A DNA stretch of 64,000 bases from assembly GCF_023638035.1 (NCBI RefSeq), contig NZ_JAKRVX010000006.1, forward strand, positions 62,001 through 126,000. Direction: 5' to 3'. Source of the DNA: Natronocalculus amylovorans (lineage in GTDB: Archaea; Halobacteriota; Halobacteria; Halobacteriales; Haloferacaceae). Below are positions 1 through 64,000 of the stretch, piece by piece (within the stretch, counting starts at the first letter, position 1; each line of letters begins with the position of its first letter). The notes under the pieces are model-generated. The model was not told the DNA's origin. It saw nothing but the letters and a program-made list of their open reading frames with translations, and ran no database searches. A program made the position numbers and the translations under genes.

Positions 1-1
1 C

Positions 2-268
2 GAGACGTCAATCGAATCGATCGATGCAATAGTCGCATCGATCCCAGGTGAGCCAGTCTCGTTTCTCTCACCAAAGAACCCACACAGCCCACTGAAAACG
101 CGGCTTGACAGATATCCGCCGGGGCCGGCGTACTGTTTGTTTGCAGTCGAGGACCTCTCACAGGCAGTCGACATGTATCCCGTTTCATCGCCAACGACAT
201 TCGGCAATCAGTCAGTCTGTTGGTTTGAGGGGCCGCTTGGTAAACAGTTCGGCATTGTTGAGAATTGA
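2..268 (+). CDS. C-terminal part of a VOC/glyoxalase-like protein (5' end outside window)
   Basis: An open frame runs from the first bases of the window to a TGA at 266-268 without a start codon of its own, so only the last 88 codons are visible. The end of the protein reads like the last strands of a vicinal-oxygen-chelate (glyoxalase/dioxygenase) domain: a segment LFAVEDLSQAVDMYPV followed near the end by CWFEGPLGKQFGIVEN, which resembles the usual VOC ending of the form W..DP.GN..GL.E. It converges on rps2 with a 65-nt gap. The reading is tentative because most of the domain is missing and the metal ligands cannot be checked. Confidence 0.5.
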   Translation, partial: ETSIESIDAIVASIPGEPVSFLSPKNPHSPLKTRLDRYPPGPAYCLFAVEDLSQAVDMYPVSSPTTFGNQSVCWFEGPLGKQFGIVEN

Positions 269-333
269 ACGACGACGGCAGTCGCTCAGTGTTATTGGAC
301 AGCCGAAGAAAATACGTCGCTGTGTACTGGGTG

Positions 334-1146
334 TTACAGTTCGTCCTCGAAGTCTTCGAGGGCGTAGACTGTGCCAGCGTTTCGGCGATCGAGCGTCTCA
401 TTGGCAAGGAGCCAGTAGACAACCGACAGCGCACGGCGACCTTTGTTGTTCGTCGGGATGACGAGGTCGACGTTCGAAAGCTGGTTGTTTGAGTCACACA
501 TTGCGATGACTGGGATTCCAACCGTAATCGCCTCTTTGACTGCTTGGGCGTCACCAATTGGGTCAGTAACAACGACAACATCCGGCTCAATGTAGCCTGC
601 GTAGTCCGGGTTGGTGAGTGTTCCTGGGATGAACCGACCAGTTCGTGCACGTGCACCGATCGCATCAGCGAACTTCTCCGCTGGGAATCGACCGTACTGT
701 CGTGACGAGGTCACGAGAATCTGCTCTGGGTTGTAGTTCGCAAGGAAATCAGCAGCGACACGGATTCGGTTATCCGTCTGGCTTACGTCAAGGACATAGA
801 GACCATCGTCACGGACACGGTGAATGAACCGTTCCATGTCTTTTGTCTTCTGCTGCGTACCAATGTGAACACCGGCTGAAAGATAGTCTTCAACTGGAAT
901 GAGGAGGTCTGCCTCATCGTCTGGCATCACATCCTCGTCGAAGACTGGTTCTGGATCTTCTTCAGCCACATCTTCTACTGCTTCGGCTTCAGAAGCATCC
1001 TCTTCGGCTGCTTCATCAGCGGGCAATTCTTCTTCCGCGTCCGTATCAGGATCGACGGCTGGCGCTGCGCCAGCGTCGGCCACGTCGGCCTCTTCGTCAA
1101 TCTCCTCGGCCGCGGTCTCGAGTGCGTCGTTTTCGTTTTCGCTCAT
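334..1146 (-). CDS. rps2: 30S ribosomal protein S2 (uS2)
   Basis: Small-subunit ribosomal protein at the head-neck junction. The S2 core starts near residue 82 ([20 protein letters not shown]) and includes the typical segment for tracking rRNA contacts, [15 protein letters not shown], and the [11 protein letters not shown] strand. Residues 1 to about 80 form an extremely acidic Asp/Glu/Ala tail, common in haloarchaeal S2 but long here. The ATG at 1146 overlaps the last 4 nt of the enolase gene, so the two are translationally coupled. It is the last recognised gene of the minus-strand operon that starts at the tRNA-Ser. Confidence 0.96.
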
Positions 1147-2345
1147 ACTGCGTCTTCCGCGATTCTAATGAGTTCGTTTAGCTTAGCTGTACGTTCGCCG
1201 CCAACTGTTCCGGTCTTGATGAATCCAGCGTCCGTTGCCACTGCAAGGTGAGAAATTGTGGTATCTTCAGTCTCGCCGGAACGGTGCGAAATGACCGTCT
1301 CATATCCGTTCTCAACGGCGAGTTCGATCGCATCAAACGCATCCGTCAACGTCCCAATCTGATTTGGTTTAATGAGGATGCTGTTTGCTGCACCTTGCTC
1401 AATTCCATCTTGAAGTCGCTCGGTATTGGTTACGAAGAGATCGTCACCACAGATGAGCGTCTGCTCACCGACGCGGTCCGTCAGGTCAGCAAATGCTTCG
1501 TAGTCATTCTCATCAAGTGGGTCCTCAACATAAACCAAGTCATACTCTGTGACAAGCTCTGCAATGTATTCGACCTGTTCGTCGACAGTCTTCTCTTCGT
1601 CACCGTAGCGATAGACACCTGCATCGGCGTCATATAGCTCTGCTGCAGCGACATCAAGTCCGAAGCCGATCTCAAATCCAAGGTCATCGGAGACGAGATC
1701 AACGGCTTCTTCGACGATTTCGAACGCTTCAGCGTCGGAGACTGCTGGTGCCCATGCACCTTCATCACCTTTTGCTGCCGGGATGCCACGTTCATCAAGC
1801 AGGTCGCCGATCGTACCGTGTACTTGTGCGTTTGCAAACACCGCTTCAGAGACACTTGGTGCACCGACTGGTGCAGAGAGGAACTCCTGAATATGTGTCG
1901 CATCTTTTGCGTGTTCGCCACCACCGATCACGTTACCGAGTGGGACCGGAAAGTTACGGCCACGGAATGCACCGCCAAGATGCTGGTACAGCGGTGCACC
2001 AAGCACATCTGCGCCTGCTTTCGCTGCAGCCATTGAGATTGCAACCGCGCTATTTGCACCAATTTCGGAGAAGTTGTCAGTACCATCTGCAGCACGGAGT
2101 GCTGCATCAACTTCGCGTTGGTCATCTGCGAACGTCTCAAGCAGTCGTGGGACTGCATGTTCGCGTGCATTTGCAATTGCCTCCTCGGGTGGGAGTTCGA
2201 TCGCTTCGTACTCGCCGGTCGAAGCACCAGACGGCGCTGCAGCGCGGCCGAAACCACCGGACTCTGTCAGTACATCTGCCTCGACAGTGGGGTTTCCACG
2301 TGAGTCGAGAATACGTCGGAGTGAAATTGACCTAATTTGTGTCAT
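1143..2345 (-). CDS. eno: Enolase (phosphopyruvate hydratase)
   Basis: Converts 2-phosphoglycerate to phosphoenolpyruvate in the cytoplasm. The 400-residue length matches archaeal enolases. Visible signatures are the N-terminal [10 protein letters not shown] and [11 protein letters not shown] segments, the magnesium/catalytic region [16 protein letters not shown] and [11 protein letters not shown], the catalytic lysine strand [10 protein letters not shown], and the C-terminal [10 protein letters not shown] loop at about residue 353. Its ATG shares one base with the stop of rpoK (TAATG), and its stop overlaps the start of rps2. Location of enolase between RNA-polymerase subunits and S2 is the usual haloarchaeal order. 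Confidence 0.97.
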
Positions 2346-2521
2346 TAGTTACCTCCCCGATTAACGGTGAACGGTAAGACACCTGCATCATATTCCTCTG
2401 CCGCAATAAGGATTGGTTCACTCTGTGCAGTCTCAACAAGCACTGGGGCGCCATATGAGACCTGCAGCGCTCGTGCTCCAAGGATGCGGGCTTTTTCGTA
2501 ACGGTTGTAAGTTCCTTTCAT
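2345..2521 (-). CDS. rpoK: RNA polymerase subunit K (Rpo6)
   Basis: Small RNA polymerase subunit equivalent to bacterial omega and eukaryotic RPB6. The conserved core [20 protein letters not shown] is intact, followed by the [19 protein letters not shown] ending. I start the gene at the ATG at 2521 (58 aa, [10 protein letters not shown]) rather than at an upstream alternative start, because this gives the usual family length and produces a 4-nt ATGA overlap with the stop of rpoN. The stop overlaps the enolase ATG by one base. Confidence 0.95.
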
Positions 2522-2712
2522 TGGTACGGTGAGACGACATCGACAAGATCGGCGTGCGATACCATCATCCGTCGACAACAGTGGCGGTTCACGCCGAGGT
2601 CATCAAGCACTTTTTGTGGGTCCTCGTCTCCCGCTTGCGCGCGAGCCTGAAACTCTTCGTAGTGCTCGGAAACAACCTTACCACACGTGAAACACCGGAC
2701 GGGAATCATCAT
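2518..2712 (-). CDS. rpoN: RNA polymerase subunit N (Rpo10)
   Basis: Zinc-binding assembly subunit of archaeal RNA polymerase, homologous to RPB10, 64 residues. It has the atypical zinc motif of the family: CFTCG near the N-terminus and the paired cysteines in NRHCCRRMM. The annotated start is the first of two consecutive ATGs. It lies 12 nt downstream of rps9 and overlaps rpoK by 4 nt. Confidence 0.96.
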
Positions 2713-2724
2713 AGTTGAATCACC

Positions 2725-3123
2725 TTAGCGGTAGGATTTCTGGTAGCGTGCACGTGCGCCTGGCCCGCCCCACTTCTTTGGCTCGGACTGTCGAACATCG
2801 TTGACAAGCAACGACCGATCAAAGTCCATGTATGCCTCACGAAGTTCAGCGTCTTTCAGGTGCTCGACCAATCCACGAGCAATGGCAGTTCTGACAGCGT
2901 CTGCCTGTCCAGAAAAGCCACCACCGTTGACGGTGACGTCGATATCGACTTGATCTCGAAGATCGTCACCAGCAATGCGGAACGGCTCCAGCATCTTGAG
3001 GCGTGAAAGCTCCGGTTCGACCAGCTCAACTGGCTGGGAGTTGATACGTACACGGCCCTCGCCCTCGCGAACCGTTGCGCGGGCGACAGCAGTCTTCTTT
3101 TTACCACTTGTGTTTGTTACCAT
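2725..3123 (-). CDS. rps9: 30S ribosomal protein S9 (uS9)
   Basis: 132-residue small-subunit protein whose C-terminal tail reaches the decoding centre. The N-terminal [20 protein letters not shown], the [19 protein letters not shown] helix region and the terminal [14 protein letters not shown] tail (ending in the family's Lys/Ser-Tyr-Arg) are all present. The start overlaps the end of rpl13 by 7 nt, indicating coupled translation. Confidence 0.97.
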
Positions 3124-3554
3124 GTGACTTTCGCACCCAGTTGCTCGGAAATCTCTTCGAGAGATGTGAATTTGATGTTTGAGAGTCGATCCAGTGAAGT
3201 TCCGTCGAGGATCTCACCATCTTCGTCGTATGGATTTCCAACGTAGACACGGACGTTCGAGAACGCCTCGCGGCCTTTGTCAGTTTTATATGGCACCATT
3301 CCACGAATTGCACGTTTGAAGATTCGGTCTGGGCGTTTTGGATAGTACGGACCTCGGTCTGAACCAAGCTCTGCACGCTTCCGATAGGTTGCCATCGTGT
3401 CGCGTTCATTACCGGTAATGACTGCTTTCTCGGCGTTGACGACTGCAACGGTTTCGCCTGCAAGCGCTTTCTGTGCGACTTCGCTTGCAACACGACCAAG
3501 GATACAGTCACGTGCGTCGACGATTACATCTGCGTCAAACTCTGCGAGACTCAT
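3117..3554 (-). CDS. rpl13: 50S ribosomal protein L13 (uL13)
   Basis: 145-residue large-subunit protein. Recognisable archaeal L13 features are [20 protein letters not shown] near the N-terminus, [20 protein letters not shown] in the middle, and the closing strand region around [10 protein letters not shown]. The ATG overlaps the rpl18e stop by 4 nt and the 3' end overlaps rps9 by 7 nt. Confidence 0.97.
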
Positions 3555-3907
3555 CGAATCACCCGGACGTTCGATCCTTCTGGGTTCTGTTCAGTAAGCT
3601 GTTCTAGCGTCACTGCATCGCCGACTTGCTCGATCTTCTTTCGAGCTGTCGAAGAAAAGTCAACTGCTGCGACCGTCACATTCTTTTGAAGCACACCGCT
3701 GCCCAGAACCTTACCTGGGACAATGACGGTTTCATCTTCCTGTGCGTACCGCTCGATACGACCAAGATTGACTTCCGCGTGGGTACGCCGTGGCTTTTCG
3801 AGACGGTCTGCGACAGCTGCCCATACAGGAGCATCTGACTCGCTTGAAACCGTCTTCAAGTCGGCAATGAGACGCTGTAGTCTCGGATTCGTCTTGTTGC
3901 TACTCAT
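3551..3907 (-). CDS. rpl18e: 50S ribosomal protein L18e (eL18)
   Basis: 118-residue archaeal/eukaryotic-type large-subunit protein. Signatures are [14 protein letters not shown] at the N-terminus, the central [20 protein letters not shown] and the [13 protein letters not shown] segment. It begins 29 nt after the 3' end of the embedded tRNA-Leu(CAG), so it is probably co-transcribed with the tRNA and released by tRNA processing. Confidence 0.96.
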
Positions 3908-3936
3908 GGTCTTGTAACCTCCTGAGAGAAAACGGA

Positions 3937-4022
3937 GTGCAGGGAGCAGGATTTGAACCTGCGGACCCCTATGGGACAGCGCCCTGAACGCTGCGCCGTT
4001 GGCCAGACTTGGCTATCCCTGC
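3937..4022 (-). tRNA. tRNA-Leu (anticodon CAG)
   Basis: 86-nt type II tRNA on the minus strand. The acceptor arm GCAGGGA pairs with TCCCTGC, with discriminator A; the anticodon stem CAGCG/CGCTG closes the loop TTCAGGG, giving anticodon CAG; the long variable arm (CCCATAGGG core) is typical of leucine tRNAs; the T-arm carries GGTTCAAATCC. No CCA is encoded and no intron is present. It lies between rpoD and rpl18e inside the ribosomal protein operon, and flanking bases 3932-3937 and 4027-4032 can pair to extend the acceptor helix. Confidence 0.95.
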
Positions 4023-4072
4023 ACGCACTCCGTGATACCGCTCGCCCCGTAAAACCACTTTCGATCCGACCG

Positions 4073-4079
4073 TTTATAT
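4073..4079 (-). promoter_or_regulatory. TATA-like box for tRNA-Leu(CAG)/rpl18e
   Basis: The sequence ATATAAA (minus strand) lies about 50 nt upstream of the tRNA 5' end in the 176-nt gap behind rpoD, placing initiation roughly at 4050. It suggests an internal promoter for the second half of the operon. Based on sequence resemblance only. Confidence 0.5.
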
Positions 4080-4198
4080 CACTGGTTGATGATGGCCGTG
4101 CCACAGCCGACAGTGAGCGATCGCTCTCAGGAAGCTCGCTCAGGTGCCGTTGTGGTGTGATGATCGAATGGGGCATTATTTCTGTTAGTGTTGTGGTG

Positions 4199-4948
4199 TT
4201 AGACTGCGACTGCGTTTTTCAGTTCGTCCGCTCTATCGCCGATCGTTTCGGCGGCGCGGTCGACCAATTCCTCAACTGAGAACGAGCCATCCGTCTCCAC
4301 ATGGAAGACGAACGCACCGGGAACATCGGTCACCGAAAGCTCCTTTCCAGGATACAGTTTGGTGAGGTCGTGATCAAACTCGCTTGATGCAATTAGCTCA
4401 CCATCTTCGGTTTCAATAACTCCACGGAGAATCTGTGGCTCCTCGTCATCGAATTCGCCAAGGTCACCGTCGACCTCGACTTTTTGTAGGTGTCGATAGC
4501 CAACTGCAACTCCACCTTGGTGCTTTGCGTGGTCTTTTCCACGGTCAAGCACTGCATCTGCCTCGAACTCAAGCCGTTGGCCGGAGTTGAGTTTGATGAT
4601 TGGGATGTTCTTGTCAGCTACTTCGACACCAGGCTCCGAGGTGACGATGTCACCCGAGTATGCGGTTGCCGGTCCCTCGACATCGAGTGCGACCGTAACC
4701 GTGTCGCCCAGTTCGAAATCATCCAACGGTGTTGTCAACGGAATAAGGCCCAATCGAAGGGCGATCATTTCGTCGAACATCACCGAGGAGTTCTCGACGA
4801 ATCGAACCGTATCGATCGAAAGTGTTGGCACATCTGCGACCATCGCACGGCGAATACCGTTTGCGAACGCAGGCGTTAGGCCACGCACGAGGAATCGTGC
4901 GTTTCGATCTGTCCGTTCGATGAACTCGACGTCGAATTCGGTTGTCAT
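4199..4948 (-). CDS. rpoD: RNA polymerase subunit D (Rpo3)
   Basis: 249-residue assembly subunit of archaeal RNA polymerase, equivalent to RPB3 and bacterial alpha. The alpha-like N-terminal motif is [20 protein letters not shown], followed by [17 protein letters not shown]; the dimerisation region ends in [14 protein letters not shown]. The protein contains no cysteine at all, so it cannot hold the [4Fe-4S] cluster found in the D subunit of some other archaea. It begins 6 nt after rps11. Confidence 0.97.
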
Positions 4949-4954
4949 GGTTCG

Positions 4955-5344
4955 TTAGACTCGCTTGTTTTTTGGTGCGCGTGTTCCGTCGTGTGGAACC
5001 GGTGTGACGTCCTCAATACGACCAATCTCAATGCCTGCACGGGCAAGCGCTCGGATTGTGGCCTGTGCGCCGGGTCCTGGAGATTTGTTACCATTTCCAC
5101 CAGGGCCTCGGACGCGAACGTGGAGTCCACTGAGACCGGCTGCTTTGACTTGTTCGGCCACCGTTTCAGCCATCTGCATAGCTGCGTACGGGGACGCTTC
5201 GTCTCGGTTCTGCTTCACCACAGATCCACCGGAGGACTTGACGATTGTCTCTGCACCGGTCTGATCAGTAATTGTGATGAGCGTGTTGTTGAACGACGCG
5301 TACACGTGGGCAATTCCCCACTTTTGTTCAGCTGATTCACTCAT
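4955..5344 (-). CDS. rps11: 30S ribosomal protein S11 (uS11)
   Basis: 129-residue platform protein of the small subunit. Conserved blocks are [20 protein letters not shown], the [20 protein letters not shown] loop and the basic end [11 protein letters not shown]. It sits 6 nt after rps4 and 6 nt before rpoD, part of one transcript. Confidence 0.97.
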
Positions 5345-5350
5345 AGGTAG

Positions 5351-5878
5351 TTACTCCTGTGCCTCTGCACGCATTGGATGGAGATCATCTGCAAGCGCGC
5401 TGTTTCCGTCGAATGTGATGGTGTTCTCTTCGTCGACCTCAAGTTTCCGCGATGGGGTTCGTGCACGTGCACCGTTGACCGTCACGTGACCGTGAACGAT
5501 GAACTGTCGTGCCTGCTTTGGTGTTGATGCCAACCCTTTGCGGTATGCGATCGTCTGAAGACGACGCTCAAGAAGATCGGTCACATCAAGCGACAGCACG
5601 TCGTTGATCTCGTCGTTCTCGTTGAGAATGCCGTAGCGACGGAGTCGTGAAAGGAACGCTGCACCCTCTTCGGCTGCAAGCTGGATGTCTCCCTGTGCGC
5701 TACCGATGAGACGACGTGCCTCACGGCGCATACTACGGAGTTCAGACTGTGCACGCCAAAGCTCTTCTTTGTTTTTGAGACCGTAGCGGCTGAGGAGATC
5801 GTGCTCCTCTGCGATACGTGCACCCTGGAATGGGTGGTTTGGCGTCTCGTAGTTTTTGGTGTTCTTTCCGGTCGTCAT
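5351..5878 (-). CDS. rps4: 30S ribosomal protein S4 (uS4)
   Basis: 175-residue rRNA-binding assembly protein. The N-terminal archaeal segment (KNYETPNHPFQGARI) precedes the S4 RNA-binding fold LERRLQTIAYRKGLASTPKQ, followed by ARQFIVHGHVTVNGARARTP. The start overlaps the rps13 stop by 4 nt. Confidence 0.97.
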   Translation of the reverse strand: MTTGKNTKNYETPNHPFQGARIAEEHDLLSRYGLKNKEELWRAQSELRSMRREARRLIGSAQGDIQLAAEEGAAFLSRLRRYGILNENDEINDVLSLDVTDLLERRLQTIAYRKGLASTPKQARQFIVHGHVTVNGARARTPSRKLEVDEENTITFDGNSALADDLHPMRAEAQE

Positions 5879-6387
5879 TCGTCGTCACCACCCTCTGCAT
5901 CTTCGCGGATCTTTTCGACGTTGACACCGATCGTCCCCTCGGTACGACCCGTGGACTTTGTTCGCTGTCCTCGGACCTTCTGTCCGCGCTGGTGGCGGAC
6001 GCCTCTGTAGGAGTTGATCATCTGCATTCGGTTGATGTCTTGCGTACGTTGCTGGTTGAGATCGGAGCCAACGATATGCTCGTTTTCTCCGGAGTAGAAG
6101 TCTTTCTGTCGGTTGACCATCCACTCCGGGACGTGCTCGGCAAAGTTCTCGACAACGTCAACGACTGATTCGATTTCGTCGTCTTCGAGAAGGCCGAACG
6201 TCGCGTTTCTGTCGACACCGGCGGTGTCGGCAATAATCCGTGCCGTCCGCTGGCCGATCCCGTTCATGTCCGTGAGACTGCGCTCTACCGTCTTCGTACC
6301 GTCAAGGTCAGTCTGACCAATTCGGACGAAGTAACGGAGGTTCTCTTCCTCCTCCGGCGAGCCGTCTTGTGGTTCTTCTGCACTCAT
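5875..6387 (-). CDS. rps13: 30S ribosomal protein S13 (uS13)
   Basis: 170-residue subunit-bridge protein. It has the conserved NLRYFVRIGQTDLDGTKTVE start, the GIGQRTARIIADTAGVDR helix-hairpin region and the RGVRHQRGQKVRGQRTKSTG tail. I place the start at the ATG at 6387 (MSAEEPQDG), because a longer frame would run into the tRNA-Ser gene. It is the first protein gene of the operon. Confidence 0.96.
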   Translation of the reverse strand: MSAEEPQDGSPEEEENLRYFVRIGQTDLDGTKTVERSLTDMNGIGQRTARIIADTAGVDRNATFGLLEDDEIESVVDVVENFAEHVPEWMVNRQKDFYSGENEHIVGSDLNQQRTQDINRMQMINSYRGVRHQRGQKVRGQRTKSTGRTEGTIGVNVEKIREDAEGGDDE

Positions 6388-6408
6388 GGCTAAGTTATGA
6401 TGAGCGAG

Positions 6409-6493
6409 CGTTGCGGCGGGGATTCGAACCCCGGGGGCATTACGCCACTGAGTTAGCAACCCAGCGCCTTGGGCCAGGCTTGGCTACCGCAAC
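6409..6493 (-). tRNA. tRNA-Ser (anticodon GCT)
   Basis: 85-nt type II tRNA. Acceptor GTTGCGG pairs with CCGCAAC, with discriminator G as expected for serine; the anticodon stem CTGGG/CTCAG encloses TTGCTAA, giving anticodon GCT; a long variable arm and the T-arm GGTTCGAATCC are present. It is the first element of the ribosomal protein operon, 21 nt ahead of rps13. Confidence 0.95.
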
Positions 6494-6575
6494 ACGCGGT
6501 TATTATCGTCGCCCTTTCGGACTCGGGACCCGGTATCCCTACAGTATCTACATTCGGAGGGACTCGTCTGCGTTA

Positions 6576-6582
6576 CTTAAAC
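6576..6582 (-). promoter_or_regulatory. Candidate TATA-like box for the tRNA-Ser/rps13 operon
   Basis: GTTTAAG on the minus strand, about 85 nt upstream of tRNA-Ser(GCT). It is the best TATA-like match in the gap between the tRNA and the zinc-finger gene; the initiation point would be near 6553. Confidence 0.4.
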
Positions 6583-6635
6583 ATCACGGAACAGAGTTGA
6601 TCTGTGAGCGATTCACACGACACTGCGTACCGTAT

Positions 6636-6821
6636 CTATCGACTCAAATAGGTCAAATCACGGCTAAGGTCATATCCTTTGGGTACCCCTACGATCGACA
6701 GACACTCGTGGCAAAGTGGTTTGACGATGGCGACTCCTTTTTCGATTGCAACGGCATCCGAAAGCGGGATGAATTCCTCGCATCTGCTGCACTCAATATG
6801 ATTGTCGTCGGTTATCTCCAC
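6636..6821 (-). CDS. Small zinc-finger protein, haloarchaeal DUF7571-like
   Basis: A 61-residue protein with two cysteine pairs, CSRC and CHEC, separated by a stretch EFIPLSDAVAIEKGVAIVKP and followed by GVPKGYDL; this matches a family of haloarchaeal micro-proteins, probably binding one zinc ion. I choose the GTG at 6821 because a TATA-like box lies 28 nt upstream, which is the spacing for a leaderless transcript. A longer open frame exists upstream, but it has no cysteine pattern or composition expected of a real gene. It is divergent from the thioesterase gene. Function unknown; family name from memory. Confidence 0.7.
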   Translation of the reverse strand: MEITDDNHIECSRCEEFIPLSDAVAIEKGVAIVKPLCHECLSIVGVPKGYDLSRDLTYLSR

Positions 6822-6844
6822 ATTCGCACAAAGAGGAGACGACT

Positions 6845-6853
6845 CATATAAAC
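6845..6853 (-). promoter_or_regulatory. TATA-like box for the small zinc-finger gene
   Basis: GTTTATATG on the minus strand, centred 28 nt before the GTG at 6821; it supports leaderless initiation at that codon. Confidence 0.6.
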
Positions 6854-6878
6854 GTTTCAATTGCACTACCACTTTGTG

Positions 6879-6886
6879 TATTATAC
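6879..6886 (+). promoter_or_regulatory. TATA-like box for the thioesterase gene
   Basis: TATTATAC about 32 nt upstream of the ATG at 6915; together with the opposing box at 6845-6853 it forms a compact divergent promoter. Confidence 0.55.
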
Positions 6887-6914
6887 TTTTGTCCTGCACT
6901 CTCGTTGACTGGGT

Positions 6915-7358
6915 ATGACCACGGTAAGTGCAACATATATTGAGAACCGTCAACGAGTCCAACCTGACGATACGAACAACTATGGCTCCGCACATGGTGG
7001 CAACGTCGTCAAATGGATGGACGAAGTTGGCGCAATGTCTGCAATGCGACATGCGGGTGAAACATGCGTTACCGCACGCATTAACCAGCTGAATTTTGAG
7101 CAGCCAGTCCCACAAGGCGAGATTTGTGTAATCGAGTCATACGTATACGCGGTTGGAAAGACAAGTCTTCGTGTGCGTGTCCGTGCATACAGAGAAGATC
7201 CCCGAAGTGGAGAAAAAAGCCAAACAACCGATTCGTTTTTCGTGTTCGTTTCGATCGACAAAAACGGTACTCCTACAACCGTTCCATCGCTTGACGCGCC
7301 TACCGATCGATGCCAAGCGCTTAGAGATGCGGCACTTGAGAGCGAACCTGATAGCTGA
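6915..7358 (+). CDS. Acyl-CoA thioesterase, hotdog fold (YciA/ACOT-like)
   Basis: 147-residue single hotdog domain that should hydrolyse acyl-CoA thioesters. The hallmark segment is NNYGSAHGGNVVKWMDEVGA (residues about 21-40), where the N.(F/Y)G..HGG...KWMDE pattern defines the acyl-CoA thioesterase branch; the hotdog helix is followed by a typical strand VTARINQLNFEQPV and GEICVIESYVYAVGKTSL. The acidic C-terminus is haloarchaeal in style. It is a monocistronic gene convergent with rpl12. Substrate chain length cannot be read from sequence. Confidence 0.88.
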   Translation: MTTVSATYIENRQRVQPDDTNNYGSAHGGNVVKWMDEVGAMSAMRHAGETCVTARINQLNFEQPVPQGEICVIESYVYAVGKTSLRVRVRAYREDPRSGEKSQTTDSFFVFVSIDKNGTPTTVPSLDAPTDRCQALRDAALESEPDS

Positions 7359-7450
7359 GGGCTGCGACTGCGCTATTGCTCAGCGTCTAAATAAATGAGA
7401 AATCTGAGATATGACGATCGAGTTCGAGCTATGTCGTCGAGTAGACGAAC

Positions 7451-7783
7451 TTAGCCGAAGAGTGAGCCGAGACCCTCACCGCTTGCGTCTTCGTCTTCCT
7501 CTTCTTCATCGTCGTCATCTGCATCGTCAGCTGCGTCTGCTTCTTCAGCATCGTCAGCATCGTCATCACTACCTGCTGCGGCTGGTGCGGCACCTGCTGC
7601 AGGAACTGCTGCTGCAGTTTCGATTGCCTCTTCGATGTCAACATCCTCGAGTGCTGCGACAAGCGCTTTGACACGGGACTCCTCAACATCGACACCTGCT
7701 GCCTCAAGGACTGCGGTGATGTTGTCTTCGTTGATCTCTTCGTCTGTCTCATTCAGGATGAGTGCTGCGTAAACGTATTCCAT
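7451..7783 (-). CDS. rpl12: 50S ribosomal protein P1 (L12), stalk
   Basis: 110-residue archaeal P1 protein of the ribosomal stalk. The N-terminal dimerisation domain starts [20 protein letters not shown], followed by an Ala/Gly hinge, a run of Asp/Glu and the factor-binding tail GEGLGSLFG. That tail is shared in form with L10 (GLGAMFG), as expected for the conserved stalk C-terminus. It follows rpl10 by 24 nt. Confidence 0.97.
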
Positions 7784-7807
7784 TGTTATATCTCCAAGTT
7801 GTGTTTG

Positions 7808-8851
7808 TTATCCGAACATTGCGCCGAGGCCGTCCGCGCCGTCGTCATCATCGTCTTCGTCTTCGTCGTCGGCTTCTTCGGCTGACGCATCGTCGTCATC
7901 TTCGTCAGGCTGTGCTTCTTCGGATGCATCTGCCGCTGGTGCTGCTGGTGCTTCGACACCCTGCAGTTCCTCAGGCAATGCTTCCTCGTCGTCGATCAGT
8001 GCAGCAAGTGCACGAAGCTGTGCATCTGCTTTGCCGATGAGGTCTGGAACGACGTCCGGACTCTCGATTGAAGCAAAGAGTGCAACGGCTTTTGCCTCGT
8101 TGGATGCTTTGGCGACGATGTCGCCTGCCGTGCGTGTCGTTGGGTAGACTGCATTGATCGAGACGTTTCGAGCGGCTGCCGCAGCAGACTGAATGTCTGC
8201 GCGGTACTCGTCGATGTCGATCGCAAGCTCGTCTGGCGAAAAGAGCACGCCTTCGGAGAATACACTCTTGAGGTCGAGACCGACTTCTTTCGGCTCAATG
8301 CCGAGTTCGCTCAAGACACCAGCAAGGTTTTCCGAGACGACCCCGCCCTCATCGAGAACGTGGCTGTCGGACATGACCTTGATGGAGCCATCTTGGATCC
8401 GTGCGTCCGCACCAACTTGCTGGAGCTCACCAACAAACGGACCTGGGTCGACACCAGTGTCCCCTTCCGGGATGACAATGTCGTTTGGTGCAACTTCGCC
8501 CGCGTTAATTGGGGCTGGGGTTTTCGACGCTTCGAGCTGTTTGAAAAGTCCGAATGGGTTATCATTAGTGCCAACGAGCGCAACCTGTCCTGCAATGAAC
8601 TCGGTTAGCTGCTCGTAGCCGTCATTAACCTCTTCGAGTGCACGCGTAACGAGCGTGTTTCGGCTCATCCGAACTGCCGCACTGCCGTGCAGCTCTCGTC
8701 GCATAGACTGAAGCTGTCGGCTTGGGATGCCGGTAACACCGACAATTCCGACCGATTCGTATCCTGAGATGAAGTCAACAAGTTCGTCAACTTCGTCTTG
8801 TTTCCATTGTGGGATCGTTTCGGTCTTTCGGACGGATTCGCTCTGGCTCAT
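7808..8851 (-). CDS. rpl10: 50S ribosomal protein L10 (P0, uL10)
   Basis: 347-residue stalk base protein that binds 23S rRNA and carries L12 dimers. It has the N-terminal rRNA-binding domain ([20 protein letters not shown], then the strand [12 protein letters not shown]), the archaeal insertion domain ([20 protein letters not shown]), the P1-binding spine and a highly acidic tail ending in GLGAMFG. Its ATG overlaps the stop of rpl1 by one base (TAATG). Confidence 0.97.
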
Positions 8852-9489
8852 TAGGCGTTCACCTCAACTGCTGGCCCCATCGTTGTTTTGACAAAGATGG
8901 TGTCAATATTGAGTGGTCCTTTTTCGAGGTCTGCCTCAAGACGGCGGATGATAACATCCACGTTGTCCGCAATGTCTTCGGCTGACATATCGTCAGCACC
9001 GACGCGGGTGTGGAAGGTCCTGCGGTCGCGTGAGCGAACCTGGACCGTGTTTTTCATCCGGTTGACCGTCTCGACGACATCGTCGTCGGGCTGCAGTGGT
9101 GTCGGCATCTTTCCTCGTGGACCGAGTACGGTTCCGAGGAAGCGACCGATGTCCTGCATCAGTGGGGCTTCTGCGACGAAAAAGTCTGTTTCGTCGGCAA
9201 GGTCTTTTGCGGCATCGGTATCGTCACCAAGCTCTTCAATATCATCAGAAGAGAGAACTTGATCGGCGACGTCTTCGGATCGAAGGGCGGTCTCACCCTC
9301 CGCAAAGACGACGATCTTGGTGTCTTGTCCGGTGCCAGACGGGAGCACGATGCTCTCGTCTACACGATTCGACGGATCGTTAAGGTCTAGATCACGCAGG
9401 TTGATTGCGAGGTCCACGGTTTCGCGGAAATTCCGCTGTGGGGCCTCATCAAGTGCGCGAGAGACTGCTTGTACTATATCGTCTGCCAT
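8851..9489 (-). CDS. rpl1: 50S ribosomal protein L1 (uL1)
   Basis: 212-residue L1-stalk protein. Characteristic segments are the N-terminal [20 protein letters not shown], the second-domain segment [16 protein letters not shown] and the closing [15 protein letters not shown] strong Shine-Dalgarno GGAGGTG precedes the ATG, unlike most genes here, which look leaderless. In other archaea L1 represses its own operon by binding the mRNA leader; the leader of about 65 nt seen here would allow this. Confidence 0.97.
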
Positions 9490-9583
9490 TATTCACCTCC
9501 GTAGTACGCGTAGGAGCTTCTACGGGTCAGTGAAACAGGGGCTAGCCTGCCTCATCGGAAAGTGGCCTATGATGGACTTAAAA
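9490..9583 (-). promoter_or_regulatory. Promoter and leader of the rpl1-rpl10-rpl12 operon
   Basis: A TATA-like TTTTAAG lies at 9577-9583 on the minus strand. If transcription begins about 27 nt downstream the leader is about 65 nt, ending in GGAGGTG before the rpl1 ATG. The leader contains a short imperfect hairpin (GTAG...CTAC around 9511-9524). Autogenous control by L1 is established for related operons and only inferred here. Confidence 0.5.
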
Positions 9584-9714
9584 CCGTCGAAGCATCCTTT
9601 CCCACGAGAAGCCTTGTAACGCGTGTCTATGACTAACACGCTTGTGTTAACAGATTCTGCTGAGACATTGCTTCTGCTCAAAATGGTTGTATTTGAAAGT
9701 GAAACGAAGTGGAA

Positions 9715-10188
9715 CTACGCGAGGACGTCGTCGTACTCGCCGGAATCGACGCGCTGTTTGAACGTCCGTGCGTTTTCGCCTTCGATCGTTACACCGAGTG
9801 TCATGCAGGTTCCGCCAACCTCTTTTGCGGCGTTTTTCACGTCGTATGAGAGAAGGTCTGAGGATTTCTGCTCGGCAATCTTTTTCACCTGTTCGACTGA
9901 GAGGTCAGCGACAAACTTCTCGTGTGGCTCACCGCTGCCAGATTCGAACCCTGCCTCGTCTTTGATAAGCTCAGACGTTGGCGGGACACCGACTTCGATC
10001 GAGAATGATCCGTCATCCTCGTATTCGACGGTGACTGGGACTTCCATCCCATCGAACGCTGCGGTTTGATCGTTGATCTCTTGTACGACGGACTGTACGT
10101 CCACTGGGGTCGGGCCGAGTTCCGGACCGAGCGGTGGGCCTGGGTTGGCCTTCCCACCAGGGACGAGGACTTCAATAGTTCCAGCCAT
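9715..10188 (-). CDS. rpl11: 50S ribosomal protein L11 (uL11)
   Basis: 157-residue GTPase-centre protein. The N-terminal domain MAGTIEVLVPGGKANPGPPL continues with GPELGPTPVDVQ, and the C-terminal rRNA-binding domain is recognisable from VEQVKKIAEQKSSDLLSYDV and GTCMTLGVTIEG. The start is taken at 10188 because TATA-like GTTAAAAC lies 26 nt upstream (leaderless). A gap of 225 nt with its own promoter separates it from rpl1. Confidence 0.96.
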   Translation of the reverse strand: MAGTIEVLVPGGKANPGPPLGPELGPTPVDVQSVVQEINDQTAAFDGMEVPVTVEYEDDGSFSIEVGVPPTSELIKDEAGFESGSGEPHEKFVADLSVEQVKKIAEQKSSDLLSYDVKNAAKEVGGTCMTLGVTIEGENARTFKQRVDSGEYDDVLA

Positions 10189-10210
10189 ACCGTAACGCAA
10201 TCTCCGACGA

Positions 10211-10218
10211 GTTTTAAC
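10211..10218 (-). promoter_or_regulatory. TATA-like box for rpl11
   Basis: GTTAAAAC on the minus strand centred about 26 nt before the ATG at 10188; supports that start and a leaderless transcript. Confidence 0.55.
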
Positions 10219-10291
10219 GGTTTTTCTTTGCGCCTCAGTGCGTGGACGGTTGCCACAGCGATCCTCTGCTGTGGTTTGGCGTTTCTAGCAG

Positions 10292-11356
10292 TTAGATCTC
10301 AACCGCAAATGATCTGACCGACCCAGCCTGCTCCGCGATCGAGCCAAGCAGCGCGGCAACGGAATCAAGATCTGTGATATCAATCACTTCAACCGGGGTA
10401 TGCATGTAGCGGTTTGGGATACCGATGTTGAGCGACGGAATACCGCTCCTGCTTGTATAAAAGCCATCTGCATCGGTTCCGGTTCGAATACCTGCAGCTT
10501 GGAGCTGGATCTCAATTTTGGCATTCTCTGCAGCCGCTCGTGCGAGCTTGACAACGTTTGGGTGGTTTGCGCTTCCACGCCCGACAACAGGTCCGTCACC
10601 AAGTGTCACCGGCCCTTTGTGTTTGCTTGCGACGTCTGGATTGTCTGTGGCGTGAGTGACGTCGATCGCAATTGCCGCATCCGGATTGAGATCGAAACCA
10701 ACCATCTTTGCACCCTGTACTCCCACTTCTTCTTGGACGGTACTCACTGCGTAGATCGTTGCGTTGACATCGTTTTCAACGGCGTGTCGAAGCCCTTCTG
10801 CAGCGCTCCACGTCCCGACACGATTATCCATTCCACGTGCGGAAAGTCGGTTCCCATGTAGTTCGTACAGTTCTGTAGAGAAGGTGATCGGGTCACCAAC
10901 CTCAACGAGTTCGGTAGCCTCTTCGTCATCTGCGGCACCAACATCGACGAACTGTTCTTCGATTTTTTCGTACTCTTCGCTCCCTGGTTCACGGAGGTGA
11001 ATCGCGGTCTGCCCGATGACTCCTTGAACAGGGCCAGTCTCAGTATGAACCGTTACATGCTGTCCCTTCGAGACAGTGTGATCGGAGCCACCAATCATCC
11101 CAATTCGAAGGAAACCATCTTCGAGAATATCTCGGACAATAAACCCGATTTCGTCTGCGTGCCCCGAAAAGGCGATTTCGGGTGCATCAGGTTCGCCTTC
11201 ATGAACTGCAACTGCGTTTCCATATGCATCAGTGTAGATATCATCAGCAAACTGGCTCACATACTCGACCCAGACACGTTGGCCGGCAGTTTCAAACCCT
11301 GAGGGACTTGGTGTCGTTAACAACGTTTCAAGAAACTCTCTGCTCTCCGTCTCCAT
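10292..11356 (-). CDS. M42 family aminopeptidase (TET/FrvX-like)
   Basis: 354-residue dinuclear zinc peptidase of family M42, which forms tetrahedral cytosolic complexes that trim short peptides. The metal and catalytic signatures are FSGHADEIGFIV (His/Asp), GMDNRVGTWSA (bridging Asp), TVQEEVGVQGA (catalytic Glu pair), AIAIDVTHATD and the late YMHTPVEVIDI (His). The start at 11356 (METESREFLETLL) is preferred to the upstream GTG/ATG options because homologues begin at this point. It is convergent with no gene; a 103-nt gap separates it from rpl11. Confidence 0.93.
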   Translation of the reverse strand: METESREFLETLLTTPSPSGFETAGQRVWVEYVSQFADDIYTDAYGNAVAVHEGEPDAPEIAFSGHADEIGFIVRDILEDGFLRIGMIGGSDHTVSKGQHVTVHTETGPVQGVIGQTAIHLREPGSEEYEKIEEQFVDVGAADDEEATELVEVGDPITFSTELYELHGNRLSARGMDNRVGTWSAAEGLRHAVENDVNATIYAVSTVQEEVGVQGAKMVGFDLNPDAAIAIDVTHATDNPDVASKHKGPVTLGDGPVVGRGSANHPNVVKLARAAAENAKIEIQLQAAGIRTGTDADGFYTSRSGIPSLNIGIPNRYMHTPVEVIDITDLDSVAALLGSIAEQAGSVRSFAVEI

Positions 11357-11475
11357 ATGTCGCGGGTTTCGTGGCTGGTGTATGAACACACCGGTTTCGA
11401 TCGGACGCTGCTGGAGGCCATAGGTATCAGTGAATCACCAAAATGGCTAAGCAGTCAGTTGCCGAAACATGTAGT

Positions 11476-11772
11476 ATGGGAGATATTACACTCTTTGAGG
11501 TCCACCTTGACGGTGGGCGTCTTCAATTTGGTCCAGAGCGCATTGGTGAGTTACTTTCGGATGTAAGAGGAGATGCTGCGGAAGGCTCCACTGACGAGGC
11601 TACACCTACTGAGACTGAAGAGGAGACGACGCTTGCAGACAAAACAGCTGAAACTGGGCCGAATATGGCGGTTGCAGTTGTGCTCGTTGTTCTTTTTGCG
11701 GCGATCGCGATTGCGGCGATGAAATTCCGTAGCAAACCTGCGTCTGAGCTTGAAGCGTTAGATTCCAGTTAA
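11476..11772 (+). CDS. Haloarchaeal protein with one C-terminal membrane segment
   Basis: 98 residues from the ATG at 11476: an N-terminal globular part (MGDITLFEVHLDGGRLQFGP), a Thr/Glu-rich acidic linker, then one hydrophobic helix NMAVAVVLVVLFAAIAIAAM followed by a positively charged MKFRSK and a short tail. A longer reading from 11443 is possible. Topology suggests an extracytoplasmic or cytoplasmic anchored domain; no family with known function is recognised. It sits 63 nt ahead of the DUF2342 gene, same strand. Confidence 0.65.
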   Translation: MGDITLFEVHLDGGRLQFGPERIGELLSDVRGDAAEGSTDEATPTETEEETTLADKTAETGPNMAVAVVLVVLFAAIAIAAMKFRSKPASELEALDSS

Positions 11773-11835
11773 TCGTGCGGTGCGGTACGCTACGGCGACA
11801 CAAGGACTTTGAGTTGTCGTAACGAAACTACACGT

Positions 11836-12789
11836 ATGGATTTGTATCGCAGCGTCCGAGCAGTCGCAGACGCAAGCGGAAACGGCGTTGTTGATTGGGA
11901 CGCCGTTGGTGCCTCTGCAAAAGCAGCGACTGAACCGGGCGATCTCACCCTTACTCCTGATGAGGAAGCAGGCTATGCAGACGACGTTCGTGACGCCCGC
12001 GATCGTCTTCGGCTTGTTGGCGACGTCAAGTTTGAGCTCCCAGACGCAATTGAAGTACAGAACCGCCACCACTGGATCAATGCAAACATTGCAACTTTCC
12101 GGCGAGTGATGGAGCCGATCGAAGCGGAAACACAGTCGCTCTTTCCTGATGTTGCACGGACTGTCAATACCGGAACAATGGCGTTCACCCTGAGTTACCT
12201 CTCTCGAAACGTGTTGGGGCAGTATGATCCGTTGTTGTTGGCAGATTCAGACGACCATGGCCTCTATTTTGTCCGCCCAAACATCCTTCGCGTTGCAGAC
12301 GAACTTCGCGTCCCATATCCGAGGTTCCGGCGGTGGATTGCCTTTCATGAGGTTGCTCACGCCGCGGAGTTTGGTGCGGCACCGTGGCTTCCAGATTATC
12401 TTGAAGACCGCATGCATGAGGCAGTAAGTGGAATTAGTAGCGGCTCGATCGATCGCGCATCATTCAAAGAGTTGAACGTGGCGATGACTGCTGTTGAAGG
12501 GTATGCGGAACTGCTTATGGACCGTGCGTTTGACGAGGATTATACTGATCTCCGCCGAAAGCTCGATGCGCGTAGACAGGGTGGTGGACCAGTCGCTCGT
12601 ATTATGCGTCGCCTCCTTGGATTGGGCATGAAGCGTCGTCAGTATGAACGAGGTGCACGATTCTTTGCAGCGGTTGCCGATGAGCGTGGCGTCGCAGCAG
12701 CAAGTGCGGTTTGGGAACGACCAGAGAACCTTCCAACAGATGCTGAACTCGATCGTCCACAGCTATGGATTAACCGGGTACATCCATAA
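11836..12789 (+). CDS. Zinc-dependent metalloprotease, DUF2342 family
   Basis: 317 residues. The zincin motif HEVAH is at about residues 171-175 in the block RRWIAFHEVAHAAEFGAAPW; upstream blocks NRHHWINANIATFRRVMEPI and VNTGTMAFTLSYLSRNVLGQ and the downstream AVEGYAELLMDRAFD fit the DUF2342/'coenzyme F420 biosynthesis-associated' family found in haloarchaea and actinobacteria. The substrate is unknown. The ATG at 11836 is preferred since the family begins around it. Gene appears monocistronic or linked to the preceding small membrane protein. Confidence 0.85.
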   Translation: MDLYRSVRAVADASGNGVVDWDAVGASAKAATEPGDLTLTPDEEAGYADDVRDARDRLRLVGDVKFELPDAIEVQNRHHWINANIATFRRVMEPIEAETQSLFPDVARTVNTGTMAFTLSYLSRNVLGQYDPLLLADSDDHGLYFVRPNILRVADELRVPYPRFRRWIAFHEVAHAAEFGAAPWLPDYLEDRMHEAVSGISSGSIDRASFKELNVAMTAVEGYAELLMDRAFDEDYTDLRRKLDARRQGGGPVARIMRRLLGLGMKRRQYERGARFFAAVADERGVAAASAVWERPENLPTDAELDRPQLWINRVHP

Positions 12790-12807
12790 TACGTACACCG
12801 TGACGGT

Positions 12808-13029
12808 TCAGACGCGTCGGTAAAACGTTCGCATATTTCGAAGGACAAACCAGAGAAGAACGGCTCCAAAAACCACACCGCCAATAAAAATAACGGCCAG
12901 TTGTTGTAGAGTCGGATCAACCTGAAGGGCCATTAGTACGGCTGAGAATGCAACCAGCAGAATAAATCCGATTTTGAGTCGCTTGTTCGCAATATTTCGC
13001 TCTTCCTCAGTGATGCTTGGCCCAACCAT
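12808..13029 (-). CDS. Small haloarchaeal membrane protein (two helices)
   Basis: 73 residues with a charged N-terminus (ITEEERNIANKRLK), two predicted membrane helices (IGFILLVAFSAVLMAL and LAVIFIGGVVFGAVLLWFVL) and a basic C-terminus RNMRTFYRRV. The ATG shares one base with the stop of the preceding SnoaL-like gene, so the two are translated together. No function recognised. Confidence 0.75.
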   Translation of the reverse strand: MVGPSITEEERNIANKRLKIGFILLVAFSAVLMALQVDPTLQQLAVIFIGGVVFGAVLLWFVLRNMRTFYRRV

Positions 13030-13442
13030 TACAACTCACCAAACAGGTCGTCTTCAACCGAATCAGTCCCGACAGCGACAGACACGTGAATGCTCACAAA
13101 CCGCCACGAATCAGTTTGTGATCGGTATTCAAGCGTTCCAGTCCATCGGGTATCATACTCATATGTGTTCAGTTTTCTCTCATCGCGCCACTCCATTCGA
13201 ACGGTATCGGAGAACCACGCAAACGACTCTCGCTCGGTAACTCGGAGCGATTGGCTATCAACAGTCCACGCACTTGTTCGATCGGTTTGGTCTCTGAGAC
13301 CGCGTGCAATATCAGCAAAGCCGTATAGCTCTTCACCCACGCCAATCTTCACTGCCCCGGGCTCTTCACAAAAAAATGCCGCGAGCGAGTCTCCCGTTCG
13401 AAGCGCCTCATAATAGGCTTCGATCGTCGATTCCGCGTTCAT
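13029..13442 (-). CDS. SnoaL/NTF2-like protein (DUF4440-type)
   Basis: 137 residues with an N-terminal helix pair STIEAYYEALRTGDSLAAFF typical of the NTF2-like cone fold, then alternating strands ending in SWRFVSIHVSVAVGTDSVED. Such proteins serve as small-molecule binding or isomerase-like domains; no catalytic residues can be assigned. Coupled to the downstream two-helix membrane protein by a TAATG overlap. Confidence 0.75.
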   Translation of the reverse strand: MNAESTIEAYYEALRTGDSLAAFFCEEPGAVKIGVGEELYGFADIARGLRDQTDRTSAWTVDSQSLRVTERESFAWFSDTVRMEWRDERKLNTYEYDTRWTGTLEYRSQTDSWRFVSIHVSVAVGTDSVEDDLFGEL

Positions 13443-13505
13443 ATATAATGCTGTATGAGCGGCGGCTTGAAGCTACATGATTCGGAACGGAGAATAACAC
13501 ACACC

Positions 13506-14057
13506 TTACTGGAATCCGCGATCGATTCCATCATCCTCTATGAGATCGTCCAACTCGGATGTGAGGAGCTTTTCTGCGTCTTCAAATGTATCTGAGAGCG
13601 AATTAAGTCGATCCGGTCGATCGGCAATGTCGAACTCCATTGGTCCGTATGCTGGACTTTCGATCGCATCCATTACGTCGGTGAAAAAGTCGTCACCGGT
13701 TGTCGGTGCATCAGCGTGGACTTTGATGGTTTCTTCCAGCCGTTTCGCCATCGACTGTGCTTTATTTTTGTCTTCAATCGGCTTTCGGACGGCGAATCGA
13801 CCATCATCGTCGCGTGATGGAAACAGTGGATCCAACTCGTCGTCAATCCGTCGCGCCACCTGTGCCCCGATGCCTTTGACGTCATACGGATTTCTTGCGT
13901 ATGTTTTGAGTTGATAGACGCCCACGCGTGGGTGGCCGATGTACATGTCTTCACCAACACCGTTACGTCGTTGTCCGGCGATCGCCCGCCAGCCATCGGG
14001 ATCAACCGAACGCTCTGTAACGTCTTCGAGAATATCTTTCCACTCTCTGACGCGCAT
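13506..14057 (-). CDS. Conserved haloarchaeal protein of unknown function
   Basis: 183 residues, acidic, without membrane segments. The N-terminal half has MRVREWKDILEDVTERSVDP and a segment MYIGHPRVGVYQLKTYARNP that looks like a conserved core, followed by GIGAQVARRIDDELDPLFPS (a helix-hairpin-helix-like GIG motif is possible but weak). The C-terminal half is helical and acidic, DRPDRLNSLSDTFEDAEKLL. I do not recognise a described family. It is a single gene between two membrane-protein genes. Confidence 0.7.
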   Translation of the reverse strand: MRVREWKDILEDVTERSVDPDGWRAIAGQRRNGVGEDMYIGHPRVGVYQLKTYARNPYDVKGIGAQVARRIDDELDPLFPSRDDDGRFAVRKPIEDKNKAQSMAKRLEETIKVHADAPTTGDDFFTDVMDAIESPAYGPMEFDIADRPDRLNSLSDTFEDAEKLLTSELDDLIEDDGIDRGFQ

Positions 14058-14110
14058 GAGATAGATATAGGGAGAACAGTCGTATGAGGATGTCGGTGCA
14101 GGATATGAAG

Positions 14111-14464
14111 TTACGTTTTCAAAAACAGTTCGCGTGTCAACAGCGCTCCGCCACCGAGAATCAGAACGTATGTGAGCGTTCCGTCAGTCCCTGTGATCAC
14201 ATCAGAAAGCCCCCAGAATACAACTCCGGCGTAGAGTGCGATACGGAATGGTCTGGAGTTAATTTTGTCATAGAAGACCCCATAAAACACCAATACCGCA
14301 ATGTAAAGATTGACTGCGATACTAAGCATTGTGTCAAGTGTAAGCCCGTCCGTCTGAACCAGTGCAAATGCTCCAAGGAAAGAGAATGCAACAAGCAAGA
14401 CGACAATTCCACGAATTACCGTCTGTACATGGTTTGGAAGGTCTTCGTCGTTCGGATCTGCCAT
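14111..14464 (-). CDS. Haloarchaeal membrane protein (four helices)
   Basis: 117 residues with a charged N-terminus (MADPNDEDLPNHVQTVIRG) and four hydrophobic segments, for example VVLLVAFSFLGAFAL, LSIAVNLYIAVLVFYGVFY, IALYAGVVFWGLSDVI and LTYVLILGGGALLTREL. No known family. Divergent from the dna2-like gene with a 101-nt gap. Confidence 0.7.
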   Translation of the reverse strand: MADPNDEDLPNHVQTVIRGIVVLLVAFSFLGAFALVQTDGLTLDTMLSIAVNLYIAVLVFYGVFYDKINSRPFRIALYAGVVFWGLSDVITGTDGTLTYVLILGGGALLTRELFLKT

Positions 14465-14565
14465 ATCTACACTGGGTATGTTGGGTATTTTGTTCCTCCG
14501 TTATTCGATCGAGCCAAGACCGTGCGGCATCTACAGCGGTAGCGTTTTTGTGTGTCGCTATCTGA

Positions 14566-17268
14566 GTGTTGACAGTGACTGCGACCCTCCGCGGCTCGAT
14601 TGTCTCGATCGACGGCCCAAAGACTGTCCAAACAACGTACGGTGAGCGCGAGCTTGCGGAGTTTACACTCCGTGTTGGCGATCGCCATACCGGTGCAGCA
14701 GCACCATACGATGAACCGATTAGCGTTGCTGGGCTCACGACAGTAACAGTTTGGGGAAAATGGACCGAAACTGCACAGTACGCTACCGAGGGGATGGAAC
14801 TTCTCCTCACCGACCCCGCAGAAGATACATTTCAAGGCGAAACAACATACAGCACACAAAAATCCTCATACGTCGTGTTGGAGCCTGGCTTTTTGGTCAA
14901 TGTGACGGATATCCGATCGTGGGTGCAGTGTCCACGAGAGTACTATCTCAACAAACTGTCCAGTATTCCACTAAAATACCCTGTTATTAAGGGAACGATC
15001 GTTCACGAGGTGTTTAGTGACCTGCTTCGTGGACGATCACTTGCGGAGTCGATCGATGACCGAGTTGAGGAGGCTGGGCTTGAGTTGGGGCTCCTCGGCT
15101 ACGAGACCGATGAGGTCAAAAACGAGGTTCGGCGCAATGCGGCCTCGATCGAGGGCTGGCTCTCACAAGGAACCCTTACTGGTGAGGATGACTGGCGATC
15201 GGAGTACACCCTGATCAGCCCCACGTTCGGCCTCAAAGGGCGGGCAGATGCACTGCGACGAGGAATGCCGGTTGAACTCAAAACAGGGAAGAATACACGG
15301 CGAGAGCCTCGCTTCCACGATAAAATACAGGCAGCCTGCTATGGACTGATGCTCGAAGAGCGTGGGGTTCCAGTCAATACCGGTACCCTCCTGTACACAA
15401 AAAACACCGCGCTTGAACGGAATGAGGAGACCGGCGATCTCTCGCCGGCAAAAGAGTTCTCAATGGGACGTGGATTATTCGAGTACGTCGTTCGTTGCAG
15501 AAACCATTTGGCCGCACTTGAGGCACGCGGGGAGATCCCAACTGGATATGAGGCAGATGCAAAATGTGAGTACTGTTTCTCACAGGACGCTTGTATGGTT
15601 GTCTCCGGCCGGTTAGCACAGGAGTCAAAAGCGGGTGCGATCGGAACGCCCGTTCCCGAAGATGAGCAGGCGTATTTTGAGCGATTCTACAACGCGATCG
15701 AAGAAGAGAGACGGACCGTTCATACTGCCTATCGAAAGCTGTGGGAGCAGACCGCCACTGAACGCGCAGCCGAGGACCGGGCGCTCATCGATCTCTCATA
15801 TGCGGGCCGTGAACCGATCGAAGAGAACCGCTGGCGGCTCACTGCACGAAATGAGTCAGGTGCGGTCTCAAAACTTCGTCCAGGTGATGTTGCACTCGCA
15901 AGTGATGGTGATCCGGTCACGGGCCATGCGGAACTGTGCCGAATCGAAGAAGTGGGTGACACGGTAGTGGTGACCACGGACGAGCCAGTGGCGTTCACAC
16001 GACTCGACATCTACCCGTCAGAAATTTCGGTCGATCGGATGTTAGAAGCTGTCCATGATGCGATTCTCAAGGGCAGCACCGATCGGAAAGACGTCCTCTT
16101 TGGACGGCGCGACCCAGCCTTTGATGGCAACCATGAAACCTACATTGATAACAACGACGCACAGAACAAGGCAGTCAACATGGGGGTAACCGCCCAAGAT
16201 TGTGTGCTTATTCACGGTCCACCCGGTACCGGAAAGACATACACAATTGCTCGGCTTGTCCGTGCGCTTGTCGATCGTGGCGATCGAGTGTTGGTCTCAG
16301 CGTTCACAAACAGGGCCGTTGATAATCTGCTTGAGGCGCTCCGATCGCAAGGATTCGAGGACATTGTTCGGATCGGCACTGCGTCAGGTGTTCGATCGGA
16401 TATGCAAGATCTCCGGCTCTCGCGTCGAGGGAATCCGAACCAACAGGCTGCAACCCTTCGGGATGCGTCAGTGGTTGCAGCAACAACGACATCGTGTGGC
16501 TCTCGAATCTGTAAAGAGGAGTCGTTTGATGTGGCGCTCGTTGATGAAGCCTCCCAGTTAACCGAGCCTGCAACCCTTGCGGCGATCAATTTGGCCGATC
16601 GATTTGTCCTTGTCGGCGATCACGAACAGCTCCCACCCGTCGTTCGATCGGAGAACGAGCTCCAAACCTCGCTGTTTGAACGGTTGATCGAAACATATCC
16701 TGACGCATCGGTCCTTTTGGATCGACAGTACCGAATGCCCCAGCGGATACAAGCGTTCTCATCGAGCGAGTTTTATGATGGTAAACTCCGTCCGGCAAAC
16801 GGGGCTGTTGCAGCACAGTCACTCGCTGATCTTGGCGTCTCATATGCGACGCTTCCTGAACAGTTCCGGGATCAAGTTGTTTTTATTGACCCAGACGGGA
16901 CACGCCAAGGGAACGCTAATCCGATCGAAGCCGATCGAATCCAATCGATCGTTGAGCTGTATCTTGATGCGGGTGTTGAGCCAGCGGATATCGGTGTGAT
17001 CGCACCGTTCCGTGCACAGGTTGCAGAGATCAGCAATCGAGTGGATGTGACCGTCGATACCGTCGATCGATTTCAGGGATCGAGCAAGGCAGTGATTATT
17101 GTCTCGTTTGTCGCAACCGGCTCGCTTGACGGCCCACTCTTTGAAGATTATCGACGGATCAACGTCGCATTGACACGGGCGAAGAAGTCGCTTGTGTTAG
17201 TTGGTGACGAAGACGCACTTCGATCGGACCCGTTCTACGATCGAATGTGTACGTGGGCAACCCGTTAG
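14566..17268 (+). CDS. dna2: Dna2-type nuclease-helicase (OB + Fe-S RecB nuclease + SF1 helicase)
   Basis: 900 residues. N-terminal ~110 residues read like an OB-fold (VTVWGKWTETAQYATEGMEL). The RecB-type nuclease follows with one cysteine in QCPREYYLNK (~residue 122), the catalytic ELKTGK (~235) and a cysteine triad CEYCFSQDAC (~334-343), the layout of a [4Fe-4S]-bound Dna2/AddB-like nuclease. The SF1 helicase has Walker A GPPGTGKTYT (~549), DEAS Walker B (~659), QYRMP motif IV (~721), and the late motifs RFQGSS and RRINVALTRAKK. It should process 5' flaps or ssDNA in replication and recombination. The start is uncertain among GTG 14566, TTG 14569 and GTG 14575. Confidence 0.92.
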   Translation: MLTVTATLRGSIVSIDGPKTVQTTYGERELAEFTLRVGDRHTGAAAPYDEPISVAGLTTVTVWGKWTETAQYATEGMELLLTDPAEDTFQGETTYSTQKSSYVVLEPGFLVNVTDIRSWVQCPREYYLNKLSSIPLKYPVIKGTIVHEVFSDLLRGRSLAESIDDRVEEAGLELGLLGYETDEVKNEVRRNAASIEGWLSQGTLTGEDDWRSEYTLISPTFGLKGRADALRRGMPVELKTGKNTRREPRFHDKIQAACYGLMLEERGVPVNTGTLLYTKNTALERNEETGDLSPAKEFSMGRGLFEYVVRCRNHLAALEARGEIPTGYEADAKCEYCFSQDACMVVSGRLAQESKAGAIGTPVPEDEQAYFERFYNAIEEERRTVHTAYRKLWEQTATERAAEDRALIDLSYAGREPIEENRWRLTARNESGAVSKLRPGDVALASDGDPVTGHAELCRIEEVGDTVVVTTDEPVAFTRLDIYPSEISVDRMLEAVHDAILKGSTDRKDVLFGRRDPAFDGNHETYIDNNDAQNKAVNMGVTAQDCVLIHGPPGTGKTYTIARLVRALVDRGDRVLVSAFTNRAVDNLLEALRSQGFEDIVRIGTASGVRSDMQDLRLSRRGNPNQQAATLRDASVVAATTTSCGSRICKEESFDVALVDEASQLTEPATLAAINLADRFVLVGDHEQLPPVVRSENELQTSLFERLIETYPDASVLLDRQYRMPQRIQAFSSSEFYDGKLRPANGAVAAQSLADLGVSYATLPEQFRDQVVFIDPDGTRQGNANPIEADRIQSIVELYLDAGVEPADIGVIAPFRAQVAEISNRVDVTVDTVDRFQGSSKAVIIVSFVATGSLDGPLFEDYRRINVALTRAKKSLVLVGDEDALRSDPFYDRMCTWATR

Positions 17269-17325
17269 TTAATTCTAAACGATTAATAACTATGTTTTTT
17301 GCGGTGCTAGACGAACTATCGTATC

Positions 17326-17823
17326 ATGTCTAGTGATACCGAACAACGAGTCGTAACGCCCTCACGGGAAATTGAAGAAACGAGCAGCGTTACGCTACGA
17401 GATATTATTGTTGCCGGTATTGCTGGTCTTATTGGAATGCTTGCAATGATGCCCCTGTTTGGCGTCGGATATCTGTTTGGTGTGATACAACTTGAAGCGT
17501 TTGCCGGGTTGGCGACGATTGTCGGGCTCGGTCCAAGCTTTCCAATCGGACTCGTGATTTTCATTGGTGGCGGTACGACAACGCTCCCGCTGTTGTTTAT
17601 AACGCTTGGAAACTATCTCCCACCAGGAAAGAGCATTGCACTTCGTGGCATGACTTTTGCAACCATCATGTGGTGTGGCTTTCTCATTGCGTTCTACACC
17701 GGCCAAGCAGGACTCACACTTGTTGCATATCTTGGCCTCACACTGGTAGCTCACTGGGTCTATGGATTTATACTCGGATCTCTGACCAACAAATACGCAA
17801 GTATTGCAGTCTATGACCTCTGA
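17326..17823 (+). CDS. DUF6789-like membrane protein
   Basis: 165 residues with a hydrophilic N-terminus of about 25 residues and four membrane helices (IIVAGIAGLIGMLAMMPLFG, PIGLVIFIGGGTTTLPLLF, GMTFATIMWCGFLIAFYTG, GLTLVAYLGLTLVAHWVYGF). The arrangement resembles the DUF6789 family found beside respiratory genes in some haloarchaea, but no such genes are next to it here. Its 3' end overlaps the convergent VOC gene by 13 nt. Confidence 0.7.
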   Translation: MSSDTEQRVVTPSREIEETSSVTLRDIIVAGIAGLIGMLAMMPLFGVGYLFGVIQLEAFAGLATIVGLGPSFPIGLVIFIGGGTTTLPLLFITLGNYLPPGKSIALRGMTFATIMWCGFLIAFYTGQAGLTLVAYLGLTLVAHWVYGFILGSLTNKYASIAVYDL

Positions 17824-18494
17824 GTGTGAGATGTTTTATTAATCGTATATGGATGTGTTGTTGATTCATATACCTCGCATTCTGTATTTTCAACCGCAAC
17901 CTCTGTAGTGAGCGGACTAACACCCGCCGGCCGATCGGTTGGATACCAATCACGACCCGCAGGAACCACAACAAATCGACTATCGAAGTCACCCACCCAC
18001 GCAAAAGTCTCAGTTGGTGACCCGATCGTGGAGAGTCCCACAGTGTCTACCAACCACGACTGAAGCGATGCTGTGTCGTGTGCTGGTAAGCCAACTTCGG
18101 TAACGCTATGAACGGTGTTTGGTCCGAGCGAATCCTGTTTCGGTGTATCCCGATCGTAGTGGAGACACTCTAAGATGTTTCCTTCGGGATCTTCAAAATA
18201 CACTGCATCAGCCGAGAGAAACTCGAAGCGGATTGTTGACTCTCCCTCAACGCTGATGTGTTCACCACGATCAGTAAACCAATCATAAAGCTCGGTAACT
18301 GGAGTCTGCGATCGAAACGCGACGTGATACGGCGCTGTACGCTTGTCTGCATCGGTGAGTATCATCTCGGTGCTGCCAGCCGATACTATCGCTGCCCCAT
18401 CAGAAAATAGAACATCCACATTGAGTGCATCATTGTACCACTCACCGAGCGCAACTGGATCATCCGACGGAAGGGTGAGCTGCGTGACGTTCAT
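17811..18494 (-). CDS. VOC family protein (ring-cleavage dioxygenase/glyoxalase fold, two domains)
   Basis: 227 residues made of two vicinal-oxygen-chelate modules. Module 1 runs from VTQLTLPSDDPVALGEWYND to YFEDPEGNILECLHYDR, module 2 from SVTEVGLPAHDTASLQSWLV to FVVVPAGRDWYPTDR. Metal ligands: a His in YHVAFR and the Glu in GNILECL of module 1 are plausible ligands, while the first strand has Thr rather than the usual His, so metal binding is uncertain. Such proteins act as dioxygenases, glyoxalases or resistance proteins; substrate unknown. Confidence 0.8.
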   Translation of the reverse strand: MNVTQLTLPSDDPVALGEWYNDALNVDVLFSDGAAIVSAGSTEMILTDADKRTAPYHVAFRSQTPVTELYDWFTDRGEHISVEGESTIRFEFLSADAVYFEDPEGNILECLHYDRDTPKQDSLGPNTVHSVTEVGLPAHDTASLQSWLVDTVGLSTIGSPTETFAWVGDFDSRFVVVPAGRDWYPTDRPAGVSPLTTEVAVENTECEVYESTTHPYTINKTSHTQRS

Positions 18495-18551
18495 GACCCT
18501 GTATTAACGGTCTTGCGGTTAGTGTCTACGGAGTGCGGCGCGTGATTGGTG

Positions 18552-21308
18552 TCAGTCGTTGGTCGTTGCCTGCCCATCTTCGATCGAGTCAATAACCTGT
18601 TCATGGAACGCTTTCAACACTGCAGATTCATCTTCTGCAAGCACGACATCGCTCGCCATCAGTGTTGCCAGTCCAAATGCTCGTGGACTTGGCGATCGAA
18701 CCTCGTGTGTCACAACCGCAATCTCGCCTCGATCGATCTGTGTGACAATCTCTGTAACAGCGGCAATATGGAGTTTGTCCTCCAGAATCTCACGATAGGT
18801 TTCCTCCATGACGGCAAATGAATCCAACTCTTGAGCAAACGAGAGCAACATCTCGCTGGATACCTGCTGTTGGGCTGCTGATTTCTCATACCCTTTGTAC
18901 CGTTTCAGAATCATCAGTGATCGGGTCGCATTAATCCGAAAGTATCGTTGGAGAAGATCAGTGCCGTCGATCGCTGCTCGAAGATCCGCACCCACAGTAT
19001 CAGGATCGATCGATCGGATCACATGCTCGATGTTGACTTTTCGGTTGAGTGGCATCTCTATCGAAAAGCCATTATCTGCAACGGCGACCTGCACATTTGC
19101 CGTTGCGTGCTGTGCGCAGTGATACGCAACGAGTCGCGAGAGCCCATCATTAAATCGTCGACCGTAGTTCGAGTGGACGTAGAACCGGCGGCGGTACGTC
19201 TCTCGGTCGAGTTCCTCTTCGATGACCAACCGTTCGGGCGTACTGACGCTTTCGTCGCCGAGATACTGGTGTTGCTCTGCAAACATTCGGGTAATAGAGC
19301 GAACGCTGTTCTCGTCGATCGGAAACTCCCGAAGCCACGTCCGAACTGCTGGCGAGCCGCCGTCGTCGTACCGATCGATCAGTTCGCCTTGGAACGAGAC
19401 AATCTCACGGCCCATATCGTACGAGAGCGGCAACCGTTCGGAAAACCACGACGGAACGGTCGGTCGAGCACTCGTCCGATCGACATACACCTTCGAGCCA
19501 CGACGGTATCGGAACTCGAAATGCTGCCCACCAAGAACGAATACATCGCCACGTTCGAGCGTGTCAAGATAGCCCTCATCGAGTGTCCCAGCCCAACTGT
19601 TGTCGCCGCGGGTGTACACATCGCATGTAAACGAATCAGGAATGGTTCCGATGTTCGTCATGTAGATGACGCGAGCAAGTCGTCCCCGTTTTCCGATCAG
19701 TGGCTCGCCAACATCGAACGCTGGATAGTGGTGCTCTCCATCCGGCCGATCGTTCGTGTCACGCCAGATTTTCGCGTAGACGTTTTTGTCTTCTAATCCC
19801 GGATACGATGCGGTGAGATAGCGCATGAGCTGTTCCCAGTCACGATCGCTACACGATCGATATGGATACGCTCGACAGAGCGTGTTCTTAATCGTCGATT
19901 CGCGTTTGACCCCGTTAATCGCCATTCCATACACCTGTTGGGCGGCAACGTCCGCTGCATTCTCGGGGACGAACACCCGATCAACAAAGCCTGAGGCTGC
20001 CTTTTGTAGCATAACTGCGCACTCGACCAGCTCGTCCCGATCGAGCGCAATGACACGCCCAGTGACAGTCTGACCAAGCTGGTGACCTGCCCGACCAACC
20101 CGCTGTAACAGCGAAGCAACGGATTTTGGGGAGCCGATTTGGACAACCAGATCAATATACGGCATATCAATGCCGAGTTCCAGGCTTGTCGAGGTCGTTA
20201 CAACCGACAATGAGCCGTTTTTGAGGCCGTCCTCGATTTCTGTTCGTCGCTCTTTTGAGAGACTCCCGTGATGACAGCCGGAGTTTTCGTCCGTGTATCG
20301 ATCCGGAAATCGCTCACGAAGCGTGTGTAGCACTCGCTCAGCGCCCGATCGAGTGTTCGTAAACACCAGTGTATTCGTATGCGTCTCAATCAGTTCGTCA
20401 AGCCGATCGTAGAAGCGGCCATGGACAATCTCCGATGGCGTATTAATGAGGTCGTCCGTTGGGCACTCTAACTTGATATCCAGTTCGCGAACAAACCGTG
20501 TATCAACAACCTCGTAGGGGCGTGGCTCACCGTCTGGCTCCGATCGGCCAACAAGATACTCTGCCACGGTTGTCAGCGGTTCAACGGTTGCAGAACAGCC
20601 GATGCGCGTTGGTGAGGTGTCTGCAAGCTCTTCTAACCGTTCAAGACTTACCGAGAGGTGTGTACCGCGTTTGTTTGCAGCAAGGCTGTGAATCTCATCA
20701 ACAATCACGTACTCAACCGTTTTGAGCTTCTCTTTGAATTTCGGCGAATTAAGCAAAATTGCGAGCGTCTCTGGTGTTGTATTGAGGATATGTGGCGTCT
20801 CCGAGAGCATTCGTTGGCGCTCGCTGCTTTTTGTGTCGCCGTGACGGATCGCATGGCGGATCTCCGTCTCAATGCCTTGTTCTTCGAGTCGTTCGGTAAT
20901 CCCTGTCAGCGGAACCGTCAGATTCCGATGGATATCGTTTGCAAGCGATTTCAGTGGCGAAATGTATAGACAGTACACCGAGTTTTCAAGCCCATCAGCA
21001 GAGGCTTGCTCTCGTCGAAAGAGATCGTTGATAATTGCTGCAAATGAGGAGAGCGTCTTTCCGCTCCCAGTTGGGGCACACACTAAGACGTTTTCTCGAT
21101 CGTCGATATGCGGCACTGCACCACGCTGTGGTGGTGTGAAGAATCCGTCGTTCTGTGCGATATAAGCACCGAACTCGTCGATCCACCAGCGTTGGACAAC
21201 AGGATCAAGCCGATCAAATTCAGCACAGTCTTCAAGTGCGACGGTTTCGGGATCGAAATCAAACGACTGCGTCTCATCCGCCGCACTCAACAGCTCACGT
21301 GGCCCCAT
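18552..21308 (-). CDS. lhr: Lhr-family large DEAD/DEAH-box helicase
   Basis: 918 residues, the usual Lhr-core length. SF2 motifs: Q-like FTPPQRGAVP (~57-66), Walker A APTGSGKT (78-85), DEIH box in VIVDEIHSLAANKRGTHLSV (~200), SAT motif GCSATVEP, motif IV LVFTNTRSGAERV, and motif V/VI VVTTSTSLELGIDMPY and LLQRVGRAGHQLGQ. The KRGTHL stretch after the DEIH box and the following winged-helix and beta-rich C-terminal domains are typical of Lhr. Lhr enzymes are 3'-5' DNA/RNA translocases linked to DNA repair. A single gene between the VOC gene and the divergent MBL hydrolase. Confidence 0.93.
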   Translation of the reverse strand: MGPRELLSAADETQSFDFDPETVALEDCAEFDRLDPVVQRWWIDEFGAYIAQNDGFFTPPQRGAVPHIDDRENVLVCAPTGSGKTLSSFAAIINDLFRREQASADGLENSVYCLYISPLKSLANDIHRNLTVPLTGITERLEEQGIETEIRHAIRHGDTKSSERQRMLSETPHILNTTPETLAILLNSPKFKEKLKTVEYVIVDEIHSLAANKRGTHLSVSLERLEELADTSPTRIGCSATVEPLTTVAEYLVGRSEPDGEPRPYEVVDTRFVRELDIKLECPTDDLINTPSEIVHGRFYDRLDELIETHTNTLVFTNTRSGAERVLHTLRERFPDRYTDENSGCHHGSLSKERRTEIEDGLKNGSLSVVTTSTSLELGIDMPYIDLVVQIGSPKSVASLLQRVGRAGHQLGQTVTGRVIALDRDELVECAVMLQKAASGFVDRVFVPENAADVAAQQVYGMAINGVKRESTIKNTLCRAYPYRSCSDRDWEQLMRYLTASYPGLEDKNVYAKIWRDTNDRPDGEHHYPAFDVGEPLIGKRGRLARVIYMTNIGTIPDSFTCDVYTRGDNSWAGTLDEGYLDTLERGDVFVLGGQHFEFRYRRGSKVYVDRTSARPTVPSWFSERLPLSYDMGREIVSFQGELIDRYDDGGSPAVRTWLREFPIDENSVRSITRMFAEQHQYLGDESVSTPERLVIEEELDRETYRRRFYVHSNYGRRFNDGLSRLVAYHCAQHATANVQVAVADNGFSIEMPLNRKVNIEHVIRSIDPDTVGADLRAAIDGTDLLQRYFRINATRSLMILKRYKGYEKSAAQQQVSSEMLLSFAQELDSFAVMEETYREILEDKLHIAAVTEIVTQIDRGEIAVVTHEVRSPSPRAFGLATLMASDVVLAEDESAVLKAFHEQVIDSIEDGQATTND

Positions 21309-21370
21309 ACAAGTTAGTTGACCTATGGGTTACAGTAGTAAGTCGGTTGTGCCCAATAGGGATGCAGAAC

Positions 21371-21379
21371 GATTTAACA
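21371..21379 (+). promoter_or_regulatory. TATA-like box for the MBL hydrolase
   Basis: GATTTAACA centred 27 nt before the ATG at 21402; indicates leaderless transcription. Confidence 0.5.
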
Positions 21380-21401
21380 ACTGGCGACAGCTGTCACTGA
21401 T

Positions 21402-22154
21402 ATGGAGGTTACATTCCTTGGGACCGGTGCTGCGATGCCGATCGCCGATCGCGTCCAAACCGGACTCCTTGTTTCAAACGCTGACAGACACCTATTACTC
21501 GACTGTGGAAGCGGAATCTTACACAGGCTCTCACAGACGTCAGTTGGGTATGAGGCGATCGACACGGTGTTGCTTACGCACCATCATCTAGACCACATTT
21601 CTGACCTGCTGGTACTTCTCAAAGCTCGATGGCTGGCCGGCGAAACAGCGCTCGAGATTGTTGGCCCACCAGGTACGGAATCGATGCTCGAACAGCTCCT
21701 TTCTGTCCACTCGTATCTTCAGGGACGTGTTGACCTTTCGATTCGAGAGATTGCGGCTGACGAACGAGTTACTATCTGTGGGTTTGGTGTTGATGCGATC
21801 GAGACGGTCCACTCTATGGACGGCTACAGCTATCGAATCGCGCCGGAATCTGATGGAGAGCCGGTGTTTGGCTACAGTGGCGATACTGAGGCACAGTCGT
21901 CGATCGCACAGTTCTTTGCTGGATGTCGTGTCGTCGCACACGACTGTTCGTTTCCGGATTCGATCGATGTCTCAAACCATCCAACGCCGACACAGCTTGG
22001 AGAAGCGTTCACAGACGCCGACGTCGATCGGCTCTACCTCACGCATTTATATCCACATACGGAAGGCAAACACGACGAGATGTGCCAGGCAGTATCGAAT
22101 GGATTTGCTGGGGAGGTTCGAATCGCACGTGATGGGCTTCGAATTGAGATATAA
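21402..22154 (+). CDS. MBL-fold metal-dependent hydrolase (RNase Z/AttM-like)
   Basis: 250-residue metallo-beta-lactamase fold. It opens with MEVTFLGTGAAMP (RNase Z-like) and has the zinc motif HHHLDH at residues 60-65 (H60, H62, D64, H65), later FGYSGDTEAQSS (Asp ligand), AHDCSFPD and LTHLYPH (final His). RNase Z enzymes carry a flexible exosite arm, which is not clearly visible here, so it may be an RNase Z paralogue or a phosphodiesterase/arylsulfatase-like hydrolase. The ATG at 21402 fits the leaderless promoter. Confidence 0.85.
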   Translation: MEVTFLGTGAAMPIADRVQTGLLVSNADRHLLLDCGSGILHRLSQTSVGYEAIDTVLLTHHHLDHISDLLVLLKARWLAGETALEIVGPPGTESMLEQLLSVHSYLQGRVDLSIREIAADERVTICGFGVDAIETVHSMDGYSYRIAPESDGEPVFGYSGDTEAQSSIAQFFAGCRVVAHDCSFPDSIDVSNHPTPTQLGEAFTDADVDRLYLTHLYPHTEGKHDEMCQAVSNGFAGEVRIARDGLRIEI

Positions 22155-22246
22155 CTATCATATGGTACTATTCGACACTATCTTTTGCCGGTATTACCTC
22201 GCTTCGTAAGGACTACTGCTTACGTTACTGTGGTTCACACCCGCAT

Positions 22247-22253
22247 GCTTAAC
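22247..22253 (+). promoter_or_regulatory. TATA-like box for moaA
   Basis: GCTTAAC centred about 28 nt upstream of the ATG at 22278, supporting the shorter, leaderless start. Confidence 0.5.
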
Positions 22254-22277
22254 CGTCGGAACAGATTGCTTCCGTAT

Positions 22278-23291
22278 ATGAGCCTGCCAGAACAGGAGTA
22301 CTCCGCACAGCCTGGAGATGGGTCTGTGCTGTCGGATGACTTTGGCCGCGAAGTCACTGGCGTCCGCGTCTCGCTCACCGATCGGTGTAATTTCGATTGT
22401 ATCTACTGTCATAACGAGGGGCTCGGGGATACCCGAGGCCCGATGGAGCCCTCTGACTCGGAGATGAGTACCGACGATGTGGTGCGGTTCCTCTCCGTTG
22501 CAGCAGAGTTTGGCGTGGAGAAGGTGAAGTTCACTGGTGGCGAGCCTATGCTCCGGCAGGATTTAGAAGAGATCATTGAGCGCACACCAAATAACATGGA
22601 GACCTCACTTACGACGAACGGCACATTCCTCCCCGGACGAGCAGAAGATCTCGCCGCTGCGGGACTTTCACGGGTGAATGTTTCTCAGGATGCGCTTGAT
22701 CCGGACGCATTCGCTGAAATCACCAAATCGGGGGCGTACGATCGGGTCATGGAAGGTGTTGAGGCTGCACTTGATGCTGGATTAGACCCCGTGAAGCTGA
22801 ATATGGTTGTGTTCAAACACACCGCAGGCTATGTTGAAGGAATGGTCAACCATGTTGCAGAGAATCCCGGCCTCCAGCTGCAGTTGATCGAGTATATGCC
22901 GGAGCTTACCGGACGACCCGATTGGAACATCGACATTCAGCGCGTGCATGACTGGCTTGCGGACATCGCAGATGAGGTTGAGCATCGGAATATGCACAAC
23001 AGAAAACGGTACTGGATCGGTGAAGGAATGGTCGAAATTGTTGATCCCGTCGAAAATGCAAACTTCTGTGCGAACTGCCACCGTGTTCGGGTGACGCATC
23101 AGGGCTTCCTCAAAGGCTGTCTCAACCGAAATGACGATCTCAAGCCAATGGGTGAGATGACAGAGCCAGAGATTCGTGCTGCGTTTAGAGAAGTAGTCTC
23201 CAACCGCGTCCCATACTATGGTGAGTACATGATTCGAAACGGAGAAGGCGAATGGGAGTTCAATGATGAATATGTCGACGGAACCTGGTAG
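22278..23291 (+). CDS. moaA: GTP 3',8-cyclase MoaA (molybdenum cofactor biosynthesis)
   Basis: 337 residues. Radical-SAM enzyme that starts molybdopterin synthesis from GTP. It has the N-terminal cluster motif CNFDCIYC (CX3CX2C), the SAM-binding GGEP in [18 protein letters not shown], the [20 protein letters not shown] and [13 protein letters not shown] blocks, and the second C-terminal cluster C-x2-C-x13-C in [15 protein letters not shown]...KGC. The end (YVDGTW) lacks the Gly-Gly tail found in bacterial MoaA. Start taken at 22278, where the promoter spacing fits. It is monocistronic here; partner mo-genes are not in the window. Confidence 0.94.
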
Positions 23292-23357
23292 CTATTGATC
23301 AGGCAGTTACGGGCATGCCACTACGGTGTTCAATAGTATGGCGGTCGATCGGACAGT

Positions 23358-23579
23358 ATGACTTCACAGTGTCCATTTTTAATATATCGTAAAGAGCATG
23401 GTGAGCAATCGTTTGATACAGCCCGTGCCTTTTGTACAGCAACAGACTCTTTTGTCCAACCAATGCGAGCCGATATCTGCAACAATCGCTACGGGCTCAC
23501 GCATACAACAGACTGTGAAATATACGATGCCCACCAATCAACACTCGATACAGACGTTTCGGGTGCGGAGACAGAATGA
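23358..23579 (+). CDS. Small cysteine-rich haloarchaeal protein
   Basis: 73 residues with four cysteines in the pattern C-x(20)-C-x(14)-C-x(11)-C (QCPFL, AFC, DICNNRYGLTH, TDCEIY), suggesting one metal site. I recall this family from many haloarchaea but no function. Its stop overlaps the ATG of the BKACE gene by 4 nt, so the two products are translated from one message. Confidence 0.75.
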   Translation: MTSQCPFLIYRKEHGEQSFDTARAFCTATDSFVQPMRADICNNRYGLTHTTDCEIYDAHQSTLDTDVSGAETE

Positions 23580-24415
23580 CGTACCAGTCATATCTTGATG
23601 GTGAACCTGTCATCATCACCGCGGCAGTTACTGGTGGCGTACATGGAAAAGAGGCAAACCCGAACCTCCCCGAAACACCTGCTGAAATTGCGGCGGCTGC
23701 TCGTGCATGTGAAGGTGCAGGTGCGAGCATCGTTCATCTGCACGCACGCAAAGAAAACGGAGAGCGAGCGTTTTCGACAGATGCGTTCCAGGAGGTGACC
23801 GATGCAGTTCGATCGGCGACGGACAACATCATCATCCAACACTCAACTGGCGGCACTGCAGCACCGGACGAGCTTCGGGTTGAACCGTTGTTGACGGATC
23901 CTGCACCCGAAATGGCGTCGCTTGACATGGGTCCACTCAACCGATACGGGAAGCTCACAAGCGAAAATACCCGATCGCTGGTCGATCGGTTACACGAAGT
24001 TATGCTCGATCGGAACATCAAACCGGAGCTCGAAGTGTTCAATGGCGGGCACCTCAACGAATCGTTGCGGATTATCGACGATCTTGTTGCTCCCCCGTAC
24101 ATCAATCTCGTATTTGGTGGTGGTACAACAACCATTCCACATCCGCGGAACCTGTGCACCCTTGCCGATACCCTCCCTCCAGGAACGGAGTTCAATATAC
24201 TTGGATTTGGGCCACATCAACTTCCGATGACAACACAGGGCCTTCTCTTGGGTGGGCATGTTCGTGTTGGGTTAGAAGATAATTTGTACTATCGGCGTGG
24301 TGAGTTAGCAACAAGTAATGAGCAGCTAGTCAAGCGGGCCGTTCGGATCGCAACAGAGCTTGGTCGGCCGATCGCAACGCCCAAACAAGCGCGATCGATT
24401 CTTGGACTAAAATAG
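23576..24415 (+). CDS. BKACE family beta-keto acid cleavage enzyme (DUF849)
   Basis: 279-residue TIM-barrel enzyme of the family that condenses a beta-keto acid with acetyl-CoA to give acetoacetate and a new CoA ester. Typical features: the N-terminal VIITAAVTGGVHGKEANPNL, the zinc motif in ASIVHLHARKENGERAF (HLHAR), IIIQHSTGG, PELEVFNGGHL, and the late HVRVGLEDNLYYRRGELATS. The substrate of this member cannot be read from sequence. It follows the cysteine-rich gene with a 4-nt overlap, hinting at a shared pathway. Confidence 0.92.
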   Translation: MTYQSYLDGEPVIITAAVTGGVHGKEANPNLPETPAEIAAAARACEGAGASIVHLHARKENGERAFSTDAFQEVTDAVRSATDNIIIQHSTGGTAAPDELRVEPLLTDPAPEMASLDMGPLNRYGKLTSENTRSLVDRLHEVMLDRNIKPELEVFNGGHLNESLRIIDDLVAPPYINLVFGGGTTTIPHPRNLCTLADTLPPGTEFNILGFGPHQLPMTTQGLLLGGHVRVGLEDNLYYRRGELATSNEQLVKRAVRIATELGRPIATPKQARSILGLK

Positions 24416-24422
24416 TACGGAC

Positions 24423-25160
24423 TTATTTTGCAGTCTTGCCGGCAGCGATCGTCGGTGGATATGTCTCTTTTACATACTCTGAAAGTTCATCAACGATCCC
24501 AGGATCGTACGTCCAGAATCCGTAGTAACTCTGCGGGCTTCGTTGCTCTGCAAGCAGCGCTGCTTTTTCAACATCTGCACCTGCACCGTCAAAAATAACC
24601 CACCAGAACGATCGGACTTCATCGGTATCGCCCGTGTGAACATTGATGTGTGTGCTGATTGGTGGTACCCAATCAGCCGCTCCATAAATATACACATCAA
24701 CCACAGGATCGAGTGCTTGGTAGAACGACCACTGGTCTTTCGCTCGAGAGAGTTCCTGAAACCCAACGTGCAGTCGCCCGCGGCCAACTCTGTCCGCTCG
24801 TTGTTCGATCGCTCGAGAGGCAACAATCATCCGCTCTTTGCCTTCAGACCGAAACATTGTATCATCGAGCCTTGAAAGCACTGATGGTCGTTCTAACACC
24901 GCGTTGTGATCAATGGCTTCCCAATTGGTCACATACTCGTAGACTGTCTCGACGCTCTCCGTTGCAATCACTGTCTCCCCATCAAGGAGCACAAGTGTAT
25001 TTTCGTCATAGGCTGGATCTGCTGCGTACTCAACTGTCACGTTATGGACGCCGATATACTCAAGAACCGTCTCGATCGGCGCTAACCCACAGTTATAATT
25101 ACATACCCGGAGCGTTTTGCGAAACGCCTCAACCCGATCCAACACCGTAGCGAGGGTCAC
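24423..25160 (-). CDS. DICT sensory-domain protein
   Basis: 245 residues. The central and C-terminal parts match the DICT domain (named after diguanylate cyclases and two-component systems): MIVASRAIEQRADRVGRGRL, then HVGFQELSRAKDQWSFYQAL and VVDVYIYGAADWVP, a late SFWWVIFDGAG and FWTYDPGIVDELSEYV. The N-terminal 60 residues form a small conserved lead domain, and no separate output domain is visible. Stand-alone DICT proteins are common in haloarchaea, possibly light- or redox-sensing. Convergent with the BKACE gene. Confidence 0.85.
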   Translation of the reverse strand: MTLATVLDRVEAFRKTLRVCNYNCGLAPIETVLEYIGVHNVTVEYAADPAYDENTLVLLDGETVIATESVETVYEYVTNWEAIDHNAVLERPSVLSRLDDTMFRSEGKERMIVASRAIEQRADRVGRGRLHVGFQELSRAKDQWSFYQALDPVVDVYIYGAADWVPPISTHINVHTGDTDEVRSFWWVIFDGAGADVEKAALLAEQRSPQSYYGFWTYDPGIVDELSEYVKETYPPTIAAGKTAK

Positions 25161-25276
25161 TTCATAATATGTATACTGAATTGATATTCAATCTTTCTGC
25201 AATATCACTGGCACGTTGAACCTGGGCTGGTATTTAAATTGGATTGCATGTCCAGTAGCATGCATCGCACTAACCG

Positions 25277-26494
25277 ATGATTTCACACCTCGAATTTGTT
25301 GTTCTATTCGTGTTTTGTGCAGGCTGTGGTGGACTTCTCGGAGTTCTGAGCGGGCTTGTGCCTGGACTTCACGCGAACAACTTTGCCCTACTTTTAGCAG
25401 CAATTGCACCCACCATACCGATCGATCCAATTTTTCTTGGTGCCGCAATGGTGACCGCGGGTGTTGTGCACTCATTCGTTGACATCGTCCCTGCGCTCAC
25501 CGTCGGGGTACCAGATGCTGCAATGGCGATCGCTGCACTACCTGGCCATCGGCTCGTCCTTGCTGGCCGAGGTCGTGAAGCGCTTCGTATCTCTGCGGCT
25601 GGAAGCCTTTGTGCAGTGATTTTTGCACTTGTGTTAGCCATTCCGATTACATGGCTGATGATCCGATCGTATCCAATGATCCGTGCGCATCTATGGATCG
25701 TTTTAGCCAGCATTGTCTGTATCCTATTGCTCACTGAGCGATCGGTGCAGGCAGCAGTGGTTGCGCTCTTTTCATTTGGGCTTAGCGCAGCGCTTGGCCT
25801 CACAACACTCGATGTGGATCCATCTGCACCGCTTGGTGCAGGAAGTATGCTTATGCCGCTTCTCACTGGTTTGTTCGGCGCTCCTGTTCTGATCGACGCG
25901 GTAAACGGAGAAGGCGTTCCTCCACAGCACGGTTCACAGATTCTAATGGATCGAGCCGGATTTATCCAGACCGCAACAGCCGGGTCGATTGCAGGGGCAA
26001 TTGTTGGATATCTACCGGGAGTCTCCGCAGCAATCGCAAGCGTACTGGCGCTTCCTGCGGTGTCAACGGATGATATCGATCGTGGATTTATTGTCGTGAC
26101 AAGCGGCGCAAGCACCGCGAACACGGTTTTTGCACTGTTTGCGCTGTATGCGCTCGGCACACCCCGAACCGGTGTGATGGTTGCAGTCGATCACACCGAT
26201 GTTCCACTCAATCTATTTTTGCTACTCCCTGCAGCGGTGTTTGGCGCGTGTATTGGGTTTTTGACTGTTATTATCGTTGGCGATCGATTTCTCGAAGCGG
26301 TTGGTTCGATCGATCCATGGCTGGTCTCTGTGGGCATTCTTGGACTACTCGTACTCTTATCGGGAGGGTTTGCGGGGATATTTGGTGTCGGTGTATTTGT
26401 TGTGTCGACGCTTGTGGGGCTCATCCCACCGCGATTTAACGTAAAACGTGTACATCTAATGGGTGTGCTTATCGGACCACTACTTTTTGGCTGA
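25277..26494 (+). CDS. TctA-like tripartite transporter permease (DUF112), orphan
   Basis: 405 residues and about 10-12 membrane helices. The signature of the TctA family, GLVPGLHANNFALLLAAI near the N-terminus, and a second copy GYLPGVSAAIASVLALPAV in the second half are both present, as expected for an inverted-repeat permease of this family; VPDAAMAIAALPGHRLVLAG and GEGVPPQHGSQIL also fit. No TctB or periplasmic TctC gene lies nearby. It probably transports a carboxylate or another small organic anion across the cytoplasmic membrane. Confidence 0.88.
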   Translation: MISHLEFVVLFVFCAGCGGLLGVLSGLVPGLHANNFALLLAAIAPTIPIDPIFLGAAMVTAGVVHSFVDIVPALTVGVPDAAMAIAALPGHRLVLAGRGREALRISAAGSLCAVIFALVLAIPITWLMIRSYPMIRAHLWIVLASIVCILLLTERSVQAAVVALFSFGLSAALGLTTLDVDPSAPLGAGSMLMPLLTGLFGAPVLIDAVNGEGVPPQHGSQILMDRAGFIQTATAGSIAGAIVGYLPGVSAAIASVLALPAVSTDDIDRGFIVVTSGASTANTVFALFALYALGTPRTGVMVAVDHTDVPLNLFLLLPAAVFGACIGFLTVIIVGDRFLEAVGSIDPWLVSVGILGLLVLLSGGFAGIFGVGVFVVSTLVGLIPPRFNVKRVHLMGVLIGPLLFG

Positions 26495-26542
26495 TAACTA
26501 TGAGAGATCAAATGACGCAATTGTTGGAGGGCGAAAGATAAC

Positions 26543-26550
26543 GGTTAAAA
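26543..26550 (+). promoter_or_regulatory. TATA-like box for the zinc-ribbon/EF-1-beta operon
   Basis: GGTTAAAA centred about 27 nt upstream of the ATG at 26574; marks a leaderless start. Confidence 0.55.
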
Positions 26551-26573
26551 GTCGCGCGCCGGTTGGTATACGT

Positions 26574-26750
26574 ATGAGCCAGAGTCAACAGGATTCGCGA
26601 CAATGTGTCTCCTGTGGGATTAACGTTGCCGGCATGAACGCTGCGTCGTTCAACTGTCCGGAATGTGGCACTGGTGTGCACCGATGTGCAAAGTGCCGCA
26701 AGCAGAGCAACCTGTACGAATGCCCAACCTGTAACTTCCGAGGTCCATAA
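26574..26750 (+). CDS. Zinc-ribbon micro-protein, HVO_2753 type
   Basis: 58 residues with four C-x2-C knuckles (CVSCG, CPECG, CAKC, CPTC), binding two zinc ions. This is the haloarchaeal small protein represented by HVO_2753 in Haloferax volcanii, reported to affect swarming and biofilm formation. The start at 26574 fits the leaderless promoter. Only 2 nt separate it from the elongation factor 1-beta gene, an arrangement that links it to translation. Confidence 0.9.
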
Positions 26751-26752
26751 TT

Positions 26753-27019
26753 ATGGGAAAAGTCGCAGCCAAAATGAAAGTCATGCCGAACAGTCCGGAA
26801 CTCGATCTTGACGAGCTCCAAGACAAACTCGAAGCGTCCCTTCCAGAGGGTGCACAAATCAACGGTTTCGAGCGCGACAACGTTGCGTTCGGACTTGTTG
26901 CACTTCTCCCGACTGTGCTCGTCGCAGACGGCGCAGGTGGAACGGAGGCAGTCGAAGAAGCATTCTCATCTGTTGAGGGTGTCGAGAGCGTCGCTGTCGA
27001 AAACGTCGGCCGTATTTAA
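26753..27019 (+). CDS. aef1b: Elongation factor 1-beta (aEF-1B)
   Basis: 88-residue guanine nucleotide exchange factor for aEF-1A. Core blocks: [40 protein letters not shown] and the closing [20 protein letters not shown], which match the archaeal EF-1B domain. Transcribed with the preceding zinc-ribbon gene. Confidence 0.95.
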
Positions 27020-27172
27020 TTAGCATCCGAGAACGCCGAAAAATCGGGTCATTTTTTGATCCGATTCGCTATACAGTGAGCGGTGGCCATCAAGGCATTG
27101 AAACAGACTTGTAGATCGCGCATTGTGATCGGATGATCGCAATCGCTCACAGATATGAGTAGTACAGAAATG

Positions 27173-27255
27173 CGGTGGGACTGGGATTCGAACCCAGGAG
27201 GCCAATGGCCACCTGCTTTCAAGGCAGGCGCAATAGTCCGCTCTGCCATCCCACC
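27173..27255 (-). tRNA. tRNA-Ser (anticodon TGA)
   Basis: 83-nt type II tRNA. Acceptor GGTGGGA pairs with TCCCACC, with discriminator G; anticodon stem CCTGC/GCAGG closes the loop CTTGAAA, giving TGA; a serine-like long variable arm (GGCCATTGGCC) and the T-arm GGTTCGAATCC are present. No intron, CCA not encoded. Confidence 0.95.
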
Positions 27256-27281
27256 ACGCATTACTGTATACAGGGTTGTCC

Positions 27282-27289
27282 CTTTAAGG
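27282..27289 (-). promoter_or_regulatory. TATA-like box for tRNA-Ser(TGA)
   Basis: CCTTAAAG on the minus strand about 30 nt upstream of the tRNA 5' end at 27255. Confidence 0.5.
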
Positions 27290-27332
27290 GTTATCGATTA
27301 TCGCCGATCGAATATCAATTGTAGCGTGTAAA

Positions 27333-28091
27333 TTATCGGTCGAGAACGATTCGATCGTCTCCATCATCGTTCACAACCGCCAACCCAGTCTCATGAATAA
27401 AGGTTGACGTGTAGGTTGGAACAATTCGTTCTGCAGTAAATCGTGATCGGAGCATCGGCAGCGCCGAAAGCAGATCCGATCCACGTTCGATCACCGGCTG
27501 CATCGGAAGGAACTCTGTCTCGTAGTCGGCGTCTGCTGCACGATCAGCGAGCGTCTCAATCGTTGGCGGTGCATATGCATCTGCAAAATCGATCGGCTGT
27601 GTGAACCCAGCGTAGTAGACACGTCCATCTAGCGATGGGCCGAGAACAACGTCATTTGTTCGGAGCCGCATCGCTGCAGTGTCAATGACGGTTCGAGCCA
27701 TAAGTGGGGCCGTACCTGGAACGGCTGCCACTGATTTTGCACCCTCTTCGCGCAGCAGATGTGTCACCGTATTTCCGATGCGCGCGGCTGTTGTCGATCC
27801 AACCTGTGGTTCAAATCGGACGTTGCTCACATCATCAAGCGTGTCCGCAACAATTGCACGGAGCTCTGCTTCAGGGTCGATATCCGTCTGGTACGCGTCT
27901 GGAATATCATCTGCAGGCTGGAAGTTGATAAGCAATTCACCACCTGATCGGGCAACTGAGAGGACTGTATCTCGAAACAGTGCTTCATACAGTTCAGCAC
28001 TTTCGGCAGCAGTTAGTGGACTTGTTTCTGCTAACTCCGGAAGCACCAATCCCTCTCGTGGTGGTGATGCAATGATCGCGATAACAGTCAT
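27333..28091 (-). CDS. GT-A-fold nucleotidyl/glycosyltransferase-like protein (DUF2064/CofC-like)
   Basis: 252 residues. The N-terminal MTVIAIIASPPREGLVLPEL, a central block ARIGNTVTHLLREEGAKSVA and AAVPGTAPLMARTVIDTAA, and NDVVLGPSLDGRVYYAGFT resemble DUF2064/CofC-type GT-A proteins, where the conserved Asp-Thr (here ...GTAPLMA) normally follows. The canonical DxD is replaced by GPSLDGRVYYAG, so activity is uncertain. The last 60 residues, RFTAERIVPTYTSTFIHETG, appear to be a haloarchaeal extension. No obvious partner genes. Confidence 0.65.
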   Translation of the reverse strand: MTVIAIIASPPREGLVLPELAETSPLTAAESAELYEALFRDTVLSVARSGGELLINFQPADDIPDAYQTDIDPEAELRAIVADTLDDVSNVRFEPQVGSTTAARIGNTVTHLLREEGAKSVAAVPGTAPLMARTVIDTAAMRLRTNDVVLGPSLDGRVYYAGFTQPIDFADAYAPPTIETLADRAADADYETEFLPMQPVIERGSDLLSALPMLRSRFTAERIVPTYTSTFIHETGLAVVNDDGDDRIVLDR

Positions 28092-28158
28092 ACAAAATGT
28101 TCGAACTGCGACACCCTTGAACCCGCTGTTTTAGGTTTGCTTGGATTGACGTCTTGAT

Positions 28159-28356
28159 ATGAACAGACCACTCCAGCAAGCTGTCGGATGGCTTGGTGTC
28201 GGTATCGTTGGCCTCTCGATATTCGCTGCCCTTAGGGGGCTCACGCAGGTTGGGGCCGAGCCAAATATAATAGCTGTTGCAGCCGTTGTTTGTATCTCGA
28301 TCGTCGCGATTCTCAGCGGAGCCACAAAAACGCCCCGGGGCACACCATACTGGTAG
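28159..28356 (+). CDS. Small two-helix membrane protein
   Basis: 65 residues with two hydrophobic segments (VGWLGVGIVGLSIFAALRGL and IIAVAAVVCISIVAILSG) and a short polar C-terminus TPRGTPYW. Start is the ATG at 28159. Convergent with the uracil-DNA glycosylase gene by 4 nt. Known only as a haloarchaeal hypothetical. Confidence 0.65.
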   Translation: MNRPLQQAVGWLGVGIVGLSIFAALRGLTQVGAEPNIIAVAAVVCISIVAILSGATKTPRGTPYW

Positions 28357-28360
28357 CTAT

Positions 28361-28957
28361 TTATCTGCTCTGTCTCCCTTTCGTCTGTCGATAGTCCCGG
28401 CTAAATACGTTCTCCATTACGTGTTTAATAAATGCCTCAGTATCAGCGTCTGACTGTGCATTTAGTTCACTCATTGGGAGGAGCTCAAATCCACGGCCAC
28501 GAAGCGTTGTGGCGTGGGTCTCTTCGACTGACAATGAATCCGGATTTGTGGTCGTATAATCCATTGCAAGCGCTTTGAGTGCTCGATCACCGATTGGCAC
28601 AAGCATCTGTGGATTTATCATCCGAATCTCGGCATTTAAAAACGGCTCACAAAGATCGATTTCATTGTCTGTTGGCGCTCTGTCAGGGTTCCGACAGCGG
28701 GTCAAATATGTGAGAAATGCGTTTTGGATATCCGGTTCTGTTGCGGTCGGTTCTGATCGGACAAAGCCCAACTCACCAAGGATATACTGCAGTCGCTCGC
28801 CTGCGTCATCCCCGGTAAACGGGACACCTGTTTCTTCAGCCGCCGCCGTTGGGTGCTCGCCGATAAAAAGAAACTCCGCTGCAACATCGCCATATCCGTG
28901 TACGATTGTCTCCCGCGTCTCACAGAGTTCCGCACAGTTGGTGCAGGCGGTATCCAT
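28361..28957 (-). CDS. Uracil-DNA glycosylase superfamily protein (Fe-S type)
   Basis: 198 residues from the ATG at 28957 (MDTACTNCAELCETR). The N-terminal CTNC...C motif and a later CRNPDRAP segment supply four cysteines for a [4Fe-4S] cluster as in family 4/5 UDGs; the water-activating motif region FLFIGEHPTAAAEETGVPFT and the FLTYLTRCRNPD block are characteristic. It should excise uracil or related bases from DNA in repair. I start at 28957 because upstream codons lack family similarity. Confidence 0.85.
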   Translation of the reverse strand: MDTACTNCAELCETRETIVHGYGDVAAEFLFIGEHPTAAAEETGVPFTGDDAGERLQYILGELGFVRSEPTATEPDIQNAFLTYLTRCRNPDRAPTDNEIDLCEPFLNAEIRMINPQMLVPIGDRALKALAMDYTTTNPDSLSVEETHATTLRGRGFELLPMSELNAQSDADTEAFIKHVMENVFSRDYRQTKGRQSR

Positions 28958-29074
28958 ACTGAATGGGTTCGAAAACTGTCTCTGATGTGCGTCCACAGTA
29001 GTCGTTCTGCGGCGATTCGTAAAATCGCTCCGCCTCCAACAACTAACTACTTGTATTCTGTGAATCTCCACAAA

Positions 29075-29081
29075 ACTTATA
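29075..29081 (+). promoter_or_regulatory. TATA-like box for the DUF7563 zinc-finger gene
   Basis: ACTTATA centred about 28 nt before the ATG at 29106, in an AT-rich stretch; leaderless spacing. Confidence 0.5.
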
Positions 29082-29105
29082 CAATAGTTTATGAATGTCT
29101 CTGAT

Positions 29106-29264
29106 ATGCCCGAATGTCAGAACTGTGGTGCATTCGTCACACAAGCGTATGCCCGCGTGTTCACACCGAATGGCATGGACCGTCCCCGCGTCTGCCCCCA
29201 CTGTGAGGATCTAGTTAGAGATGGCGCTGGGGTTCGAAAAGCACGATCGACCAGAAACAACTAA
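29106..29264 (+). CDS. Small zinc-finger protein, DUF7563-like
   Basis: 52 residues: MPECQNCGAFVTQAYARVF..., with C-x2-C pairs at the start (CQNC) and in VCPHCED. This matches a haloarchaeal micro-protein family I recall as DUF7563 (MPECxNCGxxV). A TATA box sits at leaderless spacing. Its stop lies 1 nt from the stop of the convergent winged-helix gene. Function unknown; the conserved length and cysteines argue for a real gene. Confidence 0.85.
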   Translation: MPECQNCGAFVTQAYARVFTPNGMDRPRVCPHCEDLVRDGAGVRKARSTRNN

Positions 29265-29265
29265 T

Positions 29266-29490
29266 TTACTGCGCAGATGGAACGTACTGGTCTGCGTTCT
29301 TTGCGACCACTCCACGTTTCTGCAACGTTTTCAGAATGCTGTACAGCGAAATCTTTTTCATCTGAAGCCCGTCTTGAAGTTCAGAGATCGTTGCGCCGTT
29401 CTGCGTTGAGAGATACAAATAGACCAGTTTTGCACGCGGTGACCGAAGCTCTGTTGGGAGCGGAGCAACGGGTTTTGCTTCCGTAATCAT
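29266..29490 (-). CDS. Winged-helix DNA-binding protein (TrmB/MarR-like)
   Basis: 74 residues with a compact winged helix-turn-helix: AKLVYLYLSTQNGATISELQ, the recognition-helix segment KKISLYSILKTLQKRGVV and a short wing ADQYVPSAQ. A TATA-like TTTTATTATTG lies at 29516-29526, about 30 nt before the ATG. Stand-alone wHTH regulators of this length are common in haloarchaea; target unknown. Confidence 0.8.
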   Translation of the reverse strand: MITEAKPVAPLPTELRSPRAKLVYLYLSTQNGATISELQDGLQMKKISLYSILKTLQKRGVVAKNADQYVPSAQ

Positions 29491-29515
29491 CTTCGTACAT
29501 TCTTCTTATCTTCGA

Positions 29516-29526
29516 CAATAATAAAA
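29516..29526 (-). promoter_or_regulatory. TATA-like box for the winged-helix gene at 29266-29490
   Basis: TTTTATTATTG on the minus strand about 30 nt before the ATG at 29490. Confidence 0.5.
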
Positions 29527-29697
29527 CTGCTCTACGACAATCGACGAAACACTAATTTAGCCGAATTTTGATGTTTCAAGCGATCTATCGACCATCTACT
29601 CATATGTATGCGAGTTACTATGCTACTATATTCGGCTGATTATCGTGGATATTTCGACCGATGACGAATAACCTGATATTTAATGAGGAACTGGTTA

Positions 29698-30645
29698 TCA
29701 GTAGATAATACATAGATATGCCCAACTGATGACCTGGGTAGTAACAAACAGGAGCATCACAAACACCGTCGGAAATGGTGACTCTTGCGCCGTATATTGT
29801 CGCGCGCTCCAAAATAGCAAGGGCGTTACAGCAAGCATTCCGATCGCGACGAACAGTGGAAGGCCCCCAATATAAATCGCAAGCGCGGTTGTCAGTATGA
29901 TGCCGAGAACACCGCTGAAATACATTCGTTTGAGGCTGCTCGATGGCCACTGCGTTGCCAGCGTGAATTTTCCAACAGCCGCATCTGCTTGACGATCGGG
30001 CCACGTTGTTGCTAACAGATTACAGAACACAGCGCAGCCGAACGGTACAAAAAACAGTACTGAGGTGATCGGTACTGAACCATCAACAGCGATGCTCAAG
30101 CCGTACCATGGAAGCAACACGCCGCCAAGCAGTGCATTGTCGATCTCTCCTAACCCGTTCCACGCAAGCGGGTATGGCCCAACTGAGTAGCCCCAACCAA
30201 GCAGTGCGATCGTACAAAGCAGGACGCCAGAAAAGAGACTCACCACTCCCGTCACAACCCCGACTGTAATCAGCACACCTCCGAGAATCCCGGTTCCTAT
30301 TGTCGCATACTTCGCTAGCTGTCGATCGATCGCCAACCGATCAAACGCCCCACTCCCACCGGAGAACCGGGTCCGCGTTGTGAGGCGATCGGTCTCATAG
30401 TCAGCATACTCGTTTGCGTAATGAACGCTCAGTGCAATCGGGAGGTAGACACCAAATCCGACACTGACGGAGACCAGTGACGGAGGGGCGACAGTATAGG
30501 TGGCAGTGCCGGCAAGAACTCCAATGAGATAGACAAATACCATTAACAAGAGTTGATCCGGGCGTGCCATTAGCACGAGGCCGTAGCTCGGTACAATAAT
30601 CGTCCGAAAAAGCGAACTCGATCGTGATCGAGGCCGGGGTGACAC
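29698..30645 (-). CDS. UbiA-family prenyltransferase (MenA-like)
   Basis: 315 residues, about eight to nine membrane helices. Aspartate-rich motif 1 is NEYADYETDRL with NxxxDxxxD spacing, followed by TTRTRFSGGSGAFDRLAI; motif 2 is WPDRQADAAVGKFTLA (DRQAD). UbiA proteins transfer polyprenyl chains; haloarchaea make menaquinones and this gene lies 11 nt downstream of sdhA in the same orientation, so a role in quinone biosynthesis (1,4-dihydroxy-2-naphthoate prenylation) is plausible. A heme O or lipid role cannot be excluded. Confidence 0.85.
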   Translation of the reverse strand: MSPRPRSRSSSLFRTIIVPSYGLVLMARPDQLLLMVFVYLIGVLAGTATYTVAPPSLVSVSVGFGVYLPIALSVHYANEYADYETDRLTTRTRFSGGSGAFDRLAIDRQLAKYATIGTGILGGVLITVGVVTGVVSLFSGVLLCTIALLGWGYSVGPYPLAWNGLGEIDNALLGGVLLPWYGLSIAVDGSVPITSVLFFVPFGCAVFCNLLATTWPDRQADAAVGKFTLATQWPSSSLKRMYFSGVLGIILTTALAIYIGGLPLFVAIGMLAVTPLLFWSARQYTAQESPFPTVFVMLLFVTTQVISWAYLCIIY

Positions 30646-30656
30646 GAGTGGGCCGA

Positions 30657-32498
30657 TCAGTAGCTTCTGATTTTCGGCTCGTAGGTCTTTTCTTCGCCCT
30701 CAAGTATGACTGGCTTGTACCACAGTTCTGGTGAACCGTCGTTCCATGAAAGCATCGTGTGCTTAAGCCACTCGTCATCAAGCCGCTCTTGTGCTTCAGC
30801 ACGCCAGTGAGCGCCACGGAACTCCTTCCGTGCCAGTGCGCCAACCGTAATCGCTTCTGCAAGGTCAAGCAGATTCTGTGTCTCGATCGTCTGCAACAGA
30901 TCGGTGTTGAACGTCCGTGATGGATCAGAGACGGCAACCGATTGGTAGCGGTCGCGTGCCTCGCGGATATCTCGGAGCGCCTTTTTCAGGCCGTCTTCCT
31001 CGCGGAACACGTTGACATACCGCGTCATCGATTTTTGTAGATCCGATCGAACTTCGGAGTGATGAATGCCATCGCGTTCGAGTAGGTCTTCGATCTTGGC
31101 CTTCTCAGCAGTAACTGTTGCTTCAAGAATCGAATCGCCATCAGTTGCGCCACCTTCTGCGACTGCACCACCGTCTGCAACTGCATCGCCACGCGATCCT
31201 GGCTCTCCAAGTTCGACTGGACTGTCGATCTCTGCGAGTTCGTACTCGCCCCGTTTGCCAGTGGTGATCTTTGCGGTTTCCAGATCTGCACCGGCAGCAT
31301 GTTTCCCAGCACGCTTTCCAAAGACAATAAGTTCTGGAAGGGCGTTTCCGCCAAGTCGGTTTGCTCCGTGAACGGATGCACATGCACACTCACCAGCAGC
31401 ATAGAGACCGGAAACGCAGGTTTCTCCGTTCTCATCAGTTTCGATTCCGCCCATTGCATAGTGCTGACCTGGTTTCACCGGCATCGGCTCAACCAACCCG
31501 TCAACACCTTCGAAATCCTCTGCCAGGTGGAGGATGTTTTCGAGCCGATCGATGATCCGCTCTTCGCCAAGGTGGCGCATATCGAGGTGGACGTATTCGT
31601 CTTCAATTCCACGTCCTTCATTGACTTCCGTCAACTCTGCGCGGGAGACGACGTCACGGGAGGCAAGTTCGCCATCATTGTTTGCGTACCCATGCTCAAA
31701 CATGAACCGCTCACCCTCTGCATTGTAGAGGATACCACCTTCTCCACGGACACCCTCGGAGATGAGCACACCGGTCGACGGCAGCGACGTTGGGTGGAAC
31801 TGGATAAACTCCATGTCCTCAAGTGGGACACCAGCTCTGTACGCCATCGCTTGACCGTCACCAGTGCACGAGACTGCGTTTGTTGTATGATCGAATGCCT
31901 GTCCTGGGCCACCAGTTGCGAGAATAACGCCGTTTCGTGCGCGGAATCCAGATACCTCTCCTGACTGGACATCATACGCGACAACACCATGGCAGGTGCG
32001 ATCCTCTGGTCGCTCCTCATCGGAGACGGCGAGGTTCAGCACGTGCCACTCATCGTACACCTGAACACCACTTTTGACCAGTTGCTCATACATCGTGTGA
32101 AGCAGCTGGTGGCCGGTTTCTGCACCTGCATACGTTGTTCGTGGGAACGATAGCCCACCGAACGGACGCTGTGACACGCGGCCATCCTCTTCACGGGAAA
32201 ACGCCATTCCCCAGTGTTCGAGTTGAATTACTTCTTTTGGACTGTTCTTACAGAGCGTTTCGATCGCTGGGGCATCACCGAGATAGTCGGACCCCTTCAT
32301 TGTGTCGTAGGCGTGGTCTTCCCACGAGTCGGCGTCTCGAAGTGCGGCGTTAATGCCACCCTCTGCTGCACCCGTGTGACTGCGGACGGGATGCAGTTTC
32401 GAGACGATAGCGACGTCTGCGCCCTCATTTTTAGCTGCGATCGCCGCTCGGAGGCCCGCACCACCAGCGCCGACCACGATCACGTCGTGTTCGTACAT
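30657..32498 (-). CDS. sdhA: Succinate dehydrogenase flavoprotein subunit
   Basis: 613 residues. FAD-binding start VIVVGAGGAGLRAAIAAKNE, the covalent-FAD histidine in RSHTGAAEGGINAAL, the substrate motif RPFGGLSFPRTTYAGAETGH, the Arg in SNTV..., LDMRHLGEERIIDRL, and NRLGGNALPELIVFGKRAGK are all in place. An Ala/Gly/Asp-rich insert at roughly residues 440-470 (near GAVAEGGATDGDS) precedes the C-terminal domain, an insert I also recall from other haloarchaeal SdhA. Oxidises succinate to fumarate on the cytoplasmic side, passing electrons to SdhB. Confidence 0.96.
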   Translation of the reverse strand: MYEHDVIVVGAGGAGLRAAIAAKNEGADVAIVSKLHPVRSHTGAAEGGINAALRDADSWEDHAYDTMKGSDYLGDAPAIETLCKNSPKEVIQLEHWGMAFSREEDGRVSQRPFGGLSFPRTTYAGAETGHQLLHTMYEQLVKSGVQVYDEWHVLNLAVSDEERPEDRTCHGVVAYDVQSGEVSGFRARNGVILATGGPGQAFDHTTNAVSCTGDGQAMAYRAGVPLEDMEFIQFHPTSLPSTGVLISEGVRGEGGILYNAEGERFMFEHGYANNDGELASRDVVSRAELTEVNEGRGIEDEYVHLDMRHLGEERIIDRLENILHLAEDFEGVDGLVEPMPVKPGQHYAMGGIETDENGETCVSGLYAAGECACASVHGANRLGGNALPELIVFGKRAGKHAAGADLETAKITTGKRGEYELAEIDSPVELGEPGSRGDAVADGGAVAEGGATDGDSILEATVTAEKAKIEDLLERDGIHHSEVRSDLQKSMTRYVNVFREEDGLKKALRDIREARDRYQSVAVSDPSRTFNTDLLQTIETQNLLDLAEAITVGALARKEFRGAHWRAEAQERLDDEWLKHTMLSWNDGSPELWYKPVILEGEEKTYEPKIRSY

Positions 32499-32549
32499 AA
32501 TTATGTGTTCAAGTTAGGTTAGGTCTGGATACTCTTGAATTTTGAGTCG

Positions 32550-33434
32550 CTACCAGAATTTTAGGTTGCTTTTCACCGCTTCACGTTTGAGCTCTTGGAT
32601 GTGCTCTGTGAGCGGGATGTCCTTTGGACAGACTTCCGTACATGAGAATTGGGTCTGACAGCGCCAGACACCATGTTCTTGTTCGATGATCTTGAGTCGC
32701 TCCTGTTTTCGGGCCTCACCTTCGCGTTCATCCATGGCGAAGCGGTAGGCTTTGTTAATTGCTGCTGGCCCGAGATACTGGTTGTCTCCGGCGGCAATGT
32801 TACATGAAGACATACAGGCACCACACCAGATGCACCGAGTTGACATCTTCACCTTCTCTCGGTTCTCTCGTGTCTGTCGTTGCTCTTCGAGTTCTCCATC
32901 CGGCAGCTCATCAGGATCGAAGTACGGTTCGATCGCATGCATCTGCTCGTAGAAGTGATCCATATCCACGACGAGGTCTTTGACAACATCTTGGTGTGGA
33001 AGAGGTTCGATACGAACTGGCTCTGAAAGCTCTGAAAGCTGCGTCTTGCAGCCGAGTTTCTGTGAGCCGTTTACAAAGAATGCATCCGAGCCACAGATTG
33101 CCTGTCGACACGAGTGTCGGAAGGTAAGCGATGGATCGTAATGGTCCCGTGCGTACATTAGCGCATCAAGGACAGTCATCCCTTTTGTGAACGGAACGTG
33201 GAACTCATCAAACCGTGGTTCCTGTTTCCCCTCAACTTCAGGGTCGTATCTAAAGACCTTGATATGGTAGGTGTCCTCAGCTTCTTTTGCTTTTTCAGCA
33301 GCTTCTTTCTGTTTCTCTGCGGCGGTTCGACGCTCTGCTTTCGCTTGATCGCGCCGTTGTTTGCCGACAGATGGTGCGGATTCTTCTTCCGCAGGCGATT
33401 CGGCTTCTTTTTGTTTTGGAACTTGTGTGCTCAT
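32550..33434 (-). CDS. sdhB: Succinate dehydrogenase iron-sulfur subunit
   Basis: 294 residues with a 55-residue, charged Lys/Glu/Ala-rich N-terminal extension (QAKAERRTAAEKQKEAAEKA) typical of haloarchaea. The [2Fe-2S] site is SCRQAICGSD...KLGC, with Asp in the third ligand position as in Escherichia coli SdhB; the [4Fe-4S] site is CIWCGACMSSC; the [3Fe-4S] site is CQTQFSC and EVCP. It lies 6 nt after sdhD and 51 nt before sdhA. Confidence 0.96.
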   Translation of the reverse strand: MSTQVPKQKEAESPAEEESAPSVGKQRRDQAKAERRTAAEKQKEAAEKAKEAEDTYHIKVFRYDPEVEGKQEPRFDEFHVPFTKGMTVLDALMYARDHYDPSLTFRHSCRQAICGSDAFFVNGSQKLGCKTQLSELSEPVRIEPLPHQDVVKDLVVDMDHFYEQMHAIEPYFDPDELPDGELEEQRQTRENREKVKMSTRCIWCGACMSSCNIAAGDNQYLGPAAINKAYRFAMDEREGEARKQERLKIIEQEHGVWRCQTQFSCTEVCPKDIPLTEHIQELKREAVKSNLKFW

Positions 33435-33440
33435 GATAGG

Positions 33441-33818
33441 TTAGAACGGAAGGATTGTAATTCCGGCCCATGCGTTCGCGGTTCGAACCCCTTGGACGAT
33501 GAGAATTACACTTGCAACGATCAGCGTCCATTTGATAATGGTCCGTTTCGTCCCTTTCAGGCCCTGATTAATCAGGGCGTTGTAGACACCATTGACGCCG
33601 TGGAATGTCGCGGTGACCAAGAACAGAATCATGAGCGAGTAGTATGCCCACGATTCCATTCGGGCACTTGAGAGGGCGAATGTTACTTCGTCTGCATGGT
33701 AGATGAAGTGAAGCAGGAAGAAGTGGAATGCGAGAACAACAACGAGGAATGCTGCTGTAATTCGCTGCCACAACCACCGTCGTCCACCTGGTCTAAACGA
33801 AGAGTAACGCTCTGCCAT
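33441..33818 (-). CDS. sdhD: Succinate dehydrogenase membrane subunit SdhD
   Basis: 125 residues from the ATG at 33818. Three membrane helices: RITAAFLVVVLAFHFFLLHF, AYYSLMILFLVTATFHGVNG and WTLIVASVILIVQGV. Histidines in the first two helices (AFHFFLLHF and TFHGVNG) are candidate heme b ligands. The start follows the sdhC stop by 1 nt; a longer frame would overlap sdhC and is not needed. Confidence 0.9.
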   Translation of the reverse strand: MAERYSSFRPGGRRWLWQRITAAFLVVVLAFHFFLLHFIYHADEVTFALSSARMESWAYYSLMILFLVTATFHGVNGVYNALINQGLKGTKRTIIKWTLIVASVILIVQGVRTANAWAGITILPF

Positions 33819-33819
33819 C

Positions 33820-34212
33820 TTAGAATGCCCCCGCAATGAACGTCGGTACCGATGCGACAGTGATCGCACCGGTCAAAATCAACGACGCGTAGAAACTCTT
33901 GTCCTGTGCCTCCAGCCCGATTCCTAGATCAACCATCAGAAGCCGCATCCCGTTGAGGATGTGAAACACCGCAACGGCGAGCAGACCAACTTCAAGAATT
34001 CGCACCAGAAGCAAGCTTTCGAGCGTCTGGATTGTATTCGTATAGGCTGCGTCACCTGCGAGTGCCGTCGAAAGCACAGCAATATGGGTAAAGAGGTATC
34101 CAACAAGCACCCAGCCGGTAAACTTGTGGAAAATCCATGCCCACATTCCTGCAGAGAACTCCCGCCACCGGCCGAAGTCCTCGATGAGGCCCCGATTGTA
34201 CGACTGACTCAT
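33820..34212 (-). CDS. sdhC: Succinate dehydrogenase cytochrome b subunit SdhC
   Basis: 130 residues, first gene of the operon. Motif [20 protein letters not shown] carries the conserved His and the Ser/Thr-Gly region of the cytochrome b556 family, followed by [20 protein letters not shown] with a second His and the typical NG.R. A TATA-like stretch is visible in the AT-richer sequence around 34237-34250. With SdhD it anchors the complex and reduces menaquinone. Confidence 0.93.
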
Positions 34213-34275
34213 ACTGTCTGTGACTCCGTACCGGGGTGGTATAGAAGTTACGCAGTTCGTCTGTCAATGCCTCGT

Positions 34276-35301
34276 TTAGGTTGCATCCCCATTCGGTGGT
34301 GTTTGTTCAAGCTCGACCACCCGACGTGTTGTTTCACCAAGCTCAACAAGATGACAGAGCGGATTGCCAGGATATACGACCGGGTTCTCCAGAATACCGA
34401 CAAGAAGCCCGGTGAACGGTGCTTCAACCACGATATTGTCGTTCTTAAACGGATTGGTGATTGTACAGATCCGATCGCCTTCATGGACGAGTGCTCCACG
34501 TTCATAATGCATATCAACGATCCCTCCGACATCGGCACGGATCCACGTCTTTTCGCGATCGCCAGTGATGATTGTTCGCCAGCCAGGCCATCGAACCGCA
34601 GTCTGTTCTAACATCCCATACTCTGCGAAGACGCTTTCAACACCCGCAAGCGCATCATCAATCAGCGTGCGCTGGAACCGGTGTGCTTCCCCCATCTCGA
34701 TCGTAATTGTTGGGACCCCCGCACGGGTTGCTTCCCCACGGAGCGTCCCATCCGGTCCTTCGCTGTCAAGAATAACGTTTGATCCGTATGCCATTGCAAG
34801 ACGGTGTGACTTCACGTCTGCCATGTCTGCGCGCACGTGAAGCATATTGGTTCGCCCACGCGTTGACGTATGGAAATCAAGACCGATATCACATGGTTCA
34901 ATAAAATTCTTGAAAATTCGATATGCCATCCGTTTTGCGCTTGTAGACGCTTCCCTACCAGGGAATGATCGATTCAGGTCCCGATCGTAGATTGGAAGAT
35001 ATCGTTGCTGTGCAAGAAATCCAGGAACATTCAACACAGGCATACAGACAAGCGTTCCTGCAAGGTCAGTGAGGTCCCATTCGTGGGCGACTTCCCTGAC
35101 AACTTCAATGCCATTTAATTCGTCACCGTGTGCTGCTGCAGAAAGAAATGCTGTTGGCCCCGGCTTTTTACCATTGATGATTGTTACTGGAATTCGAACC
35201 GGATCACCAAGATACGTCTCGCTGATTCCGTATCGGATATTCTGTGTTTCGCCCGGAGAAACCTTCCCGCCATTATACGTGAAGGCCCCGTCATCGTTCA
35301 T
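34276..35301 (-). CDS. Aspartoacylase/succinylglutamate desuccinylase-like zinc hydrolase
   Basis: 341 residues of the M14-like AstE/AspA family. Zinc and catalytic motifs: AAAHGDELNGIEVVRE (H..E), the second block YDRDLNRSFPGREAS (binding Asn-Arg), LDFHTSTRGRTNM (His) and TIEMGEAHRFQ (Glu). It hydrolyses an amide bond of an N-acyl amino acid or a glutamate-type conjugate. The C-terminal 80 residues form a biotinyl-like/beta-barrel domain (HEGDRICTITNPF). I choose ATG 35301 because TATA at 35325-35333 gives leaderless spacing. It is divergent from the RimK-retropepsin fusion, suggesting shared use. Confidence 0.9.
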   Translation of the reverse strand: MNDDGAFTYNGGKVSPGETQNIRYGISETYLGDPVRIPVTIINGKKPGPTAFLSAAAHGDELNGIEVVREVAHEWDLTDLAGTLVCMPVLNVPGFLAQQRYLPIYDRDLNRSFPGREASTSAKRMAYRIFKNFIEPCDIGLDFHTSTRGRTNMLHVRADMADVKSHRLAMAYGSNVILDSEGPDGTLRGEATRAGVPTITIEMGEAHRFQRTLIDDALAGVESVFAEYGMLEQTAVRWPGWRTIITGDREKTWIRADVGGIVDMHYERGALVHEGDRICTITNPFKNDNIVVEAPFTGLLVGILENPVVYPGNPLCHLVELGETTRRVVELEQTPPNGDAT

Positions 35302-35324
35302 ACCAAACACACTCGTGGCTCAAT

Positions 35325-35333
35325 CATATAAAC
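35325..35333 (-). promoter_or_regulatory. TATA-like box for the aspartoacylase-like gene
   Basis: GTTTATATG on the minus strand, about 27 nt before the ATG at 35301; identical in form to the box of the zinc-finger gene at 6845-6853. Confidence 0.6.
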
Positions 35334-35426
35334 CCGTCCTCGTGAGTATCAACGTTGGTACGGGGACTGTTCACACTGTGTTCCGAGACCGGCACGCCTA
35401 TCAACGAGTATTTGAACTGTTTGAGT

Positions 35427-36785
35427 ATGTCCGATGGGGAGCAAGTTCGTGTCGGAGTGTTGTCGCTCCACAACAGTAAAGAGACAAAAGCGATTCTTAA
35501 TGCAGTTGAAGATTTAGGGCATGAGCCGTTCTGGTTACGCTCTGAAAACACCGCAATTGATGTCGCAGACAGTAACGTAACGATCGACCCGGATGTTGAT
35601 ATTATTGCGAACCGGTTGCTCCTCTCGAATACCGAAGAGCCTGCCGAGCTGCTTGGGCTTGCAACGACATTCAATCGAATTCGTCCAATGCTCAACGAGC
35701 CGGATGCAGTCCTCACATCGATCCATAAGTTCGCAACCGCAACAACGCTTGCAGACTGGAATATCCGCGTTCCTGACGCATTCTTAGCGCTCTCGAACGA
35801 TCGACTCAATCAAGACAGAGACAAGTTTGGTGACGTTGGCGTTTATAAAACAGCGATCGGAACCCATGGAGGCGGGACGTGGAAAGTGGATCTCACTGAT
35901 CCCGTAAATCCAAAGGTTGGTAACCGACAGGCGTTTTTGCAAGAACTTATCGATCGGGATGATGAGGCACACCGCGACCTCCGTGTCTACATTGTTGGCG
36001 ATGAGATTATTGGCGCGATGTACCGGTACGCGCCGGAAGGCGACTGGCGAACGAACGTTGCGCTTGGTGGCTCTGTCGAGGATGCAACCGATTCGATGCC
36101 TGAAGAGGCTGCTGAAACCGCACTGTATGCTGCGGATGTTCTTGGACTGGATTACGCTGGTGTCGACCTGATTGAAGGGTATGATGGCTGGTACGTCCTT
36201 GAAGTCAACCCAACCGCCGGCTTCAAAGGCCTCTACAAAGCAACTGGAACAAGCCCAGCACCATACATTGCAAAACTTGCGATCGAACAAGCAGATGGTG
36301 AGGTAGACGATGAGCGAGTGGAAGGATTATCAGCAACGCTTGATGACTCAACGCCATCCTGTATGCCACGCGTCGAACCACCAACACTTGCCGATACACC
36401 GCTTATTGGGTACATCGAAGAGGTCCATGTTATCGGAACAAGCGGCTCGAAACAGATTATGGCCAAATCCGATACCGGTGCAACCCGATCAAGCATCGAC
36501 ACCAAACTTGCTGCGGAGATCGGTGCGGGGCCGATCAAAAGCATGACGCGTGTGAAATCTGGCTCTGTGAAGCGTGGTCGATCGCGCCCAGTCATTGATT
36601 TGGTGATCGGAATCGGCGGCAACCAACATACAGTCACTGCAAGCGTCGAAGACCGAAGCCATATGGATTACCCGCTGTTGCTCGGTCGAGATATTCTTGA
36701 ACACTACCGTGTCGATGTGCGAAAGCGTGCAGACGGTGATCACCGTGGTGGCAAGTCCAACAAGGAAGAGTATCTCGAAGAGTAA
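35427..36785 (+). CDS. RimK-type ATP-grasp ligase fused to a retropepsin-like (RimB/COG4067) domain
   Basis: 452 residues from ATG 35427. Residues 1 to ~300 form a RimK/LysX-like ATP-grasp ligase: ANRLLLSNTEEP, KFATATTLADWNIRVPDAFL, the lysine in VYKTAIGTHGGGTWKVDL, and the metal-binding LEVNPTAGFKG. After a linker, residues ~320-430 are an aspartic-protease-like domain with ESDTGA-type motif KSDTGATRSSID (Asp ~349) and the end block YPLLLGRDILEHYRVDVRKR (~416), as in the COG4067/RimB family of 'ATP-dependent zinc proteases'. RimK adds glutamates to S6 in bacteria. Here ligase and a presumed peptide-trimming domain share one chain. It is divergent from the zinc hydrolase. Confidence 0.9.
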   Translation: MSDGEQVRVGVLSLHNSKETKAILNAVEDLGHEPFWLRSENTAIDVADSNVTIDPDVDIIANRLLLSNTEEPAELLGLATTFNRIRPMLNEPDAVLTSIHKFATATTLADWNIRVPDAFLALSNDRLNQDRDKFGDVGVYKTAIGTHGGGTWKVDLTDPVNPKVGNRQAFLQELIDRDDEAHRDLRVYIVGDEIIGAMYRYAPEGDWRTNVALGGSVEDATDSMPEEAAETALYAADVLGLDYAGVDLIEGYDGWYVLEVNPTAGFKGLYKATGTSPAPYIAKLAIEQADGEVDDERVEGLSATLDDSTPSCMPRVEPPTLADTPLIGYIEEVHVIGTSGSKQIMAKSDTGATRSSIDTKLAAEIGAGPIKSMTRVKSGSVKRGRSRPVIDLVIGIGGNQHTVTASVEDRSHMDYPLLLGRDILEHYRVDVRKRADGDHRGGKSNKEEYLEE

Positions 36786-36847
36786 GCGGTGTTAACATAG
36801 ATCAAAAAACCACAACATACATTTGGATGTCTTGTGTTGTGGGCATT

Positions 36848-37060
36848 ATGTTAGCAAACCTCGCGCTTCAAGGCGGTGGAAACGCAATTGCACTGCTGTT
36901 TGGCCTTCTCACCTTTGTTGTGTTCGTTGCGATGGTAGTTTGGACCTATACCGACGCAAAACAGAACAGTTCTCATCCTGCATTCCTCTGGGCCGTAGTC
37001 GTATTTTTCGCCCCCTTCCTTGGGATCATTTTGTATGTGCTTCTCGGTCGAAATCGGTAG
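36848..37060 (+). CDS. PLDc_N-domain membrane protein
   Basis: 70 residues with two membrane helices: ALLFGLLTFVVFVAMVVWTY, then DAKQNSSHPAFLWAVVVFFA and the PF13396-type ending FLGIILYVLLGR. This small domain is normally found ahead of phospholipase D enzymes but stands alone here. Start taken at ATG 36848; a TTG 21 nt upstream is less likely. Confidence 0.75.
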   Translation: MLANLALQGGGNAIALLFGLLTFVVFVAMVVWTYTDAKQNSSHPAFLWAVVVFFAPFLGIILYVLLGRNR

Positions 37061-37065
37061 ACTGG

Positions 37066-37698
37066 CTACTCAACAACGATATCCTCAACCGAGGAATTCT
37101 CTCGAACATACTGGTTCCAAATATAGAGCGTCGCGTACGATCGATATGGAGTCCACTGCGCTGCTCGCGATCGCATCTCGGCTCGTGTCTCATCGCCGAA
37201 GTACTGTTCCATGCCACGTCGCACCGCAAGGTCTTCAACAGGAAACACATCTTCGCGGCCTAATCCAAACATTAGTGTCATCTTTGCGGTCCACTCACCA
37301 ACGCCTCTAATTGTTGTGAGCTCCTCTATCACAGCCTCGTCGTCCATCTCGGAAAATGAGTCCGCAGTGATGTTCTCGGTCTTACTCCAGCGTGCGATCG
37401 ATTTAATATACTCAATCTTCTGGGGAGAGAGCCCGACCGATCGAAGCGAAACATCGTCTGCGGCAAGCATCGCGTCCGGTGTGATGGCAAATTCGTCGAA
37501 CAGTTGGCCTCTGATCGTTCGAGCAGCCTCAGTCGAGATGAGTTGATTCACCACGGAGATGACCATTCGCTCAAACAAGTCATCTGCCACGGAAAGTTCA
37601 ATCTCTCCGTACTCCTCAATCAGTGGTCCGATATCTGTCTCTCGAAGCGTTTCGTATGGATCACTCACAGGGAATGATTGGTCCCAATCAGTATACAC
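37066..37698 (-). CDS. alkA: DNA-3-methyladenine glycosylase, AlkA-like HhH-GPD
   Basis: 210 residues. Helix-hairpin-helix/GPD core: LTTIRGVGEWTAKMTLMFGL then the catalytic aspartate in GREDVFPVEDLAVRRG. N-terminal block VISVVNQLISTEAARTIRGQ corresponds to the usual QQ(L/I)S.KAA helix with a Glu in place of Lys. It should remove alkylated bases from DNA. Ends 6 nt from the convergent PLDc_N gene. Confidence 0.9.
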   Translation of the reverse strand: MYTDWDQSFPVSDPYETLRETDIGPLIEEYGEIELSVADDLFERMVISVVNQLISTEAARTIRGQLFDEFAITPDAMLAADDVSLRSVGLSPQKIEYIKSIARWSKTENITADSFSEMDDEAVIEELTTIRGVGEWTAKMTLMFGLGREDVFPVEDLAVRRGMEQYFGDETRAEMRSRAAQWTPYRSYATLYIWNQYVRENSSVEDIVVE

Positions 37699-37793
37699 TA
37701 TTCGGTGATCGGAAGACGATATAATAAACTCAAAAATAGTTGTTACTGTTGAATAGGGAAACGTTGAACATCTACGACGCCAACGATGGGGAT

Positions 37794-39767
37794 ATGGACA
37801 TTGATGAAATCAACACTATCACGGTTCTTGGTGCCGGCAACATGGGCCACGGGATCGCTGAGGTCGCTGCACTTGCAGGCTACACTGTTGTCCTCCGTGA
37901 TATCAATGAGGAGTTCGTTCAAAACGGATATGACCAGATCGAATGGAGCCTTGGAAAGCTCGCAGAAAAAGAACAGATCTCCGAGGAGAAAGCCGACGAA
38001 ACACTCGATCGGATCACACCTGTCGTGCCGGTTAAGGAGGCCGTCGCGGGCGCAGATGTGGTGATTGAAGCGGTTCCAGAGGTCATGGGCATCAAAAAAG
38101 AGGTATACGCAGAGCTTGAGGAACACGCACCCGAGCGAACCATTTTTGCGACAAACACTTCCAGCCTCTCAATTACAGAACTATCTGAGGTTACAGACCG
38201 CCCAGCACAGTTCTGTGGAATGCACTTTTTCAACCCGCCGATCCGCATGCCGCTTGTTGAGGTGATTTCCGGTGAGCATTCCTCAGATGAAACGCTCGAT
38301 ACGATCGAGGCGCTTGCTTCGGAGATGGACAAAACACCAGTCCGCGTCCACAAAGACAGTCCTGGCTTCATCGTTAACCGGATTCTTGTTCCACTAATGA
38401 ATGAGGCTGCATGGATCGTCGAAGATGGAAGCGCAACCGTTGCAGAAGTTGATTCGACAACCAAGTTCGACATGGGTCTCCCAATGGGGTCCTTCGAGCT
38501 TGCAGACCAGGTTGGCATCGATGTTGGCTATCACGTCCTTGATTACATGCATGACGTGCTTGGTGATGCATACCGGCCATGCCCGCTGCTTGAATCAAAG
38601 GTTGATGCAGAGGAACTTGGCAAAAAAACCGGTTCTGGATTTTACGATTACGAGAACGGTGGTGCGGAGATTCCATCAGATGCCGGACGAGAGAACATCG
38701 AACATCGCCTGCTCGCAGTAATGGCAAACGAGGTTGCTGGACTCATTGAAAACGATGTGGCTGACGCAACTGCGATCGACAAAGCAGTAATGCTTGGTGC
38801 TGGCTTCCCGGATGGACCAGCCAAACTCGCAGATGCAACCGGTCTTGAGACGCTTGTCGAAACGCTTGACTCCTTACATGAAACGACTGATGAGCCGCGT
38901 TATGAGGCTGTGTCCCTCCTTCGCGAGCTAGCCGAAGATGCTGCTGGCTTCCATGGGAACGACGAAGCAGACGAAGCGGCGTTTAGCTACGATACGATTG
39001 CCGTAGAATTTGACGACTCAGTCGGGCACATCATTATAAATCGTCCACACCGGATGAATACAATCAGTACCGAGCTGCTCGATGAACTGAGCGATGCGAT
39101 CGACAAACTGGATGCAGACGACGATGTCCGTGCAATTCTTTTGACTGGTGCGGGCGACAAAGCGTTCTCCGCAGGTGCAGATGTGATGAGCATGGCCGGT
39201 GGTGGTGCTGACCCAATCTTTGCGGTTGAGCTCTCCCGACAGGGTCAACAGACCTTCGGCAAGCTTGAATCCGCGGATACACCAGTTGTTGCCGGAATTG
39301 ATGGGTACTGTCTCGGTGGGGGTATGGAGCTCTCAATGTGTGCTGATATGCGGATCGCAACCGAGCGATCGCAGTTCGGCCAGCCGGAACATAACCTTGG
39401 GTTGCTTCCGGGCTGGGGTGGAACACAGCGGCTTACCCATATTGTCGGTGAGGGTCGTGCCAAAGAGATCATCTTCACGGCCGATCGCTACGATGCAGAC
39501 GTGATGGAGTCATATGGATTTGTCAATGAAGTCGTTGGAAACGACGAACTCGGTGAGAAAGCGATGGAACTTGCCAAAAAGCTTGCTGGCGGCCCACCAA
39601 TCGCACAAAAGTATACCAAACGCGCAATGCTTGCAGGTCGAGACAGCACAGATGCTGGATTAGAACTTGAGTCACAGGCGTTTGGCCATCTCATGAACAC
39701 CGATGATCTCATGGAAGGGATCACCGCGTTCATGGGCGATGGGGAGCCGGATTTCAAAGGCAAGTAA
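37794..39767 (+). CDS. 3-hydroxyacyl-CoA dehydrogenase/enoyl-CoA hydratase fusion
   Basis: 657 residues from ATG 37794. The NAD-binding Rossmann segment VLGAGNMGHGIAEVAALAG opens the dehydrogenase, followed by the catalytic His in FCGMHFFNPP, NRILVPLMNEA and the 3HCDH C-terminal domain GLPMGSFELADQVGIDVGYH; the crotonase half starts near residue 385 with VGHIIINRPHRMNTISTELL, GDKAFSAGADVM (oxyanion hole) and YCLGGGMELSMCADMRIA, plus EHNLGLLPGWGGTQRL. It performs the hydration and NAD-linked oxidation steps of fatty-acid beta-oxidation. A TATA box at about 37719-37727 and a short leader precede it; a TTG at 37740 is an alternative start. Confidence 0.94.
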   Translation: MDIDEINTITVLGAGNMGHGIAEVAALAGYTVVLRDINEEFVQNGYDQIEWSLGKLAEKEQISEEKADETLDRITPVVPVKEAVAGADVVIEAVPEVMGIKKEVYAELEEHAPERTIFATNTSSLSITELSEVTDRPAQFCGMHFFNPPIRMPLVEVISGEHSSDETLDTIEALASEMDKTPVRVHKDSPGFIVNRILVPLMNEAAWIVEDGSATVAEVDSTTKFDMGLPMGSFELADQVGIDVGYHVLDYMHDVLGDAYRPCPLLESKVDAEELGKKTGSGFYDYENGGAEIPSDAGRENIEHRLLAVMANEVAGLIENDVADATAIDKAVMLGAGFPDGPAKLADATGLETLVETLDSLHETTDEPRYEAVSLLRELAEDAAGFHGNDEADEAAFSYDTIAVEFDDSVGHIIINRPHRMNTISTELLDELSDAIDKLDADDDVRAILLTGAGDKAFSAGADVMSMAGGGADPIFAVELSRQGQQTFGKLESADTPVVAGIDGYCLGGGMELSMCADMRIATERSQFGQPEHNLGLLPGWGGTQRLTHIVGEGRAKEIIFTADRYDADVMESYGFVNEVVGNDELGEKAMELAKKLAGGPPIAQKYTKRAMLAGRDSTDAGLELESQAFGHLMNTDDLMEGITAFMGDGEPDFKGK

Positions 39768-39865
39768 CCGCCTGCATACAGTTTTAATTTTATCCATATC
39801 GTCGTGTGTTGTCATATCGTGACAATCGACAGACGGCACCACGATATCCGAGGGAATTCGAAGGG

Positions 39866-39874
39866 GTTATATTA
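39866..39874 (+). promoter_or_regulatory. TATA-like box for tRNA-Glu(TTC)
   Basis: GTTATATTA about 28 nt upstream of the tRNA 5' end at 39898. Confidence 0.55.
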
Positions 39875-39897
39875 GTGCGGCAGATAGAAGAAAATGC

Positions 39898-40005
39898 GCT
39901 CGATTGGTGTAGTCCGGCCAATCATATTGGCCTTTCGACTGCAGAGGTAAATCGTGCCTTGCAGGAAGACAGCCGATGACCGGGGTTCAAATCCCCGATC
40001 GAGCA
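39898..40005 (+). tRNA. tRNA-Glu (anticodon TTC) with a 33-nt intron
   Basis: A 108-nt gene. Acceptor GCTCGAT pairs with ATCGAGC, with discriminator A; the D-arm (GGTGTAGTCCGGCC) and T-arm (GGGGTTCAAATCCCC) match haloarchaeal tRNA-Glu. The anticodon stem TTGGC/GCCGA contains CTTTCG (anticodon TTC) interrupted by an intron at 39938-39970, between positions 37 and 38. The junction folds as a bulge-helix-bulge: loop bases CTTT pair with GAAG of the intron, with 3-nt bulges on opposite strands, and an intron helix CTGCA/TGCAG. Spliced length is 75 nt, normal for tRNA-Glu. No CCA is encoded. Confidence 0.93.
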
Positions 40006-40068
40006 TTCTTCAATTTTCAATCACTTACCGAACGGTAGGTTCACGTATGACACCCCGTTATTGCTCAT

Positions 40069-40479
40069 ATGGATCGCCACCGATCGGTCCTCACGCTTGC
40101 CACAACGATTGCCCTCGTTGCCACCACTGGGAGCCTCTATTTTAGCGAAGTGCTTGGGCTGGTTCCGTGTGACCTCTGTTGGATACAACGGATTTTGATG
40201 TACCCACTGGTGATTGTCTTTGGCGTTGCAGCGATCGAAAACCGGATTGGGGTCTGGAAAACGGCGTTGCCACTGTCCGGGTTGGGAATTCTTGCCTCCA
40301 CGTACCATGTATATTTACAGTTCCAGCCTGCGGCATCCTGCTCGATTGGTGGGGGCTGCACCTCAATTCAGTATCAGACCGCTGGTGGAGTACTCACAAT
40401 ACCGCGGCTTGCGCTGATTGCCTTTGTGCTGGTAACTGGTCTATCCCTCGCGCTTGCGTTGGTCGATCGGCAACGGTAG
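40069..40479 (+). CDS. dsbB: Disulfide bond formation protein DsbB
   Basis: 136 residues with four membrane helices. The first redox pair is in GLVPCDLCWIQRILMYPLVI (C-x2-C) and the second in SCSIGGGC, the DsbB layout; WIQR after the first pair is the conserved quinone-interacting region. It reoxidises a DsbA-like thiol protein using a quinone. The ATG is the plausible start; gene is monocistronic. Confidence 0.93.
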   Translation: MDRHRSVLTLATTIALVATTGSLYFSEVLGLVPCDLCWIQRILMYPLVIVFGVAAIENRIGVWKTALPLSGLGILASTYHVYLQFQPAASCSIGGGCTSIQYQTAGGVLTIPRLALIAFVLVTGLSLALALVDRQR

Positions 40480-40483
40480 CAAT

Positions 40484-41938
40484 CTATTGAAGCTTCTCGT
40501 ATGACGCGTCCAGATTGATCATCGGTTCCGGATATGTCGTTCCCAATTTAACATCGAATGTCGATTGCTCTTTAGGACTCATTTTCCATGGTTCGTGTGC
40601 GTATTTCGGAGGCAGGGCTGCAAGTTCTGGTAGCCAGTGATGGACGTACGCCGCGTTTTCGTCGTAGTTTCGTGCCTGTTTGATGATGTTGAAATACCGA
40701 TCACGTGAATCATTACCGACACCTGCGATGTATGCCCAATTTCCATAGTTTGAACATGGATCATAGTCGATTAACTGTGTTTCAAAATACGCTGCACCGC
40801 GCCGCCAATCAATTCGGAGGTTGTTGACTAGGAACGAGGCAACATTCTGTCGGCCTCTATTTGACATAAATCCGGTTTGGTTGAGCTCCTGCATGTTTGC
40901 ATCCACGAATGGAATTCCCGTTTCACCACGGCACCAGCGATCGAACTGTGCATCATCGTTTCGCCATTCAATATCCGTCCGCTGTTGGATTCCTCCCTGT
41001 GAAAAGAACGCTCCGCCATGTTTTGCAACTTGAAACTGGAAGAAGTCTCGCCAGATCAGTTCGAACAGTACCCAATATGTCGACTCGTTTTTTGTTCGCT
41101 CCTTTTCATATGCCCGAAGCTCATGTTCGATCGTCCGCGGGGAAAGCGAGCCATCATTGAGCCACGGCGAGAACTTTGTGGAGTACGCTGCTCCAAGCAT
41201 CCCGTTTCGTGTTTTTTTATATGTACTTACGTGGTCTGTTTCCCAAAGGTATTCAGCGACTCGATCGAGGCCAGCGGTCTCCCCACCGGAAAATTTGTAG
41301 ACACCACGGTTACCTGGCATATCCTTCTCAATCGAGGGATCAAGTCTATCGACCGGCGTGATTTCACCAGGGTCTATCTCCGTTGGCACTGGTGGAAGGT
41401 TTGGGATCGTAAGTGGGTCACGAACTGTTGCGTCGGCCTCGACTGATTTTCTGAACGGAGTGTACGTGTCACGCATAGACTCATACGGTGTTGGTAGATC
41501 ATTTATATGATAGAGGGTATGGCTCCAGACACGTTCGATCGCACACCCTGCATCTCGTAGCCGTGTTTTGACTGCAGCCTCAACAGCCATCTCCTCCGGC
41601 GCTGGAAGTGTTTGTAGAACACCCCGAGACGCGTTGGTCATCGCGGCAATTTCAGGGAGAACAGCTTCCGGTGTTCCGTGTCGTACAATGAGGTCTGACC
41701 CGTGTTCTCTGAGTTGCTCTCGCAGCGTTGTTACCGACTCATGCCTGAATCGAAGTCGATGTTGGCCTGTTTTTTTGAATTGAAACGAGTCTGAACCGCC
41801 GTATGATTCTGCACCATCTAATCGTGGATCAAAACAATAGACTGGAATGAGCTTCTCTGAAGCAGCTCCAGCAACGAGTGCCTCGTTATCATGGAGCCGA
41901 AGATCATGTCGAACCCACCAGAGTGTGGTATCTCCCAT
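40484..41938 (-). CDS. DASH-type cryptochrome / photolyase family protein
   Basis: 484 residues. The N-terminal photolyase domain starts LWWVRHDLRLHDNEALVAGA, with FDPRLDGAESYGGSDSFQF; the FAD domain has YSTKFSPWLNDGSLSPR, TYWVLFELIWRDFFQFQVAK, NMQELNQTGFMSNRGRQNVA and DYDPCSNYGNWAYIAGVGND. The extended WRDFF..V/...GNDSRDRYFN pattern is typical of the DASH group, which repairs CPDs in single-stranded DNA. The start at 41938 (MGDTTLWW) is chosen over longer readings because homologues begin here. Directly downstream of a DUF7344 regulator. Confidence 0.93.
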   Translation of the reverse strand: MGDTTLWWVRHDLRLHDNEALVAGAASEKLIPVYCFDPRLDGAESYGGSDSFQFKKTGQHRLRFRHESVTTLREQLREHGSDLIVRHGTPEAVLPEIAAMTNASRGVLQTLPAPEEMAVEAAVKTRLRDAGCAIERVWSHTLYHINDLPTPYESMRDTYTPFRKSVEADATVRDPLTIPNLPPVPTEIDPGEITPVDRLDPSIEKDMPGNRGVYKFSGGETAGLDRVAEYLWETDHVSTYKKTRNGMLGAAYSTKFSPWLNDGSLSPRTIEHELRAYEKERTKNESTYWVLFELIWRDFFQFQVAKHGGAFFSQGGIQQRTDIEWRNDDAQFDRWCRGETGIPFVDANMQELNQTGFMSNRGRQNVASFLVNNLRIDWRRGAAYFETQLIDYDPCSNYGNWAYIAGVGNDSRDRYFNIIKQARNYDENAAYVHHWLPELAALPPKYAHEPWKMSPKEQSTFDVKLGTTYPEPMINLDASYEKLQ

Positions 41939-41981
41939 GCGATTTATTTGCATGCAATCGGCTTCAATCGGTAGGTCGTGA

Positions 41982-42515
41982 TTATCGAACCCGCTCGAAC
42001 AGTGTTGGCTCTTGGGTGAATGAATAGTAGCCTGCGAGAATCCCAATACAGAATAACGCGAGTAGACTCCACCACCCCGGCTCAACCATTTCAAGAATCG
42101 GAACACCGATCGAAGACCCAACCGTTGCTAACACGCCAAGCAGCGACAGCCCAGCAAACAGCTCTGTTCGGCTCAACCCATACTGTGGCACAATTTCCAA
42201 GTAGATCGCAATATCTGGTGCATGCCCAGAAAGCATCACCATCTTATCCGTATCATTGTATGCTATAATGTCTAAGTCTGTAAGCTTCGGAATATGCGTT
42301 TGATGAAGTGAGACGTAGACGCTTTGTCGGAGTTTGTGTGGTGGTGGTGATTCGCCATATTCGATCGCAGCGATATGCTCTGCAAGCTCACCAAGTTCGA
42401 TCGGTTCGTCAACTGCGATTAGCTGTTTAAGCACAAGTCGGCGACGGCTATTTCTGAGCACATCGTGTATTTCAGTCGGATCAAGTCCCGAATCTGTGCT
42501 CACCTCGCCAGACAT
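41982..42515 (-). CDS. DUF7344 winged-helix membrane-linked regulator
   Basis: 177 residues. The N-terminal winged helix, EIHDVLRNSRRRLVLKQLIA and LAEHIAAIEYGES, followed by KLRQSVYVSLHQTHIPKLTD and LDIIAYND, matches the haloarchaeal DUF7344 regulator domain. The C-terminal half has two membrane helices (TELFAGLSLLGVLATVGSSI and WWSLLALFCIGILAGYYSF). It ends 43 nt upstream of the DASH photolyase start on the same strand, so co-transcription is possible. Confidence 0.85.
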   Translation of the reverse strand: MSGEVSTDSGLDPTEIHDVLRNSRRRLVLKQLIAVDEPIELGELAEHIAAIEYGESPPPHKLRQSVYVSLHQTHIPKLTDLDIIAYNDTDKMVMLSGHAPDIAIYLEIVPQYGLSRTELFAGLSLLGVLATVGSSIGVPILEMVEPGWWSLLALFCIGILAGYYSFTQEPTLFERVR

Positions 42516-42576
42516 ATCAGAAGATCACATTCACAGACGTATGAATGTATCCGTCAAAAACAGATTCTCGGTTTGC

Positions 42577-44592
42577 TTAGGCAAGCCACTCATCCGGTTT
42601 TGTATCGTAGTCCACATCAGTCGCTTCAATCGCTTCTTGGAGGTGGTACTCCAAATCATGTTCTGTGACTTCCGATCCATCATATCGGAATCGAACACCA
42701 ACCTCGGTCCCGTTTGGTTCACGACCACGACGGCGTGCAACCTCTAGCTCATGTTCGTCATACTCAACCCGGATTGTCATCAGATTGACTGGGCGACCCC
42801 ACAGCTCAAAGACGCGTTCAAGAACTGCATGTGCCTGTTTTTCATTTAATGCAACACCATTGTATCGATGACCCAAGAGGAGTTCCCCTCGATTATCGAA
42901 GTTTCCATCATAAACTGCGATCGTTGGCTTCCCAAAGTTCGTAAACTGTAACAGGAGCTTTCGTTTGACGTCGGCAGGGTCAATGCTTGCGACTCGGTAA
43001 TCGCCTGTTGCTTGTGAGTATTCGTAGGTGAAGTAGTTATGCGAGGAGACGAACTCCGGCGTGAGAAATGAATCAATAAATGTCACATCATTGTGGCTTG
43101 CACGGATTTCACGCATTCGATCCCACCCCGAAGTGTAGTTTATATCCGCAAGCGCTGCTTCGATCGTCTCATACCGTTCGTCATCGAACATATATCGTGC
43201 TTCACGCTCCAACGCTTCACGACTGATCTGACTGACAAATTGGCGGTTATGTCGCCGTGTGAGTGAGAAATGTCGCTCCGAAAGCCCAGTGTAGGTTAGT
43301 GTAGCCCACGGATATCGATCGAGGTCAAGTTCGCCCGCTGCTGCGGCTTCAACTCGCTCTGCATCAAACCGATCGTCATTGGATTCGATACGTTGAAGCA
43401 GTTCGTCGATGTCGCTTGCGGTGAGTCCTGCAACAAGCGGGTCAGGCTGGAGTCGCTCTTCAACAACCGAAAAGTCGATCGCGTCATGGAAGTTCCGCCA
43501 GGTGATCCCCTCAACTCGGAGGAGTTTGTCAACAACCTCTTTTCGGTTCGTTGTGTTCTCAATATGTTCCCAGAGCTCTTTCCCAAGTTTGTATGGATTC
43601 AGTCCGGGCGACCCAAGCACTCGTGCTTGGTGATCTGCGTAGGTAATGAACTCATCAGTTCCAGCAAACCGCTCATCGCCCATCATAAGCGATTCCCAGT
43701 ACGCAGCCCATCCTTCGTTCATTATCTTAGTCATTTTTTGGGCTGCGAAGTAGTACGCCTCCTCGCGGAGTCGATCGATCACATCTGTCGCCCATGACTC
43801 ACGTTCAACCGCTTTCTGTTGGGAATTATCGTATGCAAGTCCATGGTCGCGAAGGTATGCAAGCACATCGCGCTCTGGGTCATCAAGCGTTAGTTCCGCA
43901 GCTGCGTCCTCGTGTGCCTCGATCCATGCATCGTCAAACACATTCTGTCGGACGTCATCTGAGAGTCCGAGCTCATCGAGTTGGTCTCGGATATCGCTCA
44001 GATCGCGATCTTCCGGGTCGGCCTCAGCAAGGAGCGGTCGATGTTGGTCGATTGTGTCCTCAAGACAGAGCACTGCGTCAATGAGTCGCTCAACATCTGC
44101 GCGATCGATCTCGGGATCGTTCATATACCGGTCGATCGCCGCCGCATGCTGTTCAAGCATTGCCGCGGCATTTGGCTGTCCCGGATCTCCACGATCGCTA
44201 TACAGTCCAAACCAAGCATTGTTTGCAAAGAAATCCGCATGCGCCTCGACATGCGTGATAACGGCTTTCTGATCGGCGTGGGTGTTTGACTCCTGCAAAA
44301 AGGCATGCGATGGGTTGTCATTATTGACAATCTCAAACGCTTTCCCCATCCCAAACTGGTCTTGTTTGCGTTGGCGATCATATGCCATTCCCCATCGCCA
44401 GTGTGGATATCGCCTTTGGAAGCCGCTGTAGGCGATGAGTTCATTCATTTCGTCGTGATCGACAATCCAGTAGTTGACCGGATATGGACGTAACCCAAGC
44501 TTCTCTGCAAGCTCTCTGGCTCGTTTGACGGGCGTTTCAAGTTCAGTTGCGGTTTTTTGTGCAAGTTGTCGTTCGTCTCTCATACGTATCAC
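42577..44592 (-). CDS. spoVR: SpoVR family protein
   Basis: 671 residues, longer than the roughly 510-residue Escherichia coli YcgB. Family blocks: PYPVNYWIVDHDEMNELIAY, GFQRRYPHWRWGMAYDRQRK, HVEAHADFFANNAWF (His-rich), ESWATDVIDRLREEAYYFAA, MTKIMNEGWAAYWESLMMGD, PGLNPYKLGKELWEHIENTT and the C-terminal FGKPTIAVYDGNFDNRGELL. Function is unknown but it accompanies PrkA and YeaH-type proteins in stress or starvation responses. It is the last gene of the four-gene cluster, 4 nt after the YeaH-like gene. Confidence 0.93.
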   Translation of the reverse strand: MIRMRDERQLAQKTATELETPVKRARELAEKLGLRPYPVNYWIVDHDEMNELIAYSGFQRRYPHWRWGMAYDRQRKQDQFGMGKAFEIVNNDNPSHAFLQESNTHADQKAVITHVEAHADFFANNAWFGLYSDRGDPGQPNAAAMLEQHAAAIDRYMNDPEIDRADVERLIDAVLCLEDTIDQHRPLLAEADPEDRDLSDIRDQLDELGLSDDVRQNVFDDAWIEAHEDAAAELTLDDPERDVLAYLRDHGLAYDNSQQKAVERESWATDVIDRLREEAYYFAAQKMTKIMNEGWAAYWESLMMGDERFAGTDEFITYADHQARVLGSPGLNPYKLGKELWEHIENTTNRKEVVDKLLRVEGITWRNFHDAIDFSVVEERLQPDPLVAGLTASDIDELLQRIESNDDRFDAERVEAAAAGELDLDRYPWATLTYTGLSERHFSLTRRHNRQFVSQISREALEREARYMFDDERYETIEAALADINYTSGWDRMREIRASHNDVTFIDSFLTPEFVSSHNYFTYEYSQATGDYRVASIDPADVKRKLLLQFTNFGKPTIAVYDGNFDNRGELLLGHRYNGVALNEKQAHAVLERVFELWGRPVNLMTIRVEYDEHELEVARRRGREPNGTEVGVRFRYDGSEVTEHDLEYHLQEAIEATDVDYDTKPDEWLA

Positions 44593-44596
44593 CCGA

Positions 44597-45913
44597 CTAG
44601 TCGTCGGTCGTCCCCTCCGTGCTCAGAATGTCATAGATCGCATCAATCACATCATTCGGCTCTCCAACTCGTGTGACAGCAACATTATCTCTGTCTCCAA
44701 GCTGTCGTTCAACCTCCTCTGCGTGTGTTGCATTGATTGCTGCACCACCGGGTTGGGTCTCAATATAGGCGTGTAGATTCGCATCAATCGACTCCATAAG
44801 TGGGATGACCGCATCTTTTGTATCGTTCGAGGAGTTTTCAGAGTCACCTGCAGCAAACACATAGCGGTTCCACTCGCTGAACGGATACTGTTCGAGGATC
44901 TCTGCGGCAAGTTTGTATGCCGATGAGATTTTTGTCCCACCACCCGATCGAATGCCGAAGAACTCCGGTCGATCGACTTCCCAGGCATCTGCGTCGTGAG
45001 CAATATAGTGGAACGATGCGGTATCGTACTTGCCAGTGAGGTACCAATCAAGCGGTGTCAGCGTCCGCTCAACGAGTTCGCGTTTCCGCTCTCTCATTGA
45101 GCCGGATACATCCCGAATATTGACAACAACGACATTGCGCTCTTTCTTTTCAATAATCTCTGGATAGCGGAACCGTTCATCCTGTTTTCTGAATGGAATC
45201 TCTCTAAGCCCCTCACGCCGGAGTCGATTGATTGTCGGTTCGTTTGCGACGTTTTCTTCAACTGCTTCAAACGACTCCCACTGGTTCAGTTCGTCTGCAG
45301 CAAGCTGTGACGCTTGGTCGGCAATCCATGCAAGTGACACGGGAATGTTCTGATTTCGTGCCCACTCGTAGACGTCTCGTGGTGTTGCATCACGGACTTT
45401 CAACCCTTCACGAACATAGGATTCGTCGAAGTCCATCGCGAGTTTACGCTTAAGACCACGTTTGAACAGCTCTTCGAAATCAAGCGTTCCACGTGGACCA
45501 GTGCGGGTAATATCGGTGAAATCTCCTTCAATCTCTTCGACAACCTGTTTTCCTTTTGGTTCCAGTTCGAGGCCAAGCTCTTCATCAAGCTCTTTTGCGA
45601 ACTCCTCTGGATCCATCTCGTAGTACTCGTGGTCTGCGCCCTCTTCACCTGGTTCGCCGTCTTCATCACCGTCTCCGGGTTGTGGTGGACCAACAGGTTG
45701 TCCTGGCTGTGGCGTGCCGCCCTGCCCCTGACCAACACCGCCCATCGATCGCTTATCATAGACAAACTCAGGCAGGTCGACGATTTTGATCGGAATTTGG
45801 ACGCTTCCTTGTGTCGACTGACCGAGGTCGCCATAGCTAATAAACTGTGAAAGGTCTTGTCTCCGGCTCTCGCCGACTTCTCGGAATCGTTCGAGATCGT
45901 CTCTTAGTCCCAT
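44597..45913 (-). CDS. yeaH: YeaH/YhbH family protein (DUF444, vWA-like)
   Basis: 438 residues. A low-complexity Gly/Pro/Asp linker (about residues 60-90) precedes the core. The metal-ion-dependent adhesion site is [16 protein letters not shown] with the downstream [12 protein letters not shown] and [20 protein letters not shown], the classical DUF444 motif. The start overlaps the PrkA-like gene 2 by 10 nt. In Escherichia coli YeaH works with the kinase YeaG in nitrogen starvation. Confidence 0.93.
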
Positions 45914-48174
45914 TTGTGTTGCACCTCTCGCATTACTCGACGTGTCGTCAGCTCCGCAGAGGCAGGTGAGTAGCCATACTCGTCGCTGCAGAGCCGATCG
46001 ACCGTTGCAGTTTTTAGTCGCTCTGTTTCGGTCCCCTCTGGTGGATCACTCCACTGTCGTGGATCGAAATCCTCGAACAGGCGCTTGATGTCTTCCCACT
46101 CGTGCGTCTCAAGAACTGAGCGGATGACCGGGATTGCAGTGAGATCTACTGAGCCGATCGAGAACTCCTCGTCGCGATGTTCCCACGCGTATCGATTAAG
46201 CGCCGTAATTACGTTATGACGCCGGAACTCAATCACCGACTCTGTCGGATCAGAGCCTGCATAATCGTGTTCTCGGAAGCGACCAAGATGCTCAACTTCG
46301 AACAGCTTCATTACGAGTGGGTCCGGATCAATCGTCCCGTGGATCGTTTCAATCTCTCCGCCGCTATCCCACGCAAAGACGTGTTCAACGTACTCTGCGA
46401 CAGTCTCTTCTGAAACACGCTTTTCGGCTAATAGTGCAGCCAACACATCCGCCTCTTGTTCGATAAGAATCTGATCTTTGACCATTGTCACGCGATTTTC
46501 ATACTCTGCAGACTCTGATCGAGAGAACACGGGCGCCGAAGAGAGACCAGCAGCCATCTCGTTGAGCACATCCGTAGGCATGATTACGTTTTCAACGGTG
46601 AGATCTGGATGCGATCGATCAAACACAACATGAAGGAGGTCTGCAATCACATCTCTTGTGTATGTGACGGGAATTCCGTTTTTGCCGTCAATCGTTGCAT
46701 CGAGCGAGAGGTCTTCTATATCAATCCGCGTATCCCCACGCTGAAGGAACCCTTGTTCAAACGCAAGTGCCTTATCGACAAGTGAAAGATCCGGTGAGAG
46801 TGCTTCACCATCCAATCGTGTAATAACGCTATAGAGTGCAGCAGCACTCACTGCATGGGGCGCAAGTTCTCTATCCCGAACGGTCCCGCTGTGGTCGCGG
46901 ACCGGAAGTGTCACTGCTGATCGAACCTTCAGTTCCCGTTCGGTTTCCGGGAGCGTTCCCCACACACCTGTTTCACCGGTGAGTTCTCGATGGATAAGTT
47001 CTGCTTCAAGCGCACGATTTGTGAGATAACGGAATTCGTGACGATCGAGCCGTCGTTTAAGTGCTTTCAGTGGATCGTGGCCATTCCGGTCTGAAAACTG
47101 ATCTAACTCAACGTCGAGATCTGGATTTGAGATGATGAGCAACTGAGTATCAAGATCCATCCCGATTCCCTTATCCAGTTTGACGCGACGATCGTCCGGC
47201 ACGTTCAACAGTTTTCGGAGGAGATCCGCATGCTGGCTTGCATCTTCAACGATCGTCAGGAGGCTGTTTCCTTGCGAGAGGACACCATCGTAACTGAACG
47301 CCTGTGGATTCTTTCGACCACGAGAGTTGAGCTCTCGAAGCATCCCCGGCATCCAGGATCCAACGAGCCGTTCTTTTGGTGAGCCATCATCTTCTGCGTG
47401 TAAAACCCCAACTCCACAGCCAACATCCACAACGTAGTTTGTCACCCGAAGGTGGCTCCGATCCGTTATTGCACTGAATAGATCGCGCCGCCCATCTTTT
47501 CGATAGCGGTTTTCTAAATAGGAGTATGCTTCACGGCTGAATGGATCCAAGTCTGTCTCAACAATTGTCGCGACGTTCTCCGGATTTGCATCGTTGATTG
47601 CACGCACAACCGCTTGGCGGATCTCTTTTGGGAACACACTCAGTGGATGTGTCTGCACAGGGCTTTGATACCACTCCTCATCATCAGTGACTCGATTACC
47701 GTAGCTAAGACCGCTGCCGCTATCGGCACCAGAGATGTTCCACTCAAGCGTGTATCGCCGACCTGCACGGGTCTTTGAGTATTCTCGAAGGCCGTTGATG
47801 AGACAGCGTTTCAGTTCGGATTTGCCGGTCGCAGTTGGGCCATCAAACCACAATAGCTTCTCACCTTTACCACGATCCGTGGCGATCGTTCGGAGATCAT
47901 CAACAAATGCGTTCAGAACAGCGGTGTTACCAAGAACAGCATGCTCGCCATGATTGTGTGGATCATCAAAAAAGCGGTAGCGCTCTCTCTCTGTCCCTTC
48001 CTCGATGACCGTTCGGGTTCCCATGGATTCGATCGCACTCAGCAGATACCTGCTTGCATGGGCTGCGATCTGTGGATCCGAAATCGCGGCCTCGACGTAC
48101 TCAACGAGGCTCATTGGCTCTTCGTACGCCGCACGAAGCGCTGCATCTGCCTGTCTGATAAACTCCTCACTCAT
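45904..48174 (-). CDS. PrkA-family AAA-type serine kinase, second paralogue
   Basis: 756 residues. Walker A is [20 protein letters not shown] (~120-139); after it follow the haloarchaeal PrkA AAA block and a C-terminal PrkA-type kinase domain ([40 protein letters not shown]). Compared with its neighbour, it is divergent and has an extra charged N-terminal helix. It overlaps PrkA 1 by 8 nt at its start and DUF444 by 10 nt at its end, so it is certainly one operon. Phosphorylation of substrates is inferred from bacterial PrkA. Confidence 0.88.
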
Positions 48175-50245
48175 TGGTGCTCAACTCGCTTTTTGCCACC
48201 TCCGCACCGGCAAACTCTAACACCTCTTTTGCGCCGTCGGTCGAGTAGCCCTGCTCTTCAAGGGCGTTAATCCAGGCGCTTCGTTCATCATCGCCCAACT
48301 CACCAGCGGAGACCAGTGCGGAGAAATTAATATTGTGTTTTTTATCTTCCCACAGTTTGCGTTCAAGTGCGCGGCGGAGTCTGTCGTTATCCTGTGGATT
48401 AAACGAGGTTCCCTCACGTGCGCGACGTGAAACCCAATTTGAGACCTCCTGTCTGAAATCGTCCTTTCTGTCGCTTGGGATTTCGAGTTTTTCTTCGACC
48501 GATCGGAGGAATGTCTCATCCGGCTCTTGCTCGCGGCCAGTGAGTCGATCCTCAACGGTCGCATCATCAATATAAGCCATCACGTGATCCATGTACTTTT
48601 CACCCTGTCGCTGGATTTCGTCAAGATCGTATGCGAGTGCATGTCTCACATCTTCGATCGCACGCTCTCTGTACTCTTCGCGAACCAGTTCAAGGTAGCG
48701 CTCATAGCGCTCAAAGTTCTCTTCAGGGATTGAACCGTGATTTTCGAGATTCGCCTCAAAGTGCCTAAATACGGTCAGCGGTGAGAGGTACGATCGACCA
48801 CGGTGCGTCGAATCCATAATTGCCTCCGCGATCTCATCACCAATGAACCGTGCGGAGACACCGTCCATCCCCTCCGCAATATCGGCTCGGGATTCACCAT
48901 CTTCGCGGAGCTTTTTGATATCAATATCGTCCGAGTCGTCGATCTCGCCGTTGTACGCTTTGGCTTTTTGTACCACCGTTACCGAATCGTCAGACGGCTC
49001 AACAAGTCGTGTGAGGACGCCGAACAGCCCAGCCATCTCAAGCGTATGTGGCTCGATATTCATATGCGGGACATCTGCGTTCCGGAGCATTTTCCCGTAG
49101 ATTTTGGCTTCCTGTTCGTATTCAAGAACGTATGGGTAGTCGATCCGTTTTGTCCGATCGTTGAACGCCTCCATCTTTTCGTCGCCCTTCTTTTCTCGGT
49201 ATTCGGGCATATTTGTCCGGCCGACAATGACCTGATCAATGTCGATTCGTGGGTTGTTTTTCGGTTTGATCGTCCCTTCTTGAGAGGCGTGGAGGAAATC
49301 GTAGAGGAACTCTCGTTGTAGTTTCAGTAACTCCTCACCGGAGAATATCCCACGGTTTGCGTTACAGAACGCACCGGAGTAATCGAATGCTCGAGGATCG
49401 GACTCGCCATAAATTGCGAGTTTTGAATAGTTAACATCACCCGTTAGCTCGGTCTCATCCTGATTTTTCTTATCTTTTGGCTCGAATGTCTCGATACATT
49501 GGCGCCGGTTCTCGCTTGCGACAAGTCGGATCACTTCAATATGGTTCTCAAGAACTGCCTGAAGATCATCATCGTAGTGCGCAAGCAGCCGGTCCATATA
49601 AAACTCGCTGGCCGGATCAAGGTGCTGTTCGTTTCGAATCGTGTAAGGGGCCTCTAACGTCTCGTTAAGCCGATCGATAACCTGATCACGCTGCGCTTGT
49701 GGGAGGAGAACAATCGGATCTTGATTCATTGGCGACTGGACCGAGTCATCACTAGGGTCTTGATCAACAATGATGTCGCCTAGGTTGATCCATCTAAACG
49801 TGTACATTCGCCCGGCATCACTAAGCGTGTAGTCCTCGAAATAACGGCGTACAAGCCAATCAAAGTGAGATTTTCCCGATCCAACTGGACCTAGAAGGAG
49901 CTTAATTCGCTTTTCAGGTCCTAACCCACGCGCACCGGATTTGACTTTATTAACAAACTCGTGGATTGATTCATGCACTTCTCTTCCATAGAAAACGTTC
50001 TCACTGTCATGAAGCGGGTCCTCTGAAGCCATCAGGTACTCGACGACGCCGGCATCTTCGTCGTAAGTTGTTCCGTAGTGATCGAACATATCTGCAACAC
50101 GCTGATGCGCATTCCGTGCAATGTGGGGATTCTCCGAAAGCTCTGAGAGGTACCATTCAAATGAATGCGCCTCTCGAAGGTCGGATGGCACGGATGCTCT
50201 GTACGCCTGACTGATGTCCTCAAGGGTTTGGATGTCGTTACTCAT
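48167..50245 (-). CDS. prkA: PrkA-family AAA-type serine protein kinase
   Basis: 692 residues from ATG 50245. PrkA AAA domain starts with YRASVPSDLREAHSFEWYLS, then the Walker A LLLGPVGSGKSHFDWLVRRY (~residue 117); PrkA-specific blocks include YNGEIDDSDDIDIKKLRED, DGVSARFIGDEIAEAIMDS and the C-terminal REGTSFNPQDNDRLRRALER. Bacterial PrkA/YeaG phosphorylates proteins under nutrient stress. First gene of the cluster prkA-prkA2-yeaH-spoVR. The longer frame to 50320 begins with a low-complexity Thr/Ser/Pro stretch and is less likely. Confidence 0.92.
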   Translation of the reverse strand: MSNDIQTLEDISQAYRASVPSDLREAHSFEWYLSELSENPHIARNAHQRVADMFDHYGTTYDEDAGVVEYLMASEDPLHDSENVFYGREVHESIHEFVNKVKSGARGLGPEKRIKLLLGPVGSGKSHFDWLVRRYFEDYTLSDAGRMYTFRWINLGDIIVDQDPSDDSVQSPMNQDPIVLLPQAQRDQVIDRLNETLEAPYTIRNEQHLDPASEFYMDRLLAHYDDDLQAVLENHIEVIRLVASENRRQCIETFEPKDKKNQDETELTGDVNYSKLAIYGESDPRAFDYSGAFCNANRGIFSGEELLKLQREFLYDFLHASQEGTIKPKNNPRIDIDQVIVGRTNMPEYREKKGDEKMEAFNDRTKRIDYPYVLEYEQEAKIYGKMLRNADVPHMNIEPHTLEMAGLFGVLTRLVEPSDDSVTVVQKAKAYNGEIDDSDDIDIKKLREDGESRADIAEGMDGVSARFIGDEIAEAIMDSTHRGRSYLSPLTVFRHFEANLENHGSIPEENFERYERYLELVREEYRERAIEDVRHALAYDLDEIQRQGEKYMDHVMAYIDDATVEDRLTGREQEPDETFLRSVEEKLEIPSDRKDDFRQEVSNWVSRRAREGTSFNPQDNDRLRRALERKLWEDKKHNINFSALVSAGELGDDERSAWINALEEQGYSTDGAKEVLEFAGAEVAKSELSTNE

Positions 50246-50468
50246 TGTATCACTTGTTGTGGTCTCACTCGCTTTGTTACTTGGAGGCTGTACTGGTGTG
50301 TCACTGCCCGGAGTAACCAATCGGTATGCTTGGTATCAATCGCGGCCTCCTCAGTTGATGTAAGTCGTGGCATGTGTATGCATACCACTCTTAGCGCGAT
50401 CGCCGATCGTCATCGACGACAGAGACTTCAAGAACCAGCAGGGGAACGCGCGGGGAGCGGGTGGTATA

Positions 50469-50486
50469 CTCGGTTTATGAACCGAG
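50469..50486. repeat. Perfect hairpin-forming inverted repeat upstream of prkA
   Basis: CTCGGTT (50469-50475), TATG loop, AACCGAG (50480-50486). Located in the 500-bp non-coding region between prkA and the DUF5820 gene. Confidence 0.8.
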
Positions 50487-50573
50487 GCTATTTACACTAT
50501 GTGAATTTTATACATAAATACTTTTCCCTGATTCAACGTAATATAGTGACAAGACACGCAGACGTAGTGGCAG

Positions 50574-50588
50574 TGTTATCTGATAACA
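50574..50588. repeat. Operator-like inverted repeat TGTTATC-n1-GATAACA
   Basis: Perfect 7-bp arms separated by one T, in the AT-rich half of the non-coding region. The size fits a dimeric repressor site; which promoter it controls is unknown. Confidence 0.75.
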
Positions 50589-50742
50589 TAACAGTATTTT
50601 CAGCACCGTTTAAATACTTGGTGTGAAATCAACGGATATATTGGGTTCAGTATCGCTGAACATCTGAAACAGTCTAGCGTTTTGATCGGTTTGGGCGGGA
50701 GTGAACGCGGTGGCTTTGTATCCGGCCAGCAAACAACCATGT

Positions 50743-51132
50743 ATGGATACTGATGCACTTCCCGACGCATGGGGTGTCTGGAATGCGGAACCAGAGGGGC
50801 GAATTATTCTCGCATATCGACCAGACGTATTCAATTCCGCCGATTTTGACGCCGCGTGCTTGCCAACAATCTATGTGACGAACGGCTCTCCACGCCGTCG
50901 TCCGGGTGCGGGGTCAGTTGAAACGGACACATGGAGAGTCATTCTCTTTGTCGAGCCGGACGTGGAGGTGAGTCAATCGACGTTTGACTCGCGCGACGCC
51001 GCGATCGACGAGGCAGTCGTGCAGGCAACCAAATTTGCGGAGGGAGAGATTGCGTATCGCTCAGCCTATCAGGTGCCTCGCGAGGAGTATCTCGACATGT
51101 TAGATGAACTAACCGGACGAGAGACTGTGTAG
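50743..51132 (+). CDS. DUF5820 family protein
   Basis: 129 residues. The opening LPDAWGVWNAEPEGRIILAY, then RPDVFNSADFDAACLPTIYV, a segment DTWRVILFVEPDVEVSQSTF and the C-terminal ending AYQVPREEYLDMLDELTGRE match a haloarchaeal family I recall as DUF5820. Function unknown. The ATG at 50743 is chosen, as upstream sequence is not conserved-looking. Confidence 0.85.
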   Translation: MDTDALPDAWGVWNAEPEGRIILAYRPDVFNSADFDAACLPTIYVTNGSPRRRPGAGSVETDTWRVILFVEPDVEVSQSTFDSRDAAIDEAVVQATKFAEGEIAYRSAYQVPREEYLDMLDELTGRETV

Positions 51133-51148
51133 CCGCGACGGACGAACA

Positions 51149-51155
51149 ACTTAAC
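51149..51155 (+). promoter_or_regulatory. TATA-like box for the UPF0179 gene
   Basis: ACTTAAC about 28 nt before the ATG at 51180; leaderless spacing. Confidence 0.5.
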
Positions 51156-51179
51156 GGACCCACCTGCGTAAGGCTGGGT

Positions 51180-51629
51180 ATGTCCACTGTCACACTCATT
51201 GGAACACGGCTTGCAGAAATCGGACAAGAGTTCGTTTACAACGGTGAAGCCACCGGTTGTGAAGGGTGTCCGTACCGGAGTCAGTGTCTTAATCTTACGG
51301 AAGGAAAGCGCTACCGGGTTACAGAGATACGAAAAAACGCACAGACGCTCGACTGTGCAGTTCACGACACGGGTGTCCGCGCGGTTGAGGTTGAGCCCGC
51401 AGCAGTGCTGGCTAACGTCCCATCACGCGGCGCGTATGCTGGAAGCAAAGCAACTCTGGAAGGGCCATGTCCACACGTGGAGTGTCCAAGTCACGAATAC
51501 TGTGTCCCCGACGGTGCACAATTTGATACGGAGTACCGAATTGCAGAAATAAAGGGGGATCCACCCCATGAGCACTGCTATCTTGATCGATCGCTTACGC
51601 TTGTGGAGCTATCAAGCGACGATGCATAA
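51180..51629 (+). CDS. UPF0179 family protein
   Basis: 149 residues. Eight cysteines in two groups: GCEGCPYRSQCLNL near residue 26 and GPCPHVECPSHEYCVPDGA near 95, with VTEIRKNAQTLDCAVHDTGV between. The pattern is that of the archaeal UPF0179 family, in methanogens and haloarchaea, probably a metal or Fe-S protein. Role unknown. Promoter fits a leaderless transcript. Convergent with an AstE-like gene. Confidence 0.9.
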   Translation: MSTVTLIGTRLAEIGQEFVYNGEATGCEGCPYRSQCLNLTEGKRYRVTEIRKNAQTLDCAVHDTGVRAVEVEPAAVLANVPSRGAYAGSKATLEGPCPHVECPSHEYCVPDGAQFDTEYRIAEIKGDPPHEHCYLDRSLTLVELSSDDA

Positions 51630-51639
51630 CGAAGCGTCG

Positions 51640-52443
51640 TTACTCGACAGTCCCGACTTTTTTCGACACGTAGCCGAAGATTGATTCATACCCGTTTGGT
51701 GAGAGCAACACCGGATAGAATGATTTTTCGGCGACAATCTCATCGTCATCTGCCCGTGCGAACGCTTCACCAGCGTCGACCTTCGTGAAATTCTCCGCAA
51801 GGACATCGTATCGTTCTGCCTCCGGTTTTGGAATCGGTCCCTCAAGACGGAATACTGAGACCTCATCCCGCTCTGGAGCGTCTAATCGCGTCTCGTCTTT
51901 GTCCTGTCGAAGCACGCCAGTGGCAACAAGGAACGCACGGACAAGCTCGTAGCCATTATCCGCAGCATCAGCAGTTCCCTGTAGACCACACTCAACTTCA
52001 ATCGTGTGTGGGTATTCGATGAGCCGCCCATCCGTGTGTTCGTCAGTTTCGATCACGACATTAACTGGAAGGCGTGGGTAGATCGCTCGAGCAACCTCAT
52101 CGAAGGATTTGATCACGCCGATCGGATCTGCATACGACTGTGTTGAGTGCAACGCAAGTGTTGTACAGTCTTGAATCTCCCTTGCGAGATCGTACGCGAG
52201 TCGATTTTCATGAAGGTCCGCATCAGGATCTCCCGGAAATGCCCGATTCAGATCGGTATCAAGATACCGTACACCCGCTTCAAGTGCCTCTTCGTTGGCA
52301 ATAATAAATTTGACTGGTCGCTCTACGGATGGTTCCTCTGCGAGAAGGCGATTGATTGCGATCGGCCCGCACGGTTCGTCACCGTGAATACCGCCGACAA
52401 CCGCAACCTCGGGTTTCCCGTCCCCGAGTTCGATTACCTGCAT
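51640..52443 (-). CDS. Second aspartoacylase/succinylglutamate desuccinylase-like zinc hydrolase
   Basis: 267 residues from ATG 52443, a shorter relative of the zinc hydrolase at 34276-35301. Motifs: VAVVGGIHGDEPCGPIAINR (H..E), RYLDTDLNRAFPGDPDAD and TIEVECGLQGTAD. It lacks the long C-terminal barrel of the other copy. Predicted to cleave N-acyl-amino acid or a related amide. No ligase gene next to it. Confidence 0.85.
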   Translation of the reverse strand: MQVIELGDGKPEVAVVGGIHGDEPCGPIAINRLLAEEPSVERPVKFIIANEEALEAGVRYLDTDLNRAFPGDPDADLHENRLAYDLAREIQDCTTLALHSTQSYADPIGVIKSFDEVARAIYPRLPVNVVIETDEHTDGRLIEYPHTIEVECGLQGTADAADNGYELVRAFLVATGVLRQDKDETRLDAPERDEVSVFRLEGPIPKPEAERYDVLAENFTKVDAGEAFARADDDEIVAEKSFYPVLLSPNGYESIFGYVSKKVGTVE

Positions 52444-52544
52444 ATACAGATACAAGTAGCCGGTCCATTTGAGCAATCCGGTCTGTGTTTGATTGCGATT
52501 ATAAAAGTGTAAGCTTCGATTTTGCTTCCCACGTACTCTATATA

Positions 52545-53030
52545 CTAGTGATCGAGCTGTTCAGCATACGCATAATCGGACGGGTACGCTGTCGGCGTAT
52601 GGCCGTCGAGTGTCAGTTTCCACTCATCAAGTACTGTTGGGTCATCGAGTGCGGTCGACAGTGTCGACCGGATGTCTGTGAGATCAACACCGTAGAAATC
52701 TGCAGGCAGGCCGTATAAATACTGCAGTGCGGTGGTAAACAACGATCGCATCCCGTCATCATTTTTAAAGTCGACGTGTTTGTAGACGCCGGCAGCGACC
52801 TGAACCATGCCATGAAGGAATGCGCTTTCCGGTGTTCCGGAGCCGTAATTATACCACTCATCCTCGAAACAGTCGTGTGATTCGTGGAATGCACCATCGT
52901 TGAAGAGCCGAATACCGTGTTCAGTCGCGCGGCGCAGTGTCGCGTGTTCCCATTGGCGTCGATCGGCACACCAGCCAGTCGGAGAGCCAAGTGGCGGGGC
53001 AACGCTTGGGTCACGGGTGTGCTCGTCCAT
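52545..53030 (-). CDS. DUF309 domain protein
   Basis: 161 residues from ATG 53030. The helical core [40 protein letters not shown] and [20 protein letters not shown] is the DUF309 pattern with the characteristic histidine/glutamate HE..(C)..E and W. Family function unknown, probably metal or small-molecule binding. A longer open frame upstream runs through the tRNA-Leu(CAA) on the other strand and is not used. Confidence 0.85.
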
Positions 53031-53100
53031 ACAGAAAGATGTGTACGGGGCAGGGTAACTCCATCGGAGCCCACTGCGTGAAATGGAGCCGATCCGGAAC

Positions 53101-53107
53101 GTTTTAT
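53101..53107 (+). promoter_or_regulatory. TATA-like box for tRNA-Leu(CAA)
   Basis: GTTTTAT about 32 nt upstream of the tRNA 5' end. Confidence 0.45.
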
Positions 53108-53135
53108 GCGATCGGCCGCAGACAAGAGAGTGCGT

Positions 53136-53219
53136 GCGAGGGTAGCCAAGCCCGGAAACGGCGGCGGACTCAAGATCCGCTCCTGTAGAGGTCCGTGGGT
53201 TCAAATCCCTCCCCTCGCA
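53136..53219 (+). tRNA. tRNA-Leu (anticodon CAA)
   Basis: 84-nt type II tRNA. Acceptor GCGAGGG pairs with CCCTCGC, with discriminator A; anticodon stem GCGGA/TCCGC encloses CTCAAGA (anticodon CAA); a long variable arm and GGGTTCAAATCCC T-arm complete it. No intron or encoded CCA. Confidence 0.95.
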
Positions 53220-53223
53220 TGTA

Positions 53224-53272
53224 GACGCACCACAGTGCGTCCATGCGGAAGACGCTCTCGGAGCGCTCTTCC
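53224..53272 (+). terminator. Two tandem hairpins after tRNA-Leu(CAA)
   Basis: Hairpin 1: GACGCAC (53224-53230), loop CACA, GTGCGTC (53235-53241). Hairpin 2: GGAAGACGCTC (53247-53257), loop TCG, GAGCGCTCTTCC with one bulged C (53261-53272). Both are formed by the transcribed strand directly behind the tRNA. They may terminate or protect the transcript or belong to a small RNA. A T-run is not conspicuous, so the terminator call is tentative. Confidence 0.4.
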
Positions 53273-53375
53273 CTCGCAAAACTTCTTAAAAAACTACACT
53301 GTGAGCGATCGCTCCATCAAACGCGAAGCAGATACACCAGAATATATATCGATCGCATCTGAACAGCAACCAACA

Positions 53376-53510
53376 ATGGTCACCAGTACAAGAGAGCAGT
53401 TCATCGCGATCATGGCTGCCCTTTGGTTTCTCTTAGACATCGTCTTGCTAACGATCGGTGCCTGGCCGACGAGTCTCCTTTGCGAGTTTGATATTGTGTG
53501 TCTCCCGTAG
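53376..53510 (+). CDS. Possible 44-residue membrane micro-protein
   Basis: Short frame MVTSTREQFIAIMAALWFLL followed by a second hydrophobic stretch and CEFDIVCLP. A TATA-like ATATATA at 53342-53348 is 30 nt upstream of the ATG, in the right spacing for leaderless expression. One hydrophobic helix would anchor it. Length is near the lower limit of reliable prediction. Confidence 0.4.
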   Translation: MVTSTREQFIAIMAALWFLLDIVLLTIGAWPTSLLCEFDIVCLP

Positions 53511-53600
53511 TAATCTGTGACATTTACTCGCAAGGGAGTATATAAACCACCACTATATTTTGGGCGATACTATCCATCGATTGGCCTCTATCTCTTAGAT

Positions 53601-54011
53601 ATGATGCAGACGGGTATGGAGTCACGATCGGCGACTGATGAACTTGTTGACAATGGATCTCGCGAACCAAACGATACATTACAAACGGTGTTGGAGCTAC
53701 TTTCAGACCCCGACTGCCGGCTGCTCCTTGGAGCCGCATCCGAACCACGAACGACTAGCGAGCTAGCCGATGTCTGTGATGTTCCACTCTCGACGGCATA
53801 CCGAAAAGTCGATCGGCTAAGCGAGACACCACTGTTGTCCGAACAGCTCCGATTCTGCTCGGATGGAGATCATGCCTCCGAATATGTGTGTACGGTTGAC
53901 GAGTTGAATATTGGTGTCATAGGCAACGGTGTAGAAGTCACTGTCAAACCAACAGAGCAGCATGAAGAATCCCCATCGATGTTCTCTGTAACCCCAATCT
54001 CTGCAGATTAA
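53601..54011 (+). CDS. Winged-helix regulator (ArsR-like)
   Basis: 136 residues from ATG 53601. The helix-turn-helix core is TLQTVLELLSDPDCRLLLGA and TTSELADVCDVPLSTAYRKV with DRLSETPLLSEQLRF; this is the layout of the ArsR-type domains of haloarchaeal regulators. An additional upstream frame (from 53517) exists. TATA-like GTATATAAACC at about 53538-53548 would give a leader of about 30 nt. No sensor domain is seen; function unknown. Confidence 0.75.
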   Translation: MMQTGMESRSATDELVDNGSREPNDTLQTVLELLSDPDCRLLLGAASEPRTTSELADVCDVPLSTAYRKVDRLSETPLLSEQLRFCSDGDHASEYVCTVDELNIGVIGNGVEVTVKPTEQHEESPSMFSVTPISAD

Positions 54012-54056
54012 CGGCGCTGTCCAAACACCCATGCCTATAGCAGCCGTACAGCAGGT

Positions 54057-54662
54057 ATGGATCGAAATCGGATTCGAGAGTCGTGGGACCAACTCTCGGA
54101 CACGTACGCCAAAAGTCGCAACCCGGATGGAAACGATGCTGCACTCATCACAACTTGTTTTGGAGACCTTCCACCTGATGCAGTTGTCCTTGATATTGGG
54201 TGTGGAGATGGCCGTCGAACGCTGTCAAACCTCACACACGTCCAGTCCGTTGGTCTCGATATCTCCCGATCAGGGCTTGTATTAGCTGCCGATGCAGTCC
54301 CTTCAGCGAGACTTCTCCAAGGAGAGATGACGGCACTCCCGCTCAAAAGCGACTGTGTTGACGCAATCACGGCGTACCATTCAGTTTTCCACGTCCCAAG
54401 AACAGAACATTCCAACGTATACCACGAGTTTGCCCGAGTGTTAGCCCCCGGCGGCGGGCTACTGATGACCGTTGGGACTGGCCGATATCAAACGGTTCGA
54501 TCGAACTGGCTCAACAGTGGCCGTTCAATGTTCTTCAGTACGCCGGGAAAACAACAAACAATCGACCAGCTCAAAACGGCAGGATTCGAGGTCCAATGGG
54601 AGCGTGTTGTTGATGACCCGCTTGGAAGTTCAGCGCTGTTTGTGTTTGCAACGGTAGCCTGA
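54057..54662 (+). CDS. Class I SAM-dependent methyltransferase
   Basis: 201 residues. Motif I is VVLDIGCGDGRRT (~43-55); motif II region SVGLDISRSGLVLA; ALPLKSDCVDAITAYHSVFH is the post II/III region, and FARVLAPGGGLLMTVGTGRY the motif III/IV. Methyltransf_11 type, substrate unknown. Its stop abuts the convergent zinc-ribbon gene with no gap. Confidence 0.88.
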   Translation: MDRNRIRESWDQLSDTYAKSRNPDGNDAALITTCFGDLPPDAVVLDIGCGDGRRTLSNLTHVQSVGLDISRSGLVLAADAVPSARLLQGEMTALPLKSDCVDAITAYHSVFHVPRTEHSNVYHEFARVLAPGGGLLMTVGTGRYQTVRSNWLNSGRSMFFSTPGKQQTIDQLKTAGFEVQWERVVDDPLGSSALFVFATVA

Positions 54663-54938
54663 TTATACTTCGATTCCGGCTTTTCGATCGATATATGCGG
54701 TATACCCACCAAAAACCATCGCGAGTCCACAGACTGCAAACAGTGCGCCAATCAATCGACCGAGGCCAACTGAGAACAGCGCGATCGGGACTCCAAAGAG
54801 CAGACAGAACAACCCGAACACAACAACACCCACGAGTAAGAGGTTCGACGGCTGGACCGTTTTACACTCCTGACAGATTTTGGCTGCGTGTGGGATATCC
54901 GTCCCGCAGTTAGTACACCGTTTTCGTGGCCCTGACAC
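54663..54938 (-). CDS. Zinc-ribbon plus two membrane helices
   Basis: 91 residues starting with GTG at 54938: an N-terminal zinc ribbon with CTNCG and CQEC, then two helices LLLVGVVVFGLFCLLFGVPI and LIGALFAVCGLAMVFGGYTA. TATA-like CATAAATA-type stretch at about 54958-54966 lies about 25 nt upstream, consistent with leaderless GTG initiation. Membrane-anchored zinc-ribbon protein of unknown role. Confidence 0.72.
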   Translation of the reverse strand: MSGPRKRCTNCGTDIPHAAKICQECKTVQPSNLLLVGVVVFGLFCLLFGVPIALFSVGLGRLIGALFAVCGLAMVFGGYTAYIDRKAGIEV

Positions 54939-55019
54939 AAACGCACTTACTTAGGCATCTTATTTACGTTCGTCGGGACCGGCCCGAATGTTCTTATCGA
55001 TTGAGTGTGAGCTTCGAAT

Positions 55020-56276
55020 ATGAGCGTCACAGCCAACACGGATCAGCTTTCCGAGCCTGCGGTGTTGGCACATACGAAACAGCGGCTGTTTCCTGAGATT
55101 TCCGAGGGGAGCTACGTTGTCACCGATACACAGTTCGCAGCAGAGACATGGAACGCAGGCATCCCGATCAAACCCCAAATTCACGAGATACTATCGCCGT
55201 TTAATCACGTCGAACTCGGCAGTGGCTATCCGGATTTAGTTGGCGTTGGTAGTGTTGATCCTGAACTGCTCGCAGTCGATCGATTTGGTCAAACCCCACC
55301 ACTGATTGCGGTGGAAGCAAAAGGCTACACCGCATCTGGAACGGTTGATACCGAGCGTGGTATTGTGCAAGCACACGATCGGCTGTCGGCAGCAAACGTT
55401 GCATACATGGCAGCGCCGAGTGAGGCAATCACACAAACCGATCGGGTGCTTGCACGAAATCTCAATGTTGGCGTCCTAGCTGTTTCTGCAAGCGGATCCG
55501 TCACATTGTTTGAAGCCCCACGGGTTGTTGGCAATCAATCAACCGATGCCGCATCTGCGATCCGGTTTCAGGCAAGTGCCCAAGGTGTCACGGACAACTC
55601 GTTCTCGCTCAACCATCCAAAAAACTATCTTGGGTATCCGATCGCATTGGCAGCTGACGGTGATACCGATGCGTTGCTCAAACAGTATCAGATTGTGAAT
55701 GCAACCGCACAAGCAAGGCGAGGTGCGTCACATCTCAATCTTATTGACACATCGCTCGGCCACGCTCGGTTGACACCACTTGGCAAAGAGGTAGTTCGGT
55801 TTGCCGTTCGACAGTCTGGATCGATCGACGCTGCCCTTTCGGAGTTTGAGTCGTGGTATCGCTCCCGAAAGCGCTTCTGTGAGCTTGCGCCTGCATGGGG
55901 AGAGCTGGCCCGACGGGTGTTATTTGCATACCGTGGGACGACACTAATCATCGAAGAGTTACAACAAATGCATACGGATGGGTTCACTGAACTCTCACTT
56001 ACCGAGTTTGTTTCGTATCTTCACACACTTCACCCCACATTTACTATTGAATTATTCATTAAGGGAACAGAAGCGGCTCGAAGGCGGGTACTTACCCCTG
56101 AGGGTAATATTCGACGGGCTGGCCTCAAAGATGGCGAGGTATATCACTCACCAACAGTATTTCAGCTCAAAGCGATGCTGTATCATGCCGGATTTCTCAC
56201 CGACCGGGGACGTGAACCACACCGATTAGATCCGCAGACTGATGTGTGGGCGCTTTGTGAGCCGATCACTGTTTGA
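55020..56276 (+). CDS. Candidate PD-(D/E)XK nuclease-fold protein of unknown function
   Basis: 418 residues. The N-terminal third has the nuclease-like pair: Asp in LGSGYPDLVGVG (~residues 67-78) and, 30 residues later, LIAVEAKGYTASG (E-x-K), preceded by a strand and followed by helix AHDRLSAANVAYMAAPSEA; this is the typical PD...E.K arrangement. The C-terminal half (residues ~220-418) is helical with YHSPTVFQLKAMLYHAGFLT, a winged-helix-like end. I recognise no named family. Similar nuclease folds occur in defence, repair and mobile elements, but no such genes flank it. It appears monocistronic. Confidence 0.7.
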   Translation: MSVTANTDQLSEPAVLAHTKQRLFPEISEGSYVVTDTQFAAETWNAGIPIKPQIHEILSPFNHVELGSGYPDLVGVGSVDPELLAVDRFGQTPPLIAVEAKGYTASGTVDTERGIVQAHDRLSAANVAYMAAPSEAITQTDRVLARNLNVGVLAVSASGSVTLFEAPRVVGNQSTDAASAIRFQASAQGVTDNSFSLNHPKNYLGYPIALAADGDTDALLKQYQIVNATAQARRGASHLNLIDTSLGHARLTPLGKEVVRFAVRQSGSIDAALSEFESWYRSRKRFCELAPAWGELARRVLFAYRGTTLIIEELQQMHTDGFTELSLTEFVSYLHTLHPTFTIELFIKGTEAARRRVLTPEGNIRRAGLKDGEVYHSPTVFQLKAMLYHAGFLTDRGREPHRLDPQTDVWALCEPITV

Positions 56277-56331
56277 TTCTGTCGCTGGGAAGCGAATGTT
56301 TTTGCATACGTGATGAGTGTGTTGTACTACC

Positions 56332-56571
56332 ATGGACGAGATGGATACACCACAAGAGCTTGTGAGCTATCTCACACCACGAGAGAACAACGAGATGATG
56401 TCAACATATCAGAATACGACCGCGATCGCATGTCCGGCGTGTTCGGAGCCGTTTGATTATCTTATTGTGTGTAAACAGGATCCGACAAGCCTCTCGCTTT
56501 CAGAAGTGATGGACCTCTGTGTGAGTACCGGTGACAATGGAAATCCCTTCTTATTCACGCACCGCGAGTGA
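56332..56571 (+). CDS. Small haloarchaeal cysteine-pair protein (DUF7385-like)
   Basis: 79 residues from ATG 56332. One cysteine pair CPACSEPFDYLIVC and the ending PFLFTHRE resemble the DUF7385 family of haloarchaea with a single zinc-like CxxC. The stop overlaps the convergent membrane-protein gene by 17 nt. Function unknown. Confidence 0.7.
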   Translation: MDEMDTPQELVSYLTPRENNEMMSTYQNTTAIACPACSEPFDYLIVCKQDPTSLSLSEVMDLCVSTGDNGNPFLFTHRE

Positions 56572-57130
56572 ACCGCGGGAGAGATGCCATCAACACTCCG
56601 GTAATCACCACTGGAAACAAGATTGCAAACAGAAGCGACTGGTTTGCATCCCAGCCATAGGCACCAGCATACGTACCGGCGATGAGTGCAGTGTTATATA
56701 CCACAAACCGAACTGGAACCGACGAGAAGTTTCCGTATCCGGGATACTCACCGACATCGACGTACTTCCCGCGGAACAGTGCTAACCAGAACGCCCCGAA
56801 CCCAACTGCGGTGAGCCCTGCAAACGAGATGCCATCAATGGAAAAGAAGGGCGTATAGATCAACACCACGAGCCCCGGTGTGCCGAGGAACGACAGTTCA
56901 ACACCGCTATTAAACAGGTATTCGAGCCACCGCTCCATCCGCATCGTAAACGATCGCGTTGATTCTGTTTGCCCGTCCTCCCGTGGCGCTCCAGTATATC
57001 CGTCCTCTGGGTTCGGCGTATCATTCCCTTCTCGCATCGCCCACAGATCGTCCTCTGTTGGTAGGTCTTCGGGGTCAAGCCACTCACGATCGCGCTCATC
57101 GCCGTGTCGCTGATTGCTACGTTCAGACAT
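56555..57130 (-). CDS. Haloarchaeal membrane protein
   Basis: 191 residues: a 60-residue acidic N-terminal domain (ERDREWLDPEDLPTEDDLWA), then four hydrophobic segments (SFLGTPGLVVLIYTPFFSID, FAGLTAVGFGAFWLALF, FVVYNTALIAGTYAGAYGWD, LLFAILFPVVITGVLMASL). No known family. It starts 12 nt after the pelA stop on the same strand and may be in its operon. Confidence 0.75.
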   Translation of the reverse strand: MSERSNQRHGDERDREWLDPEDLPTEDDLWAMREGNDTPNPEDGYTGAPREDGQTESTRSFTMRMERWLEYLFNSGVELSFLGTPGLVVLIYTPFFSIDGISFAGLTAVGFGAFWLALFRGKYVDVGEYPGYGNFSSVPVRFVVYNTALIAGTYAGAYGWDANQSLLFAILFPVVITGVLMASLPRFTRGA

Positions 57131-57142
57131 GGGTTATATCAC

Positions 57143-58210
57143 TTATTGAAGCCGATATCGGAGAATTGCGGCAATGCCGCCGAGATTCCCCAGTTGCCGT
57201 CCTGGTTGGAACTCCGCGGAGAACACAGTCACTGACCCACCCTGCTGTTCGACTGATTCGATGATTTCATTAACATCATGTTCCCATTCACCATCGCCAA
57301 GTCGCTCTTTCCGGAGTCGTTCGTCCAATAGCAGTAGTGTGTCGATCGCACCAAACTCCGCAGCCTCTTTGACAGCTTCGATACCGTATGCTGCTTTTGC
57401 GCCGTCTGCAATCTCTCGCATCAACGTATCAATGAACTCTGCTTCACGGGCAATTCGGGTTTCGGCCTGAATCTCATCAACAGCACCACGTTTCAGTACT
57501 TCGTGCACACCACGATCGCCGGCGCTGGAGGTGTCTACAACGGTGAGCTTTTCAATGATTTCCCTTGAATTCTCTGCAATGTAGTCTCGTGCATCCTGTT
57601 TGGTAAACCCCGGGCCAGCAAGGATAATTGCGTCTGCATCAAGATGCGACAGCGCCTTTGTAAGCTCCGCAAACAGCTCCGATCGTGGTCGAGCGTACTC
57701 GCCTTTTCCAGTTGGTCGGGTAAACGACGCGTATTCGTCGGTCCCATACTGTTTGACCAGGTGGATGTATGCCTCACCCTCTTCGATCGTTGCGATCGCA
57801 ACATCTGGATTTTCTGCGGTCTCTTCGGCTTCTTCGAGCCGATCGAGTTGATCCGGTTTGAAATGTTTCTCGATCGTAATCTCCGCTCGTTGCTCGACAT
57901 TCAGTGTGTGATGATGACCAAGTTGGTCTTCACGAGAACACCCAACAATAACGCCACCAACACGGAGGCGGTTCGCAAATCGTGCAAACTCCGTATCTTC
58001 AACCTCGATTGTGACGCTCATCGGTTCGCGCTGCCCACCGGTGTCACGCATTCGATCGTCATCCCGTTGTATTCGACGGGTTGTGTCACCGGAGACGTGA
58101 TCGCCCGGCTCCAGAACGTGAGACAGATGCCATAAGTCGTCGACGGTTTCGGGGACAAGCGAAATCCGCTCGCGTCCCTCTTCGCCGCGACCCCGGCTCG
58201 TAATTCGCAT
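57143..58210 (-). CDS. pelA: mRNA surveillance protein Pelota
   Basis: 355 residues from ATG 58210. N-terminal Sm-like domain starts [20 protein letters not shown] with [31 protein letters not shown] is the terminal eRF1-like element; the middle domain has [20 protein letters not shown]. It works with aABCE1 to split stalled archaeal ribosomes. TATA-like GTTTAAG at 58233-58239 (minus) is 26 nt upstream, and a 26-bp palindrome lies just beyond it. Together with rqcH it forms a ribosome-rescue neighbourhood. Confidence 0.95.
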
Positions 58211-58232
58211 ATGTGGGCCTTTGGCTGACAGC

Positions 58233-58239
58233 CTTAAAC
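58233..58239 (-). promoter_or_regulatory. TATA-like box for pelA
   Basis: GTTTAAG on the minus strand about 26 nt before the pelA ATG, in leaderless position. Confidence 0.5.
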
Positions 58240-58243
58240 TATT

Positions 58244-58269
58244 GTCTCTGTCGATCGATCGACAGAGAC
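58244..58269. repeat. 26-bp perfect palindrome between pelA and DUF4013 genes
   Basis: A perfect inverted repeat with no spacer: arms begin GTCTCTGTCGATC and its complement follows. Its last base is the first base of the TAG stop of the DUF4013 gene, and its other end is about 4 nt beyond the pelA TATA box. It can fold as a terminator hairpin or bind a dimeric regulator. Confidence 0.85.
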
Positions 58270-59297
58270 TACTCAGACCGTTCAGTCTGCTCTGTCGGTG
58301 TCTCTGGAAGTGGACCCCATGAAAATCCGTCATCAAGGGTTGGCGTTGTGTCTGTGTTGGCCTTCCGTTCGTTGTCTGGTGACGGGTCGACTAGAGTTGG
58401 TCGTTCAAACATACTAAATCCAGCAGCAACCGATCGGCCAACTTGGACTGCAGGGTCTGCTTCAGTTGGTGCTGTATCTGTTGCTGAAAGCGGCGCAATC
58501 GTTTGTTCAATCGGTGCTGACACTGCTGTTGCTTTCTCGGAGACGACCTGTTGGCCGAGTGCATTGGATTTGGTGGCTGTACCAAGGGTACGCTGTACAC
58601 CTGCGCCGATCAGTGCGGCCACCATCACTCGGATACCAAACAGCCCAAGAACACCAACAAGAAGTGCAAACAACGGGACGCCAAACAGTATACCGACTGA
58701 AAGCAAGAAAACGGAAAGTATCCAACCCGTTGCAAAATCACCGGTCCCTGCAGTCTTGAGGACGGGTTTGGGGGCGAGTGCACTTCGAAACCGTCCTGTC
58801 GTGGCAAACACAGCCTCCGCAGCCGGTCGAACGTAGCTGTATATAAGCAGATACAGAACTGCAGAGAACACCGCAATACCGCTTGAGAGGGCCGTCACTG
58901 TTGCACCGACTGAACCAAGGCGTACGCTCTCAAGCGAGAGCAAAAATGCAGTAGTCACCCCAAGTCCAAGCAGTATCACTGCCGGAGTGAGGTAAATAAG
59001 CGTGAGGATGACCGATCGAACACCATTTCGTGCCAGTAACCCCCATGAAACAAATGACGGAGCAGCCGATCCACCGTTTGCAGCGGTGTGAATCATTTTG
59101 AGCGTATACCCTCGTAGGACGAAGAGCGGAAAGAGGACAACTGGAAGCAGAAACAGTGCTGTCACAGGCGCGAGAACGACTGCGATGAGCCAGCCAATCG
59201 GCAGCGCAATGGACAAGAACGTGAGCACGCTTCCGATAATGAGTGTTCCGGCAGCATCGCCTGATCGGAATGGCGTTCCGATCGCAGTACGCAGCAT
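58269..59297 (-). CDS. DUF4013 membrane protein
   Basis: 342 residues with about six to seven membrane segments: [97 protein letters not shown] and [18 protein letters not shown], then an acidic cytoplasmic tail of 90 residues. The Gly-Tyr-x(2)-Lys (LRGYTLKMI) is typical of DUF4013. It is located between pelA and rqcH on the same strand. Function unknown. Confidence 0.85.
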
Positions 59298-59357
59298 TAG
59301 TTCTATACTCTATGGCAGGACTCAAATAACTCCGCTTCACGGTAGCCACCTCTCAGC

Positions 59358-61493
59358 CTACTCAACGAGTTCGCTGCCACCCGCCGGGAGGAACTCCTGT
59401 ATAAGATCTGGACTCGCAACTTTTCGAACAAACGACTCATCTGCAAACATCTCTCGAAGCTTTCGGTAACAGATTTTCGCCATATCGTTCTGTGCGTACT
59501 TCCCTGGCTGTACTGTCAGGACTGCCTCTGCATGATTTGCAATTGCATCTGTTGGGCCGCCAATGACGCGGGTTTGTGGCTCACATTGAATCCCGACTGC
59601 AACCCCAACTGGTGTATCGTTGAAATATGTCCGATCGCCACGAATGACGAACGACCCTTTCTCGACATACTCTCCGCTTTCGGGTGTTTTTGAGACCTGA
59701 TCCGGCGAAACCATATACACATCATCAGCAAACCGACCATCTTTCCAGACGGATGAGTATGAGACTGCAAACTGCGCTGCCTCAGCAAGCGTCTGTTCTG
59801 AAAACTCCACCTCGCGGGCAGGCTCACTTGGGCCAGTTGCTTTGAGGATTGTTGCTGGCGCGCCGTGTGCTTGTGTGTGGAAGAACCGATCGCCCTTGCT
59901 CATATATTTTTTCACCAGCTCCTCGTTCTGATCAGCACTCCGTCCACCGATCACGAGATAGCCATCACTTGTGTGGAACCAGCGGAACTTTTCATACCAC
60001 TGCTCGTTTCGACGAACCGGAATCTGTGGCATCGATCGCCAATCGGTTGGTTCATCCTCACCTTCGCTTGTGTCGCCATCTGAACCACCTTTGGAATCAG
60101 AGTCAGCGGCTGCCTCTTTGGCTTCCCATGCATCTCGCTCGGCTTTGACCGCTTCAAGATCCGATCGGGTGTTTTCGATTGCTTTGAGTGCACCCTCTTT
60201 TTTTGACTCAATACGCTTTGCTTCGGTGTACAGTTCGTTTGCGTTCTTTTCAACGCCAGTAAGCGCATCAAGCGTGATCGTAGTGTCGTCGATTCTGATG
60301 GTTACAGAGCCATTCGAGCCATTCACGTTGACAACTGCTTTTGCGGCATCGATCCCTTGTTCAGCACCGTCTGTGAACGTTTCATCGATCGTATCCCATG
60401 GAACACCATCCTCGCGGGCACGCTGGATCGTTTTGAGAATCTCATCAACAAGATCGTACTTGGCGTAGATCAACTCAGCCTTCTCACGTTCAGCATCCGC
60501 TTGTTCATCGAACGTGCCGATCGCACCCTCCTGCTGTTCGATAATGCGCTGTTGTTTTGCGATCTCCGCTTCGAAATCCGGCCGGTTCGATCCTGTATTT
60601 TGTGGCTGTGACTCCTCTTTCGATCGATCGAGGCGATAGAAGTACGAATCAACGGCGTCATTGAATGAGCTAAACGCCTCACTGTCGAGCCCTTCGTTTT
60701 CTCGCTCCTCAAGTGGGAATGGCGTTACATCCACAACCTGCTCGTCTTCGAGGTATATTCGTGGATCAAGTGTCCCAGATCGAAGCTGCGTTGCAAGTTC
60801 CTCGATCGCATCGTAGAGCTGGGTATATACTGCTGTCTCTGCGTCCTCGATCGCAAGCTCTTTTTCGATGCCTGCGCGTTCGCAGACCTCCTCTGCGTAC
60901 AGGCCGCCGAGATTCAACTGTGTGGCAAGCGTCCGGACAACATCGCTTGTTGAGGCATCCATGTTTCGACAGAATGCATCAAAGCTCACTGTCAGAGGGT
61001 TGAGCCGAGAGTCCGGGAACTCATACTGTGACCCTGGTGCGACCGTTCGGGATTTCAGTCGCACGGTTTCTAAGCTTTGGACAACTTCGCCTAGTTCGTT
61101 CAGAATTGCAATATTGCCCTGTCCGAACAGCTCTGCAACGATCGTGGTATTCTGATCCGTACGTTCAAACTCAAAGACCAAGATTCGATCGAACTCATAC
61201 TGTGAGACACCCGTAAAGTCAGCACCGCTCAGTCGGTTGCGGAGCATTTTTGCGAAGTTTGGCGGTCGTCCAGGTGCGTCTTCAACGTGGTCTGGGGGTG
61301 CAACGTGTGCGCGTTTGATATCGCCAACTTCCATCATGAGTTCGATCCGACCGCGATCGAAGTCACGCATTTTGAGCCGGAGGAGATCATCGCCATAGAG
61401 ATAGGCTTTATCGACCTTTGACCCCTCGTATCGACCGAGTTCTGTAACGAGGGCAGCGAGATCGATACTTGAGAGTTCCCGCTTTGGATTCAT
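59358..61493 (-). CDS. rqcH: NEMF/RqcH-family ribosome quality control protein
   Basis: 711 residues from ATG 61493. Blocks: NPKRELSSIDLAALVTELGR, NFAKMLRNRLSGADFTGVSQ and YEFDRILVFEF (NFACT-N), a coiled-coil rich middle (ENTRSDLEAVKAERDAWEAK) and NFACT-R region EKFRWFHTSDGYLVIGGRSA with RFFHTQAHGAPATIL. It is the archaeal relative of Rqc2/NEMF, which binds the split large subunit with peptidyl-tRNA. Near pelA it completes a rescue and quality-control neighbourhood. Confidence 0.94.
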   Translation of the reverse strand: MNPKRELSSIDLAALVTELGRYEGSKVDKAYLYGDDLLRLKMRDFDRGRIELMMEVGDIKRAHVAPPDHVEDAPGRPPNFAKMLRNRLSGADFTGVSQYEFDRILVFEFERTDQNTTIVAELFGQGNIAILNELGEVVQSLETVRLKSRTVAPGSQYEFPDSRLNPLTVSFDAFCRNMDASTSDVVRTLATQLNLGGLYAEEVCERAGIEKELAIEDAETAVYTQLYDAIEELATQLRSGTLDPRIYLEDEQVVDVTPFPLEERENEGLDSEAFSSFNDAVDSYFYRLDRSKEESQPQNTGSNRPDFEAEIAKQQRIIEQQEGAIGTFDEQADAEREKAELIYAKYDLVDEILKTIQRAREDGVPWDTIDETFTDGAEQGIDAAKAVVNVNGSNGSVTIRIDDTTITLDALTGVEKNANELYTEAKRIESKKEGALKAIENTRSDLEAVKAERDAWEAKEAAADSDSKGGSDGDTSEGEDEPTDWRSMPQIPVRRNEQWYEKFRWFHTSDGYLVIGGRSADQNEELVKKYMSKGDRFFHTQAHGAPATILKATGPSEPAREVEFSEQTLAEAAQFAVSYSSVWKDGRFADDVYMVSPDQVSKTPESGEYVEKGSFVIRGDRTYFNDTPVGVAVGIQCEPQTRVIGGPTDAIANHAEAVLTVQPGKYAQNDMAKICYRKLREMFADESFVRKVASPDLIQEFLPAGGSELVE

Positions 61494-61588
61494 ATACACG
61501 AATGGTCACGGTGGCAGGAAAAAGACGTGTCGCTCCTACTTTCAGAAGGACCGAAGCCTCTTTTCATATGACTGCAGTTGGTTTGCAT

Positions 61589-62395
61589 ATGGTTTCAGTT
61601 GGTGAGGTTGCGCTGATTGCGGGGTTAGCAGGCGCAGCAACCGGCCTCGGTGCGATTCCAACGCTGTTTACCGATCGAATTAGTCACCGGATATACGATT
61701 CTGCGATCGGGCTTGCAGCGGGCATTATGATCGGTGCTGCAGTTTTTGCACTGATCGTCCCCGGCCTCGAATTCGGAACGCTCACAGAGGTCGTTCTTGG
61801 AGTCGTTGTCGGTGCGGTATTTTTGCTCGTGGCGAACCAGTATATTCCGCATGCACACGTCTTTTTTAATGGGTTGCTCAACGGCGGCACAACAGGTGAT
61901 AAGCGTCGGTATCCCGAGTCAAAACGAGCCGAGGAACTATCAGATGACTCCCGAAAAGCAGCGTTAATCGGTGGGTCGATTACAATTCATAATGTTCCCG
62001 AGGGGCTTGCGATCGGAATTGCGTTTGCAAGCGGACTCGACGCAGTGGGAATTGCACTTGCGATTGCGATCGCCGTCCAAAATGTTCCTGACGGATTCGC
62101 AATGGCCGTTCCTGCGAGCCGAGCAGGCCTCTCAAAGGCAAAAACAGTAATTGTGACAACGCTTTCAGGAGCGATTCCAGAGCCGATCGCAGCAGTGGTT
62201 GGATTCACACTCGTGACGCTTGTGACCGGGATTTTCCCGGTTGCTGCGGGGTTTGCGGCCGGAACTATGATGGCAGTTGTATTCCGTGAGATGATTCCGT
62301 CAAGCCACGGTCACGGCTTTGCGGACGAAGCAACGCTGACATTTGTTGTTGGATTCGTAATTATGCTCATTGTTGATGTCGGCCTTGCGGTGTGA
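61589..62395 (+). CDS. ZIP-family metal transporter
   Basis: 268 residues from ATG 61589, eight membrane helices. Metal-pore helix 4/5 motifs: IGGSITIHNVPEGLAIGIAF and AIAIAVQNVPDGFAMAV (the HNVPEG and QNVPDG pair is diagnostic), FREMIPSSHGHGF near the end. It probably imports zinc or another divalent ion. Start at 61589 (MVSVGEV) fits TATA-like TTTCATATG ~26 nt upstream; ATG 61568 is an alternative. Divergent from rqcH with overlap of promoter regions. Confidence 0.9.
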   Translation: MVSVGEVALIAGLAGAATGLGAIPTLFTDRISHRIYDSAIGLAAGIMIGAAVFALIVPGLEFGTLTEVVLGVVVGAVFLLVANQYIPHAHVFFNGLLNGGTTGDKRRYPESKRAEELSDDSRKAALIGGSITIHNVPEGLAIGIAFASGLDAVGIALAIAIAVQNVPDGFAMAVPASRAGLSKAKTVIVTTLSGAIPEPIAAVVGFTLVTLVTGIFPVAAGFAAGTMMAVVFREMIPSSHGHGFADEATLTFVVGFVIMLIVDVGLAV

Positions 62396-62426
62396 CATCC
62401 TCCTCGCAGAAAGATAGGCGATGCTG

Positions 62427-62876
62427 TTAGTTTCGATCAGTTTCGTACGATTGAGAGCGTGTATAGCTGTCTTCAACATCTTCGAGTGTCTCTGTTTCGA
62501 GTAGTCGCGCTACTTTTCGCTCAAACTGTTCATCGGAGAGTTCTCCAGCCGCGTATCGACGGCGTAGTGTTTCAAGCGGGGTCTCAGCATGTGAGATATC
62601 TTTGTCTGTGTCAGTATCAGTATCAGAGTCAGCTGTTGACGCAGTATCGGTGTCCTACCAGTCACCATCAGCCGAGCCCCACCAGTCGGTCCGATCATCG
62701 TCATCACCATACAGTAACGCGATGAGTGGGACGACGACGATATAGCCGAACAGGAGGAATCCAAGCCACCATCCGACCCCAGCGAATAGTGCTGCCATCC
62801 ATATACCGGTCACAACAACTGCCGCTATCTCGGTGGCATTGTTTCGGAGTCGTTCCTGCGGGGTTTCAGCAGCCAT
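62427..62876 (-). pseudogene. Membrane-SHOCT gene interrupted by an in-frame TAG
   Basis: Reading the frame of the 73-residue membrane protein (62655-62876) past its TAG at 62655-62657 gives 75 further codons to TAA at 62427-62429. The downstream part encodes an Asp/Thr/Ser-rich linker then a SHOCT domain, PLETLRRRYAAGELSDEQFE, with RKVARLLETETLEDVED. The same membrane-plus-SHOCT architecture is common in haloarchaeal proteins, so the TAG appears to split one gene. Either a recent nonsense mutation, readthrough, or a base error. Ordinary TAG stops elsewhere in the window (DUF4013, moaA) argue against recoding. Confidence 0.75.
62655..62876 (-). CDS. N-terminal membrane part of the interrupted SHOCT protein
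   Basis: 73 residues: AETPQERLRNNATEIAAVVV, two helices TGIWMAALFAGVGWWLGFLL and YIVVVPLIALLY, then acidic end GDDDDRTDWWGSADGDW before TAG. If translation stops here, the small membrane protein lacks its SHOCT domain. Confidence 0.7.
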   Translation of the reverse strand: MAAETPQERLRNNATEIAAVVVTGIWMAALFAGVGWWLGFLLFGYIVVVPLIALLYGDDDDRTDWWGSADGDW

Positions 62877-62930
62877 ACGTGGGACTCCTGTATGGATCGT
62901 AAAAATGGTATCTGTTTCGAGAGTAACTGA

Positions 62931-63305
62931 TTATGTTAGCTGCGCTGCGACATCTGTTGACGAGACCATGCCAACATAGTCATCATCGACCACCGGGAGA
63001 TGTTTAATACCGTAGTTGATCATCATTGCAGCAACCTCCTCCATAAATAGATCTGGAGTCACCGTCTCGACATTTGTGGTCATAATTTCGGAGACCGGCG
63101 TTTCAGAGACGTCGTCACCGTTTGCAACGCTATCGAGCACATCTGTACTCGTTACGATCGCTCGAGACGTTGTCGTCACGACAAGTGCATTGATATCTTT
63201 TTCTCGCATGATTTGTGCTGCCTCCCTAACGGTTGCCGTAGGAGCAATTGTAACCAGAGGTGCAGACATAATGTCTTTTACTCGGGTTCGAGTGCTGTTT
63301 GCCAT
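62931..63305 (-). CDS. CBS-domain pair protein
   Basis: 124 residues, two CBS repeats: VKDIMSAPLVTIAPTATVRE with INALVVTTTSRAIVTSTDVL, then ETPVSEIMTTNVETVTPDLF with GIKHLPVVDDDYVGMVSSTD. Such stand-alone pairs sense adenine nucleotides or SAM and regulate other proteins; no partner is visible. The second repeat is the better-conserved one. Confidence 0.9.
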   Translation of the reverse strand: MANSTRTRVKDIMSAPLVTIAPTATVREAAQIMREKDINALVVTTTSRAIVTSTDVLDSVANGDDVSETPVSEIMTTNVETVTPDLFMEEVAAMMINYGIKHLPVVDDDYVGMVSSTDVAAQLT

Positions 63306-63373
63306 ACTCTCTTTTTAGATGCAACTCTTATTGGTGTTACTATTGTTTGTACCAAAACTGACAAGAGTGCTGG

Positions 63374-64000
63374 CTAGAATCGCTTGCTCACGTATGGGCC
63401 ATCCTGATGATAGCCCAGTTTCTTCCGGTAGTATTCTCTGACGCCAATGCCGGAAATAACACTGATCTTGTCATATCCTGCCGCTTGGGAAAGCTCTTCT
63501 GCGTGCGCGAGCAGTTTTCGCCCGTAGCCTTTGTGTTGCCATTCCTTCTCGCCACTCTCTTGACCGATTCCCGCTTCACTCCCGTACACGTGCAGTTCAC
63601 GAACGATCGCCGCGTCCTGCAGTTCGGCTCGCACCGGATTGTTCGGGAACCGAAGCCGACAGAAGCCAATGAGCAGATCACGAACCGGATCTTCGAAACT
63701 GATAAAGTGTTCGGTCCCACCGCAGACGTCATACTTCATTACGTCAAGTTCGATCGCGTCCGGATCCGGATCCTCCTCGTTCATGCCGACCTCACGCGCA
63801 CGAATATCTCTGATCTCAATTCCTCGCTCTGCTGCTCGTTGTTCTGCGAGCTGTCGGAGGTTCGATTTCCAAACACCTGCATCGATGAAGTCCGCAGGGA
63901 TATCACGCTGGACGCGCTGGAGTCGAGTGTATTTTGGAATCTTCCCCATCGCCTCTGCGACAATATCTGCTGCTTCTTCGTTCGTGAGCGGATCGTACTC
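63374..64000 (-). CDS. elp3: Elp3 (tRNA wobble-uridine modification enzyme), C-terminal part
   Basis: Only the last 208 residues are in the window; the frame is open to the right edge (EYDPLTNEEAADIVAEAMGK continues upstream). Segment IPKYTRLQRVQRDIPADFID and the GNAT acetyltransferase domain WQHKGYGRKLLAHAEELSQA with ending REYYRKKLGYHQDGPYVSKR are typical of archaeal Elp3, which makes 5-carboxymethyl uridine at tRNA position 34. The radical-SAM half lies outside. Confidence 0.93.
   Translation of the reverse strand, partial: EYDPLTNEEAADIVAEAMGKIPKYTRLQRVQRDIPADFIDAGVWKSNLRQLAEQRAAERGIEIRDIRAREVGMNEEDPDPDAIELDVMKYDVCGGTEHFISFEDPVRDLLIGFCRLRFPNNPVRAELQDAAIVRELHVYGSEAGIGQESGEKEWQHKGYGRKLLAHAEELSQAAGYDKISVISGIGVREYYRKKLGYHQDGPYVSKRF

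Follow-up and report, generated by a model that had tools for sequence, protein, structure and literature searches.

Organization of the locus

The window analyzed here, a stretch of 64,000 nucleotides from the genome of the haloarchaeon Natronocalculus amylovorans, contains a divergent gene pair that encodes a fusion of a RimK-like ATP-grasp ligase with a RimB-like retropepsin on one strand and an AstE/AspA-type zinc hydrolase on the other (Table 1). The short region between the two genes probably holds the promoters of both. An alternative TTG start of the fusion gene at position 35355 would give a protein of 476 aa, but the alignments of homologues begin at the ATG at 35430, which is therefore the most likely start.

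A sequence-only reading of this DNA had proposed that one protein carries both a ligase and a DTGA-type retropepsin domain and that its divergent neighbor is an aspartoacylase-like zinc hydrolase. This description holds: the matches to PF08443 (RimK) and PF05618 (Zn_protease) share one reading frame within 35430-36785, the DTGA motif is present in the fusion, and the neighbor matches PF24827 (AstE_AspA_cat, 7.8e-47). A further hydrolase at 51640-52476, which the same reading had drawn into the system, was rejected as a partner; although a member of the same Pfam family, it can be matched to the hydrolase at 34276 across just 91 aa, which makes it a distant relative. The gene order sdhCDBA-hydrolase-fusion-alkA is itself kept across the haloarchaeal regions, and no fourth conserved component was found in them, the neighbors being synteny genes only (sdh and an AlkA-like glycosylase).

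Table 1. Features of the ligase-retropepsin and hydrolase locus (positions in the window)
Feature	Position	Strand	Remarks
AstE/AspA-type zinc hydrolase gene	34276..35310	(-)	344 aa, GTG start; intact ORF
Intergenic region between the divergent genes	35311..35429		119 bp; seen in the sequence
RimK-RimB type fusion gene	35430..36785	(+)	451 aa from ATG; intact ORF
ATP-grasp (RimK-like) ligase domain	35727..36260	(+)	PF08443, residue conservation
Retropepsin (RimB-like) domain	36360..36731	(+)	PF05618, alignment, model and PDB fold search
DTGA with catalytic aspartate D348 of the retropepsin domain	36471..36482	(+)	in 76/77 fusions
Hypervariable C-terminal tail, candidate self-glutamylation acceptor	36720..36782	(+)	last two codons (36777-36782) encode Glu-Glu

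Ligase domain of the fusion

PF08443 covers residues 125-302 of the fusion (3.4e-23; 82.7 bits against a cut-off of 21). With TIGR00768, the fusion of the window scores 137.9 bits against a cut-off of 143.4, and its orthologue in genome G036 scores over that cut-off. Across the fusions of 58 haloarchaeal genomes, the ligase motifs IGTHG, D183-x-R185, R199-x-A-P-x-x-D-W-R207-T-N and E258-V-N260 are invariant or nearly so (D183, R185, R207, E258 and N260 among their residues), as is K140, the ATP-grasp lysine on whose conservation the initial proposal depended. The residues by which Pseudomonas RimK binds the glutamate chain include R64, R189 and N262 (PMC10092738), and the invariant R62, R185 and N260 of the fusion align with these three residues; R8 of the same chain site has no conservation in the haloarchaeal fusions.

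In the tree, the haloarchaeal ligase domain clusters with MptN and LysX, outside RimK (95/83), whereas its motifs WRTN and EVNPTAGFKG are nearer to FRSN and EVNSSPGLEG of RimK than to the MptN or LysX counterparts. Given this grouping, and with no match to PF01250 (bS6) in the archaeal genomes searched, the domain falls outside the orthologue group of bS6-modifying RimK proteins. The haloarchaeal module may instead have acquired a ligase of its own, one that belongs to a sister branch within the RimK superfamily. Judging from the sequence, glutamate is the probable amino acid added, but the grouping with MptN and LysX means that both the amino acid and the acceptor could differ from those of RimK.

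Retropepsin domain of the fusion

The match to PF05618, the RimB/DUF785 family, exceeds the gathering score (1.5e-9; 38.3 bits against a cut-off of 27). The domain displays the motifs D348-T-G-A, K-S-x-S, D408-R-x-H-M and L-G-R-D, the first of which is invariant or nearly so in the fusions of the 58 haloarchaeal genomes, so that the active aspartate, likewise singled out at the outset, is retained. All invariants of 19 aligned bacterial RimB proteins are kept (IGxxE, DTGA, S, KSxS, R, R, M, L, GR and D), and a flap segment of bacterial RimB, about 24 aa long, is absent from the domain in the alignment. AlphaFold models were obtained for the C-terminal domain of the fusion and for the hydrolase. 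That of the C-terminal domain, built with bacterial RimB sequences (pLDDT 82), has as its top Foldseek matches RloA2 (9g59), RloA (9g58) and the DUF785 structure 2pma, with HIV protease and Ddi1 also matched, and these fold matches identify the domain as a retropepsin. RimB cleaves stretches of five or more glutamates, but not of aspartates, and promotes the synthesis of free poly-alpha-glutamate by RimK (PMC11957791); by analogy with the known RimB, the retropepsin domain of the fusion would be expected to cleave polyglutamate.

The AspA-type hydrolase

The hydrolase is a member of the AstE/AspA family (PF24827) with conserved zinc/catalytic residues HxxE, H and E. In 53 haloarchaeal hydrolases, H61-GD-E64, D111-L-N113-R114, H147, R160 and E205 are invariant or nearly so, and these residues are also common to the hydrolases of the bacterial triads described below, to which the haloarchaeal protein is 33-36% identical over its full length; 64 positions are identical across all 23 bacterial homologues aligned. 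A Foldseek search with the hydrolase model (pLDDT 80) gave DoeB as the best match (2e-22), CphZ lower (3e-18), and M14 carboxypeptidases as well. DoeB/EutE, the N-acetyl-diaminobutyrate deacetylase (TIGR02994, PDB 6twm), thus provides the closest solved fold and curated family, but the hydrolase lies far under the equivalog cut-off of TIGR02994 (88.3 bits against 402.7) and has other genomic partners. The likeness to CphZ is one of fold, the profile match being weak (3e-4) and extending over part of the protein, short of close kinship. The hydrolase is not a counterpart of RimA: in the bacterial rim operon, RimA acts as a phosphodiesterase (PMC10092738, PMC12239564), which makes the hydrolase a different component, and no EAL-domain RimA-type gene was found among the conserved neighbors compared in 60 haloarchaeal regions. 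By analogy, oligo-glutamates are the putative substrate of the hydrolase.

The two genes might alternatively act on a small molecule, with an MptN/LysX-like ligase working on a cofactor or metabolite, an AspA-type deacylase of the same compound, and a retropepsin that trims or regulates. The placement of the ligase domain beside MptN and LysX fits this explanation, as does DoeB being the closest match to the hydrolase in PDB and NCBIfam. We nevertheless consider it unlikely, for RimB-type retropepsins have so far been reported as polyglutamate cutters (PMC11957791, PMC12239564) and the full set of RimB invariants is present here, the two ligase motifs compared above resemble RimK more than MptN or LysX, and the Glu-ending tail of the fusion (see below) would be left unexplained.

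Distribution of the pair in Halobacteria

The same 292 Halobacteria genomes were searched with both proteins, presence being defined as E below 1e-100. Both genes were present in 268 genomes (that is, about 92% carry the fusion) and neither in 21, which are scattered over 13 genera; the fusion alone was missing in 3 and the hydrolase alone in 0. In the 3 fusion-less genomes, remnants of the fusion directly adjoin the hydrolase, indicating that the fusion decays first. Among the fetched regions, stretches of about 20 kb, the hydrolase occupies the same stretch in 49 of the 57 that contain a full fusion, mostly in divergent orientation. Both genes are also retained where they are unlinked (e.g., in genomes G074, G195, G259, G289, G123, G130 and G092), and in a tree of the hydrolases the unlinked ones scatter among the adjacent ones, apart from a separate paralogue clade. 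Copies of the pair are found on plasmids, in other contexts, in Halolamina, Halorarius and Haladaptatus pallidirubidus.

This arrangement is far beyond chance. It might still be explained by haloarchaeal synteny alone, with two functionally unrelated genes held together in the conserved order sdh-hyd-fus-alkA; since the pair is often adjacent, some of the co-losses may be single deletions. Such an explanation appears very unlikely to us, because the genes are kept when unlinked, no genome has lost just the hydrolase, plasmids carry further copies of the pair, and bacteria and Methanosarcinaceae have the trio in operons. The persistence of unlinked genes and the decay on one side only speak for a functional connection between fusion and hydrolase. 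The view that the hydrolase is the partner of the fusion, put forward in the sequence-only reading, is accordingly strengthened by the 21 co-losses, by 0 fusions without a hydrolase, and by the same triad operon outside Halobacteria. That reading would have been contradicted by the loss of catalytic residues or by the two genes failing to co-occur; both were examined, the catalytic residues are retained, and across haloarchaeal genomes the pair is near-universal and co-occurring.

The same triad in bacteria and Methanosarcinaceae

In plasmid records of Vibrio europaeus and Salinivibrio, rimK lies beside rimB and a gene for a succinylglutamate desuccinylase/aspartoacylase. When 84,980 species genomes were scanned with the Vibrio hydrolase, 80 bacterial loci were recovered, with rimK directly upstream of the hydrolase gene in 79 and rimB beside it in 70. 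Twelve Methanosarcinaceae loci, found with PF05618, have rimB-rimK-aspA in a row, and the RimK of these triads is about 70% identical to Vibrio RimK. An operon of these activities, rimK-aspA-rimB, exists in both marine Gammaproteobacteria and Methanosarcinaceae. The retropepsin and the hydrolase of the haloarchaeal module are clearly homologous to those of the bacterial triad, and the ligase stems from the sister branch. Bacterial fusions have the RimB-first order, which is the published one, in Persicobacter (L101) and in 12 Pseudomonadota hybrids; an apparent fusion of the haloarchaeal order in Vibrio THAF190c proved to be separate genes read across a stop.

Genes for an MscS channel or an MgtE or CorA magnesium transporter (families named from sequence) are located near 45 of the 80 bacterial triads. 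Hosts of the triad or module are mostly marine, methanogenic or halophilic, and the related Rlo system is required under osmotic stress (PMC12239564). The module may contribute to ionic or osmotic balance via glutamate, although these observations are a hint only.

Ribosomal protein bS6

Archaea had been stated to lack the S6 protein that RimK modifies in bacteria, and this was borne out: PF01250 has no match in the eight archaeal genomes with the system that were searched, namely G000, 3 other Halobacteria and 4 Methanosarcinaceae, and matches in 40/40 bacterial triad genomes searched. The classical RimK target is thereby excluded in the archaea checked. A standard RimABK system modifying bS6, as the domain names and the 2025 literature on RimB and RimK (PMC11957791) might suggest, is thus refuted for the archaea tested, and we assign it almost no probability.

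In triad bacteria, the C-terminal residue of bS6 is Glu in 30/37, compared with 11.3% of 354 neighboring ORFs; published S6 C-termini are DNADE in Pseudomonas and GDSEE in E. coli (PMC11957791). Eight genomes had suggested that bS6 is not a target in bacteria, a notion countered by the 30/37 that end in Glu, and bS6 is a plausible target in triad bacteria.

A Glu-ending tail on the fusion

Beyond the retropepsin core, the haloarchaeal fusions extend into a tail of mostly 12 to 24 residues, in which pairwise identity at positions -3 to -18 is 11-36%. The last residue is Glu in 76/77 non-identical haloarchaeal fusions and the last two are Glu-Glu in 63/77, against a background of 12.7% and 1.5%, respectively, among 550 other conserved ORFs of the same regions; haloarchaeal proteins being acidic and the genomes related, these statistics overstate independence, and formal p-values are too small owing to kinship. 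The contrast of the end with neighboring positions nevertheless holds inside the same sequences: Asp makes up 19% of the tail, nearly as frequent as Glu, yet never occupies the last two positions. When only non-redundant tails (<40% alike) are counted, 29/29 end in Glu. Plasmid paralogues, 47-66% identical, retain the terminal EE even with tails of 6-8 residues. A close paralogue of the fusion in the same genome, devoid of the retropepsin domain, ends in SEM.

Bacterial controls are without the Glu end, with 0/12 for RimB-RimK hybrids and 0/16 for stand-alone RimK proteins, which mostly end in TRTRGKG; one Cytophagales hybrid (L101) ends in a single Glu. In Methanosarcinaceae, the RimK tail does not end in Glu, though bS6 is also absent, and hence self-priming cannot be general. 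Moreover, the conserved C-terminal Glu of the fusions could instead mark a docking site or act as a pseudo-substrate.

The possibility that the tail is a regulatory pseudo-substrate is part of another explanation, according to which the ligase glutamylates a separate, Glu-ending haloarchaeal protein, and the retropepsin removes the glutamates, leaving the last residue to be trimmed by the hydrolase. This would agree with the known action of RimK and RimB on bS6 (PMC11957791) and with the C-terminal Glu mark of bS6 in bacterial triad genomes, bS6 itself being absent here. No other conserved family with the Glu-Glu mark was found among the neighboring genes of the fetched regions, where the next family reaches just 25% of its members, and on balance we regard a separate protein target as unlikely, if worth keeping in view.

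A proposed poly-alpha-glutamate cycle

With bS6 absent from these archaea, and a variable tail kept Glu-Glu-ending, the C-terminus of the enzyme itself is, on sequence grounds, the most likely acceptor. We tentatively propose, with slightly less than even confidence, that the locus encodes a poly-alpha-glutamate cycle of this kind. The ATP-grasp domain would add glutamates stepwise, at the expense of ATP, onto the C-terminal glutamate of the fusion, either in cis or on a partner subunit, so that the polymerase would prime itself, in principle as glycogenin does. The fused retropepsin domain would cut the glutamate runs, freeing the chain or limiting its length, and the AspA-type hydrolase would split di-glutamate or short oligo-glutamate, or else a capped remnant, to free glutamate, much as CphZ acts on cyanophycin dipeptides. 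The full scheme, in which the fusion glutamylates itself, its tail is elongated with poly-alpha-glutamate and released by its own retropepsin, and the fragments are recycled by the AspA-type partner, is possible but held with more reserve. The evidence as a whole points to the own C-terminus or free polyglutamate, rather than another protein or a metabolite, as the acceptor. Neither of the two was among the options named in the sequence-only reading.

Relation to known systems

The closest bacterial counterpart is the RimABK/RimK-RimB system of Pseudomonas (PMC4741518, PMC11957791), with which the haloarchaeal module shares a putative alpha-L-glutamate ligase of the ATP-grasp type, a retropepsin predicted to cut polyglutamate and the RimB invariants. 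It differs in being fused in the order K-then-B, in the MptN/LysX-side ligase, in the constant AspA-type hydrolase and the Glu-Glu tail of its own, and in the lack of RimA (among the conserved neighbors in 60 regions) and of bS6 (in the genomes searched). Bacterial RimB-RimK hybrids of the opposite domain order are already known from 2025 (PMC11957791). These RimBK hybrids, such as DP2392 of Desulfotalea psychrophila and others in Flavobacteriales and Rhodobacterales, likewise unite ligase and retropepsin in one polypeptide, but RimB comes first and the C-terminus is basic in the hybrids examined here; the 2025 survey lists bacterial accessions only (PMC11957791). The RloA-RloB-RloC system of Pseudomonas aeruginosa also combines a RimB-like retropepsin with an ATP-grasp protein and is linked to osmotic stress, but it has a secreted protease, separate genes and an inactive transglutaminase, RloB, and an AspA-type hydrolase is unreported for it (PMC12239564).

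Cyanophycin metabolism (CphA1/CphB/CphZ; PMC9262961, PMC10206079, PMC12661447, PDB 8ein) offers a parallel in its ATP-grasp polymerase, polymer cleavage and dipeptide hydrolase of the same fold. Its labor is divided among cyanophycin synthetase, cyanophycinase and CphZ for synthesis, cleavage and breakdown of small products (PMC10206079, PMC12661447), and the synthetase obtains primers from a cutting (hydrolase) domain of its own (PMC9262961). However, the polymer and the protease families are different and there is no homology as a system, polyglutamate being the presumed polymer here.

In the literature searched, we did not find the K-then-B order, the nearly universal presence of such a fusion in Halobacteria, an AspA-type hydrolase as constant partner across three lineages or the Glu-Glu tail, and a text search returned no prokaryotic study of RimK with an aspartoacylase or succinylglutamate desuccinylase. 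Some of these neighborhoods may already be covered by Iyer et al. 2009, a study of amidoligase operons.

Implications

Research on RimK and RimB has treated them as a pair that tags the ribosome, but they are also found without the ribosomal target, and a constant third component, the AspA-type hydrolase, accompanies the pair in bacteria as well as in two groups of archaea, both devoid of bS6. If the terminal Glu means the same on the fusion as it does on bS6, the role of archaeal RimK-like enzymes becomes directly testable. Should the proposed cycle be true, an amino-acid polymer of the cytoplasm would have escaped notice in almost an entire class of archaea, and should self-glutamylation hold as well, Halobacteria would possess, in about 92% of their genomes, a glycogenin-like, self-primed amino-acid polymer metabolism.

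Paralogues and plasmid copies of the fusion and hydrolase

The genome of Natronocalculus amylovorans carries relatives of both proteins of the system, the fusion of a RimK-type ATP-grasp ligase with a RimB-type retropepsin and its AstE/AspA-type zinc hydrolase partner. A hydrolase paralogue, 58% identical, is encoded on another contig (L270, G000:C15:179997-180539), and a stand-alone ATP-grasp protein (L251, 6566-7504), which lacks the retropepsin and ends in SEM, shares 42% identity with the ligase domain of the fusion. These paralogues may constitute a second, uncoupled pair. Within the window, the second AstE/AspA-family protein was rejected as a member of the system, being only distantly related to the first, and the small membrane protein following the fusion was not among the conserved neighbours when neighbouring genes were clustered.

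Additional features of the window
Feature	Position	Strand	Remark
Small membrane protein, PLDc_N-like (by eye)	36793-37059	+	Starts directly after the fusion
AstE/AspA-family protein no. 2	51640-52476	-	Distant from the hydrolase at 34276 (91-aa match)

The plasmid-borne fusions of Natrononativus and Natronosalvus (L100, L278) are missing the DTGA motif and retain the Glu-Glu C-terminus, and may be ligases that lack a functional protease. On a Haladaptatus pallidirubidus plasmid (L276), a glutamate-cysteine ligase family gene lies near the fusion and an AspA-type hydrolase.

Stand-alone RimK proteins and bacterial triads

Stand-alone RimK proteins of bacteria and Methanosarcinaceae (L300-L311, L103-L114, L133-L212) share a strikingly conserved, basic C-terminal end, TRTRGKG. 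Methanosarcinaceae also encode a second family that resembles PF05618 over profile positions 25-138 but is shorter, its members being about 170-200 aa long (L115-L118, L120, L122, L127). No RimK gene lies within their 1.5-kb flanks, and they are putative archaeal retropepsin-like proteins.

Genes for MscS channels (26), MgtE (21) or CorA (12), families named from their sequences, occur near 45 of the 80 bacterial rimK-aspA-rimB loci (L133-L212), frequently directly adjoining them. These neighbours suggest a possible tie between the bacterial triad and ionic or osmotic stress.
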